Below the pieces are notes generated by a model, which saw nothing but the letters and a program-made list of their open reading frames with translations, ran no database searches and was not told where the DNA came from. A program made the translations under genes and the position numbers. A stretch of DNA of 49,184 nucleotides, taken from an uncultured Mycoplasmatota bacterium (GTDB lineage: Bacteria; Bacillota_I; Bacilli_A; RF39; UBA660). This document shows, piece by piece, positions 1 through 49,184 of this stretch. Numbering within the stretch: the stretch's first letter is position 1; each line of letters opens with the position of its first letter. The stretch is from the NCBI GenBank assembly GCA_947574215.1, contig CANPIX010000007.1, positions 1 to 49,184 of the forward strand, given 5' to 3'.

Positions 1-1
1 T

Positions 2-322
2 AGTGTAATCGGAAACAATGGGTTACAATCTAGTGTATCTTTCTATGTGGCTCATAATTATCCAGCAACCTTAGTTCCAAATACATGTAAGAGAGATGTT
101 GATTGTAATTGTAGAACGGAAAAGGGATGCGAAGATCCTTATCGTTGTGGAGACGAAGGGCCAAACTGTAGTGATGAAGGATGCTGTCCTGAGTGTCAGT
201 GTTGTGGGAGAGAACCTGAAGTATGGGTTTGCGATATATGTACAGAATTTTATGATTGCTCCTATTATATCTGTCCAAGTGGCGGAACATTAAATGAAAA
301 TGATAACATTTGTTATTATTAG
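2..322 (+). CDS. 3' end of a cysteine-rich surface protein (partial)
   Basis: The reading frame is open from the left edge to the TAG at 320-322, so only the last 106 residues are seen. They hold 16 cysteines, mostly in CxC, CC and CxxC spacings, with Asp/Glu/Gly between them and an ending PSGGTLNENDNICYY. The GTG at 47 is only an internal Val codon with no ribosome binding site. Such a tail suits a secreted, disulfide-rich or metal-binding C-terminal domain of a larger exported protein. The family is not recognised and the function is unknown. The next gene starts 14 bases downstream, so the two are probably co-transcribed. Confidence 0.7.
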   Translation, partial: SVIGNNGLQSSVSFYVAHNYPATLVPNTCKRDVDCNCRTEKGCEDPYRCGDEGPNCSDEGCCPECQCCGREPEVWVCDICTEFYDCSYYICPSGGTLNENDNICYY

Positions 323-336
323 AATAGGGGGATCAT

Positions 337-831
337 ATGAAAAAAAATAAAGTTATAATTATTTTAATCGTTTTAATTTTGATAGTCGTCTCTTTAGATT
401 TCTCTCTAATTGTCTTTAAGATTGGGAAAAAGAAAGATTTAAATTCAATAAATAAAGAAGAAATAAAAATAGTTACGTATCAATGTACAAAAAATAAGCC
501 AAAAATAATGAAAAATAATAAGCCATACGTTGTAAACGTTTATTATGAATTTATTGTTGCGGAAGAAAACATCGAACATGGAAGTTATGAAGAAATTCTA
601 AAATTTAATAATGCAGAAGATTACAATTGGTACAGAGATAATCAAGAAATTGATACTATTTTTACCAAAGAATATGATTTAGAAAATTTTATTTTAAAAT
701 ATAAGCGAAATATGATATTAAAAGACGATACAATTGCAGAAGGAATTAAGATAAAAGATTATATAAATTTCTTAGAAAACAAAAAAGAGTTACAATGTTC
801 ATTAGTGAGAGAAAGTTATAGAAAAAAATAG
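337..831 (+). CDS. small single-pass membrane protein of unknown function
   Basis: 164 residues. Residues 5-27 form one strongly hydrophobic segment (IIILIVLILIVVSLDF) after a short basic N-terminus. The remainder is a Lys/Glu-rich domain that would face outside if the segment acts as an anchor. An AGGGGG-type ribosome binding site lies 7 bases before the ATG. It follows the cysteine-rich protein closely and is followed by an intrinsic terminator, so it is the last gene of that operon. I do not recognise the family. The region after the anchor has two cysteines (in YQCTK and LQCSL), which could form a disulfide. Confidence 0.6.
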   Translation: MKKNKVIIILIVLILIVVSLDFSLIVFKIGKKKDLNSINKEEIKIVTYQCTKNKPKIMKNNKPYVVNVYYEFIVAEENIEHGSYEEILKFNNAEDYNWYRDNQEIDTIFTKEYDLENFILKYKRNMILKDDTIAEGIKIKDYINFLENKKELQCSLVRESYRKK

Positions 832-869
832 AAAAAACAAACAAAAGAAGATATATTGTTTGTTTTTTT
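832..869 (+). terminator. intrinsic terminator after the anchored protein
   Basis: AAAAAACAAACAA at 832-844 pairs perfectly with TTGTTTGTTTTTT at 856-868, leaving an 11-base loop and a T-rich 3' arm. It starts at the base after the TAG of the preceding gene. Confidence 0.8.
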
Positions 870-913
870 ATTAAAATGAATAGTTTTAAAAGAAATATAG
901 GCAAAATTTTCAC

Positions 914-942
914 TTGCAATTCATAGTATATAGTGTTAAAAT
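914..942 (+). promoter_or_regulatory. sigma-A promoter of the ribosomal protein operon
   Basis: TTGCAA at 914-919 and TAAAAT at 937-942 are separated by exactly 17 bases. It is the best promoter between the upstream terminator and rpsJ, and would start transcription near 949, giving an untranslated leader of about 125 bases. Confidence 0.75.
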
Positions 943-949
943 GAAATCT

Positions 950-1075
950 GTATGACAGCTTGGATGTACGAGGTTGCTGACACACTAGGTTGAGTTGTTA
1001 AAACAAAAACTAGATTTCAGGTAATTTGTACGGAGCTAGTCTATACTAGATATAGACGAAAGGAGACACAAAAAC
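950..1075 (+). promoter_or_regulatory. S10 operon leader, probable ribosomal-protein regulatory RNA
   Basis: About 125 bases lie between the promoter and rpsJ. The segment TACGAGGTTGCTGACACA at 966-983 resembles what I recall of the conserved start of S10 leaders in Bacilli, which are thought to bind ribosomal protein L4. Just before the AAGGAGA ribosome binding site there is a perfect 7-bp hairpin, GTCTATA (1039-1045) with TATAGAC (1051-1057). An alternative CTAGT/ACTAG pairing overlaps it. Autoregulation is inferred, not shown. Confidence 0.5.
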
Positions 1076-1384
1076 ATGTCAAAAAACAAAGTGCGTATCA
1101 ATTTAAAAGCTTATGATAATAAAATATTAGATTTAGCTGCTGGAAAGATCGTAGAAACAGTAAAAAGACTGGGTGGAACTGTTAGTGGACCAATTCCTCT
1201 TCCAACAGAAGTGGAAAGAGTTACTGTATTAAGAGCAGTTCACAAATACAAAGATTCAAGGGAACAATTTGAAAGTCGTACACACAAAAGACTTGTTGAT
1301 ATCTTAGAACCTAGTAAAGAAATAATTGATGCTTTAACACACTTAGATATACCAAGTGGCGTTGACATTGATATTAAATTATAA
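1076..1384 (+). CDS. rpsJ: ribosomal protein S10 (NusE)
   Basis: 102 residues, the usual length. It starts [16 protein letters not shown] and carries the S10 signature around [13 protein letters not shown] (residues 56-68), ending in a GVDIDIKL beta strand. It belongs to the 30S head and also works as NusE in the transcription antitermination complex with NusB. It is the first gene of the operon, with a strong AAGGAGA site in front, immediately after the leader hairpin. Confidence 0.97.
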
Positions 1385-1404
1385 GAAAAGGAAGGAAACT
1401 AATT

Positions 1405-2190
1405 ATGAAAGGAATCTTAGGACGCAAAATTGGAATGACACAAGTCTTCACGAAAGATGGAAAATTAATTCCTGTTACTGTTGTTGAAGTTACTCCAAAT
1501 GTAGTAACACAAATAAGAACAGTAGAAACAGATGGCTATAGTGCAATTCAACTTGGCGTAGTAGACAAAAAAGAAAAAAATGCTACAAGACAAGAAATTG
1601 GGCATGCAAAAAAAGCAAACACAACCCCTAAGCGCTTCTTAAAAGAATTAAGAAATATTGATAGAGAATATACACTTGGAGAAGTTTTAAGCGCTGATGT
1701 TTTTGAAGTAGGAGAAATCGTAGATGTTACAGGTACTTCAAAAGGAAAAGGATTTCAAGGTGTTATAAAAAGACATAATCAAAATCGTGGACCAATGGGG
1801 CATGGATCTCACTATCATAGAGGTCCTGGATCTATGGGTACTATGTTACCAAAAAGAGTATTAAAGGGTAAAAAATTGCCAGGACATATGGGAAATGAAA
1901 CAATTACCATTCAAAATTTACAAATAATGGAAGTAAATGCCAACGAAAATTATATTTTGATAAGTGGAAATATACCTGGTGCAAAAAATTCATTAGTTTT
2001 TATTAAATCAGCTATTAAAAACAATAGAAAGAAAAGTGACTTTGAAGTAATTACTTATATAGAAGAAACAGTTGTTGATGAAGTTGAAGAAATAGCTACT
2101 GTAGAAACAGTAGAAAATCCAGTTACAGAAGAAGTTTCTGCAACTGAAGAAATTACTGATGCTAGTACAGCACCAGTAGAAGAAAATTAG
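1405..2190 (+). CDS. rplC: ribosomal protein L3 with a long acidic C-terminal tail
   Basis: 261 residues, against about 209 in most bacteria. The core is normal: [10 protein letters not shown] at the N-terminus and the conserved loop [11 protein letters not shown]...[17 protein letters not shown] at residues 115-150, which reaches toward the peptidyl transferase centre. Residues 212-261 are an added tail made almost only of Glu, Asp, Thr, Val and Ala (for example [18 protein letters not shown]). The tail is in frame, has no stop and is followed by a normal gap to rplD, so it is a true extension. A negatively charged tail on an RNA-binding protein is unusual. Confidence 0.96.
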
Positions 2191-2212
2191 GACACTTATT
2201 GGAGGGATAAAT

Positions 2213-2842
2213 ATGGCTAAAGTAGAACTTAAAAACCAAAAAGGTGAAAAACTTAAAGACATCACAATAAGTGATTCTATTTGGAAAATTGAAACTAATG
2301 ATGATTGCTTAAAGAAAATGATTCGTCTACAACTTGATGCAACTCGTCAAGGAACTGCAAAAACCAAAACGAGAAGCGAAGTTTCTGGAGGTGGAAGAAA
2401 GCCTTGGAAACAAAAAGGAACTGGTCGTGCAAGAGCTGGTTCGAATCGTTCCCCATTATGGCGTGGTGGAGGTGTAGCGCTAGGTGTACAACCACGTGAT
2501 TACACATTTAAAATTAATAAAAAAGAGAGAATGCTTGCTCTTAAAAGTGCTTTAACTTATAAATATACAAGTGAAGAATTAGTTGTCATTGATGATATTA
2601 AATTTGAAACTTTAAAAACAAAAGAAGTTAAAACTTTATTAGAAAAATTAAATTTAGTAGGTAAAGTATTATTTGTAACTAAGGAAGACAATCCAAATTT
2701 GTATATGTCTACACGAAATCTTGGTTATACTTATGCAATACTTGCTGATGAAATTAACTGTTTAGATTTAGTAAACGCTGACTATTTAATTTGCGATGAA
2801 GCAGCAGTTAATTACATGGAGGAGGTACTAAAAAATGACTAA
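2213..2842 (+). CDS. rplD: ribosomal protein L4
   Basis: 209 residues, normal for the family. The extended tunnel loop is clear at residues 62-92 (SGGGRKPWKQKGTGRARAG, then SNRSPLWRGGG). L4 lines the 50S exit tunnel and in many bacteria represses its own S10 operon through the leader RNA, which fits the leader upstream of rpsJ. Its 3' end overlaps rplW by 8 bases, and the rplW ribosome binding site (GGAGGAGG) lies inside the last rplD codons, so translation is probably coupled. Confidence 0.97.
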   Translation: MAKVELKNQKGEKLKDITISDSIWKIETNDDCLKKMIRLQLDATRQGTAKTKTRSEVSGGGRKPWKQKGTGRARAGSNRSPLWRGGGVALGVQPRDYTFKINKKERMLALKSALTYKYTSEELVVIDDIKFETLKTKEVKTLLEKLNLVGKVLFVTKEDNPNLYMSTRNLGYTYAILADEINCLDLVNADYLICDEAAVNYMEEVLKND

Positions 2843-3107
2843 CCCCGATATTATTTTTGCTCCTGTTGTTACTGAAAAAAGTGCTATGAATGCTCAAAAA
2901 GGAATTTACACTTTCAAAGTGGATAAAAGAGCAACAAAAACACAAATTAAAAAAGCAATAGAAAAACAATTTGGTGTACATATCGAAAAAATCAATACTC
3001 TTTTAACAAAACCAAAGGATAGAAGAGTTGGTAAGTATACTGGAAAAACAAAAGTTTATAAGAAAGCAATCGTTACGCTAAAAAGCGGCGAAACGATTGA
3101 AATGTAA
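2835..3107 (+). CDS. rplW: ribosomal protein L23
   Basis: 90 residues. It has [14 protein letters not shown] near the start, the [21 protein letters not shown] core and the [16 protein letters not shown]-terminal strand typical of L23. It sits at the tunnel exit, where signal recognition particle and trigger factor dock. The start overlaps rplD by 8 bases. Confidence 0.97.
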
Positions 3108-3121
3108 GGGAGGTATTTGTT

Positions 3122-3952
3122 ATGGCAATAAAGAAATACAAACCTGTGACTAATGGTCGTAGGGGAATGTCTACATTAAAAAATGATGAAATAACAGTAA
3201 GCAAACCTCTAAAAACTTTAACAACGAAAAAAACAAAAACTGGCGGTAGAAACAACCAAGGAAAAATGACAGTTCGTCACATTGGTGGCGGAGCGAAACA
3301 AAGATACCGTGTTATTGATTTTAAAAGAGATAAAGCTGGAGTACCAGGACGTGTAGCAACAATTGAATACGATCCAAATCGTAGTGCAAATATTGCGCTT
3401 ATCAATTATAAAGATGGAGAAAAAAGATATATAATTGCTCCAAAAGATTTAACCGTTGGAAGCATTATAGAAAGCGGAGTAAATGCCGATATTAAAGTTG
3501 GTAATGCACTTCCTCTTGAAAATATTCCTGTAGGAACTGTTATACATTGTATAGAACTTAAACCTGGAAAAGGTGCTGAGTTATGTCGTAGTGCTGGAGC
3601 ATCTGCACAAATCTTAGGTCGTGAAGGTAAATACGTATTAGTAAGATTACAATCTGGAGAAACAAGAAAAATTTTAGGAACGTGTGTAGCTACTATTGGT
3701 GTTGTTGGAAACGAAGATTATGAACTTGTAAACATCGGTAAGGCAGGACGTACTAGACATATGGGTATTAAACCAACAAACCGTGGTTCTGTTATGAACC
3801 CTAATGACCATCCACATGGTGGTGGAGAAGGACGTGCTCCGATTGGACGTAAAACACCAGTTACACCTTGGGGTAAACCTGCACTTGGCTATAAGACAAG
3901 AAAAAATAAAAAAGCCTCTAACAAATTAATTGTTAGTAGAAAGAAAAAGTAG
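3122..3952 (+). CDS. rplB: ribosomal protein L2
   Basis: 276 residues, the standard length. It shows [20 protein letters not shown] at residues 41-60 and the highly conserved C-terminal loop [17 protein letters not shown] followed by [13 protein letters not shown], which includes the histidine next to the peptidyl transferase centre. It helps join the subunits. A good GGGAGG site precedes the ATG. Confidence 0.98.
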
Positions 3953-3961
3953 GAGGGAATT

Positions 3962-4225
3962 ATGGCAAGAAGTTTAAAAAAAGGACCTTATGTATTTGAT
4001 AGATTACTTAAAAAAGTACAAGAATTAAATAAGGTAAATAAAAAAGAAGTCATCAAGACATACTCTCGTCGTTCCACAATATTCCCTGACTTCGTGGGAC
4101 ATACATTTGCTGTTCACAATGGAAAAGAATTTATTCCTGTTTATGTAACAGAAGAAATGGTTGGTCACAAATTAGGAGAGTTCGCAGCTACTCGTAAATT
4201 TGGCGGACACGCAGGACAAAAGTAG
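3962..4225 (+). CDS. rpsS: ribosomal protein S19
   Basis: 87 residues. RSLKKGPYV at the start, then [20 protein letters not shown] and [11 protein letters not shown] are the family signatures. It pairs with S13 in the 30S head near the A-site finger. The spacing to rplB and rplV is 9 and 12 bases with strong GGAGG sites, as expected inside the operon. Confidence 0.97.
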
Positions 4226-4237
4226 GAGGTTCATTAA

Positions 4238-4582
4238 ATGGAAAGTTATGCAATACATAAAAGTGCAATGATTGCACCTAGAAAAGCAAGAATGACACTT
4301 GATCTTATCCGTGGGAAAGATGTAGCAACCGCTGAAGGAATTTTAGAAACAACGAATACAAAGGCTAGTCGTTTAATTGTAAAAGTTTTAAAAAGTGCTG
4401 TTGCGAATGCTGTAAATAACGAAGGGGCAAATGAATCAAATCTATTTGTTAGCGAATGCTACATTAATCCAGGACCTGTATACAAAAGAATCAAATTTGC
4501 AAGTCGTGGAAATGTGGATAGAAGAGATAAAAGAACAAGTCATATTACTGTTAAAGTAAGTGATGGTAAGGAGGCAAAATAA
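4238..4582 (+). CDS. rplV: ribosomal protein L22
   Basis: 114 residues. [17 protein letters not shown] near the N-terminus and the beta-hairpin region [24 protein letters not shown] near the C-terminus are typical; the hairpin lines the exit tunnel. Its TAA overlaps the ATG of rpsC by one base. Confidence 0.97.
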
Positions 4583-5262
4583 TGGGACAAAAAGTAAATC
4601 CAATTGGGTATAGACTAGGAGTAAATAAAACTTGGGAATCCAATTGGTATGCAAAAAAACGTGATTTTGGTGACACTTTAAATAAAGACATTAAAATTCG
4701 TGAATATATTAAGAAAAATTTAAAAGATGCCGCTGTTGCCTCAGTAATGATTGAAAGAAAAAAAGATAAATGTGAAGTAACAATTAATACCGCAAAACCA
4801 GGTGTAATTATTGGTCGTGGTGGAGAAGATATTGAACGTCTTCGCAAAAGTTTATCAAAATATGTTGGAGAAGAAGTTTACATCTCAATCGTAGAAGTAA
4901 AAAATCCAGATTTGATTGCTAAATTAGTTGCAGACAATATAGCAAGCCAAATTGCAAATCGTGCTCCATTTAGAAGTGCCCAAAAAAGAGCACTTAGAAA
5001 TACAATGAAAGCAGGAGCAAAAGGAATTAAAACCGCTGTATCTGGTCGTTTGGCTGGTGCTGAAATGGCAAGAACAGAGGGATATACAGAAGGTACAGTT
5101 CCGCTTCATACTCTTCGTGCCGATATAGACTATGCACATAGTGAAGCAGATACAACGTACGGAAAAATTGGCGTTAAAGTTTGGATCTACAAAGGTGAAA
5201 TTCTTCCTTCAAAATCTGTAAAAAAGGAGAGTGCTAATCATGTTGATGCCAAAAAGAACTAA
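4582..5262 (+). CDS. rpsC: ribosomal protein S3
   Basis: 226 residues. The type II KH domain is visible at [17 protein letters not shown] (residues 74-90), and the C-terminal domain has the [14 protein letters not shown] signature. S3 lies at the mRNA entry channel and takes part in mRNA unwinding. The 3' end overlaps rplP by 23 bases, with the rplP ribosome binding site (AAGGAG, 5224-5229) inside rpsC. Confidence 0.97.
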
Positions 5263-5665
5263 ATTTAGAAAAACACACAGATGGACATATGACGGACACG
5301 CTAAAGGAAATACAGAACTTCATTTTGGTGAATATGGACTTATGGCCAAAGAAGGAAATTGGATTAGTGCTCGTCAAATCGAAGCAGCTCGTATCGCTAT
5401 GACTCGTTACATGAAACGTGGTGGAAAAGTATACATTAACATTTTCCCACATATGCCTCGTACAAAAAAACCATTAGAAACTCGTCAAGGTAAAGGTAAA
5501 GGTAACGTTGATGAATGGGTAGCAGTAGTTAAAGAGGGAAAAATCATGTTCGAAATTAGTGGAGTTTCTGAGGAAATTGCTCGTGAAGCATTAAGACTTG
5601 CCTCTCATAAATTGGCTGTAAAAACAAAATTTGTAATGAAAGAGGGTGTTTCAAGTGAAAGTTAG
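5240..5665 (+). CDS. rplP: ribosomal protein L16
   Basis: 142 residues from the ATG at 5240 ([11 protein letters not shown]). I chose this start over the GTG at 5231 because AAGGAG at 5224-5229 is correctly spaced for 5240 and too close for 5231. The sequence shows [14 protein letters not shown] and [19 protein letters not shown], the family hallmarks. L16 organises the A site of the 50S subunit. It overlaps rpmC by 11 bases. Confidence 0.96.
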
Positions 5666-5861
5666 TGAAATAAGAAAACTAAAAGATGAAGAAATTAAAG
5701 AAAAAGTTAAAAAATCAAAAGAAGAATTATTAAACTTACGAATTAAAAATGCAACAGGTTCACTTGATAAACCATCTAAATTAAGAGAGATGAAAAAAGA
5801 CGTAGCAAGAATGCTAACGGTTTTAAAAGAAAGAGAAACTAGTACAGGAGGGAATAAATAA
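5655..5861 (+). CDS. rpmC: ribosomal protein L29
   Basis: 68 residues from a GTG start at 5655 ([18 protein letters not shown]). The GTG follows an AAGAGGG-type site at about 8 bases; the GTG at 5646 lies within that site and is less likely. The two-helix coiled protein with [15 protein letters not shown] and the Met/Asp-Val-Ala-Arg helix is typical of L29, which sits at the tunnel exit beside L23. Confidence 0.93.
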
Positions 5862-6115
5862 TGGAAAAAAGACAAGAATTCGTTGGAAAAGTAGTATCTA
5901 GCAAAAACAACAAGACAATCACTGTGCTAGTGGAAACTTATAAAAGTCATCCTTTGTATGGAAAAAGAGTAAAATCTTCAAAGAAATACACTGCCCATGA
6001 TGAAGAAAATAAAGCAAAAGTAGGAGATACAGTAAGAATTAGAAGTACAAGACCACTTTCTAAAACAAAAAGATATGAGCTTGTAGAAATTCTAATCGAA
6101 GCTGTAATTCTTTAG
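5861..6115 (+). CDS. rpsQ: ribosomal protein S17
   Basis: 84 residues. The OB-fold protein shows [27 protein letters not shown], then [18 protein letters not shown] and [12 protein letters not shown]. It is a primary 16S rRNA binder in the 30S body. The ATG shares one base with the rpmC stop, and a GGAGGG site lies upstream inside rpmC. Confidence 0.97.
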
Positions 6116-6124
6116 GAGGTTACT

Positions 6125-6493
6125 ATGGTACAACAAGAATCAAGATTAAAAGTTGCAGACAATACAGGTGCAAGAGAATTACTTGTAATTCGTGTACTAG
6201 GTGGATCAACTAGGAAATTTGGGAACATTGGTGATATAGTAGTTGGAACGGTGAAAAAAGCAATTCCAAATTCTAATCTAAAAAAAGGAAAAGTAGTTAA
6301 AGCGGTTATTGTAAGAAGTGTTCAAGGCGTAAAAAGAAAAGATGGATCTTTCATCAAATTTGATGACAATGCATGTGTAATTATTAAAGAGGATAAATCA
6401 CCAGTAGGAACAAGAGTATTAGGACCTGTGGCTAGAGAATTAAGAGAAAAAGATTTTGCCAAAATCGTATCTCTAGCACCAGAAGTTTTATAG
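6125..6493 (+). CDS. rplN: ribosomal protein L14
   Basis: 122 residues, exactly the usual size. It shows [23 protein letters not shown], then [19 protein letters not shown] and FGPVAREL-like [25 protein letters not shown] at the end. L14 bridges the subunits and is the RsfS docking site. TAGGAGG before rplX overlaps its stop. Confidence 0.98.
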
Positions 6494-6503
6494 GAGGATA
6501 CAC

Positions 6504-6791
6504 ATGAAAATAAAAGTTGGTGACAATGTAAAAGTGATAGCAGGAAAAGACAAAGGAAAAACTGGTACTGTTATCAAAACATTAAAAAAAGTGGATAAAG
6601 TGGTTGTAGAAGGCATTAATATTGTAAAAAAACATCAAAAACCTACAAACAATAACGATAAGGGTGGCATAATTGAAATGTCTGCTCCTATTCATGTATC
6701 CAATGTAAAGAAAACAGAAGAAACATCTACCGCAAAGAAAAATTCTAAAAAAGAAGAACAAACAAAAAAAGATGGAAAGAAAGAAGAATAG
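6504..6791 (+). CDS. rplX: ribosomal protein L24 with a Lys/Glu tail
   Basis: 95 residues. The KOW motif is intact ([20 protein letters not shown], residues 4-23), followed by [16 protein letters not shown]. In most bacteria the next 25-30 residues form a beta-rich C-terminal segment; here they are replaced by a low-complexity tail of Lys, Glu, Ser and Thr (residues about 72-95). The tail is in frame and ends right at the rplE ribosome binding site. L24 starts 50S assembly. Confidence 0.94.
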
Positions 6792-6800
6792 GTGAGTAAT

Positions 6801-7340
6801 ATGAGTACTTTAAAAGAATTATATAATAAAGAAATCATTTCTTCCCTAATGAAAGAATACAACTACAAAACTGTAATGCAAGTTCCAAAATTAGAAAAAA
6901 TTGTGATCAATATGGGTGTTGGAGAAGGAGCGCGTGAAGAAAAGTTTATCGATGCTGCCGTTGAAGATTTAAAAACCATTACTGGTCAAAAACCAGTGGT
7001 TACAAAAGCTCGTAAATCTATTGCCGGATTTAAGTTAAGAGAAGGTCAAACAATTGGAGCGAAAGTAACACTTCGTAATGAAAATATGTATGATTTTATG
7101 GAAAAATTAATTAAAGTTGCCCTACCTCGTGTAAGAGATTTCCGTGGAACTTCAAAAACTGCTTTCGATGGTCATGGGAATTATACATTAGGTATTAAAG
7201 AACAACTAATATTTCCAGAAATTGAATACGATAACGTTTTAAAAATTAGAGGAATGGATATTGTATTCGTAACAACAGCAAAAACAAATAAGGAAGCCGA
7301 AAGTTTACTAAAAGCATTCGGAATGCCTTTTAGAAATTAG
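6801..7340 (+). CDS. rplE: ribosomal protein L5
   Basis: 179 residues from the ATG at 6801 ([11 protein letters not shown]), the normal start and length. The in-frame GTG at 6792 overlaps the GGTGA ribosome binding site and is rejected. Signatures are [14 protein letters not shown] and [20 protein letters not shown]5 binds 5S rRNA in the central protuberance. Confidence 0.95.
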
Positions 7341-7351
7341 GGAGGAACCAA

Positions 7352-7537
7352 ATGGCAAAAACAAGTTTAAAAATCAAACAACAAAGAACACCTAAATTTA
7401 AAGTTCGTGCCTATACACGTTGTGAAAGATGTGGACGTCCTCATGGTGTACTTCGTAAATACAAATTATGTCGTATCTGTTTTAGAGAATTAGCAAATAA
7501 GGGCCAAATACCTGGCGTAAAGAAATCAAGTTGGTAG
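7352..7537 (+). CDS. rpsZ: ribosomal protein S14, zinc-binding type
   Basis: 61 residues, the short C-plus form. The zinc ligands are the CERC and CRIC pairs in [13 protein letters not shown] and [11 protein letters not shown]. The ending [11 protein letters not shown] is strongly conserved. It lies in the 30S head. The zinc form is the usual one in this operon position in Firmicutes. Confidence 0.97.
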
Positions 7538-7553
7538 AAGGGAGGAATTTTAA

Positions 7554-7949
7554 ATGGTACAAGATAAAATAGCCGATATGCTTACGAGAATTCGTAATGC
7601 AAATCAATTAAAATACGATACTGTTGAAGTAATCGGAACAAAAATGACTTTAGGAATTGCTGAGATTCTTAAGAAAGAAGGCTACATTTCAGAATACGTT
7701 TATGAAAAAAATACTACAGGCGATAAATTAATGTTAACTTTAAAATATGGAGAAAAGAAAGAAAGAGTTATTACTGGTCTTAAAAGAATTAGTAAATCTG
7801 GTCTTCGTGTATACGCTAAAGCCGATGAAATTCCTCGTGTATTAAACGGGCTTGGAATTGCGATTATTTCAACTTCTAAAGGTCTAATGACAGATAAAGA
7901 AGCTAGAAACGAAAGACTTGGAGGTGAAGTACTTGCCTATATTTGGTAA
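7554..7949 (+). CDS. rpsH: ribosomal protein S8
   Basis: 131 residues. It begins [17 protein letters not shown] and ends with the family signature [20 protein letters not shown], then GEVLAYIW. S8 binds the central domain of 16S rRNA and in other bacteria controls spc operon translation. The gap to rplF is only 9 bases and the site there (TAAGGA) is weak. Confidence 0.97.
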
Positions 7950-7958
7950 GGAAAAACA

Positions 7959-8495
7959 ATGAGTAGAATTGGAAATAGAGAGTTACAAATTCCAGATGGA
8001 GTTACAGTAACCGTTGATAATAACAAAATAATAGTTAAAGGTCCTAAAGGAGAGTTATCATTGAATAGTTCTAACTTAGTAAAAGTAGAAGTACATGAAA
8101 ACACTCTTACAACAAAAGTTGTAGACAACAGTTCTCGTGCAAATGTAATGCAAGGAACTACAAATTCTCTAATTAACAATATGATCATAGGAGTACACGA
8201 AGGATTTTCTAAAGGATTAGAAGCTGTTGGTGTAGGATATAAATTTAATGTTCAAGGAAACAAGATTGTAGTAAATGCAGGTTATTCACATCCTGTTGAA
8301 GTAGCAATTCCAGAGGGAATCAAAGCAGAACTTGTAAGTAATACGGAAATCACATTAAGTGGTATTGATAAACAAAAAGTAACTGAATTTGCGGCGAATA
8401 TCAGAAAAATTCGTGAACCAGAACCTTATAAAGGTAAAGGTATACGTTATAAAGGTGAATACGTACGTCGTAAAGAAGGTAAGAAAGCAGCATAG
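7959..8495 (+). CDS. rplF: ribosomal protein L6
   Basis: 178 residues, normal length. Two related alpha/beta domains are present; the C-terminal one carries the signature REPEPYKGKGIRYKGEYVR, which contacts the sarcin-ricin loop region of 23S rRNA. The start is MSRIGNRELQIPDGV. Confidence 0.97.
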   Translation: MSRIGNRELQIPDGVTVTVDNNKIIVKGPKGELSLNSSNLVKVEVHENTLTTKVVDNSSRANVMQGTTNSLINNMIIGVHEGFSKGLEAVGVGYKFNVQGNKIVVNAGYSHPVEVAIPEGIKAELVSNTEITLSGIDKQKVTEFAANIRKIREPEPYKGKGIRYKGEYVRRKEGKKAA

Positions 8496-8507
8496 TGGAG
8501 GGATAAT

Positions 8508-8864
8508 ATGATAAAGAAAGAATCAAAAAATGTTGTACGTTTGCGTAGACATAAACGTATAAGAGAACATTTAAGTGGAACGCCAGAACGTCCTAGATTA
8601 AATGTGTTTAGATCGAACAATGGCATTTATGTACAAGTCATTGACGATGTAGCAGGTAAAACTTTAGTTTCCTCTTCTTCTATTGCTCTAAAAATTAAAA
8701 ATGGTGGTAATATAGATGCCGCAACAGCTGTAGGAAAAGACATCGCTGAAAAATGTAAGAAAGCAAAAATCAATACAGTTGTATTTGATAGAGGTGGAAA
8801 CCTATATCATGGTCGAGTAAAAGCTTTAGCAGAAGCCGCTCGTGAAAATGGATTGGAATTCTAG
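8508..8864 (+). CDS. rplR: ribosomal protein L18
   Basis: 118 residues. It shows [21 protein letters not shown], then [15 protein letters not shown] and the ending [27 protein letters not shown]18 binds 5S rRNA with L5. It is followed 10 bases later by rpsE with a GGGAGG site that overlaps the region after its stop. Confidence 0.97.
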
Positions 8865-8874
8865 GGAGGTCATC

Positions 8875-9423
8875 ATGGAAAAAGAAAATAATAATAACAA
8901 ACCAAAAACTGGTGAAAAACGTTTTTCTAGAGAAAACAAAGACAGAAAAAAATTATTAGAAGAAAAAGTTATCTCTATTGGCCGTGTAACAAAAGTTACA
9001 AAAGGTGGTAGACATTTTAGATTCTCTGCAACTGTCGTTGTTGGAAATAGAAAAGGACTTGTTGGAATTGGAACTGGAAAAGCAAATGAGGTTCCTGCTG
9101 CAATCGCAAAAGCAAGTATGATGGCAAATAAAAATGTTACAAAAGTAGCAATCATAGATGGAAGAACCATCCCTCATGAAGCAACTGGAAAAGTTGGAAG
9201 AGCAAGCGTACTTATTAAACCAGCAGTAAAAGGTACTGGAGTTATCGCTGGTGGTGCTGCTCGTAGTGTATTAGAACTAGCAGGAATTAAAGATGTTATT
9301 TCAAAATCACTTGGTTCCAATACTAAAATTAATGTTGCAAAAGCAACGTTAGAAGCATTGAAAAGCGAAAGAACTCCTGCTAAAATAGCAGCCCTTCGTG
9401 GTAAGAAAGTGGAGGAGTTATAA
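8875..9423 (+). CDS. rpsE: ribosomal protein S5
   Basis: 182 residues from the ATG at 8875, which follows GGGAGGT at 8864-8870; the longer reading frame starting inside rplR has no such site. After an Asn/Lys-rich N-terminal stretch of about 30 residues come [20 protein letters not shown], then [15 protein letters not shown] and [14 protein letters not shown]5 supports decoding accuracy and mRNA unwinding. Its TAA abuts the ATG of rplO, where rpmD would normally lie. Confidence 0.96.
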
Positions 9424-9867
9424 ATGAAGTTAGAAAATTTACCAAAATCAAAAGAAACCAAATCTAGAAAAATTGTTGGACGTGGTCCAGGGTCTGGAAT
9501 GGGTAAAACTTCAACTCATGGAGAAAAAGGACAAAAATCTAGAAGTGGTGCAAGTATTTCAGCTTGGTTTCAAGGTGGTCAATCTCCTTTATATAGAAGA
9601 TTACCAAAAAGAGGTTTTAATAACAAAAGATTTGAAACCAAATACGCTTGTATTAATTTAAGTGATTTAAATACATATTTTAATGATGGGGACGAAGTAA
9701 GTCCTGAAATCTTAAAAGAAAGAGGAATTATAAAAAAACAATTAAGCGGAATTAAAGTTTTAGCAAATGGTAAGTTAGAAAAAAAATTAACAGTAAAAGC
9801 AAATCGTTTTTCTAACGCAGCTATTACTGCTATTGAAGCCGCTGGTGGCAAAACTGAGGTGATTTAA
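9424..9867 (+). CDS. rplO: ribosomal protein L15
   Basis: 147 residues. The Gly/Arg-rich N-terminal half shows GRGPGSGMGKTSTHGEKGQK, and GFNNKRFE follows; the C-terminal half contains KVLANGKLEKKLTVKANRFS and ends IEAAGGKTEVI. It is a late 50S assembly protein. It starts at the base after the rpsE stop and runs directly into secY, so the three genes are contiguous without spacers. Confidence 0.97.
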   Translation: MKLENLPKSKETKSRKIVGRGPGSGMGKTSTHGEKGQKSRSGASISAWFQGGQSPLYRRLPKRGFNNKRFETKYACINLSDLNTYFNDGDEVSPEILKERGIIKKQLSGIKVLANGKLEKKLTVKANRFSNAAITAIEAAGGKTEVI

Positions 9868-11130
9868 ATGGTTCGTCTTTTTGCAAAATTATTTGCTAAA
9901 GAAAACAAAGACTTGCGAAAAAGAATTTATTTCACCCTTTTTGCATTAGGAATATTTTGTTTAGGGACAGGAATTACTATTCCTTGGGCTAGTGTACTGT
10001 ATGAAGAATTAGGATTTTTAGAAATTTTCAATTTAATGAGTGGTGGAGGATTAAGAAGTTTCTCCATATTTGCTCTAGGAGTTAGTCCTTATATAACAGC
10101 ATCCATTATTACCCAACTTCTACAAATGGATATAATTCCGTATTTTAAGGAACTAAAAGAACAAGGGTATGTAGGGCGTCAAAAAATCAACAAAATTAAT
10201 CGTTATTTAGCGATTATATTTGCATTTGTACAAGCATATGTTATTTCCATATTCTACTTAAATACAAATGATGTTATGATAATGCTTAAAACATCTCTAG
10301 TAATGACAGCTGGTACCTCTTTCCTATTGTGGCTAGGGGATCAAATTACAATGAAAGGTATTGGAAATGGTTCCTCTTTGCTAATAATGGCAGGAATTAT
10401 TCAAAGTATGCCTGGAATATTTAGTGGAGCGTTTACAGCTTTCATTACAGCAGGAACTTATAATTTAGGAGTGGGAATAGGATTATTTGTATTATTTATA
10501 ATAATTTATTTGTTAGTACTTATAGGAATCATATGGGTTACACTTGCAGAGAGAAGAATTCCGATTCAGTATGCCAATCATACAACAAGCGCTTATGGAG
10601 CTCAAAGTTCCTTTTTACCAATTAAGATAAATAGTGCTGGTGTGATTCCAGTAATCTTTGCTTCTATTGTATTAACCATACCCTCAACGGTTGCTGGGCT
10701 TTTAAAAAGCAGTGGTGCTACAGAATTTATTAATAAATATATTGTATATACAACTCCAACTGGTTTTATTTTATACGTTTTATTAATTTTGTTTTTTGGA
10801 TATGTTTATACATTTATGATGATGAATCCTGAGGAAATGAGCAAAGATTTAAACAAGCGTGGAGGTTATATTCCAGGGGTACGACCAGGTGGCGATACTT
10901 CAAAATACATTTCAAATTCTCTTGGAAAATTAACCATTGTGGGTTCTCTTTTCTTAGTTGTTTTATCTGGATTACCAATTTTAATGGGAAACATATCAAG
11001 TTTACCAAGTTCAGTAACAATTGGTGGAACAGGAATTTTAATTGTTGTAGGAGTAGCAATTGAAACATACAAACAAATGGAAAGTGGAATTGTAACAAGA
11101 AGTTACAAAAAAAGGAGACATACAAGATAA
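9868..11130 (+). CDS. secY: preprotein translocase subunit SecY
   Basis: 420 residues with about ten hydrophobic segments, matching the ten-helix SecY channel. Recognisable parts are IFALGVSPYITASIITQLLQ (helix 2 and plug area), GNGSSLLIMAGI, the cytosolic loop LAERRIPIQYA and the C-terminal loop GGYIPGVRPGGDTSKY. It forms the plasma membrane channel with SecE and SecG and is the export route for the many anchored proteins in this window. It abuts rplO and overlaps adk by one base. Confidence 0.97.
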   Translation: MVRLFAKLFAKENKDLRKRIYFTLFALGIFCLGTGITIPWASVLYEELGFLEIFNLMSGGGLRSFSIFALGVSPYITASIITQLLQMDIIPYFKELKEQGYVGRQKINKINRYLAIIFAFVQAYVISIFYLNTNDVMIMLKTSLVMTAGTSFLLWLGDQITMKGIGNGSSLLIMAGIIQSMPGIFSGAFTAFITAGTYNLGVGIGLFVLFIIIYLLVLIGIIWVTLAERRIPIQYANHTTSAYGAQSSFLPIKINSAGVIPVIFASIVLTIPSTVAGLLKSSGATEFINKYIVYTTPTGFILYVLLILFFGYVYTFMMMNPEEMSKDLNKRGGYIPGVRPGGDTSKYISNSLGKLTIVGSLFLVVLSGLPILMGNISSLPSSVTIGGTGILIVVGVAIETYKQMESGIVTRSYKKRRHTR

Positions 11131-11789
11131 TGGTAAGCGTTATCTTGATTGCTCCTCCTGCCGCAGGCAAGGGAACGATTAGCAATTTTCTAGTTGAAAC
11201 GTATGGATATAAACATATATCTACCGGTGAACTTTTAAGAAATGTAGCAAAAGAAAATTCTGAAATGGGTTTAAAAATAAAAAGTCTTCTTCAAGCGGGA
11301 ATGTTTGTAAGTGATGAAATAATTTTGCCTTTATTTAAAGAAGAACTTCTAAAATGTAATAATACGCCATTTATCTTAGATGGTATTCCAAGAACAATAG
11401 AGCAAGCTAATTATTTAAATAGTTTGTTTCAAAAAATGAATGTGGATAACTATGCTGTTATTCACATGGACATCGAAAAAGAAGTTTTAGAAAAGCGAGC
11501 TGTGGGTAGAAGAATTTGTCCTTCTTGTAAAAGAAGTTATAATATTTTCTTTGAAAATTTTAAGCCGAAAGAAGAAGGCGTTTGCAATACTTGTCAGCAA
11601 AAACTGATACAAAGAGAAGATGATTCATTCGAAACATTTCAAAAACGTTATGAGACTTACAAAAAAGAGACCGCACCCTTGATAAAATACTATGAACAAA
11701 AAAATAAATTGAAAACGATAAATGCAAATTTAGAGCAAGAGGAAATAATTCGTCATGTTCTAAATATAGTAGAGGTAACAAATGATTAG
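11130..11789 (+). CDS. adk: adenylate kinase, zinc-containing LID, atypical P-loop
   Basis: 219 residues. It catalyses AMP + ATP to 2 ADP. The LID carries four cysteines (CPSCKRSY and CNTCQQKL, residues about 130-155), as in the zinc-stabilised enzymes of Gram-positives. HISTGELLRN and LDGIPRT are the AMP-site motifs. The P-loop reads APPAAGKGT where most adenylate kinases have GxPGAGKGT: both the first and the fourth glycine are alanine, while GKGT is kept. It overlaps secY by one base and map by eight. Confidence 0.93.
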   Translation: MVSVILIAPPAAGKGTISNFLVETYGYKHISTGELLRNVAKENSEMGLKIKSLLQAGMFVSDEIILPLFKEELLKCNNTPFILDGIPRTIEQANYLNSLFQKMNVDNYAVIHMDIEKEVLEKRAVGRRICPSCKRSYNIFFENFKPKEEGVCNTCQQKLIQREDDSFETFQKRYETYKKETAPLIKYYEQKNKLKTINANLEQEEIIRHVLNIVEVTND

Positions 11790-12531
11790 TATTAAAAGTG
11801 AACGTGAAATAGAACTTATGCGTTACGCTGGTCATATCAATTATCTTGCACATGAGGAACTAAAAAAACATATAAAGCCTGGAACAACGACAGAACAATT
11901 GGATAAAATTGCCTACGATTTTATTATAAAACATGAATGTGTTCCATCTTGCTTAGGATACGAAGGATTTCCAAAAAGTATCTGTGTGTCCATAAATGAT
12001 GAAGTTGTGCATGGTATACCAGGAAAAAGAAAAATAAAAAATGGAGATATTGTATCAATAGATTTCTGTGTAAGATATAAAGGATATGAATCGGATTCCG
12101 CTAGAACTTATATAATAGGAAATGTAAATCCGGAAGTAGAAGCATTAGTAGAAAATACAAAGAAAGCCTTACAAATTGGCTTGAGTAAAGTAAAAAGTGG
12201 TGTTAAAATAGGAGACATAAGTCATGCCATCGAGGAATTTGCTCACAAAAAAGGCTTAAGTGTAGTAGAAGATTTAGTAGGACACGGAATTGGTACCAAT
12301 ATGCATGAAGAACCCGATGTTCCTAATTTTGGAAAAGAAGGAACGGGCATAGTATTAAAACCAGGAATGACTTTATCGATTGAACCTATGCTTACTTTAG
12401 GAAGAAAAGAAGTTTGTTTAACCGATCAAGACGACTGGGTCATTGTAACCGAAGACGAAAGTCTAGCAGCACACTTTGAACATACGGTTCTTGTAACCGA
12501 AGAAGGATATGAAATTTTAACAGGAGAATAA
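11782..12531 (+). CDS. map: methionine aminopeptidase, type I
   Basis: 249 residues. The five metal ligands of the pita-bread fold are visible: Asp in SIDFCVRY, Asp in ESDSARTY, His in GHGIGTNMHEEP, Glu in LSIEPM and Glu in HFEHTVLV. It removes the initiator methionine from nascent proteins. The adk-map-infA order is the usual one in Firmicutes. The ATG lies inside the adk end. Confidence 0.96.
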   Translation: MISIKSEREIELMRYAGHINYLAHEELKKHIKPGTTTEQLDKIAYDFIIKHECVPSCLGYEGFPKSICVSINDEVVHGIPGKRKIKNGDIVSIDFCVRYKGYESDSARTYIIGNVNPEVEALVENTKKALQIGLSKVKSGVKIGDISHAIEEFAHKKGLSVVEDLVGHGIGTNMHEEPDVPNFGKEGTGIVLKPGMTLSIEPMLTLGRKEVCLTDQDDWVIVTEDESLAAHFEHTVLVTEEGYEILTGE

Positions 12532-12534
12532 AAT

Positions 12535-12810
12535 ATGGCGAAAAAAAAGATACAAAACAAAAAAATAAGTACTTCAACTGTCAAAACAAATCAAGCAAAA
12601 TCAGATAAAATTGAAGTTGAAGGTAAAGTAGTTGATGTAATAAAAGGTGGAGACTACATTGTTGAACTTTCAAATGGACATACTGTAGAAGCCTACGTTT
12701 CTGGTAAAATGCGCGTTAATATGATACGTATTCTACCAGGTGATACAGTAACCATAGAACTTTCGCCTTACGACTTAACACGTGGGCGCATAACATGGAA
12801 CAAAAGATAA
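12535..12810 (+). CDS. infA: translation initiation factor IF-1 with a basic N-terminal extension
   Basis: 91 residues, against about 72 normally. Residues 27-91 are the S1-like OB fold ([20 protein letters not shown], then [29 protein letters not shown]). The first 25 residues are Lys/Thr/Asn-rich and are not part of the family core. The next in-frame Met is far inside the fold, so the extension appears genuine. IF-1 blocks the A site during initiation. Confidence 0.95.
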
Positions 12811-12827
12811 TGGAGGTAAAGATTTAG

Positions 12828-12944
12828 ATGAAAAAAAGACCATCAGTAAAACCAATATGCAATAAGTGTAAAAAAATAAGAAGAAAAGGAAAATTAATGG
12901 TTATTTGTGAAAATCCAAAACACAAACAAACCCAAGGAAAATAG
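12828..12944 (+). CDS. rpmJ: ribosomal protein L36, zinc-binding type
   Basis: 38 residues: [16 protein letters not shown], then [18 protein letters not shown], ending TQGK. The zinc ligands are Cys11, Cys14, Cys27 and His32. A GGAGG site at 12812-12816 precedes the ATG. It lies between infA and rpsM, its classic place. L36 is the smallest 50S protein. Confidence 0.95.
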
Positions 12945-12953
12945 GAGGTATTT

Positions 12954-13328
12954 ATGGCAAGAATTAAGAATATTGAATTACCAAACGAAAAACACGTTTG
13001 TATTGGACTTACAGCGATTTATGGTGTAGGAAGAAGCCTTGCAAAAACAATTTGTGAAAATGCGGGAGTAGATACTACAAAAAAAATTAAAGATTTAACG
13101 GATGATGAAATTTCAAAATTACGTAAAGAAATAGATAAATACGATGTAGAAGGTGAATTACGTCGTGATGTACAAATGTCTATTAAAAATAAAATGGAAA
13201 TTAATTGCTATCAAGGTACTCGTCATAAAAAAGGGTTACCAGTAAGAGGACAAAGAACAAGCAGAAATGCTCGTACTCGTAAAGGTAAAGGTAAAGTAGT
13301 AGCAAATAAGAAAAAAGTAGGAAAATAG
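12954..13328 (+). CDS. rpsM: ribosomal protein S13
   Basis: 124 residues. The helix-two-turn-helix region [18 protein letters not shown] and the C-terminal signature [18 protein letters not shown] are both present, followed by the basic tail that contacts P-site tRNA. It forms bridge B1 with the 50S subunit and starts the alpha part of the operon. Confidence 0.97.
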
Positions 13329-13338
13329 GAGGTAAATC

Positions 13339-13725
13339 ATGGCATATAACAGAAGAAAAAGAAAAGTTAAGAAAAATATTCCTGAAGCCATTTGTCATAT
13401 ACAATGTACATACAATAATACAATTGTAACCATTGCAGAAAAAAATGGAAATGTAATTAGTTGGGCTTCAAGTGGAACAATTGGTTATAAAGGAAGTAAA
13501 AAGAAAACTCCTTATGCTGCAGGTATGGCCGCAGAAGCTGCTGCAAAGTCAGCTCATGATAATGCTGGGGTAATAAAAGTTGATGTTGAAGTAATGGGGC
13601 TAGGTTCTGGAAAGGATACAGCAATTCGTTCTTTACAAGCAGCAGGACTAGAAGTTGTAAGTATTAATGATAAAACTCCAGTTCCACACAACGGTTGCCG
13701 TCCGCCAAAACGTCCTAGAAATTAA
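13339..13725 (+). CDS. rpsK: ribosomal protein S11
   Basis: 128 residues. It has [39 protein letters not shown] and the invariant ending [17 protein letters not shown]11 lies on the 30S platform near the mRNA exit. The gap to rpoA is 24 bases with a GAAAGGAAAAA site. Confidence 0.98.
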
Positions 13726-13749
13726 TGATTGAAAGGAAAAAAGTAGAAA

Positions 13750-14694
13750 ATGATTAAATTTGAAAAACCAGAATACAAAATAACAGAGTATGCAACAGAT
13801 TCTCATTATGGAGAATTTACACTAGAACCTTTAGAAAGAGGATTTGGAACTACGATTGGTAATGCTCTTAGAAGAGTAATGTTATCAAGTTTACCTGGAT
13901 GTGCTTTTACAAGTGTTAAAATTGAAGGCGTTTTGCACGAATTCCAAAAAATTGAAGGAGTGTACGAAGACGTTACCAGTATTATTTTGGCACTTAAAGG
14001 AGTTGTACTTAAAAATCATACAGAAGAAAATAAGGTTGTACACTTACGCAAATCTACACCAGGCCCAGTACTTGCTGGAGATATTGAAGTTGATGCTGAT
14101 TTAGAAATTATTAATAAAGAATTAGTGATTTGTAACCTTGTAGAAGGTGGTAAAATCGATATGGAATTAACTGTTTCTAACGGTAAAGGGTATGTGGATG
14201 CAAAAGAAAATCAAGCATTATTTGATAGTAAAAAAGTAGGAGTCATTGCGATTGATTCTTTGTATTCTCCTGTTGAAAAAGTAGCATACGAAACAGAAAA
14301 TGCTCGTGTTGGACATAGTGAAAATTATGATAAATTGATTATGAAGATCAATACCAATGGAAGTATTACTCCAGAAGAAGCAATGGCACTATCTGCTAAA
14401 ATTTTAATTGAACATTTTAATATTGTAGCTGATTTAAATACTATAAGTGATGTTTCAGGATTGATGGCAGAAAAGAAAGTAGATACAATTACCAAAACAT
14501 TAGAAACTCCAATTGAAGAAATAGAATTTTCTGTTAGAGCATATAATTGTTTGAAAAGAGCTGGAATTCATACGGTTCAGGATTTAATTTCAAAACGAGA
14601 AGTAGAAGTTACAAAAATACGTAATTTAGGTAAAAAATCATTAAAAGAAGTTTTAGACAAAGTTGTTGAAATGGGACTTAAGTTCCACGAATAG
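13750..14694 (+). CDS. rpoA: RNA polymerase subunit alpha
   Basis: 314 residues. The N-terminal dimerisation domain (residues 1 to about 230) contains EPLERGFGTTIGNALRRVML. The C-terminal DNA-binding domain (about 245-314) has RAYNCLKRAGIHTVQDLISK and KIRNLGKKSLKEV, with the helix-hairpin-helix that contacts UP elements and activators. It nucleates core RNA polymerase assembly. The position between rpsK and rplQ is universal. Confidence 0.98.
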   Translation: MIKFEKPEYKITEYATDSHYGEFTLEPLERGFGTTIGNALRRVMLSSLPGCAFTSVKIEGVLHEFQKIEGVYEDVTSIILALKGVVLKNHTEENKVVHLRKSTPGPVLAGDIEVDADLEIINKELVICNLVEGGKIDMELTVSNGKGYVDAKENQALFDSKKVGVIAIDSLYSPVEKVAYETENARVGHSENYDKLIMKINTNGSITPEEAMALSAKILIEHFNIVADLNTISDVSGLMAEKKVDTITKTLETPIEEIEFSVRAYNCLKRAGIHTVQDLISKREVEVTKIRNLGKKSLKEVLDKVVEMGLKFHE

Positions 14695-14704
14695 GAGGTA
14701 AATC

Positions 14705-15046
14705 ATGGCATATAGAAAAATTGGAAGAGAAACAAGACAAAGACATAGCGTTTTTGCAGGACTTACAGTTGATGTTATTTTAAATGAAGGAATTACGACT
14801 ACAGAAGCCAAAGCAAAAGAAGTTCGTAAGTTTGTAGATAAAATGATTACTTATGGAAAACGTGGTACTTTAGTATCTCGTAGAAAAGCATTAGCTTTTG
14901 TTTATAATAACAAGACTTGTGTAGATAAAGTTTTTAATGAGCTTGCTAAGCGTTATGAAAATCGTAATGGTGGTTATACAAGAATTATTAAACTAAAAGA
15001 AAGAATCGGCGACGATGCTTTAGAAGTAAGATTAGAATTGGTCTAG
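14705..15046 (+). CDS. rplQ: ribosomal protein L17
   Basis: 113 residues. RETRQRHSVFAGLTVDVILN near the start and EVRKFVDKMITYGKRGTL are diagnostic. L17 sits near the exit tunnel. It closes the operon: the terminator stem starts within its last codons, so its TAG at 15044-15046 is part of the hairpin. Confidence 0.97.
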   Translation: MAYRKIGRETRQRHSVFAGLTVDVILNEGITTTEAKAKEVRKFVDKMITYGKRGTLVSRRKALAFVYNNKTCVDKVFNELAKRYENRNGGYTRIIKLKERIGDDALEVRLELV

Positions 15047-15066
15047 AAAATAGACTGATTTTTTTT
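15036..15066 (+). terminator. intrinsic terminator of the ribosomal operon, overlapping the rplQ stop
   Basis: AATTGGTCTA (15036-15045) pairs with TAGACTGATT (15051-15060) over 10 bp including two G-T wobbles, with loop GAAAA and a T run at 15059-15066. The stop codon bridges stem and loop. Confidence 0.8.
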
Positions 15067-15108
15067 ATGTCGTAAAACAAGAAATCCCTGTTAAAACAAA
15101 AGAAAATA

Positions 15109-15117
15109 TGATACTAT
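15109..15117 (+). promoter_or_regulatory. extended -10 promoter for the secreted protein at 15142
   Basis: TGATACTAT at 15109-15117 is an extended -10 (TGn plus TACTAT). The -35 is poor; the best candidate is TTAAAA at 15091-15096 with a short 15-base spacer. It lies between the operon terminator and the gene. Confidence 0.45.
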
Positions 15118-15141
15118 TAAAATAGAAAAGAGGCATAGAAA

Positions 15142-16191
15142 ATGAAAGAGAAAAAAATAAAAAAAAGATTGATTATAGGAAGTATTGTAGGGATTATTCT
15201 TTTACTAGGCGGGATTTATCTGTATAAAACGTATGCCTTGTATGAAGAAAAGAAAGAGTTTAATATTTTAAAAGGAAAAGTAGGTGATTTTAGTACTTCA
15301 AAAGACGTAACCTTAGCGTCAGTTATTGATGGAAATCCCAGTGATAAAATTCCTAAGAAAAATGAAGGGTATATTTTTGAAAGTGTTTCTTGTGATAATA
15401 AAGCAGAAGCCATTTGGGATGTGGACAAATGGGGTATATTTGTTAGTAATTTAACTACGAGCAGAACAACTTGTACAATAAATTTTAATGGTGTATTTAA
15501 AGATTTAGTACACCTAATAAATAGTAGTGCAACAAATATGGAAGAACTTTTAAAAAATAATGAAGACATCGAAAAAATAATTCAAAATAAGGAGGCGATG
15601 GAGCTTATTGCTAATAACCAAAGTTTAGCAAATTTAATTACAGGAAATGAAAATTATTCAGTTGAAATAGCCAAAAAATTCTTGTCTTCTACCGTTATTA
15701 GTGAAGAAGCCAAATACAACGCCGGATTACCTTGCTATTTATTTTTGAATGAAAAATATTCTTCTTTTTTAGGTGATTTTACTAATAAAATGGAAAAAGG
15801 TGTGGAAGCATCGTCTTATGATGATTATGGAAATGGACGAATAAATCTTTCACATCGGAATACCATATACACTAAAATTAGTAATAGCCCTTTAAATTTA
15901 GAACATTATAACACTCTAGAAATGTATTATCATCATTACACAAACAATACTTCCTTAAAAGGAATGACCATGTTAGGAGTTGTACCTTCTAAAGAGGATG
16001 AGTGGTTTGATACTAATAAGTGGACGGTTTCTAACGTAGAAGTTTTTGAAAACACTGAAAAAAATACTACTTTGACGGCAGATATTAGCAACATAAATGA
16101 TAACCAACATTTAAAATTGTGGTTTAAGCATAATGGAGAAGTAGAAGCGTATACAATATACAATCAAATATACACAATAGCTCTTTATTAA
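15142..16191 (+). CDS. exported protein with N-terminal anchor and TYALYE signature
   Basis: 349 residues. A basic start (MKEKKIKKRL) leads into a hydrophobic segment at residues 11-26 and then YKTYALYEEKKEFNILKGKV. This resembles the anchor plus SYA/TYA pattern of other secreted proteins in this genome (SFAF at 30921, SYAYF at 31401). Residues 30-115 look like a beta-rich N-domain with two cysteines (SVSCDN and RTTCTINF) that may form a disulfide. The C-terminal part contains an Asn-rich helical region and a distinct domain around NGRINLSHRNTIY. The function is unknown; a cell-surface role is inferred. Confidence 0.65.
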   Translation: MKEKKIKKRLIIGSIVGIILLLGGIYLYKTYALYEEKKEFNILKGKVGDFSTSKDVTLASVIDGNPSDKIPKKNEGYIFESVSCDNKAEAIWDVDKWGIFVSNLTTSRTTCTINFNGVFKDLVHLINSSATNMEELLKNNEDIEKIIQNKEAMELIANNQSLANLITGNENYSVEIAKKFLSSTVISEEAKYNAGLPCYLFLNEKYSSFLGDFTNKMEKGVEASSYDDYGNGRINLSHRNTIYTKISNSPLNLEHYNTLEMYYHHYTNNTSLKGMTMLGVVPSKEDEWFDTNKWTVSNVEVFENTEKNTTLTADISNINDNQHLKLWFKHNGEVEAYTIYNQIYTIALY

Positions 16192-16270
16192 ATTGAATTA
16201 AAAAAATATCTTTTGTATAAATTCCAAATATTTCAAACATTATATACATAGAATGTACTAGGAGGATATT

Positions 16271-18427
16271 ATGTTTGATAATTATGGAATCGAAATAGCA
16301 CAAATTTTTAAAAAAGCGGAAGAATTACGTAGAAGTTTAAAGCATCCTTATGTAGGAAGCGAACATTTACTTCTTGCTCTTTTAAAAGAGGAAAATGATG
16401 TTAGTAAAAAATTGAAAACACATGGACTTACTTATAAAATTTTTGAAAATGAATTAATAAATGTCGTAGGGAAATCAAACAAAGATACTGATTTTGTCTT
16501 ATACACACCTCTTCTAAAAAGAATTATTGAAGGCGCTACAAATGATGCCAATGAAAATAATGATGGTAAAGTAACAGAACGTCATTTGTTTTTGGCTATG
16601 CTAGAAGAAGGGGAAGGAATTGCAATTCGTATATTACTTGGCTTAAATATCGATTTAGATCAAATATATGAAGATCTAAAATTTACCCTAGTGGGAAATA
16701 AAAACAATAAATTGGAAATTTTAGAAATTGGAAACAATTTAAATAAAAATGTAGACAAAAAAGAAAGAGTCATTGGTAGAGAGGAAGAAATTTCGCTTGT
16801 AATTGAAGCTTTGTTGCGTAAGAAAAAAAGTAATCCTTTGCTTATAGGAAAAGCAGGAGTTGGAAAAACGGCTATAATAGAAGAACTAGCGAGACGAATG
16901 GAATCAGGTCTTGTACCAAATGAATTGCTTGGCAAAACAATTGTCATGCTAGAAATGGGAGCGTTAGTTTCTGGAACAAAATATCGTGGGGAATTTGAAG
17001 AACGTCTAACAAAAATTATAAAAGAAGTTATAGAAAACAAAAACATTATTTTGTTTATTGATGAAATTCATACAATGATAAATGCAGGAGGGGCCGAAGG
17101 GGCAATCAATGCCGCTGATATATTAAAACCTTATTTAGCTAGAGGAGACATAAAAGTAATTGGGGCGACTACTACAGAGGAATATTACAATTCGATTTAC
17201 AAAGATAAAGCTTTAGAAAGAAGATTTTATGCGATACAAGTTAGTGAACCAGATCTAGAAAAAACCAAAGAAATTTTATTAGGAGTAAAAGAGGAATACG
17301 AATCGCATCACAACTTAGTAATCAGTGAAGAAAATATAAACGATATCGTTAAATATGCAGACAAATATATAAAAACTAAAAGTAACCCAGATAAATCTTT
17401 AGATTTGTTAGATATGATTTGTGCAAGACAAAAAGTAAAGAAAATATCTTTTCAAGAATTGGAACAATTGAATCAAAGAATAGAAAAACTCAAAAAAGAA
17501 AAAAATATAGCCATTCAAAATAATGATTATGATCTAGCTATGCGTTTAAAAGAACAAGAAAACTTATTAAATCTACAACTAGAAAAAAAAGCAAAGACGA
17601 AAAATACTTTAATTACTAAAAAAGATATTTTAGAAACTTTAGAAAAGAAAGTTAATGTTCCTATGTTAGAAAATAAAAAAGCAATTTTTTTAAAAATTAA
17701 AACCAGTTTACAAAAAAATATTTTAGGTCAGAAGAGTGCCATAGAAAAAATTCTACAAAACATATGGATAAAACTAAATGAAAATTCAAAACCATGCGCA
17801 TTACTATTAAATGGTCCAAGTGGAGTTGGAAAAACGGAAACCGTTAAATGTATTTCTGAAAGTTTAGAGAAAAGCAATTTTATTCGGTTGGACATGAGTG
17901 AATACAACTTGGATACATCTGTAAATAAACTTCTTGGAGTTTCAGCAGGCTATGTTGGTTACGAAGATGCTTTTATTTTTCGAAGTGTGATGGATAATCC
18001 TTATTCTATCATTTTAGTGGATGAAATTGAAAAAGCGCATCCTCGTGTAATGAATTTATTTTTGCAAATTATGGATGAAGGTTTTATAACGAGTGCAAAA
18101 GGAGAAAAAATTGATTTTTCAAATACTATGATTTTTATGACAAGTAATGTAATTTCCAATAATAAAGTTGGTTTTACAGAAAATGAAAATCATACTCTTA
18201 CAGAATACTTTAGTAAAGAATTTTTAGGACGATTTACAGATATTATTTCATTTCAACCTTTAGCGGATTCTATTTTAAAAGAATACACTAAAATGCATTT
18301 GACGAACAAAAATGTAAAATATGAAAAAATTAAAAAAGAAGCAGAATGCGATAAATACGGTCTTCGTAACTTAAAAAATTTAATAAAAAAATACAATTGT
18401 GAAATTGATATTGAAATTCCACTTTAG
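16271..18427 (+). CDS. clpC: ClpC-type AAA+ unfoldase of the Clp protease
   Basis: 718 residues, shorter than the usual 810 or so. Domains in order: double Clp-N repeat (1-150), first AAA with Walker A GKAGVGKT (193-200) and Walker B ILFIDEIHT, a UVR-like middle segment (about 400-433), second AAA with GPSGVGKTE (about 515) and Walker B ILVDEIEKAHP. The tripeptide VGF in NNKVGFTENE matches the ClpP-binding loop, so it probably feeds ClpP. The missing length is mostly at the C-terminus, where the D2 small domain is compact (YGLRNLKNLIKKY). No ctsR, mcsA or mcsB gene and no CtsR operator are seen next to it. A GGAGG site precedes the ATG. Confidence 0.9.
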   Translation: MFDNYGIEIAQIFKKAEELRRSLKHPYVGSEHLLLALLKEENDVSKKLKTHGLTYKIFENELINVVGKSNKDTDFVLYTPLLKRIIEGATNDANENNDGKVTERHLFLAMLEEGEGIAIRILLGLNIDLDQIYEDLKFTLVGNKNNKLEILEIGNNLNKNVDKKERVIGREEEISLVIEALLRKKKSNPLLIGKAGVGKTAIIEELARRMESGLVPNELLGKTIVMLEMGALVSGTKYRGEFEERLTKIIKEVIENKNIILFIDEIHTMINAGGAEGAINAADILKPYLARGDIKVIGATTTEEYYNSIYKDKALERRFYAIQVSEPDLEKTKEILLGVKEEYESHHNLVISEENINDIVKYADKYIKTKSNPDKSLDLLDMICARQKVKKISFQELEQLNQRIEKLKKEKNIAIQNNDYDLAMRLKEQENLLNLQLEKKAKTKNTLITKKDILETLEKKVNVPMLENKKAIFLKIKTSLQKNILGQKSAIEKILQNIWIKLNENSKPCALLLNGPSGVGKTETVKCISESLEKSNFIRLDMSEYNLDTSVNKLLGVSAGYVGYEDAFIFRSVMDNPYSIILVDEIEKAHPRVMNLFLQIMDEGFITSAKGEKIDFSNTMIFMTSNVISNNKVGFTENENHTLTEYFSKEFLGRFTDIISFQPLADSILKEYTKMHLTNKNVKYEKIKKEAECDKYGLRNLKNLIKKYNCEIDIEIPL

Positions 18428-18485
18428 AGTATGCTATGATGTAGAAGTAATAAATTGATTGCAATTTTAGAATTATTACAATTTT

Positions 18486-18516
18486 CTTATTTATGGTCAA
18501 AGCATAAATAAGTTTT
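18486..18516 (+). terminator. hairpin after clpC, possible weak terminator
   Basis: CTTATTTATG (18486-18495) and CATAAATAAG (18503-18512) form a perfect 10-bp stem with a 7-base loop, followed by only four T. It may end clpC transcripts, protect them, or be part of a small RNA together with the next hairpin. Confidence 0.5.
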
Positions 18517-18521
18517 AATGA

Positions 18522-18553
18522 AAATAGTTTAGAACGCTTTCTAGACTATTTTT
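18522..18553 (+). terminator. intrinsic terminator between clpC and gltX
   Basis: AAATAGTTTAGAA (18522-18534) pairs with TTCTAGACTATTT (18539-18551) over 13 bp with one G-T wobble, loop CGCT, then a T run to 18553. It is stronger than the hairpin just upstream. Confidence 0.8.
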
Positions 18554-18569
18554 CTTTTTCCTTAAATTA

Positions 18570-18578
18570 TGATATACT
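18570..18578 (+). promoter_or_regulatory. extended -10 promoter of the gltX-cysS genes
   Basis: TGATATACT at 18570-18578 is an extended -10 with a near-consensus hexamer. It lies just downstream of the terminator; no good -35 is seen. Confidence 0.55.
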
Positions 18579-18613
18579 ACTCGTAAGAAAAAGCTAAAGA
18601 AAGGAGTCTTAAT

Positions 18614-19981
18614 ATGATTCGGACAAGGTTTTCCTTTTATCCTAAAAAACATGTAGATATTGAAGATTTAAGAAATGCATTGTTTTCTTATTTAATAGCC
18701 AAACATGAAGATGGAGAATTTTTTTTTAGAATTGAAGATTCCCATTTAAAATCTTATGAAAATGAATATCAAGATTTTGCCAAAAAAATCTTTACTGAAT
18801 TTGGATTAAATGGAGATTACGAATTTAAAAAGACTAGTGAAAATCATAAAGCATACGCTGAGAAACTGGTAAATAAAGGGAAAGCTTATTATTGTTTTTG
18901 TACAGAAGAAGAATTGAATCGAAAAAGATTGGAAGCTACAGAAAATAAAACTACTTATATATACGATGGAACGTGTCGACTGTTTCCTAAAGATGAAGCA
19001 AGACGTAAAGTTCTAATTGAAGAACAATATGTTATACGACAAAGAATGCCTAAAGAAGGCCAAACAACATTTCGAGATTTGGTTTATGGGGATATTACAA
19101 CTTTAAATTCTTGTTTGGAAGACCAAATTTTAATAAAAAGCGATGGAACTTCAACCTATAATTTTGCAAACGTTATCGATGATGCGTTAATGAATATAAC
19201 TCATGTAACTATGAGTGAAAAAGTGTTAACAAGTACACCAAAATATTTACTACTCTATGAAAGCTTAGGATTTTCAGTTCCAAAATTTATCCATTATCCA
19301 AGAATTGTAACCAAATTAGAAAATACTTTAATCGATTTATTAAATCAAGGTTTTTTAAAAGAAGCCATTTTAAATTATATTGCGCTTTTAGGTTGGAGTC
19401 CAAAATCAACTCAGGAATTTTTCACGTTAGAACAATTAATACAAAAATTTGATTTTAATCATATAAATAAAAGACCAGCTTGTTTTGACATAAAAAAATT
19501 AAAATGGTTTAATCATCAGTATATTATAAGATTAAGTGATGAAGAATATATAACGTTTGTAAAGCCTTATTTAGAACAATTTTACAAACTAGAAGATAAA
19601 AGTGAAGAATGGATTAGGTATTTGTTGCTAATGTACAAAAAGCAAATTTATTTTGCCAGTGAAATTGTACTTAATGCTCATATGTTTTTTGTAAATCACA
19701 TAGAGTTAGAAGAAAAAGAAATTTCTTATTTAAAAAGTGATACTCGCAGAAAAGAAGTAGTAAATACATTTAAAGACGAAGTAAAAAAGGAATTAAATTG
19801 GAACAGAGAAACCATAAAAGAAATTTTAGAACATGTAAAAGAAAAAACAACAAGTACAGGCTCTCTTTTGTATATGCCGATACGTATCTCCATAACCGGA
19901 AAGAGGAAAGGTCCAGATTTAGTGGATTGTTTGTATCTTCTAGGACAGAAAAAGGTTTTGGAAAGATTAGAAACTATTTGA
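18614..19981 (+). CDS. glutamyl-tRNA synthetase homologue lacking catalytic signatures
   Basis: 455 residues, close to normal GluRS length, and alignable by eye along its whole length: RTRF start, FFFRIEDSHL, QTTFRDLVYGDI, LIKSDGTSTYNFANVIDDAL, TSTPKYLLLYESLGF, ILNYIALLGWSPKS. The class I active-site motifs are lost. The HIGH motif (normally PSPTGxxHIG) reads FYPKKHVDI (residues 8-16). The KLSKR loop is replaced by TKLENT near residue 234, with several residues deleted. The conserved RGDD/EH strand after ITHV reads MSEKVL. The frame is intact and the synteny with cysS is ancestral (gltX-cysS in Firmicutes), so this is probably an expressed but non-canonical protein. Direct aminoacylation is unlikely; another gltX should exist elsewhere. 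Confidence 0.85.
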   Translation: MIRTRFSFYPKKHVDIEDLRNALFSYLIAKHEDGEFFFRIEDSHLKSYENEYQDFAKKIFTEFGLNGDYEFKKTSENHKAYAEKLVNKGKAYYCFCTEEELNRKRLEATENKTTYIYDGTCRLFPKDEARRKVLIEEQYVIRQRMPKEGQTTFRDLVYGDITTLNSCLEDQILIKSDGTSTYNFANVIDDALMNITHVTMSEKVLTSTPKYLLLYESLGFSVPKFIHYPRIVTKLENTLIDLLNQGFLKEAILNYIALLGWSPKSTQEFFTLEQLIQKFDFNHINKRPACFDIKKLKWFNHQYIIRLSDEEYITFVKPYLEQFYKLEDKSEEWIRYLLLMYKKQIYFASEIVLNAHMFFVNHIELEEKEISYLKSDTRRKEVVNTFKDEVKKELNWNRETIKEILEHVKEKTTSTGSLLYMPIRISITGKRKGPDLVDCLYLLGQKKVLERLETI

Positions 19982-20034
19982 TTTTTCATTTACTTAAAGA
20001 GAAATAAAATAATCAAAAAGAAAGGAAAATTGAT

Positions 20035-21345
20035 ATGAAAATATTTAATACGTTAACAAATAGCTTAGAAGAATTTACTCCTCTTACAAAAGGTGTTGTT
20101 AACATGTATGTTTGTGGCCCAACGGTTTATAACTATGCACATGTTGGAAATATGTATCCAGTAATCGTTTTTGATATGGTTTATCGTTATCTAACCTATA
20201 GAGGCTATAAAGTAAATTACGCATCCAATTTTACGGATGTAGACGATAAAATTATTAAATCCGCAATAGAACTTTCGGTAACGGAAAAAGAAATTACGGA
20301 TAAATTTATCAAAGCCTATTTAGAAGAATTACAAGGATTAAATTGTTTAGACATTGCTTACCGTCCTCGTGTAACAGAAACAATGGACAGTATAATTCAA
20401 TTTATATCTTTACTACTTGAAAAAGGCTATGCTTATAAAAGTGGAGATAATGTATATTTTAGAGTATCGAAAGTAGAAGATTATGGCTGTTTGTCCAAAC
20501 AAAGACTTGATGCTTTAGACTATGGAAAACGAATTGAGGTTGCTTTAGAAAAAGAAAACCCGTATGATTTTGTGTTGTGGAAAAAAACCAACGAAGGAAT
20601 TACATGGGAAACACCTTTTGGAGTCGGTAGACCTGGATGGCATACCGAATGTGTTGTTATGATTCATGATATTTTTAAAGGAAAAATTGATATTCATGGT
20701 GGGGGAGTAGATTTGAAATTTCCACATCATGAAAATGAAATGGCTCAAAGTAAAGCCGCTTGGGCTCATTCATTAGCAAATGTATGGATGCACAACGGGC
20801 ACATTATGATCGAAGGGGAAAAGATGAGTAAAAGCTTAAATAATTTTATTTTAGCCAAAGATCTAAGAAAAGAATATTCTAGCAATGTAATACGTTTAGC
20901 TTTTTTAAAAAATCAATATCGTGCTCCTCTTGATTTAACAAAAACTACTTTTACAGAATGTGTAACTATTAATGAAAAAATAGAAAATGCTTTAAAACAA
21001 GCTCATATAGAAATTGAAATGTCGGGTATAGAAACAGGAAAATTAAAAAACGATGAAAAAATAAATGAAATTATGGATAATGATTTTAATACACCGAATT
21101 TGATTACCTATTTATTAGATTTAGTAAAAGAATTAAATACAAAAATGAGAAACAACACAGATATTTCACAAACTTACGATAAAATATTATTAATAAATTC
21201 GATATTGGGTCTAACTTATGAATTTAAAAAGTTTAGTGAAAGTGATAAAGAAATATATCAAAAATGGCTAAAAGCAAGAACAGCTAAAGAATTTATAAAA
21301 GCCGATTCTTTAAGAGAAGAATTAGTTAATAGAAATATATTATAA
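20035..21345 (+). CDS. cysS: cysteinyl-tRNA synthetase
   Basis: 436 residues, a little shorter than the usual 460-470. All signatures are intact: CGPTVYNYAHVGN (zinc Cys and the HIGH motif as HVGN), WHTECVVM (zinc Cys), HHENE (zinc His) and EKMSKSLNN (KMSKS loop). The C-terminal helical anticodon region is compact. It charges tRNA-Cys. It lies 53 bases after the GluRS homologue and probably shares its promoter; AAAGGAAA precedes the ATG. Its intact motifs contrast with the degenerate neighbour. Confidence 0.97.
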   Translation: MKIFNTLTNSLEEFTPLTKGVVNMYVCGPTVYNYAHVGNMYPVIVFDMVYRYLTYRGYKVNYASNFTDVDDKIIKSAIELSVTEKEITDKFIKAYLEELQGLNCLDIAYRPRVTETMDSIIQFISLLLEKGYAYKSGDNVYFRVSKVEDYGCLSKQRLDALDYGKRIEVALEKENPYDFVLWKKTNEGITWETPFGVGRPGWHTECVVMIHDIFKGKIDIHGGGVDLKFPHHENEMAQSKAAWAHSLANVWMHNGHIMIEGEKMSKSLNNFILAKDLRKEYSSNVIRLAFLKNQYRAPLDLTKTTFTECVTINEKIENALKQAHIEIEMSGIETGKLKNDEKINEIMDNDFNTPNLITYLLDLVKELNTKMRNNTDISQTYDKILLINSILGLTYEFKKFSESDKEIYQKWLKARTAKEFIKADSLREELVNRNIL

Positions 21346-21357
21346 AGAGGTTATTGT

Positions 21358-22026
21358 ATGGATTTAATAATTTTAATTTTAATGCTTATCATTCCGGCTA
21401 TTGCTCAAATGATAGTCACATCGAATTATGGTAAATATAAAAATGTGGAAAATGAAAAAAAATTATCTGGCTTTGAAGTGGCAAGAAAAATATTAGATAC
21501 AAATGATTTAAAAGAAGTTTATATTGTAGAAATTAAAGGAAATTTAACAGATCATTATGATCCTAAGCGAAAAGTAGTAAGATTATCTAGTGAGGTTTTT
21601 CATGGTACAAGTGTTGCGTCTTTATCAATTGCAGCTCATGAATGTGGTCATGTGATACAAGATAAAGAAAATTATTCTTTCATGCGCGTACGAAGCTTTA
21701 TTTTTCCTATAGTTCACTTTGCGACTGGACTTTCTTATTTTGTGCTATTTCTAGGACTCTTAATGGAATCATTAGATGTGATTTGGTTAGGAATATTGCT
21801 TGTTGGAACTGGACTAGCGTTTCAGTTAGTAACTCTACCAGTAGAAATTGATGCAAGCAAAAGAGCAAAAAAAGAGATAGAAAAGCTGGGACTCGCCAAT
21901 ACACAGGAGCAAGATGGTGTAGCAAAAATGTTACAAGCAGCGGCAAGTACTTACCTTGCAGGAGTACTAACGAGTGCATTAGAAATTATTAGGCTTATAA
22001 GTCTATTTGGAAACAATCGAGAATAA
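21358..22026 (+). CDS. YugP-like membrane zinc metalloprotease
   Basis: 222 residues. The zinc motif HECGH lies in SIAAHECGHVIQD (residues about 92-104), as in the neutral zinc peptidase family of YugP. Hydrophobic segments are at the N-terminus (LIILILMLIIPAIAQMIV), two in the middle (around 118-158) and one near the end. PVEIDASKRAKKEIEKLG, a stretch typical of the family, follows. The substrate is not known; it is assumed to be a membrane quality-control protease. It starts 12 bases after cysS with an AGAGG site, so it is in the same operon. Confidence 0.9.
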   Translation: MDLIILILMLIIPAIAQMIVTSNYGKYKNVENEKKLSGFEVARKILDTNDLKEVYIVEIKGNLTDHYDPKRKVVRLSSEVFHGTSVASLSIAAHECGHVIQDKENYSFMRVRSFIFPIVHFATGLSYFVLFLGLLMESLDVIWLGILLVGTGLAFQLVTLPVEIDASKRAKKEIEKLGLANTQEQDGVAKMLQAAASTYLAGVLTSALEIIRLISLFGNNRE

Positions 22027-22053
22027 CCATTTTTTTATTTTATAAAATTAAAG

Positions 22054-22085
22054 GTAAGTCCAAAATACAGTTCTTACTTTTTTTT
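22054..22085 (+). terminator. probable intrinsic terminator after the YugP-like gene
   Basis: GTAAG (22054-22058) and CTTAC (22073-22077) form a short stem with a 14-base loop, followed by a run of eight T. The stem is short, but the position and T tract fit. Confidence 0.5.
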
Positions 22086-22111
22086 ATTGTATCTTTTTTC
22101 TTTATAATAAG

Positions 22112-22140
22112 TTGTGTTTAAACTAAATTTATTTTATAAT
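22112..22140 (+). promoter_or_regulatory. sigma-A promoter of the giant surface protein
   Basis: TTGTGT at 22112-22117 and a perfect TATAAT at 22135-22140 with a 17-base spacer. Transcription would start near 22147, leaving a leader of about 57 bases with a GGAGG site. Confidence 0.75.
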
Positions 22141-22203
22141 GGAATAGAATAAGCAGACTAAGGTGTTTAGCAAGTATATTTTTTATAAACGGAGGAAAAA
22201 ACT

Positions 22204-25200
22204 ATGATAAAAAAATTTAGAAATATAAAAGAGAAAATGGATGAAAAAAAACCTCAAATAGAAAATGAAGAAGAAAAGAAAAAATGGTTTTTGTTAATTC
22301 TTTTAATCCTTTTTGTTCTTTGTTTTTTAATCACTAGTTTTACATTTGGAAAAGATCTTTTTTACAAAGTTTTTTATCCCTCTTCAGCACCTGTGATTAG
22401 TGGTGGTAGCAAAGAGTGGGCATTAAAAAGAACTATAACAGTTATAAAAGATGCAGAAACTAAAAAAGAACTTTCTCATTATGAATATTGCATTCACAAA
22501 GAAAAAAATACAAAAAATTGTGAATGGAAAGTTACAAAAACGAAAAATACAGTAGTAACTTCTACAGGCAAATATTATGTTACCTTTCGTGGAGTCGATA
22601 TAGAGGGGGTTACGGGAAAAAATTCGAATACAGAAGAAGTATATATAGATAACAACAATCCCATTATTGAAAATATTCATTTAACAAATGCCACTACAAA
22701 AAGCGTTTCTATTTCTGTAGAAGCTAAAGATTTTGAAAGTGGAATCGCTACGTACAATTATAGTTTAGATGGAAAAAACTTTGAAGTGGGTAATTACCAA
22801 TATACTTTTAATGATTTAACAAAAGAAGAATTTACTATCTATGTAAAAGTTATAGATAAAGTAGGAAACTTTACGGTTTTAAGTATGGATGTTAAAAATG
22901 ACCAGTGGGAACAAGACGCACCTTATTGCAAATTGAATTGTGATTTGAATAATGATGGAGTATGTGATTTAAATTGCGACACCAATAATGATGGAAAGTG
23001 TGATCTTAATTGTGACACGAATCATGATAATATACCAGATACAAACATTGACATTGATGGAGATAATATTCCAGATATAAATATTGATACAGATGGTGAT
23101 GGTGTATGCAATTGGAATTGTGATACCGATGGCGATGGAAAACCAGATGATAAAGTAATTAATCAAGACCTTGATGGCGATGGTGTTTGTGATATCAATT
23201 GCGATACCAATGGAGATAATATACCAGATGTAAATATTGATACAGATGGTGATGGTGTATGCAATTGGAATTGTGATACCGATGGCGATGGAAAACCAGA
23301 TGATAAAGTGGTAAATCAAGATCCAGATGGCGATGGAGTATGTGATTTAAATTGCGATACTAATGGAGATAATATTCCAGATAATAAAATAGATACCGAT
23401 GGTGATGGGATCTGTAATGTAAACTGTGATGGGTTGGATATTGTTGTGCCTCTTATCAATCTAGATAAAATACCAATTGAGTTTTCTTATGGAAAAAAAT
23501 ACGATTTACCAAGTTATTATCAATTTGGTCCAAGTGGAGGAACTGTTATTTGTACAGTAGATGGTGTAGAGCAAACGGATACAAGTAAAATAGGAATAGG
23601 AACTCATAATATTGAATGTATTGCAAAAGGGAACAATGGAATCAATGTGCGAGTAGCAAAACAAGTTCGTGTAATTGTTCAAGAAGGTAATAATGAAGTT
23701 TGGGATGGCTATATTTTATTAAATCTAAATTATCCAGACAATTCTACCAATTGGGAATGGCGACTTGGTAATGAATTTGAAATAAGAGATGGTTATGATA
23801 ATTCAGGATGGCAAGCGTATACTGGTCCTATTTTAGTAAAAATTGATGATGTAGAAAATGTCTACATACGTTACGAATTAAATGGCGAAACAATAATTGT
23901 AGCTCCTACTGGTAAAGTAGCGGTTTCTATTGAACCAGAAAAATATACTTTACTAAATGGCGAAAAAACAAAAGTACAAATTTATTTTGACGAAAATGCT
24001 ATTACAAAAGAATATAAAATTGGGAATGGACCATGGCAAAATTATACTCAAGAATTTGAAGTCGAAAAAAATACCATTATCGAAGCGCGTGCAACAAAAG
24101 AAGAACGAATTTATGATAGCAATGGAGATTATGTGTATACCAAAAAACTTATGGGTACGGATAGTGTTTTTATAAGCGAATACATAAAAATTGACGGCTC
24201 AATTCCAGATGGACCTAGTAAACCAACTGATCCAGAAGAACCAGATCAACCAGGTAATCCAGGTCAACCTGAAAAACCTGGAGAAGGTGGAACAACTGGT
24301 GGAGGACCAACAGAACCAGGCTCAGGAGTTACAGATGGAGGACCTGGAGGAACCATTACTTATAATCCAACCCCTAAACCAGATGGAACGATTGTTACGA
24401 AACCAACACCAGAAAGCAAACCTTCTACTTATTTAAAAGGTCCGATAATATCTGCGAATCCACAAGAAGAACTATCCAATAAAGTAGAGTTGAACATTAC
24501 AACAGAAGAAGAAGCTCAAAACATTTATTATAAAATTGGCAATGGAAATTACCAAGAATACAATTCTCCTTTCTCCATTCAAAACAATGCTGTAATAAGT
24601 GCCTATTACATTCGAAAAAGCGATGGCAAACTCTCTGATACCAGTGCTTATTATGTACAAAACATTCGAAAAAACAACAAGCCTTATGTAAAAATAGAGA
24701 CTGATCCAAAACCTTATTTAAATAGTACTATTGATCAAGTAACAGTTACCATTAGTGGACAAGATTACGATACATTAGAATATAGTTTTGATGGAATTTT
24801 CTATTTTCCTTATACAACACCAATTACTATAAAGGAAAGTACAACTATTTATGCAAAAGGAACTAATCATTATGGCAGTACAATAGAAAGTTTAGTCATT
24901 ACAACTCAAAATGTACCAATTATAAAAGAAAAATTAGATGTAAATATTTTTACAAATCCAGAAAATCCAAAAAATGGCTTAATTAATAAAACAACTGTAA
25001 GTATTACATATGATGGAAGAGCCACTAAAAAGTACTACAAAATTGGCGAAAATGGAAAATGGGAAGAATACACCAAGGAATTTGAAATTACAGATAATAC
25101 AACCATTTATGCTTATGCTATAAGTGAAAATGGAATTGGAAGCACTTCAAAAGGAATTGATTTCTTAACAACGGGAATAATGTCTCCAATAATTAAAGTT

Positions 25201-28200
25201 CGTCCAAAAGACGCTACCAATGTTGTAACCGTAGAAATTGATTTTGATAAAAACGCTACCACAAAATATTATCAAATTAACGATGGTGAAAAATTGTATT
25301 ACACTGGCCCTTTTGAAGTATTTGAAAATAGTAAAATTTATGCTTACAATCGTAACACTCTTGGAGATGAAGCTGATAGTTCTTATGAAATAAAAAACAT
25401 AGTACCTTTACCTAATTTTATAATTATTGAGTGCGATGAATATTATATTATAAAAGCAAATTATCCAACTTCTTCCCAAAATAGAGAATACAAATGGCAA
25501 CAAGATGGAATTTGGAAAAAATACGATTCGCAAGGAATTTTATTAATTAAAGAAGAGTACAAAGACAAATTATTAAACAATAGTTTTGATGGAATAGAAG
25601 TAAAAGATAAAAACGGAAATAAACTGATTTTTAAAGATCATTATTATGTTTTGGATGGCCCAATTCATCTATTAATGGAAAATTTATTTTTAAGATGGGA
25701 TCGTTCTAACCCTAATGCTCCTACGATACATTTATCTACAATAAGTCCAGCAAGAGAAGTAGAAGCGTATATTAATTATCCAAGTGATGTAACGGAAAAA
25801 TATTATAAAATTGTATTTGCAGATGGTTTGGATACAGGATGGCTAGAATATACAGGAACATTAAAAATTAAAGAAAATAATGCAACGATTTATGCCAAAG
25901 GAATGACTAGAAGCAGTTTGGAAAGCGACGTTAGTTCTATAAAAATAACCAATATAGATCATGTTGGTCCGGATATAGATTTTCATGGAGATTTTATAAC
26001 TCCAAAACAGCAAACGACTATTTTTGTAAGCGCAACAGATGATTTTGCTGTTGAAAAAGTGGCTTGGGCACAAGGAGAACAATCAATAGAGTATTTTAAT
26101 ACGTTTGGCAATTCTTTACCTAATTTTGGGAAATTTAATGCTAATGAAAATGGAAAGTATACTCTATACGCAAGAGATAAAGCAGGAAATGCCAATATTA
26201 AAATTTTTGAAATCAATAATATTGATAAAACCGCACCAGATATCTCCATACTATTATTGACAGAAGAATTAAGTTCAGTGGTAGAATTGCGAATAGATTT
26301 TGGAGACAGTGTAACAAAAGAATATCGAGTTGGAAATCGTGAAGATTGGCTAGAATACAATGGAAATATTAGAATAAGTTCTTATGATGTCTTGGATGTA
26401 TTAAATGAGGATGGAAGTCTTACGGTTTATGCAAAAGGTGTAGATGCAGCCGGAAATAGTCAAGAAGTAAGCGAAGTAATTTATCTTTTGGATACCAATA
26501 TTCCGTTAGAGCCAGAAATAAAACCAGGAAACAGTTATCCTATTTTAACAGATAAAGGAATGATAGATGATTTTAAAGTATCAATTCTTTATGATAAAAC
26601 AACAGAAGATTTAACAAATTATTATAAAATTAACGACGGAGACTGGTTACTTTATACAGGTCCATTTCAACTGGAAGGTGGTAAAGTAAATGCCAAAAGT
26701 GTGAAACCAAGTGGTGTAGAAGTAGAAAGTGAAATTTCTTATAGCGCCAAACTAGACAAAATAGACGCACCAGCTTATGACGCCAACATGGCTACTATTG
26801 CATCCATTTCTCCAAAAAACAGTAAAAAGTTTTTAGTGGATGATATATTAACAGGTAGAAGAGTACGTTTTTATCTAGATGGAGTTCCATCTAGTGATGC
26901 ATTCATTCGAGTATATGATAAAGAAAACAATGAAATTGAAAGAATATCTTTATTTTCAATAGTAACTGTATTAACAATTCCAGAAAATGCTGATTTAGTA
27001 GAAATATATTCAGGAAGCAAATCTTTGGCTATAAAAGAAATTAGTTTAGCAAATGAAGATCTTTTAATAAAAAAAGAAACTCCAATTATATCAGTAAATG
27101 AAAACAATTGGGCTTCTGAGAAAGTTGTCAATATTCTATATCCAACAAATACTTATTTAAATCAATACAGTACTGATTATGGTAAAACATGGCAAGAATA
27201 TACATCTCCTTTTGTAGTTGAAAACATAACAACCGTAATAGCTAGAGTTTTAAAAGAAGATAAAGTAATGACTTCAAGTACTCTTTCTATACAAAAAATA
27301 GATGTAGAGAATCCAGATATTTCCTTAAATATTCCATCTAAAATTCAGATAGGATACTCTATTGATTTACCTACTTCTTATAAGATTGGAATTAGCGGAG
27401 GACAAGCTAGCTGTGAAGCAAATGGAAAAAGAATTACAAATACCAATGAATTAAGCAATGGCAACCACGAAATTATTTGTACAGTTAAAAACAATGTGGG
27501 CAAAGAAAAAACAGTAACAAAAAATATTGAAGTTAAAGATATTAGTCGTTATTCTGGAGAAAGTCTTTTAGATATTTTAGAAAATCCAGATTTAGTTACA
27601 GGAAGATTAATTTTAGAAGCAAATGGAGAAGAATATCCAGTGCATATGTATACCTATGATGAAGATCAAGAGTGGACTACCAACCAAATCTTTGGAGATG
27701 CTAAGGATGTAGGAACCGCAACAACATATGCCCAAAATATGGTAGTAGTAAAAGTAAACGGAAATGTAACTATTGGAAGCGGAGTAACTATTAGGCCATA
27801 CGCTAACGCTTATGGAGGACCAAAGGGATTCACTTTGTACGTAACAGGAAAATTAGAGAATAATGGAACCATTGATAATTCACACGGAGCAAAAGCAATT
27901 GGTCAAAATGTCTATTTATGGAAAAATGAAGACGGTACTTATGAATATATACCTACTAGTGGAGCATCCGGTGCACCGGGTGTAAGTAAATCAAGTGGTC
28001 GTTCTGGAAGCTCAGGTACTGGTCGAAGTACAGGAGGAGGCGGTTCTGGGTCCAGTGCTTCTTCACCTGTATCAGGCTCAGGTTCAGCTGGAACTTCTTA
28101 CTCTGGTGGAGGCGGAGGAGGCGGTACTCACTATAATTCAGCAGGCTCAGCCCAAGGAAATGGAGGAACTGGCGGAAATGGTGCCACAGGAAATGGTGGC

Positions 28201-30924
28201 GGAGGCGGAGGCTCTGGAAATCCAGGTGGTTCTGGTTTAGTAAACGGAACAAATGGAACTGGAGGCTTATTAACCATCTATGCTAATGAATATCAAAATA
28301 AAGGAGTAATATCAGCGAATGGCTGTACAACATCATCTCATTCTTATAGTGGAGGATCTTCTGGAGGAGGAAGCATCAATATTTTTACTAATCAATCTAC
28401 TGGAATTAATCAATTGGGTATTATTACTAATAATAAATATTCTGAAATATTAGGTTCAACATCTGTAAATGGTGGTGCAGCTAATGGTTCAAATTATAAA
28501 GGAGGTTCTGGTGGAAACGGAACCATAAATATTGGTGAAATACGAAAAGGACAATACTATGATTTAAAAGAAGTAATTGATCAAGATATTGAAGCTTATA
28601 TTGACTCAGTAACAATAAAAGGAGAAAGTATCTTATCTATTTTAAAAGAAAATGATTTAAAGAATGGATACTATTTTTTCGTGGCTAATAATGTCAACTA
28701 TCCAGTTCATCTATATACTTATGATGGTGATCAAGAGTGGACAACCAATCAAGTATTTGGAGATGCCAAAGATGTGGGAACCGCATCAACGTATGCTCAA
28801 AATATGGTGATTGTAAAAGTAAATGGAAATTTAACAATTGGACAAGGAACCCAAGTAGTTCCATATTATAATGCATATGGGGGGCCCAAAGGCTTTACCT
28901 TGTACGTAACAGGAAAATTAGAGAATAATGGAATCATTGATAATTCACACGGCGCAAAGGCCGTTGGACAAGATGTCTATTTATGGAAAAATCCGGATGG
29001 AACGTACGAATATGTTCCCGCAAGTGGAGCATCAGGAGCATCGGGTGTAAAATTTTCAAATGGTCGTACTGGAGGAGCAGGAACTAGTCGTCGTACTGGA
29101 GGTGGCGGTTCTGGTAAAAGTAATAGTCGAAACACTGCATCTGGTTCAGGGTCAGCTGGAACTTCTTACTCTGGCGGAGGCGGAGGAGGCGGTACTCAAT
29201 ATAATTCAGCAGGCTCAGCCCAAGGAAATGGAGGAACTGGCGGAAATGGTGGCACAGGAAATGGTGGCGGAGGAGGCGGTACTGGAAATCCAGGCGGCTC
29301 CGGCTTAGCAAAGGGATCAAATGGAACTGGAGGCTTATTAACCATCTATGCTAATGAATACCAAAATAATGGAAGAATCTCAGCGAATGGAGTTAGAGCA
29401 AGTTACGCAAATCATAGTGGGGGTTCTTCTGGAGGTGGAAGTATCAATATTTTTTATGTATCGATTCTTTCTACTGGAACAGCAACTGCCAATGGTGGAA
29501 CATCTAATGGTGGTAATGGAACCGGAGGAGCAGGAGGAAGAGGAACCATTACTTATACGCAATTACAAGAAATAAGTATTACCAGTCAATACTCTTATCC
29601 AGAATACACAGGTACAAATTTAGAAAATGGTTATCATGTAGTTACCATATCTCCATGGGATAAAATCAATAAAATACTCTATTCATTAGATGAAGAAATC
29701 ACATGGGAAGAATACAAAGAAGAATTAAAAGTAGCTTCTGGTACTTCTATAAAAGTAAAAGGTATAAGAAATGATAATACAGAAACAGAGATATTAACGT
29801 ATGAAACGAGCGCAATAACTGATGAAATGGGCAAAGAGTCTTTTGATCAAAATCAGGAAACTTACTCAACAATTCCTGCTGATTCTAAAAAAAGCTTTGT
29901 GATCAACAATCATTTCATTGGAAAAACCATTAGATTTTATTTTGGAAATTCGCCAGCAAGTAACGCAAATATTAAAATTTACAACAAATTAAATACAGAA
30001 TTGCTATCTGTAGATGCAAAAGACAAAGTAACTTTAGTAACTTTACCAGAAGATTCGTATAGAATTGAATTACATGCAGGGGCAAGTGAACTACAAGTTA
30101 ATGAAATTAATCTTAGAGCCGAAACCGTCTATGAGAACAAAACTCCGATAATAAGTGTACGAAGCGATCAAATGAACATTAGTAAAACGATAGAAATTGG
30201 CTTTTTTGAAAATTTTACTAATCAATACAGTTTAGATAATGGAGCAACATGGATGACTTATAGTGGACCTTTTGTTCTAACTTCTCCGTCAATCATTTTT
30301 GCAAGAAGTTTAGATGAATATGGAAATGTTATTGGAAGTAGTAGTTTTCATCTTACAAATTTCTCTAAAACCATGGATGAAACTACTGAACTTTCTGTTG
30401 GCCAATCGGTAACAGCGATTGATGGATCAAAATGGCATGTTATCCAAAATAGTGAAATGGGAAAATCTACCGTTACTTTGCTTTCTGATCGTTTTCTCGA
30501 TGAAAAAGGCAATTACAGCACAGATAGGACTCAAATTCTTTTTGATGCAGACAACCAATCGGACTACTTAATTGAAAAAGAAGAAAATATTGCCTATTTT
30601 ATTCACAATACTTATGCACCAAAAGTTAAAAGTATTTTGAAAGACACTATAGAAGTTTCACTACCATCAATTACAGATATCTTAGCGATTTTAAACTTAG
30701 AGAGTAATGAAGAGACTTTTGAAATTTCTTTAGAGCATTTAGAAACTGATTTTAATTGGCTCTTATCAGAAACCATTTGGACAAATAGCCAAAAAGATGG
30801 TAAAATTTGGGTTATCAATCAGGAAAAAATAAAACTAGCACAAGCAATAGAAGAAAATATCGGTGTTCGTCCAATAATAATAACATCAAAAAAGAATTTA
30901 ATAGAAGAAGGTAAAGAAGAATGA
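22204..30924 (+). CDS. giant multidomain repeat surface protein (2,906 residues)
   Basis: The largest gene of the window. Residues 1-27 are charged and 28-47 form a single membrane anchor. Then come an Ig/FN3-like region (58-235), Asp-rich Cys-containing calcium-type repeats (238-410), a HYR-like domain (413-496), a Pro/Gly linker (664-745), and about eleven repeats of the pattern YYKIGxGxWxxYxxPF...IYAKG that resemble the C-terminal beta domain of chitobiase-type hydrolases. A paired module is at 1526-1629 and 2553-2649, a second HYR-like domain at 1713-1779, and two long glycine-rich modules at 1780-2133 and 2134-2455. The last 180 residues are a separate domain with a VRPIII ending. No LPXTG and no catalytic motif are seen. 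An adhesin or fibre role is inferred. The next gene is coupled by a 4-base overlap. Confidence 0.85.
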   Translation: MIKKFRNIKEKMDEKKPQIENEEEKKKWFLLILLILFVLCFLITSFTFGKDLFYKVFYPSSAPVISGGSKEWALKRTITVIKDAETKKELSHYEYCIHKEKNTKNCEWKVTKTKNTVVTSTGKYYVTFRGVDIEGVTGKNSNTEEVYIDNNNPIIENIHLTNATTKSVSISVEAKDFESGIATYNYSLDGKNFEVGNYQYTFNDLTKEEFTIYVKVIDKVGNFTVLSMDVKNDQWEQDAPYCKLNCDLNNDGVCDLNCDTNNDGKCDLNCDTNHDNIPDTNIDIDGDNIPDINIDTDGDGVCNWNCDTDGDGKPDDKVINQDLDGDGVCDINCDTNGDNIPDVNIDTDGDGVCNWNCDTDGDGKPDDKVVNQDPDGDGVCDLNCDTNGDNIPDNKIDTDGDGICNVNCDGLDIVVPLINLDKIPIEFSYGKKYDLPSYYQFGPSGGTVICTVDGVEQTDTSKIGIGTHNIECIAKGNNGINVRVAKQVRVIVQEGNNEVWDGYILLNLNYPDNSTNWEWRLGNEFEIRDGYDNSGWQAYTGPILVKIDDVENVYIRYELNGETIIVAPTGKVAVSIEPEKYTLLNGEKTKVQIYFDENAITKEYKIGNGPWQNYTQEFEVEKNTIIEARATKEERIYDSNGDYVYTKKLMGTDSVFISEYIKIDGSIPDGPSKPTDPEEPDQPGNPGQPEKPGEGGTTGGGPTEPGSGVTDGGPGGTITYNPTPKPDGTIVTKPTPESKPSTYLKGPIISANPQEELSNKVELNITTEEEAQNIYYKIGNGNYQEYNSPFSIQNNAVISAYYIRKSDGKLSDTSAYYVQNIRKNNKPYVKIETDPKPYLNSTIDQVTVTISGQDYDTLEYSFDGIFYFPYTTPITIKESTTIYAKGTNHYGSTIESLVITTQNVPIIKEKLDVNIFTNPENPKNGLINKTTVSITYDGRATKKYYKIGENGKWEEYTKEFEITDNTTIYAYAISENGIGSTSKGIDFLTTGIMSPIIKVRPKDATNVVTVEIDFDKNATTKYYQINDGEKLYYTGPFEVFENSKIYAYNRNTLGDEADSSYEIKNIVPLPNFIIIECDEYYIIKANYPTSSQNREYKWQQDGIWKKYDSQGILLIKEEYKDKLLNNSFDGIEVKDKNGNKLIFKDHYYVLDGPIHLLMENLFLRWDRSNPNAPTIHLSTISPAREVEAYINYPSDVTEKYYKIVFADGLDTGWLEYTGTLKIKENNATIYAKGMTRSSLESDVSSIKITNIDHVGPDIDFHGDFITPKQQTTIFVSATDDFAVEKVAWAQGEQSIEYFNTFGNSLPNFGKFNANENGKYTLYARDKAGNANIKIFEINNIDKTAPDISILLLTEELSSVVELRIDFGDSVTKEYRVGNREDWLEYNGNIRISSYDVLDVLNEDGSLTVYAKGVDAAGNSQEVSEVIYLLDTNIPLEPEIKPGNSYPILTDKGMIDDFKVSILYDKTTEDLTNYYKINDGDWLLYTGPFQLEGGKVNAKSVKPSGVEVESEISYSAKLDKIDAPAYDANMATIASISPKNSKKFLVDDILTGRRVRFYLDGVPSSDAFIRVYDKENNEIERISLFSIVTVLTIPENADLVEIYSGSKSLAIKEISLANEDLLIKKETPIISVNENNWASEKVVNILYPTNTYLNQYSTDYGKTWQEYTSPFVVENITTVIARVLKEDKVMTSSTLSIQKIDVENPDISLNIPSKIQIGYSIDLPTSYKIGISGGQASCEANGKRITNTNELSNGNHEIICTVKNNVGKEKTVTKNIEVKDISRYSGESLLDILENPDLVTGRLILEANGEEYPVHMYTYDEDQEWTTNQIFGDAKDVGTATTYAQNMVVVKVNGNVTIGSGVTIRPYANAYGGPKGFTLYVTGKLENNGTIDNSHGAKAIGQNVYLWKNEDGTYEYIPTSGASGAPGVSKSSGRSGSSGTGRSTGGGGSGSSASSPVSGSGSAGTSYSGGGGGGGTHYNSAGSAQGNGGTGGNGATGNGGGGGGSGNPGGSGLVNGTNGTGGLLTIYANEYQNKGVISANGCTTSSHSYSGGSSGGGSINIFTNQSTGINQLGIITNNKYSEILGSTSVNGGAANGSNYKGGSGGNGTINIGEIRKGQYYDLKEVIDQDIEAYIDSVTIKGESILSILKENDLKNGYYFFVANNVNYPVHLYTYDGDQEWTTNQVFGDAKDVGTASTYAQNMVIVKVNGNLTIGQGTQVVPYYNAYGGPKGFTLYVTGKLENNGIIDNSHGAKAVGQDVYLWKNPDGTYEYVPASGASGASGVKFSNGRTGGAGTSRRTGGGGSGKSNSRNTASGSGSAGTSYSGGGGGGGTQYNSAGSAQGNGGTGGNGGTGNGGGGGGTGNPGGSGLAKGSNGTGGLLTIYANEYQNNGRISANGVRASYANHSGGSSGGGSINIFYVSILSTGTATANGGTSNGGNGTGGAGGRGTITYTQLQEISITSQYSYPEYTGTNLENGYHVVTISPWDKINKILYSLDEEITWEEYKEELKVASGTSIKVKGIRNDNTETEILTYETSAITDEMGKESFDQNQETYSTIPADSKKSFVINNHFIGKTIRFYFGNSPASNANIKIYNKLNTELLSVDAKDKVTLVTLPEDSYRIELHAGASELQVNEINLRAETVYENKTPIISVRSDQMNISKTIEIGFFENFTNQYSLDNGATWMTYSGPFVLTSPSIIFARSLDEYGNVIGSSSFHLTNFSKTMDETTELSVGQSVTAIDGSKWHVIQNSEMGKSTVTLLSDRFLDEKGNYSTDRTQILFDADNQSDYLIEKEENIAYFIHNTYAPKVKSILKDTIEVSLPSITDILAILNLESNEETFEISLEHLETDFNWLLSETIWTNSQKDGKIWVINQEKIKLAQAIEENIGVRPIIITSKKNLIEEGKEE
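23078..23309 (+). repeat. 79-bp exact direct repeat in the calcium-repeat region
   Basis: Bases 23078-23156 and 23231-23309 are identical, 153 bases (51 codons) apart. They encode NIDTDGDGVCNWNCDTDGDG followed by KPDDK. Exact identity at the DNA level points to recent duplication or gene conversion and makes the locus prone to copy-number change. Confidence 0.85.
27541..29590 (+). repeat. tandem glycine-rich modules, about 356 codons apart
   Basis: Two related modules run one after the other. Each begins with a GES-L-IL helix, YPVHxYTYDxDQEWTTNQ, FGDAKDVG, NAYGGPKGFTLYVTGKLENN, then a glycine-rich stretch with GGGGGGGT and GNGGTGGNG, and ends GGLLTIYANEYQN. A stretch of about 50 bases (from TATAATTCAGCAGGCTCAGC) is identical at 28132 and 29200. 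The second module is somewhat shorter at its end. Confidence 0.85.
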
Positions 30925-31325
30925 AATTTAAAACGTTGAAATTTGAAAAAAATAAGCATAATTTATTTATAGGACTTGTGGGTTTAACAATTTTAATAGT
31001 TATTGCAATTATTATAGGTAGAAGTTTTGCTTTCACTCCAGAACTTTTAGGGAATCAAGTAGTAGATGGTTTGTCTTTTGAAAATGCTAACTTGGAGTGT
31101 AAAGATGGTATATCAACGTTTACTGCAGATGTCTATAATGAGAATGATGATGTCTATGCTTTAAAATATATAAATATAGAATTTGTGGATAGTCAAAATA
31201 AAACGACAACATTAATTGGCTATATAGGAGAAGTTCTTGAAAAAGAAGAACAGAAATTTATAAGAGCAAGCGTAGATACTGATTTAAGCGATTCAAAAAG
31301 AATCGTATATAGTATCCAAAAATAA
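30921..31325 (+). CDS. anchored partner protein coupled to the giant surface protein
   Basis: 134 residues. After a basic N-terminus there is one hydrophobic segment (residues 15-33) ending in GRSFAF, then an extracellular domain of about 100 residues that looks like a single beta-sandwich (STFTADVYNENDDVYALKYI). The ATG overlaps the TGA of the giant gene by four bases (ATGA), with GAAGG in front, so translation is probably coupled. It could be a chaperone, minor subunit or assembly factor for the giant protein. The family is not recognised. Confidence 0.65.
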   Translation: MKFKTLKFEKNKHNLFIGLVGLTILIVIAIIIGRSFAFTPELLGNQVVDGLSFENANLECKDGISTFTADVYNENDDVYALKYINIEFVDSQNKTTTLIGYIGEVLEKEEQKFIRASVDTDLSDSKRIVYSIQK

Positions 31326-31348
31326 TACATAAAGAGAAAAGACAGTTG

Positions 31349-31377
31349 TTGACAAAAAAACGAGAATAATAGATAAT
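31349..31377 (+). promoter_or_regulatory. sigma-A promoter of the SYAYF protein
   Basis: A perfect TTGACA at 31349-31354 and GATAAT at 31372-31377, with a 17-base spacer. The start codon follows 23 bases later, so the leader is short. Confidence 0.8.
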
Positions 31378-31400
31378 AGTTATAGAAAATAGGTGAGAGT

Positions 31401-31916
31401 TTGATAAACAAAAAGACAATAATTTTTTCTATAATTGGAGTAATTTTATTTATTATAGCTGTTTTTACAGTTAGTTATGCGTATTTTTCTACAAATATAG
31501 AAGAATCAGGTAATAATAAAACGGTAGAAGGAAAAACCGCTAAATTAAGCACAAAATTTGAAGATGGAGAAGTTATTGAAATAGAGAATATGATTCCAGG
31601 AGATCATTTTAGCAAAACTTTTTCTGTAGAAAATAATGGAATGGATATGAGTTACAAAATTGTTGTAAATGAGCTCATAAATGAATTTGAAAGCTATGGA
31701 GATATAACTTATGTATTAAAAGAAAATGATGCGATTATTAAAGAAGGAACTTTTCCAAAAGAAATAGCCAATAATGAAATAAGTGATACAAGAACGATAA
31801 AAAATGGAGAAAGAAAAAACTATACCATCACAATAACGTACCAAAATACAGAAGAGGACCAAACTTCAGATATGGGCAAAACCATAAGTGGAAAATTGTT
31901 TGTAAAAGAATTATAA
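31401..31916 (+). CDS. TasA/CalY-like secreted protein (SYAYF signature)
   Basis: 171 residues from a TTG start preceded by AGGTGAGAG. The hydrophobic segment (residues 7-25) ends in VSYAYFSTNIEESGNN, the pattern of TasA/camelysin-type proteins that are cleaved after a SipW-type signal peptide and form fibres or surface layers. The rest is a beta-rich domain (GDHFSKTFSVENNGMDMSYK, KNYTITITYQNTEED). No sipW homologue is in the window, so the processing enzyme would be elsewhere. It has its own strong promoter, separate from the giant gene. A fibre-subunit role is inferred from family resemblance. Confidence 0.65.
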   Translation: MINKKTIIFSIIGVILFIIAVFTVSYAYFSTNIEESGNNKTVEGKTAKLSTKFEDGEVIEIENMIPGDHFSKTFSVENNGMDMSYKIVVNELINEFESYGDITYVLKENDAIIKEGTFPKEIANNEISDTRTIKNGERKNYTITITYQNTEEDQTSDMGKTISGKLFVKEL

Positions 31917-31920
31917 AAAG

Positions 31921-31960
31921 AATAAGAGGATATAGATAAAGTTCTATATCTTATTATTTT
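31921..31960 (+). terminator. terminator between the SYAYF gene and tex
   Basis: GATATAGA (31929-31936) and TCTATATC (31943-31950) form an 8-bp stem with a 6-base loop, extended by AATAAG/TTATT across a small bulge, then a T-rich tail. Confidence 0.6.
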
Positions 31961-31976
31961 GAAAAGAGGAAGTAAA

Positions 31977-34088
31977 ATGAATATAGTAAAAGAATTAGCC
32001 GATCATTTAAATATAAAAGATAGTCAAGTGGAAGCCGTATTAAAGCTTTTAAGTGAAGATTGTACCATTCCATTTATTGCTAGATATAGAAAAGAAGCAA
32101 CAGGAGCCTTAGACGAAGAACAAATTGCAACCATTGAAGAAAGATACAAATATTTATGCAATTTAGAAAAAAGAAAAGAAGATGTGATTCGTCTGATCGC
32201 TGAAAAAGACTTATTAACAGATGAATTGGAAAGAAATATTAGAGCTTGTGAAAAATTAATTGATGTGGAAGATTTGTATCGACCTTTTAAAGAAAAGAAA
32301 AAAACAAAAGCTACGGAAGCGATTAAGCTTGGACTTGAACCTTTGGCAAAAAAAATTATGGCTTTTCCTACAAATGGAAATATAGAAAATTTAGCGAGTG
32401 GTTTTAATATGAGTACAGATGAAGCCATAAAAAATGCTTCCTATATTATTAGTGAATGGATAAGTGATAATGCTTACTATCGCAAATGGACTCGTAATTT
32501 TATTTTCAACTCAGGAAATATCACGAGTAAAAAGAAGAAAAAGAGCGAAGATGAAAAAAAACTGTATGAAATGTATTATGAATTTCAAGATCGTATTAAA
32601 TACTTAAAGCATTACAGAACTCTTGCCATGAATCGTGGAGAAAAAGAAGGCATTTTATCTATTGGTTTGGAATTTGATAATGAAAAGATTATCGATAATT
32701 ATAAAGAAAAAATAATTAGAAATAAGAATTCTTTTGTTGTACCCATTGTAGAAGAAGCGATTCTAGATGCATTAAAACGTTTGATATTACCAAGTATCGA
32801 ACGAGAAATAAGAACAATGTTAAGTGATAAAGCAAGTGAAGAAGCCATAATCACTTTTAAAGACAATTTAGAAAAATTATTAATGACTAAGCCTGTTAAA
32901 AACAAAACAGTCATTGGCTTTGATCCAGCTTTTCGTACAGGTTGTAAATTAGCGGTTTTAAATCCTTATGGTGAAGTGTTAGAAATTGCAACCATTTATC
33001 CACACGAACCACACAATAAAAAAGTGGAAGCTACGAAAATATTAAGAGATTTAATTACTAAATACAATGCAGATATTATTGCGATTGGTAATGGAACTGC
33101 TTCTCGTGAAAGTGAATTCTTTGTTGCAGAAGCCATACAAGGACTTGATGTAAAATACAACATAGTAAGTGAAGCTGGAGCGAGTGTTTATTCAGCAAGT
33201 AAGTTAGCAATTAGTGAGTTTCCAGATTTAACAGTAGAAAAAAGAAGTGCAATTTCAATCGGAAGAAGAGTTCAAGATCCACTTTCCGAACTGGTAAAAA
33301 TAGATCCAAAAAGTATTGGAGTAGGAGAATACCAACATGATGTAAATCAAAGTAATTTATCAGACGCTTTAGATTTCACTGTTTCAAAAATTGTTAATGA
33401 AGTAGGAGTGAATATCAATACCGCTAGTGACAGTATTTTAAAATATATTTCTGGTTTAAATAAAAAGTGTATTAATGGGATTCAAAAATTTAAAAAGATG
33501 CATAGTTTTAAAAACAGAGAAGAAATAAAAACCATTTCTGGAATTAGTGAAAAAGTGTATGAACAATGTATTGGTTTTTTAAGGATTCCAGACGGTGAAA
33601 ATCTTTTTGATAAAACCAAAATCCATCCCGAAAGCTATCAAATTGCCGAAGCCATTTTAAAACACTTAAACTTGGATTTGAATAATAAAGATGAAAAATT
33701 TCTTTCTACTTTGGAAAAAGTAAATATAGAAAATTTAAGTAAAGAACTTGATACCGATCCATATACAATAGAAGATATCGTAAAAGAACTTATTACACCA
33801 GGGCTTGATCCAAGAGATTCTCTAGAAGATGTTTTATTAAAAAGTGACGTTTTAACGATCGAAGATTTAAGTATAGGCATGGAATTAACAGGTACTGTTC
33901 GTAATGTCGTGTCTTTTGGAGCGTTTGTAGATATTGGTCTTCATAACGATGGACTTATTCACATTTCCAAACTTAGTAAAGATTACGTAAGTAATCCTTT
34001 AGATGTGATACATGTGGGAGATATCATAACTTGTCATGTGGATAAAATAGACAAAGAAAAAGAAAAAGTGAATCTAACTCTTATCTAA
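31977..34088 (+). CDS. tex: Tex family S1 RNA-binding protein
   Basis: 703 residues from the ATG at 31977, which follows AGAGGA at the right distance; a TTG at 31959 is in frame but lies in the terminator tail. Domains: helical N-terminal Tex region (1-200), the YqgF/RNase H-like domain with GFDPAFRTGCKLAVLN (about 312-327), helix-hairpin-helix with GVNINTASDSILKYISGL, and a C-terminal S1 domain (GTVRNVVSFGAFVDIGLHND, HISKLS). Tex binds RNA and RNA polymerase and affects transcription and toxin expression in other bacteria. The protein ends soon after S1 without the long tail seen in some homologues. Confidence 0.95.
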   Translation: MNIVKELADHLNIKDSQVEAVLKLLSEDCTIPFIARYRKEATGALDEEQIATIEERYKYLCNLEKRKEDVIRLIAEKDLLTDELERNIRACEKLIDVEDLYRPFKEKKKTKATEAIKLGLEPLAKKIMAFPTNGNIENLASGFNMSTDEAIKNASYIISEWISDNAYYRKWTRNFIFNSGNITSKKKKKSEDEKKLYEMYYEFQDRIKYLKHYRTLAMNRGEKEGILSIGLEFDNEKIIDNYKEKIIRNKNSFVVPIVEEAILDALKRLILPSIEREIRTMLSDKASEEAIITFKDNLEKLLMTKPVKNKTVIGFDPAFRTGCKLAVLNPYGEVLEIATIYPHEPHNKKVEATKILRDLITKYNADIIAIGNGTASRESEFFVAEAIQGLDVKYNIVSEAGASVYSASKLAISEFPDLTVEKRSAISIGRRVQDPLSELVKIDPKSIGVGEYQHDVNQSNLSDALDFTVSKIVNEVGVNINTASDSILKYISGLNKKCINGIQKFKKMHSFKNREEIKTISGISEKVYEQCIGFLRIPDGENLFDKTKIHPESYQIAEAILKHLNLDLNNKDEKFLSTLEKVNIENLSKELDTDPYTIEDIVKELITPGLDPRDSLEDVLLKSDVLTIEDLSIGMELTGTVRNVVSFGAFVDIGLHNDGLIHISKLSKDYVSNPLDVIHVGDIITCHVDKIDKEKEKVNLTLI

Positions 34089-34146
34089 AGAGTTTACAAA
34101 ATAAAGAAAAATTATAAACATATAAAAAATAATAAAACAGATTTTG

Positions 34147-34155
34147 TGGTATAAT
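34147..34155 (+). promoter_or_regulatory. extended -10 promoter of the envelope operon
   Basis: TGGTATAAT at 34147-34155 is a perfect extended -10. No clear -35 is present at 17 bases. It lies 18 bases before the ATG at 34173, so the leader is very short. Confidence 0.6.
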
Positions 34156-34172
34156 AAGAAATAGGTGGAATT

Positions 34173-36080
34173 ATGAAAAAGAAGTATTCGACAGTGATTC
34201 TCTATCTATTTCTTTTTATATATTTAGAGCTTCTAAATAAAGTTTTAATGTTTAATAAGTTGCCAAATAAAGAATTTTTAATAGTTGCATTCTTTAGTAT
34301 TAGTCTTTCTTTTTTCTTAAGCAGTATTACGCATTTTTTTAAAGAGAAGACCAATAAAAAAATTGCTATAGGACTTGTAGTATTTTTCATTGCGTTTTAT
34401 TTGTATAATTTCTTATATTTTTCCTTGTTTTCCCTACCTTTTTCCATAAGTGATATAGAACTAGTCAACAACGCAATCAGTTTTTATGAAATAGGTCTTC
34501 ATTTAATTCAAACCGATATTATATATATTCTTCTTTTTTTACTCCCTTTTTTTGTTTTTATTTTGTATAAAAATAATTTTGATTTTTCTAAGAACACGAA
34601 TCGAAAAAAGGGAGTAAAGTTCTTATTATCTATAACAATTTTTTTAGGAACTTTAGGGACTTTAAATTTAAATAAAACCGATTTATACTCTCCTTATAAT
34701 TTGTATTACAACTTAAACTCTATGACAGCCTCTACAGAAGTATTAGGAGTTTTTACAAGTCAAAGGTTAAGTATTAAACGCTTCTTTTTTGGATTTCAAG
34801 AGAAGTTAGTTATGGAAAATAGAGAAGAGAGCAATAGTGAAATTTCCTACAACAAATTAGACATCAATTTTGATGAATTAATTGAAAAAGAGAAAGATGA
34901 AACGTTAAAAAGTGTTTATGAATATTTAAATACAAAAAAAGCTACCAATAAAAACGAATACACTGGATTGTATAAAGGAAAAAATTTAATTTTTCTATTA
35001 GCAGAAGGTTTTAATTCTATTGCTGTTGAAGAATATAGAACACCTACATTGTATAAGCTAATAAACGAGGGTTTTCAATTTACAAATTATTATTCCCCAG
35101 AATTTTTAAGTACAACAGGAGGAGAATTTCAAGCAATGACTGGTTTAATACCAACACAGGAAATTCTTAAAATATGGCGTAATGATACTCCTAAATTCTC
35201 CTACGCCATCGGGAATGTTTTTAATAAACTTGAATACAACACGTATAGTTTTCATAACTGGCTATATACATATTACAGTCGAAACAAAACGATGCCTACA
35301 TTAGGATTTCATAATTATTTGGCTTGTAAAAATGGTATGGAAAAAAGAATCGATTGTTCTTGGTTACCTAGTGACGTCGATATGATCAATACAACTTTTG
35401 ATGATTACGCTAAAAATAGTCCTTTTGCAACCTATTATATTACGGTAAGTGGACATGCTCCTTATAATTTTATGGGTGGAAATCGTATGGCAGTTAAAAA
35501 TAAAGATGTTGTAAAGGATCTACCTTATAGTACTTCAGTAAAAGCTTATCTTTCGAGTCAAATGGAATTGGAATACGCCTTAAATACATTGTTAAGAAAA
35601 CTAGAAAGTGCAGGAATATTAGAGGATACCGTTATTGTATTAACAGGAGACCATTATCCTTACACTTTAACAGAAGAAGAAATTAATGAAGTATCTACTT
35701 ATGACCGAGAAGAATTAGTAGAAGTCCATCACAGTAATTTGATTATATGGAATACGAACAATGAACACAAAGTTGTAGATAAAGTGGCAAGCCAAATCGA
35801 TGTTTTGCCAACGATTTTAAACTTGTTTGGAGTAGAATACGATTCTAGACTATTTATTGGAAATGATATTTTTAGCGATGAAGAAGGACTAGCAATTTTT
35901 GCCAGTCGAAGTTGGAAAAGTGACAAAGGAATCTACTACTCGGATAAAGGATTCGTAGGAGAAGCAAGCGATGCTTATGTAACCGCGATCAACAGCCGTG
36001 TAGCGAATAGTTTTACGATAAGCAAATTACTAGTAGAAAAGAATGTCTATGAAAAAATAGAAACGAGAATAGGAGAATAA
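34173..36080 (+). CDS. LTA-synthase-like membrane phosphoglycerol transferase
   Basis: 635 residues. Four to five hydrophobic helices occupy residues 5-165, followed by an extracellular alkaline-phosphatase-superfamily domain. The nucleophile is predicted as Thr314 in STTGGEFQAMTG, where LtaS has TSDSEF. Metal-site residues are seen in FLLAEGFNS (Glu), SGHAPYNF (His) and VLTGDHYPYT (Asp, His). LtaS enzymes transfer phosphoglycerol from phosphatidylglycerol to build lipoteichoic acid. Here the active-site loop differs (TGG for SDS), so a related substrate such as another glycopolymer is possible. It is the first gene of an operon with asnB and a PAP2 phosphatase. Confidence 0.85.
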   Translation: MKKKYSTVILYLFLFIYLELLNKVLMFNKLPNKEFLIVAFFSISLSFFLSSITHFFKEKTNKKIAIGLVVFFIAFYLYNFLYFSLFSLPFSISDIELVNNAISFYEIGLHLIQTDIIYILLFLLPFFVFILYKNNFDFSKNTNRKKGVKFLLSITIFLGTLGTLNLNKTDLYSPYNLYYNLNSMTASTEVLGVFTSQRLSIKRFFFGFQEKLVMENREESNSEISYNKLDINFDELIEKEKDETLKSVYEYLNTKKATNKNEYTGLYKGKNLIFLLAEGFNSIAVEEYRTPTLYKLINEGFQFTNYYSPEFLSTTGGEFQAMTGLIPTQEILKIWRNDTPKFSYAIGNVFNKLEYNTYSFHNWLYTYYSRNKTMPTLGFHNYLACKNGMEKRIDCSWLPSDVDMINTTFDDYAKNSPFATYYITVSGHAPYNFMGGNRMAVKNKDVVKDLPYSTSVKAYLSSQMELEYALNTLLRKLESAGILEDTVIVLTGDHYPYTLTEEEINEVSTYDREELVEVHHSNLIIWNTNNEHKVVDKVASQIDVLPTILNLFGVEYDSRLFIGNDIFSDEEGLAIFASRSWKSDKGIYYSDKGFVGEASDAYVTAINSRVANSFTISKLLVEKNVYEKIETRIGE

Positions 36081-36082
36081 AT

Positions 36083-37915
36083 ATGTGTGGAATTGTGGGA
36101 TTTGTAAGTCAAGAAAAAAAGAAAAAAGAAATTATAAAAAAAATGGCAGATCGCATTAAACATCGTGGACCAGATGGTGAAGGATATTATATCGATGAAG
36201 ATGTAGCTTTAGGACATAGAAGACTATCCATTATTGACTTATCAACAGGAGATCAACCGATCTACAATGAAGATGAACAAATGGTAATCGTATTTAATGG
36301 TGAGATTTACAATTATGTAGAACTTCGTGATGAATTAAAAAAGAAAAAACATGAATTTAAAACCAGTAGTGATACAGAAATACTTATTCACGGCTATGAA
36401 GAATGGGGAAGTGACTTACCCAAGAAATTAAGAGGAATGTTTGCATTTGCCATTTGGGATAAATGTGCAAAAACTTTGTTTTGTGCGCGAGATCCTTTTG
36501 GAATAAAACCTTTTTATTATTATCATAAGGAAGATGTGTTTTTATTTTGTTCTGAAATTAAGTCTTTTCTAGAATATCCCAAATTTCAAAAAAAATTAAA
36601 TAAAGAAATTCTTGGACCTTATTTATCTTTCAGTTTTACGCCCACTACAGAGACCTTTTTTAAAGATGTTTATCGATTGAATCCAGGATGCTCATTAATT
36701 TGTAAAGATGGAAAAGTAGAAATAAAACCATTTTACGAAGTAAAGTTTTTTCCAAAAAAACATGAGTATGATCAAGTAGTTGAAGAAATTAGTAAAACTA
36801 TGAAATCTTCAGTCGATTATCATATGCTAAGTGATGTAGAAGTTGGTTCTTTCCTATCCAGTGGTATTGATTCTTCTTATATTGTTAGTCTTGCAAAACC
36901 TGATAAAACCTATACGGTAGGCTATGATAATCCAAAATACGATGAGACTTTATACGCCAAAGATTTGGCAGAAAAATTAAAAATAAAAAATAAGAGTAAA
37001 AAAATTACCAAAGAAGAATATATACAAATAGTACCTAAAATATTGTATCACATGGACGAACCATCCAGTGATCCAGCTAGTGTTATGCTTTATTTTGTTT
37101 CTGAACTCGCTAGTAAAGAGGTAAAAGTAGTTTTATCCGGAGAAGGAGCGGATGAATTTTTTGGTGGCTACAACAATTACCGAGAGGAAGTAGACTTAAA
37201 ATGGTACAACAAAATTCCTTATCCACTTAGAAAAATTGCTGCGGTTTTTTTTAATATTCTTCCCGAATTTCCAGGTAGAAACTTTATTGTAAGACGAGGA
37301 ACAAAACTAGAAAACGATTATATCGGAGTTAATAAAGTATTTAGTGAAAGAGAGCGTAAAAAAGTTTTGAACTGTGAAGATCCTATTCAAAATAAAAATC
37401 TAACCAAACCCATTTTTGACACAGTAAAAGATCTAGACAATATTACAAAAAAGCAAGCTATAGATATACATTTTTGGTTAATCAAAGATATTTTACAAAA
37501 AGCTGATCGAATGACTATGGCAAACTCTATTGAAGGAAGAGTACCTTTTATTGATAAAGAAGTGTTTAAAGTAGCTAGCTCACTAACCGAAAAAGAAAAA
37601 GTAACCAAAGAAAACACCAAAGTGGCTTTGCGTAAGGCAGCTAAAAAAGATATTCCAAATGAATCTTACAAAAAGAAAAAATTAGGATTTCCAGTTCCAC
37701 TTCGTGAATGGCTTCGTGAAGAAGATTTGTATACAGAGGTAAAAAATACATTTCAAAAATCTTATGTAGGGGAATTTTTTAACCAAAAGTATATTTTAAA
37801 ATTATTAGAAGAACATAAGAAAAACAAAAAGGATACTTATAAAAAAGTATGGACTATTTATTGCTTTTTAAAATGGTATGAAATATTTTTTCTAGAAAAG
37901 GAGTGTAGTATATAA
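36083..37915 (+). CDS. asnB: asparagine synthetase (glutamine-hydrolysing)
   Basis: 610 residues. The N-terminal class II glutaminase starts MCGIVGF with catalytic Cys2 and has KHRGPDGEGYY and FNGEIYNY. The synthetase domain has the PP-loop LSSGIDSSYIV (residues about 255-265) and LSGEGADEFFGGY. It makes asparagine, or in some Gram-positives amidates peptidoglycan precursors (AsnB of Bacillus). The gap to the LtaS-like gene is two bases and it overlaps the PAP2 gene by one, so an envelope amidation role is plausible, but sequence alone cannot separate the two. Confidence 0.95.
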   Translation: MCGIVGFVSQEKKKKEIIKKMADRIKHRGPDGEGYYIDEDVALGHRRLSIIDLSTGDQPIYNEDEQMVIVFNGEIYNYVELRDELKKKKHEFKTSSDTEILIHGYEEWGSDLPKKLRGMFAFAIWDKCAKTLFCARDPFGIKPFYYYHKEDVFLFCSEIKSFLEYPKFQKKLNKEILGPYLSFSFTPTTETFFKDVYRLNPGCSLICKDGKVEIKPFYEVKFFPKKHEYDQVVEEISKTMKSSVDYHMLSDVEVGSFLSSGIDSSYIVSLAKPDKTYTVGYDNPKYDETLYAKDLAEKLKIKNKSKKITKEEYIQIVPKILYHMDEPSSDPASVMLYFVSELASKEVKVVLSGEGADEFFGGYNNYREEVDLKWYNKIPYPLRKIAAVFFNILPEFPGRNFIVRRGTKLENDYIGVNKVFSERERKKVLNCEDPIQNKNLTKPIFDTVKDLDNITKKQAIDIHFWLIKDILQKADRMTMANSIEGRVPFIDKEVFKVASSLTEKEKVTKENTKVALRKAAKKDIPNESYKKKKLGFPVPLREWLREEDLYTEVKNTFQKSYVGEFFNQKYILKLLEEHKKNKKDTYKKVWTIYCFLKWYEIFFLEKECSI

Positions 37916-38535
37916 TGAAGATAAAAAAAGAACATTTCATTTTTATTCCCATTGTTTTTGTTTTATTGGGGATGATTCTAGTAGCAACGGAAAAAATTTT
38001 GGTAATTGATAACTGGGTATATGGATTAATTCCTCACAATAATTTTTTAACCCCAATAATGAAATTTATAACGAATTTTGGAAGTGTGTTTTATATTGTT
38101 GCAGGTTGCGTTTTACTCTTGATTTTTTATAAACAAAAAAAAGAACTGTTTCATCTTTATGGTGTAATTATTCTATCAACGATTATTAATAATATTATTA
38201 AGATTTTATTTCATAGACCGCGTCCACAATTAATGACGATAATGGGGCTTGCAAATGAAAATACGTTTAGTTTTCCAAGTGGACACGCTATGGCGTCAAT
38301 GACTTTTTATGGTTTTCTAATTTATAGTATTTATAAAAAAGATATCGATTTAACTTTAAAAAAAATATTAATTGCTTCCTTGTCTTTTTTAATCTTTATG
38401 ATCGGGTTTAGTCGAATCTATTTATGTGTACATTATTTTAGCGATGTTTTAATTGGCTTTATGTGTTCTATTATAATTCTTTATTATTACATCCAGTTCA
38501 TGAAAACGATAGAAACTAAAGAAGAGAAAAAATGA
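37915..38535 (+). CDS. PAP2 family membrane phosphatase
   Basis: 206 residues with about six hydrophobic helices. The three PAP2 motifs are present: KILFHRPRPQ, FPSGHAMASM and SRIYLCVHYFSDVLIG. Such enzymes dephosphorylate undecaprenyl pyrophosphate, phosphatidylglycerol phosphate or diacylglycerol pyrophosphate at the outer face of the membrane. In this operon it may recycle a lipid carrier for the LtaS-like enzyme. It ends in TGA, which supports the standard genetic code. Confidence 0.93.
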   Translation: MKIKKEHFIFIPIVFVLLGMILVATEKILVIDNWVYGLIPHNNFLTPIMKFITNFGSVFYIVAGCVLLLIFYKQKKELFHLYGVIILSTIINNIIKILFHRPRPQLMTIMGLANENTFSFPSGHAMASMTFYGFLIYSIYKKDIDLTLKKILIASLSFLIFMIGFSRIYLCVHYFSDVLIGFMCSIIILYYYIQFMKTIETKEEKK

Positions 38536-38546
38536 TAACGATATTT

Positions 38547-39002
38547 TTAATTTAAATAATAAATAGCAATAGTTAAATAAGTGGCGAATAATATCCAAGA
38601 CAAATAAGGGATATTTAAATAGGCACTTATTTTTTTTCGGTATAAAAACAAATAGATTAAAAAGAAAACAAGAATATCTAGTAAGCCAATCCAAAGAATT
38701 GCAAGAAATCTAGCTTTCCATAAAAAGAAAAAGAAACTCCAAAAACAATTTACAAATAATTGAAGATAATAAACAGTATCAATAAAACTATATTCTATAT
38801 AATCTTTTTTGTACAAATAATAAGAGATTCCCATAAAAAGATAAATGATCGTCCAAACAATTGGAAATAAGATTTTAGGAGGAGCCAATAAGGGTTTAAT
38901 TAAAGTAGAGTAATCAATAGAGTCTTTTATTACAAAAGCAACTATTCCTCCTAAAATTAATGGTAAAAATAAATGAAATAATGAAATTAGTGTTTTTTTC
39001 AT
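38547..39002 (-). CDS. tspO: TspO/MBR family membrane protein
   Basis: 151 residues with five hydrophobic helices, the TspO topology. Diagnostic parts are LAPPKILFPIVWTIIYLFMG in the helix 1-2 region, YYLQLFVNCFWSFFFF in helix 3 and AYLNIPYLSWILFATYLT in helix 5. TspO proteins bind porphyrins and sterol-like ligands and affect stress responses. The gene converges with the PAP2 gene, 11 bases apart with no clear terminator between, and diverges from the UDG-like gene. AAAGGAT is the ribosome binding site. Confidence 0.9.
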   Translation of the reverse strand: MKKTLISLFHLFLPLILGGIVAFVIKDSIDYSTLIKPLLAPPKILFPIVWTIIYLFMGISYYLYKKDYIEYSFIDTVYYLQLFVNCFWSFFFFLWKARFLAILWIGLLDILVFFLIYLFLYRKKISAYLNIPYLSWILFATYLTIAIYYLN

Positions 39003-39028
39003 AAAGTATCCTTTCTATAACTATTGTA

Positions 39029-39058
39029 TTGCTTTAATAAAGGAATATACTTTATAAT
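39029..39058 (+). promoter_or_regulatory. promoter of the UDG-like gene
   Basis: TTGCTT at 39029-39034 and a perfect TATAAT at 39053-39058 with an 18-base spacer, in the divergent gap after tspO. Confidence 0.65.
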
Positions 39059-39079
39059 AATTACAAAAGGAGCCATAAA

Positions 39080-39736
39080 ATGAAACTAGAAGATTTAACA
39101 AAAGATTATGATCGTCTACAACTTAAGTATGGAGCAAAAGAATTAAATTCTATTTACAGTGGGGGATGTACCAATAAACCAGATTTTTGTTTTGTTTTTA
39201 TGAATCCAACAGGTAAAAATCCTTCCTCTTCTAAAAGTTGGACAGGATTAAGAGCCCCTTGGTTAGGAACAAAAAATATTTGGGATCTGTTTTACAATTT
39301 GAATTTGCTTAGCGATAGCGTTTACCAAAAAATTAAAAAGAAAAAAGGAAAAGATTGGACCGAAGAATTTTCTCGTGATGTTTATTCTGATGTAGAAAAA
39401 CATAGGATTTTTGTAACAAATTTAGGAAAGTGTACACAAATAGATGCAAGGCCTCTTCACGATAAAGTATATAAAGAATATTTAGAATTATTAAGAAAAG
39501 AAATTGAAATTGTTAATCCTAAAATTATTGTTTTATTTGGAAACCAAGTGAGTTCAATTGTTTTGAATGAAAAGATTTCGGTTTCTTTGTGTCGTAAAAA
39601 AGAATTTAAAAGGACGATAAATGGGAAAGATTATATTTTTTATTCTGTATTTTATCCTGTAGGCAATGGAAGATATAACCTTGATAAATCTATTGACGAT
39701 ATAAAATGGATAATAGAAAAAAAATTGAACAATTAG
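39080..39736 (+). CDS. uracil-DNA glycosylase superfamily protein
   Basis: 218 residues. The layout fits the UDG superfamily: FVFMNPTGKNPSSSKSWTG near residue 35, WLGTKNIWDLFYNLNLL, a central NLGKCTQ...KEIEIVNPKIIVLFGNQVSS, and a C-terminal VFYPVGNGRYN that stands where family 4/5 enzymes have HPSxxxR. The usual water-activating GxxPG motif is replaced by MNPTGK. No CxxC cluster ligand set is obvious, so a family 4 iron-sulfur enzyme is unlikely. It may excise uracil or another deaminated base; the specificity is uncertain. Confidence 0.7.
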   Translation: MKLEDLTKDYDRLQLKYGAKELNSIYSGGCTNKPDFCFVFMNPTGKNPSSSKSWTGLRAPWLGTKNIWDLFYNLNLLSDSVYQKIKKKKGKDWTEEFSRDVYSDVEKHRIFVTNLGKCTQIDARPLHDKVYKEYLELLRKEIEIVNPKIIVLFGNQVSSIVLNEKISVSLCRKKEFKRTINGKDYIFYSVFYPVGNGRYNLDKSIDDIKWIIEKKLNN

Positions 39737-40022
39737 TTGCATTAAGAAAGAAAAGAAAATTGAGAACTATATACTTTTTAATGAACAGTGGCTTTTTTTG
39801 CTTCTGTGTTTGTCATAAATAAAAAAAACAAAGATGCTATGTACCATATTATTTAATGATGACTGAAGAAGAACCGGTTTGAAACCTAAGTTATTGTGAT
39901 AATAATTTTTCTATTCAAATAGCTTTTGTTAACAGTCATATAAAGCATGGAAAGTATGCACCTGACCTTATTCGATGTATTGTATCTAATGGAATCAGAC
40001 GAACAAAAAAACATTTTTTTAG
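39737..40022 (+). other. gene-free stretch with coding remnants
   Basis: About 290 bases without an intact gene. One frame reads MMTEEEPV, a stop, then NLSYCDNNFSIQIAFVNSH and on through KYAPDLIRCIVSNGIRRTKK to about 40034, where it runs out of frame with the next remnant. This looks like decayed protein-coding DNA that once joined the broken gene downstream, but I cannot name the ancestor. No promoter or RNA gene is evident. Confidence 0.4.
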
Positions 40023-40931
40023 AAAAGAGGAAATAAAGGGATTCAATGGATTGAGTTTGAAAATGGTAGAAAAATAAAATGCTTTTAAAAAAAACTTTTA
40101 TTAGATGAACATTCGATTTATTTTAAGGATGACTTTTCAAAAGAAAAAGGAATTAGTGAAAAAAATAAAAAAGAGTTGTTTGAGTATTTTAAAGAATTAA
40201 AGAAAAAATATGGATTTAATTTTTACAATACTCTCATTTTTGTAACGGGAATTTTTAGAGAACTTATATACGAAAGAAAACAAGAATTAGTAAAAGAATT
40301 TAATGAACAATTAGACTTACATTTTAATATTATTAGTCATGGAATAGAAAATTATTATTTAGGAAAAGCAACAGAACATAATTACAATAATAAAAAAGTG
40401 ATGATTATTAATATGGGTGGAAAAACAACAGAATTAATTACTTTTATTGGCGGAAAAATTATAGACCGTAAAAACTTAATTGTAGGTGTTGCGGATTTAA
40501 TGAACGCTTTTCCAGAAGTTAATGAAAGTTTAAGTAAATGTACAATAGAAGCAATGAACCAATTTGTTAAAGAAAAATTAGTAGATATTTCTTTTGATCA
40601 AGATTATGATTGTGCTATTTTTACTGGTGGAGAAGAGCGATTCGAAATTTTAACGGATTTTGAATTAGAAGAAAATAATTTATTTGATGATGGAATTCAT
40701 AAATATAAAGTATCTTATGAAAATTATGTAAAGGGAACAGAAAAAGTATTTTTTGATTCGAAATATACCTTAGAAAATCTTTACAAATTAATGCCTGGCA
40801 ATCCGAAGTGGATGGATGGAGCAAGACCAGGAGCCATTATACCATTAGCTATATTTGATTTAGCAAATATAAAGACAATTATTCCCTCCGATGTCAACTT
40901 GATTCATGGAGTTATAAACGATTCAAAATAA
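40023..40931 (+). pseudogene. broken Ppx/GppA-type phosphatase gene
   Basis: One frame reads GIQWIEFENGRKIKCF, an in-frame TAA (40086-40088), then KKLLLDEHSIYFKDDFSKEK and on without interruption to 40931. The downstream 251 residues show Ppx/GppA features: LIFVTGIFRELIYERK, HGIENYYLGKA and the glycine loop INMGGKTTELITFIGGK. The N-terminal phosphate-binding half with the DxGSNxxRL motif is missing. The only later start is a TTG at 40176 without a spaced ribosome binding site. A nonsense mutation plus upstream frameshift is the simplest reading; expression of a C-terminal fragment cannot be excluded. Confidence 0.6.
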
Positions 40932-40950
40932 AAAGAAGCGCTACGCTTCC
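40931..40950 (-). terminator. terminator of the CapA-like gene with its stop codon in the loop
   Basis: On the minus strand GAAGCG-TAG-CGCTTC forms a 6-bp stem whose loop is the stop codon at 40941-40943, followed by TTTTTATTTT. On the plus strand the same hairpin has a poor T tract. Confidence 0.7.
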
Positions 40951-42125
40951 TTTAAAGTCCCAATTTGTATTCTTGGGTCCTTTTTTTTGTTTAGAATGGC
41001 TTCGTACTCTTCTTTTATTTTTTTCACATCCTGACCAAGTTCTTTATTTGTTAATTTATAGAATGGAATAATTCTATAATCAGCATAATGCCCATTGTGA
41101 TAAGTATATAGTAAGTCACCTTTTACATTGTCAATTGTAATCGTACTTTCATTATTTTTTACAGTTTTATGAATATCCAATGAAGCCATTAATCCAATTC
41201 TTTTCATTAAACCATCTTGCCCAGATATAAAATTTCCTAAGGAATAAATTACAACTGTATCATTAATATATTCAATAGGTTCTATTACATGAGGGTGCGA
41301 TCCAATAATGACATCGACTCCTAAATCCGCTAAAAATTTAGCTTGATCTTGTTGTTCTTTAGTTGGAGAATGTGTGTATTCAACACCCCAGTGCATAGCA
41401 ACTAGCACAATATCTACTTTCTCTCTTACCGCTTCAACATCTTTTTTTACTTCTTCTTTGTCAAATAGGTTGACTAAATATTCTTTTCCTTTTGGCACCG
41501 GTAATCCGTTTGTTCCATAGGTATAAGCAAGAAAAGCATAAGTAATTCCATTTTTTTCTCCTATAGGACTTCTTGCACGATCTTCGAAAGAATCGTAACT
41601 ACCAGCAGTCATTACGTTTTCTTTATTTCTCCAATATTCTACTGAATTTCTAATGGCTTTCTCCCCACGATCCATAGTATGATTATTGGCAAGACTTACT
41701 AAGTTGAATCCTGCTTTTAAAAAACTATCTCCTACTTCTTGTGGAGAGTTGAATCTAGGATATGTAGAAAGTCCAAGCTCTGTTCCACCTAAAATGGTTT
41801 CTTGATTGTAGTACGCCAAATCATAATTTTTTAGAATCGGTGCAATATCTCTAAGTTGTTTATCAAAATTATACGTTCCGTCTTTTTGTAAACCATCTTT
41901 ATAAGCACCAGAATGGTATAAAGCATCTCCAACCATTACTAAAGATAAATCATATTCTTGCTTTTCATTTTCCTGTGGCTTTACTTCTGGTATTGGTTCT
42001 CTGTTTTCAACTGAAGAATCGGGATTGACAAGTAGTTTACTTTCAATTAGATACAAAGATACACTTCCTATTACCAGTAAAGATAAAAGGAATATCCAAA
42101 TTTTTTTAATTTTATTTTGTTTCAA
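40941..42125 (-). CDS. CapA family membrane-anchored phosphoesterase-like protein
   Basis: 394 residues from a TTG start with GGAG nine bases upstream. One anchor helix (residues 9-28) is followed by a Pro/Glu linker and then the CapA (PGA_cap) metallophosphatase fold. Metal-type motifs are LVMVGDALYH, SLANNHTMDRG, VAMHWGVEY and IIGSHPHVIEP, with YSLGNFISGQ near the end. CapA takes part in poly-gamma-glutamate capsule production in Bacillus, but many family members stand alone, as here, with no capB or capC nearby. The substrate is unknown; the location is the outer face of the membrane. Confidence 0.88.
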   Translation of the reverse strand: MKQNKIKKIWIFLLSLLVIGSVSLYLIESKLLVNPDSSVENREPIPEVKPQENEKQEYDLSLVMVGDALYHSGAYKDGLQKDGTYNFDKQLRDIAPILKNYDLAYYNQETILGGTELGLSTYPRFNSPQEVGDSFLKAGFNLVSLANNHTMDRGEKAIRNSVEYWRNKENVMTAGSYDSFEDRARSPIGEKNGITYAFLAYTYGTNGLPVPKGKEYLVNLFDKEEVKKDVEAVREKVDIVLVAMHWGVEYTHSPTKEQQDQAKFLADLGVDVIIGSHPHVIEPIEYINDTVVIYSLGNFISGQDGLMKRIGLMASLDIHKTVKNNESTITIDNVKGDLLYTYHNGHYADYRIIPFYKLTNKELGQDVKKIKEEYEAILNKKKDPRIQIGTLKEA

Positions 42126-42150
42126 AGATTACAACTCCGCTTCTATTTCT

Positions 42151-42162
42151 ATCATTTTATCA
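42151..42162 (-). promoter_or_regulatory. extended -10 promoter of the CapA-like gene
   Basis: On the minus strand TGATAAAAT is an extended -10 about 30 bases before the TTG start. The -35 region is poor. Confidence 0.4.
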
Positions 42163-42207
42163 CAAATTAAAAAGAAATAGGAAAAAAATAACATACAATT
42201 CGTTTGC

Positions 42208-42247
42208 AATAAAATACATATGCATTGTATTGCATATGTATTTTATT
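42208..42247 (-). terminator. 17-bp perfect stem terminator after the DUF21-like gene
   Basis: AATAAAATACATATGCA (42208-42224) and its exact reverse complement at 42231-42247 flank a 6-base loop. The TAA of the minus-strand gene (42243-42245) lies within the stem. The T-rich 3' arm on the minus strand suits termination; it could act on both strands. Confidence 0.65.
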
Positions 42248-42752
42248 TAGAAATAATTTGGACTATTTTTCCTACCAATAAAACGATAGCATCACTTTGT
42301 TTTGTCGCAATTGTTTTGAAATAAGCTTTTCCTCCAACGGTCAGTGCAGAAATAAAAGAAGTGACAAGTATAGTAGCTAATAAGGGATTCATTTGAAAAG
42401 ATACTGTTAAGTAAAGCGTTAAAGTTGCTCCTAAACTTCCACTGACAATCCCACAAATATCTCCTACAATATCATTACAAACGCTAGATACTTTTGTACT
42501 ATTTTTAATTAAACGTATGCAAGCACTTGCTTCTTTTATTTTTTTAGAATTTCTAGCATGAAAGGGAGCTTCTTCAGCAGTTAATGTGGCCACTCCTATC
42601 ATATCAAATAGAATTCCAATTCCGATTACAGTTAGCAAAATGATTAATAATAAAATAACGTTGAAATCTGAGACATAAGTGGATAATCCGCTAAAAACAG
42701 CGGAAAGTAAAAATGAAATCATAAAGACTTGTAAAATCCATTTACTTTTCAT
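42243..42752 (-). CDS. DUF21/CNNM-like membrane protein
   Basis: 169 residues with four likely membrane helices (about 8-25, 30-50, 100-122, 125-145). Between helices 2 and 3 is a conserved-looking stretch: IGVATLTAEEAPFHARNSKK, then IRLIKNSTKVSSVCNDIVGD and ICGIVSGSLGATL. This resembles the membrane domain of DUF21/CorB-type magnesium-cobalt exporters, without the CBS pair and C-terminal domain, so ion transport is only a guess. It begins 20 bases after the terminator of the long RNA upstream and has a weak AGAAAGAAG site and no promoter of its own, so it may depend on read-through. Confidence 0.5.
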   Translation of the reverse strand: MKSKWILQVFMISFLLSAVFSGLSTYVSDFNVILLLIILLTVIGIGILFDMIGVATLTAEEAPFHARNSKKIKEASACIRLIKNSTKVSSVCNDIVGDICGIVSGSLGATLTLYLTVSFQMNPLLATILVTSFISALTVGGKAYFKTIATKQSDAIVLLVGKIVQIISK

Positions 42753-42771
42753 AATAAAAACTTCTTTCTAT

Positions 42772-42796
42772 AAAAAAAAGTTCCTAAGAACTTTTT
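42772..42796 (-). terminator. intrinsic terminator of the long non-coding transcript
   Basis: On the minus strand AAAAAGTTC and GAACTTTTT form a 9-bp stem with a 4-base loop, followed by further T residues (eight T in all at 42772-42779). Confidence 0.8.
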
Positions 42797-43273
42797 GTAA
42801 CTAATTTAAAAGTGGTATCTCACAAATTAATTTTACGGCTTAGGTCGAGTTGAATTTCTCTATTTTCTCTCCTTTGGTTACCCTCCGGCGATTTCCCCTT
42901 TATTGAAAATAATTAAATGTCACCATTTTAATGACTCGATTGCCACTTAGTCCGTACCTTAATCCTTGTGATGTTGACACTCTAGAGGTTTTCCCTAACG
43001 CATAGAAGTAATACTTATTCGCTTTTGCAGTAGAGTTTTCAAATCATAAAATCGATTATCCCACAATACCACGCACGACATGTGCTTTTCAAAAAAAATG
43101 CTTCAATAAAAGGAGATTGGTTATATGCCATTATAACTTTCCTTAAATTTAAAATTATATACCCACCCTTATCTGGGCGAAAAAAGCAGAATATATAAAG
43201 TGCGTTTCACACAATTGATAGATTTTTAGCCCTATCTTCATATTACGGATGCGACTAGAATAATGCACCACAT
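42772..43273 (-). ncRNA. unassigned structured RNA, about 500 nt
   Basis: This stretch has no reading frame of note on either strand but is a complete transcription unit: a perfect promoter ends at 43280 and an intrinsic terminator lies at 42772-42796. The predicted 5' end (ATGTGGTGCATTATTC) can pair with the 3' region through GTGGT and ACCAC (near 42815), closing the molecule. Inner hairpins include GATAG/CTATC, CGCCC/GGGTG, GTTATA/TATAAC, GCAC/GTGC, and an 8-bp helix GAGTGTCA with TGACATTT. It does not show conserved elements of RNase P RNA, tmRNA or SRP RNA. It could be a large ornate RNA or a very long leader of the DUF21-like gene. Confidence 0.6.
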
Positions 43274-43279
43274 GTTTAA

Positions 43280-43308
43280 ATTATAGCATATTTACATAAA
43301 ATTGTCAA
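43280..43308 (-). promoter_or_regulatory. perfect consensus promoter of the unassigned RNA
   Basis: On the minus strand TTGACA, a 17-base spacer and TATAAT, with an extended -10 (TGC before TATAAT). It is the closest match to consensus in the window. An inverted repeat, GTCAAATT at 43304-43311 and AATTTGAC at 43323-43330, overlaps the -35. Confidence 0.88.
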
Positions 43309-43332
43309 ATTCAGTGAAATAAAATTTGACTT

Positions 43333-43358
43333 AATAAAGTATATTCAAATACTTTATT
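43333..43358 (-). terminator. probable terminator of htpG
   Basis: AATAAAGTAT (43333-43342) and ATACTTTATT (43349-43358) form a perfect 10-bp stem with a 6-base loop, 15 bases past the htpG stop. The T tract is short. Confidence 0.5.
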
Positions 43359-43373
43359 TATAAAACTTCAAAA

Positions 43374-45254
43374 CTATTTTGCAAGAACTTCACAAATCAA
43401 ATTGCTTATTTCAGTAGGATTTTCTAATGATAAGCCTTCAATTAAACGAGCTTGTGCGTATAAAATTTTTGTATATTTCTCTAACTCTTCCAAATCATTT
43501 TTAGAAAATAAGTCTTGTAATTTTTTAATGATTTTATGATTTTCATTGATTTCTAGAATTACTTCAGCTTTTACTTTTTCATTTGTTGGCATTGCGTTCA
43601 TAACTTTTTCCATTTCTACAGAAATATTTCCTTTACTTGTTAGACAAACAGGATGGTTTTTAAGTCGGTGAGTGAATTGGATTCCTGAAACATTTTCCTT
43701 TACAAATTCTTGCATTTTATCAAATAATTTTTTGTTCTCCTCATTTGATTTTTTTAAAGCTTCTTTTTCTTCTTCTGAATCCAAATTTGTGTTTTCATCA
43801 CTAACATTCAAAAATTTCTTTTTGTCATACTCTTGCATAACTTTTAAAACAAATTCGTCCATATAATCGGTAAGATATAAAATTTCGTACCCTTTTTCTT
43901 TAACGGTTTCTACTTGTGGAAGATTGTCTATTTTATCAATAGTTTCTCCACAAGCGTAATAAATGGTATCTTGTTTTTCCATACAGTTGGCTATGTATTC
44001 TTTTAAAGTAATCATTTTTTTCTCTTTTGAAGATGTATAGAGCAATAGATCTTGTAAATCTTCTTTTTTCATTCCGTAAGAATTGTAAATACCATATTTT
44101 AATTGCGTACCAAAATCTTTAAAAAATTTTTCATATTGTTCTCGCTCTTCTTTTAACATGGTTTCTAATTCTTTTTTTATTTTATTTTCAATTCCTTTAG
44201 CGATTAATTCGATTTGGTGGTTTTCTTGTAAAGTTTCACGAGAAATATTTAAAGAAATATCTTCACTATCCACTAATCCTTTTACAAAACTGTAATAATC
44301 GGGTAATAAATCACTGCATTTTTCCATTATTAAAACGCCTTTAGAATAAAGTTGCAAACCTTTTTCGTATTCTTTAGTGTAATAATCATAAGGTGCATGA
44401 GAAGGAATGAATAATAGACTTGTAAAACTGCATTTTCCTTCCACAACACTTCTAAAAGTTCTCAAAGGCTTTTCATAATCATAAAATTTGTCCGCATAAA
44501 AGTCTTGGTATTCTTCCTCTTTAACTTTTTGTTTCTCTTTTTTCCAAATAGGAATACGACTATTTAACGTTTTATCTTCATACGTTTTTATTTCTTTATC
44601 TTCTTTGTCTTTTTCACATTTTTCTTCTTTCATCATAATAGGATAGGTAATATAATCAGAGTATTTTTTAATAAGTCTTTCGATTGTATAGTTTTCCAAA
44701 AATTCATCGTAATTTTCTTCCTCTGTATTGTCTTTTAAATACAAAACGATTTTAGTACCATTATCCTTTTTATCACTTTCCATAATAGAAAAACCATCAG
44801 TACCAGTAGATTCCCACTTATAGGATTTATCACTATCTATACTTTTACTCGTTACAACAACGTTTTTAGCTACCATAAAAGCAGAATAAAAACCAACACC
44901 AAATTGTCCAATAATTTGCATATCTTTACTAGTCTCATTGTTTTCTTTAAAAAGTTCAGATCCACTTCTAGCAATTGTTCCTAAGTTGTTTTCCAATTCT
45001 TCTTCTGTCATACCAATTCCATTATCGCAAATGGTTAAGGTCCTAGCTTTTTTATCTATCTCAATGCGTATTTCTAATTCTTCTTTTTTAATATTTAAGG
45101 CATCATTTGTTAAAGAATTGTAATAAATTTTATCAAGTGCATCGCTTGCATTAGAAATCAACTCTCGTAAAAAAATTTCTCGATTGGTATAAATTGAATT
45201 AATCATCATATCCAATAATTTTTTTGATTCAGCTTTGAATTGCTTTTTCTTCAT
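43374..45254 (-). CDS. htpG: molecular chaperone HtpG (Hsp90)
   Basis: 626 residues from the ATG at 45254 (MKKKQFKAESKKLLDMM). A longer frame to 45323 would run through the promoter and CIRCE site and is rejected. The N-terminal ATPase shows ELISNASDALDKI, CDNGIGMTEEEL and GQFGVGFYSAFMVA; the middle domain has VDSEDISLNISRETLQ, and the C-terminal dimerisation domain follows, with Glu/Lys-rich linkers. It is an ATP-dependent folding chaperone in the cytosol. Expression should be heat-inducible through HrcA. Confidence 0.97.
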   Translation of the reverse strand: MKKKQFKAESKKLLDMMINSIYTNREIFLRELISNASDALDKIYYNSLTNDALNIKKEELEIRIEIDKKARTLTICDNGIGMTEEELENNLGTIARSGSELFKENNETSKDMQIIGQFGVGFYSAFMVAKNVVVTSKSIDSDKSYKWESTGTDGFSIMESDKKDNGTKIVLYLKDNTEEENYDEFLENYTIERLIKKYSDYITYPIMMKEEKCEKDKEDKEIKTYEDKTLNSRIPIWKKEKQKVKEEEYQDFYADKFYDYEKPLRTFRSVVEGKCSFTSLLFIPSHAPYDYYTKEYEKGLQLYSKGVLIMEKCSDLLPDYYSFVKGLVDSEDISLNISRETLQENHQIELIAKGIENKIKKELETMLKEEREQYEKFFKDFGTQLKYGIYNSYGMKKEDLQDLLLYTSSKEKKMITLKEYIANCMEKQDTIYYACGETIDKIDNLPQVETVKEKGYEILYLTDYMDEFVLKVMQEYDKKKFLNVSDENTNLDSEEEKEALKKSNEENKKLFDKMQEFVKENVSGIQFTHRLKNHPVCLTSKGNISVEMEKVMNAMPTNEKVKAEVILEINENHKIIKKLQDLFSKNDLEELEKYTKILYAQARLIEGLSLENPTEISNLICEVLAK

Positions 45255-45278
45255 AATTATCTCTTCTTTCTTATAAGT

Positions 45279-45307
45279 ATAGTAACACCAGAAATAGCAC
45301 TTGTCAA
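45279..45307 (-). promoter_or_regulatory. sigma-A promoter of htpG
   Basis: On the minus strand TTGACA, 17 bases, TACTAT, with TGT in front of the -10. The -35 lies inside the CIRCE element, so repressor binding would block RNA polymerase directly. Confidence 0.85.
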
Positions 45308-45320
45308 CGGTGAGTGCTAT
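45294..45320. promoter_or_regulatory. CIRCE operator (HrcA binding site)
   Basis: ATAGCACTT, nine bases, GAGTGCTAT: the CIRCE consensus is TTAGCACTC-N9-GAGTGCTAA, and the core AGCACT/AGTGCT is intact with the exact 9-base spacer. It overlaps the htpG -35 and is also 20 bases upstream of the AriA-like gene's -35. Confidence 0.92.
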
Positions 45321-45339
45321 CAATAAAAAATGGAAAAAA

Positions 45340-45368
45340 TTGGAAATAAGAAAAAAGTATTGTATAAT
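45340..45368 (+). promoter_or_regulatory. promoter of the PARIS-like gene pair
   Basis: TTGGAA at 45340-45345 and a perfect TATAAT at 45363-45368 with a 17-base spacer. The ATG at 45391 follows with TAGGTGA as ribosome binding site. It diverges from htpG. Confidence 0.7.
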
Positions 45369-45390
45369 AGTTTTAGAAATTAGGTGAAGT

Positions 45391-46776
45391 ATGAAAAGAA
45401 AACCTTTTATTAAAAGATTTCAAATTGAAGAACTGTTCGGAATTTATAATGTGGATATACCTTTTGATGATGATATAAATATATTTGTAGGGGAAAACGG
45501 ATTAGGGAAGACAACGATTTTAAATTGTATTAATTATGTTTTGCAATGTGATTCTGATAATTTATATCATATTAACTTCAAAAGAATAATTGTTACATTT
45601 CAAGATAAAACAAAATTAAAAATAAATCATGATGAAATTTTAACTGATGCAATGTTTGATATAAATTCGAGGAGACATTTTATCTATAATAGCGATTTAG
45701 AATATGATAAATCATCCTTTGTCTCTCAAGTAAAAACTCTTTATAGACAATTAAAAATTAATGAAATGGATATGAATGTGCATGAAATGTCTTTAATCAT
45801 AGCAAGGCAAATTCGACCATTTTCCGTAGGAAATCGACTTCAAATTGAAAAAATAATAACAGAACTGGAAAACAACTATGAAGACGATTGGGAAATGATT
45901 ATTCAGAAAAAATTAAAAAACAATATTATTTACTTACCTACTTACAGGAGAATAGAAGAGGATTTTAACAAATGTATGAATAACGATATGAAATATCGTA
46001 ATGATATTATGAAAAAAATTTCTAATCTTCAATTCGGTATGAACGATGTTGAGCAACTTATTAAAAATACTTGTGACGAATTAAGAAATAATACAAATGA
46101 AGGCTTTAAAGAAATGACAAGTAATTTGCTTAAAAATTATGTTTCTATGTTAAAAAATAAATCCAAAAAAGTAAAAGTCATTAGACACAAAATAGAAGAA
46201 TCAAAATTGAGAATTATTTTTGAAAGATTAGCTGAGAAAATAGATGAAGATGTAAAAAAATCAATTATAGAATTTACGAATCAAAGTGAAAAAATAACTG
46301 ATTTTGAGTACAGTTATTTAGTAATTATTATCAACAGTTTAATTGAAATTTACGAAAAAACAAAAGCTATGGATGAAAGTTTAGATAAATTTGTATGTGT
46401 TTGTAATAAATATTTAGAGAATAATACATTTAAGTACAATCCATTTAAAATTGAATGTACTCTTTTACAAGAATATGGAGGAGAGCCAATTGAATTTAAA
46501 AATCTTTCTTCTGGAGAAAAACAAATTGTGTCTCTATTCTCAAAGTTATATCTTTCCAAAGATGAAAAAAACATCATCTTATTTGATGAGCCTGAACTTT
46601 CTTTGTCTATAGTATGGCAATCAAGGCTTTTACCAGATATCATAGAATCCAATAAATGCGATTTTATGGTTGTTATTACTCATTCACCATTTATATTTGA
46701 CAATGAATTTAAACAATATACAAAAGACATTAAAAATTATATTACACCTATTAAAGAAAAAATGCTAATTGAGTAA
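45391..46776 (+). CDS. ariA: AriA-like ABC-type ATPase of a PARIS-like defence pair
   Basis: 461 residues. Walker A is GENGLGKTT (34-42), the ABC signature LSSGEKQ lies at about 372-378, Walker B is IILFDEPELSLS (about 396) and a switch histidine is in VITHSPFIF. The part between is helical and probably forms a coiled insertion. This is the OLD/AAA-type ABC ATPase architecture. The gene directly after it encodes a DUF4435 protein, the arrangement of AriA-AriB in PARIS, where AriA forms a scaffold that holds AriB until a phage anti-restriction protein triggers release. The assignment rests on architecture and context. Lys-rich codon use does not differ clearly from its neighbours. Confidence 0.7.
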   Translation: MKRKPFIKRFQIEELFGIYNVDIPFDDDINIFVGENGLGKTTILNCINYVLQCDSDNLYHINFKRIIVTFQDKTKLKINHDEILTDAMFDINSRRHFIYNSDLEYDKSSFVSQVKTLYRQLKINEMDMNVHEMSLIIARQIRPFSVGNRLQIEKIITELENNYEDDWEMIIQKKLKNNIIYLPTYRRIEEDFNKCMNNDMKYRNDIMKKISNLQFGMNDVEQLIKNTCDELRNNTNEGFKEMTSNLLKNYVSMLKNKSKKVKVIRHKIEESKLRIIFERLAEKIDEDVKKSIIEFTNQSEKITDFEYSYLVIIINSLIEIYEKTKAMDESLDKFVCVCNKYLENNTFKYNPFKIECTLLQEYGGEPIEFKNLSSGEKQIVSLFSKLYLSKDEKNIILFDEPELSLSIVWQSRLLPDIIESNKCDFMVVITHSPFIFDNEFKQYTKDIKNYITPIKEKMLIE

Positions 46777-47726
46777 TGAAAAATGATTTAATTGACGCAA
46801 TGTCAAAATCTATAGGAAAAGACGTTGCCGTATTTCAAAAATTTGTACTTGAGTATAAAAAATATAATAATACTTTATTTTCTTTTGTAGAAGGAGAAGA
46901 TTTTTGTTATTATAACCCTCGAATTAGACAAAGAGTAAATCCAGAAGATATAATATATTATAAATGTGATGGCAAAAGCAATGTCATAGGTGTATATAAT
47001 TTAATAAAGAAGAAATTACAAATAAGAAACAATAATACAATGATGTTTTTTGTAGATAGAGATTATAATTTTGATAAAGTGCCAAAAGAAATTTACATTA
47101 CTGATTACTATGCAATAGAAAATTTTTATCTAAACGAAAATACTGTGAAGAATATATTGGAAAATTTTATGGAAATGAATACCCATAGCAAAAACTATAA
47201 ACAGAGCTTAAATTTCTATAAAAAAACATACGCTGAGTACAGTATTTTTGCAGTAAAATTAAATTCTTTTTACTATACAATAAGAAAGCATGAAAAGTTA
47301 AATGGACTTCCAAGAGCAAACTTTGGGATATTAAAATTTTCTAAATTTATAGAAAAAGATAGCTTAGATAATTTTCTAATGAAACAGATAAGTTATGAAA
47401 GATTATTAAAAATGTATACTATTTCTTATGATATTCCAATACAAAGTTTTCAAGAAAATGAGTTACTATTTAATGAAACAGATCATACCAACTTTAGAGG
47501 AAAATTTGAATTAGAATTTTTGCAGTGGATTTTAAATAAGATAAGAATTTCGATAAAAGAAGGCAACTTAGACTTTGATAAAGATAAGGTTTGTAAGTAT
47601 GATTTTCATACTGATGCAATGAAAGTTTTAAGTACTTATGCCCATACGCCAAAATCTCTTTATGAATATATTGATCAGAATGGCTGTAAAAATATTGAAA
47701 AAATTATTTATACAGATGTTTCTTAA
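46776..47726 (+). CDS. ariB: AriB-like DUF4435/TOPRIM effector of a PARIS-like pair
   Basis: 316 residues. Features of DUF4435 are present in order: FSFVEGEDFCYY with a TOPRIM-type Glu at 39, YYKCDGKSNVIGVYNLI, MMFFVDRDYNF as the DxD metal site, and YITDYYAIENFYL. In PARIS, AriB is the toxic nuclease, which cleaves host tRNA after release from AriA. Its ATG shares one base with the ariA stop, so the two are translationally coupled. A terminator follows. An alternative is another OLD-TOPRIM-type pair such as a Gabija-like system, but there is no UvrD helicase here and the DUF4435 motifs favour PARIS. Confidence 0.7.
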   Translation: MKNDLIDAMSKSIGKDVAVFQKFVLEYKKYNNTLFSFVEGEDFCYYNPRIRQRVNPEDIIYYKCDGKSNVIGVYNLIKKKLQIRNNNTMMFFVDRDYNFDKVPKEIYITDYYAIENFYLNENTVKNILENFMEMNTHSKNYKQSLNFYKKTYAEYSIFAVKLNSFYYTIRKHEKLNGLPRANFGILKFSKFIEKDSLDNFLMKQISYERLLKMYTISYDIPIQSFQENELLFNETDHTNFRGKFELEFLQWILNKIRISIKEGNLDFDKDKVCKYDFHTDAMKVLSTYAHTPKSLYEYIDQNGCKNIEKIIYTDVS

Positions 47727-47753
47727 GATTTTATAGAAATACAATTTTTTGTT

Positions 47754-47781
47754 AAAAAAGTAGTTCATAGATCTACTTTTT
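47754..47781. terminator. bidirectional terminator between the PARIS-like pair and the next gene
   Basis: AAAAAGTAG (47755-47763) and CTACTTTTT (47773-47781) form a 9-bp stem with a 9-base loop. Both strands end in T runs, so it can serve both converging units. Confidence 0.75.
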
Positions 47782-47782
47782 C

Positions 47783-47814
47783 ATGATTTTAAAACACTAT
47801 AAAATCATTTTTTT
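47783..47814 (+). terminator. second terminator hairpin on the plus strand
   Basis: ATGATTTT (47783-47790) and AAAATCAT (47801-47808) pair over 8 bp and a T run continues to 47814. It overlaps the stop codon of the minus-strand gene. Confidence 0.6.
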
Positions 47815-48620
47815 AATTGTAGTGTTTTTAACACTTCTTCATCATAATAAGGAGATAAACTACCATTATTTCTAGACCCTATTAATTGGTAATATTGTTG
47901 CTTTCTTTTCTTTTTTTCTTCATTGCAAAGTTGTTTTCTTTCACTTTTAAAAGCTTCTAAAGATTCATATTCATCTAAATCTATAATTTTTTCAATTTTA
48001 GAAAAACTACTTCCTTTAAATAATTTATTACCACGAATTGAACCATCTAGATTTAATATTGCATAATAATCTCCATCATTAACACTAAAAGACTCAACAA
48101 TCTTTTTATTAGTAACTGGATTAATATATGAATAACAATCATCATGCTCATAATCTGAACTAATACCGAATACTGCAATAAATCCATTATACTCAGTTAG
48201 ATAATTAACATTCCCTAGTTTATAAGAAACTACTCCCCATTTTTTACGTGGAACGAAAAATTTGCCTTGTTTATAATCATATAATGCATTAAAATTTCCA
48301 CTACCATTTTGAACTTGAAACAGATTTAAATCTTTAATTACAGTTATATTATGTATAGCTCCAAAATAATAACCATTCATATACCATCTATTAATTTCTA
48401 TTAATCTTTTATCTACTAATCTTTCATGAATTACAATATAACTTTCATTATGCTCAGTTTTACCATCATTGTTAATAACTACAATTACATTTTGTCCATC
48501 TAAAAAATATCTATCTTCTGTTTTCATCATTTCAATATATCCTCTAAGAAGTCGCGCATCAATTTCATCTTCCGTCATGTGTGTTTTCATTCGTCTTACT
48601 ACTCTTTTTGGTAATAGCAT
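47805..48620 (-). CDS. hypothetical protein, possibly WG-repeat-like
   Basis: 271 residues, ending in TGA. A GGGAGG site lies 10 bases before the ATG. The N-terminal 35 residues are charged and helical (RRMKTHMTEDEIDARLLRG). The middle is rich in aromatic and Gly/Asn residues in short strands (NALYDYKQGKFFVPRKKWG, YLTEYNGFIAVFG, ILNLDGSIRGNKLF), a pattern that recalls WG-type beta repeats, though weakly. The C-terminus is a basic helix (RKQLCNEEKKKRKQQYYQL). There is no signal or membrane segment. The function is unknown; its position beside a defence pair makes an accessory or cargo gene possible. Confidence 0.55.
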   Translation of the reverse strand: MLLPKRVVRRMKTHMTEDEIDARLLRGYIEMMKTEDRYFLDGQNVIVVINNDGKTEHNESYIVIHERLVDKRLIEINRWYMNGYYFGAIHNITVIKDLNLFQVQNGSGNFNALYDYKQGKFFVPRKKWGVVSYKLGNVNYLTEYNGFIAVFGISSDYEHDDCYSYINPVTNKKIVESFSVNDGDYYAILNLDGSIRGNKLFKGSSFSKIEKIIDLDEYESLEAFKSERKQLCNEEKKKRKQQYYQLIGSRNNGSLSPYYDEEVLKTLQLKK

Positions 48621-48644
48621 AATTAAAAACCTCCCTTGTGTTAT

Positions 48645-48653
48645 ATTATATCA
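48645..48653 (-). promoter_or_regulatory. extended -10 promoter of the 271-residue protein
   Basis: On the minus strand TGATATAAT is a perfect extended -10 about 25 bases before the ATG. The -35 at 17 bases is poor. Confidence 0.55.
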
Positions 48654-48811
48654 CAGTTCTTAATGAATTTCCCTTGTGTATAAAGATAAGACCTATTTTT
48701 ACTACAATACCATAATACCACATTTTAAGCGGAAGGTAAACGGAAATTGAAAAGAAATTCATACCCGTTTTGCCCAGTGTTTATAAGGGTTTGTAGAAAT
48801 TTCAAAAAAAA

Positions 48812-49102
48812 TTATTTTTCCAACATTTTAAAAATTAAAAATTTAATGTTTTCCATCGTTACATTTTTCATAGTGGATTTATCATAAAGAGTAGGATTAT
48901 TTTCATAATTAATCAATGCAAAATAACTATTAACATTACTTATAATTATTTGATGTGGTTCGTGTATAGATAGATTTGTGTTTTCAAAATGAATATATTT
49001 ACCACCAATAAAATCAATATGTAGTTTTGAAATATCTTTAAGTTTTAGTATCTTATCTTTAATAGAAGAGGGAAACTCTAATTGTTCTATGGATACTTTC
49101 AT
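48812..49102 (-). CDS. small hypothetical protein
   Basis: 96 residues with a strong GGAAGGAGG site 9 bases before the ATG. It has no membrane or signal segment, no cysteine, and a mixed alpha/beta look (MKVSIEQLEFPSSIKDKILK, IIISNVNSYFALINYENN, NVTMENIKFLIFKMLEK). I do not recognise it. The about 160 bases between it and the 271-residue gene hold no gene and no clear terminator. A hairpin terminator lies just upstream of its ribosome binding site. Confidence 0.5.
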   Translation of the reverse strand: MKVSIEQLEFPSSIKDKILKLKDISKLHIDFIGGKYIHFENTNLSIHEPHQIIISNVNSYFALINYENNPTLYDKSTMKNVTMENIKFLIFKMLEK

Positions 49103-49126
49103 GAGTTATACCTCCTTCCAAGCATG

Positions 49127-49162
49127 AAAAAAGTCCATAATATCAAGTATTATGAACTTTTT
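49127..49162. terminator. hairpin terminator at the right edge
   Basis: AAAAAGT-C-CATAATA (49128-49142) pairs with TATTATG-A-ACTTTTT (49148-49162) with a single C-A mismatch and a 5-base loop. T runs on both strands suggest a two-way terminator that separates the 96-residue gene from whatever lies to the right. Confidence 0.65.
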
Positions 49163-49184
49163 ATATCTAACCGAACTATTTAGG

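Follow-up and report, generated by a model that had tools for sequence, protein, structure and literature searches.

To our knowledge, few bacterial RNAs that have no known biochemical function are as large and as well conserved as OLE RNA. In other organisms it binds the protein OapA, reaches the membrane and aids growth in ethanol, in the cold and at high Mg2+, and OapA resembles metal transporters, as described in the texts of PMC12265935 and PMC11332333. OLE dimers seen by cryo-EM meet at L4, at the L5, L6 and L7 loops and at L9.3 (as described in PMC12286853 and PMC12265935). The full-length type (Rfam RF01071), found in Halalkalibacterium halodurans and Clostridium acetobutylicum, measures about 600 nt. 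Two shorter variants are set out in the text of Fernando & Breaker 2024 (PMC11332333): variant 1 in the TANB77 clade, with a shortened P9, and variant 2 in the RF39 clade, whose hosts are uncultured gut Bacillota with reduced genomes.

Here we analysed a stretch of 49,184 nt (the window) from an uncultured bacterium of the RF39 lineage, and we are highly confident that it carries the ole gene of a gut bacterium (Bacillota) with a reduced genome, and that this gene gives a discrete short-type OLE RNA of ~500 nt, which would work with an OapA partner in a pared-down membrane particle. The window also holds, on the plus strand at 45391-47726 and directly upstream of htpG, an AAA ATPase and a DUF4435 protein that match AriA and AriB and are likely a PARIS anti-phage system. 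At 22204-30924 (plus strand) it holds a single repeat-rich frame of 2906 aa that seems to encode a giant surface protein; the genome measures 1.1 Mb.

An OLE RNA gene with its own promoter and terminator

A cmscan search of the whole window against Rfam returned a single match, to OLE RNA (RF01071), on the minus strand at 42796..43287. The 492-nt match covered the model from end to end (1-616) and scored 225.5 bits (E 2.3e-62), the gathering cut-off being 50 bits. ROOL, GOLLD, RNase P RNA, tmRNA and SRP RNA gave no above-threshold Rfam match anywhere in the window, and ARAGORN found no tRNA or tmRNA in it. The minus-strand gene of ~500 nt is the ole gene, encoding a shortened form of the known OLE RNA class, and it is single-copy in its genome. 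A previous interpretation made from the letters of the window alone (the sequence-only reading) had assigned the RNA to no known family, which the OLE match refutes. It had tentatively placed the RNA in the size range of large ornate RNAs such as ROOL; the large ornate type holds, and a ROOL match is absent. Its statement that conserved parts of RNase P RNA, tmRNA and SRP RNA are missing is borne out, and OLE was one of the families that it had listed for comparison by cmscan, where neither rnpB nor ssrA matched.

The predicted RNA gene spans 43273..42772 on the minus strand (~502 nt), with its start placed 7 nt after the -10 box and its end at the terminator U-tract. The promoter, at 43280..43308 (minus), is of the sigma-70 type with an extended -10 (TGC). 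Its -35 box TTGACA (43308..43303) and -10 box TATAAT (43285..43280) are separated by a 17-nt spacer, and a TG lies one base upstream of the -10 box. This was the sole site to score 12/12 among 38 promoter-like sites in 40000..46000, and the promoters of related OLE genes match at 10-12 of 12 positions. Transcription is predicted to end at an intrinsic terminator, AAAAAGUUC-UUAG-GAACUUUUU followed by a U-tract (42772..42796, minus). Of 13 genus sequences compared, that of the window among them, 12 share this hairpin and the 13th has a different one. No credible reading frame was found inside the RNA gene, the longest minus-strand frames being 30 and 38 aa. The RNA termini pair to form P1, in which GUGGU (43267..43271) meets ACCAC (42816..42812). 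The promoter, the lack of a reading frame, the terminator and the pairing of the ends had all been recognised in the sequence-only reading. The discrete locus of ~500 nt that it described is likewise real; it had given no strand, and all of the features are on the minus strand.

The OLE fold is supported by covariation

We examined covariation, as had also been proposed from the sequence, in an alignment (A2) of the window RNA and its relatives (12 short, 7 full-length), using RNAalifold for the consensus. The consensus contains 117 pairs, with 97% of cells paired. Two-sided (compensatory) changes were observed at 78 of the 117 pairs, and in helices 3 and 4 all 11 alignment pairs showed them. 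None of 500 shuffles reached 78, and the covariation score was 0.50 compared to 0.20 in shuffles. Slid controls gave 20-28 such pairs and scores of 0.09-0.13; these controls somewhat favour the consensus, because the structure was derived from the same alignment, a weakness of which the independent Rfam match is free. The single-sequence folding energy was unremarkable (z -0.89) and therefore uninformative. Folding stability was dropped as evidence, and the structure claim leans on the family match and covariation.

The window RNA lacks P7, P8 and the distal part of P9

The cmscan alignment contained two large gaps, one at model positions ~196-278, corresponding to P7 and P8, and one in the distal half of P9. 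With P7, P8 and P9.3 deleted, the 492-nt match fits the described short variants and not the full-length type. All parts named below are on the minus strand. Within P2, the palindrome CUAG (43255..43258) is invariant in the alignment and is probably the first of two palindromic OapA-binding sites; the location of that site follows the text of PMC12265935, and its assignment to this sequence is ours. The 5' strand of P3/P3.1 (43240..43253) pairs with 43014..42999 over 5+7 bp, as indicated by the duplex and by covariation, and this rod, which is proposed to span the membrane, is retained at its full length of 12 bp. The A-rich L4 loop, CUAAAAAUC (43221..43229), is conserved in the variants and is a dimer contact in the cryo-EM work described in PMC12286853. 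Both cmscan and the alignment place L5.1 (CGCCCAG, 43173..43179) and its predicted kissing partner L6.1 (AAUGGCAU, 43125..43132), followed by an A/U-rich linker (43082..43108) in place of P7 and P8 and by a P9 remnant (43021..43079) without the distal, palindromic P9.3 kissing loop. Domain 2 (P10-P15, 42812..42985) is kept, including the GGUAAC loop in P13, by cmscan, alignment and covariation.

The J4a/5 strand of full-length OLE (GCAYAUC..UGAA), which belongs to P4a and to the k-turn where OapC binds, is replaced in the window RNA. Its place is occupied by a putative small hairpin, GUGUG-AAA-CGCAC (43200..43212), tentatively drawn from the alignment. This hairpin was considered as a conserved new element and rejected, as it is confined to the genus, varies there merely by a G-U/G-C exchange and is absent from more distant variants.

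Compared to full-length OLE, the window RNA shares P1-P6, domain 2, L4, L5.1, L6.1, the P3 rod and a linked oapA. It differs in its length of about 500 nt, in lacking P7, P8 and P9.3 and in that genes for OapB and OapC were not found. The ole gene of H. halodurans lies within a polycistronic transcript according to the text of PMC12265935, whereas the window ole has its own promoter and terminator. As in variant 2 of PMC11332333, P7 and P8 are wholly absent, OapB and OapC are missing and oapA is kept; in addition, the window RNA has lost the kissing loop of distal P9 and has its J4a/5 k-turn strand replaced, two features on which the text of that paper is silent and which its figures may show. 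The shortened P9 is shared with variant 1, in which, according to the same text, P7 and P8 are short but present and the OapB site in P13 is often missing; in contrast, the window RNA has neither P7 nor P8 and keeps the GGUAAC core of P13. The window RNA adds one more member to a known class, and its variant type has been described before.

With respect to the known dimer contacts, L4, L5.1 and L6.1 are kept in the window RNA and L9.3 is lost across its genus. Among 61 RNAs with a full P9, 49 carried a 6-nt palindrome in the middle of the tip, compared to a mean of 18 and a maximum of 29 in shuffles. These P9.3 palindromes were mostly TGGCCA, TAGCTA, TGTACA or TGATCA (full-length OLE, L002-L159), and the remaining 12 RNAs still showed a GGCC or AGCT core. 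Palindromes that interchange in this way are the expectation for a homodimer kissing loop, and they therefore provide independent comparative support for such a loop at P9.3. For the rows of the OapA tree described below, the retention of P9 palindromes relies on L068, L071, L080 and the mini-OLE RNAs, the palindromic words in L061, L064 and L103 falling outside the P9 loop.

The downstream gene encodes OapA

The next gene, oapA (42243..42752, minus), has its ATG at 42752, 20 nt beyond the U-tract of the OLE terminator, and encodes a 169-aa CNNM-like membrane protein, as judged by alignment, model and fold comparison. A Pfam search with the window protein alone gave nothing at the usual threshold, CNNM being sub-threshold (E 0.065); a PDB sequence search gave no match and an NCBIfam search nothing convincing. 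PF01595 (CNNM, DUF21) was touched by 40 of 43 OapA homologs. The nearest folds to the predicted structure (pLDDT 85) were MtCorB (Z 13.9) and CorC (Z 12.6), and unrelated helical proteins scored lower, at Z about 8. The motif CNDIVGDICG holds D94 and D98, both invariant in the 43 sequences. They form the DxxxD that distinguishes OapA from CNNM domains, which are without it according to the text of PMC11332333. The CNNM-like fold, the DxxxD motif and the co-occurrence with OLE together identify the downstream protein as OapA, in line with the DUF21-like gene that the sequence-only reading had placed 20 bases past the terminator. OapA has the CNNM transmembrane fold in common with the CNNM-CBS magnesium proteins MpfA/CorB, from which it differs in its 169 aa, in having no CBS or CorC domain and in carrying DxxxD. 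No true MpfA was found in the organism's own genome. In most genus members oapA is intact, at 72-82% identity. Near position 6311 in L075 and L077, from related assemblies, oapA is in two overlapping frames, reflecting either a frameshift or a sequencing indel.

OapC (PF01248, L7Ae-type) was found neither in the organism's own genome nor in the genus or the other family genomes tested, all of them drafts. Carriers of full-length OLE were among these genomes, and the idea that OapC presence tracks retention of the k-turn strand was accordingly abandoned. Each family genome tested, again as a draft, held only L24-sized and NusG-sized KOW proteins, and the L24-sized one of the window sits in a ribosomal operon. 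With KOW proteins limited to these two sizes, we conclude that there is no OapB. The missing OapB and OapC agree with the statement in the text of PMC11332333 that RF39 and TANB77 organisms, with their short OLE variants, are largely without both. bS21 is present in the organism's own genome (G000:C11:29964-30113).

Most short OLE RNAs form one lineage that includes a mini-OLE form

A 99/98 branch of the 108-row OapA tree separates off the window with 38 other carriers of shortened RNAs, and nearly all RNAs lacking P7 and P8 are on that side of it. The short RNA and its OapA are therefore of a single lineage. The shortened RNAs L100 and L160 were placed elsewhere in the tree and represent separate shortenings.

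Nested in the short-RNA lineage is a 100/99 clade of three related species (G079, loci L087 and L167; G213, L166; G150, L165) with an even shorter RNA, which we call mini-OLE. These RNAs gave matches of 378-381 nt at 134-139 bits (for example L087:5610-5990), are 92-95% identical to one another and have a core of ~345 nt between the P1 strands. Everything from P4a to P8 is gone. P1, the CUAG of P2, L4 and domain 2 are retained, together with a P3 that measures 11-13 bp, a P9 that carries the palindrome UGAUCA and the TTGACA-17 promoter, and oapA lies about 10 nt past the match. We found no report of this form in the main texts of the OLE papers that we examined, and it may be the part of our findings that is new.

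Contig ends truncate the other very short OLE matches, those in G285, G327, G142 and G325, which were set aside. In G374 (L163:1501-1877), a shared GGGGATAT marks the point where OLE passes directly into the interior of oapA, through a short-homology deletion or an assembly error, and this locus was not accepted as a genuine very short OLE.

OLE and oapA are kept and lost together

Across 60 genomes, the organism's own included, OLE and OapA were both present in an identical set of 21 and both absent from the remaining 39. A comparison of the OLE list with the OapA list over 386 family genomes (Fisher test) gave 245 with both, 4 with OLE only, 8 with OapA only and 129 with neither, so that the two occur together in 245 of the 257 genomes that have either. 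OLE followed by oapA is the order retained in most relatives. The pair can be unlinked: G010 (contigs C47 and C10) and G024 (C3 and C12) have a complete OLE with its flanks and oapA on a separate contig.

The sequence-only reading had offered, as an alternative, an exceptionally long riboswitch-like leader for the DUF21-like gene, and such a leader would control this CNNM-like gene by termination. The role would suit an RNA directly upstream of oapA, with its terminator 20 nt ahead of the start codon and some read-through possible. However, the RNA matches a trans-acting family over its full length, and in the three mini-OLE species no terminator like that of the genus was found between RNA and oapA. 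The leader interpretation is further disfavoured because the terminator ahead of oapA is conserved in the genus and because G010 and G024 have the two genes on separate contigs, G010 with the OLE promoter and terminator retained. We consider a leader extremely unlikely and favour a discrete OLE RNA.

Both OLE and oapA are missing from 9 of the 21 other genus members, where incompleteness predicts 3.2 (P about 0.002), and loss in the genus is thus common. A second alternative is that the window gene is decaying and heading for loss, the function of the RNA particle being gone. The excess of losses would fit decay, as would the missing P7, P8, distal P9 and k-turn strand and the failure to find OapB and OapC in any family genome tested. 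Decay is difficult to reconcile with the conservation, throughout the genus, of the promoter (10-12 of 12) and the terminator, with the strength of the two-sided covariation and the long runs of invariant positions, or with an oapA that is intact in most genus members; where loss occurs, both partners vanish. Decay is therefore very unlikely to explain the window gene, and it is likewise improbable in those members of the genus where OLE is retained.

Of the family genomes G001-G036, 16 have neither OLE nor OapA. A true CNNM/MpfA protein was found in just one of these, G036, and in the other 15 drafts MpfA was not above threshold. The loss of OLE and OapA without MpfA sits awkwardly with the proposal that MpfA takes over from OLE, bearing in mind that all absences rest on draft metagenome assemblies, the organism's own genome being 92% complete.

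Discussion

We propose that an OLE RNA of ~500 nt, without P7, P8 and the P9.3 loop, would be transcribed from its own strong promoter and would bind the CNNM-like OapA at the membrane. By analogy with the cryo-EM dimers, two such RNAs may dimerise via the L4 and L5.1/L6.1 loop pairs. The particle would be a simpler one of RNA and OapA, perhaps with bS21, and would have neither OapB nor OapC. It could act on OapA, likely a divalent-metal transporter, to provide stress tolerance as in H. halodurans. As OapB, OapC, the k-turn strand and the P9.3 loop are missing, its biochemistry may differ from that of the well-studied OLE particle.

The two short forms differ in what they have given up. The window RNA is without P7, P8, P9.3 and the k-turn strand but has L4 with L5.1/L6.1, whereas mini-OLE is without P5-P8 but has L4 with the UGAUCA of P9. 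We put at even odds the proposal that the OLE particle has been pared down stepwise, with the elements shared by both forms (P1-P3 rod, L4, domain 2 and OapA) making up the minimal working particle and some RNA-dimer contact kept in each form. Together, these results suggest that OapB, OapC and the k-turn serve as accessories in this lineage, unlike the RNA, OapA, domain 2 and the P3 rod. Short natural OLE forms, especially those of ~345 nt, reveal which parts are dispensable and offer small constructs for structural and functional work.
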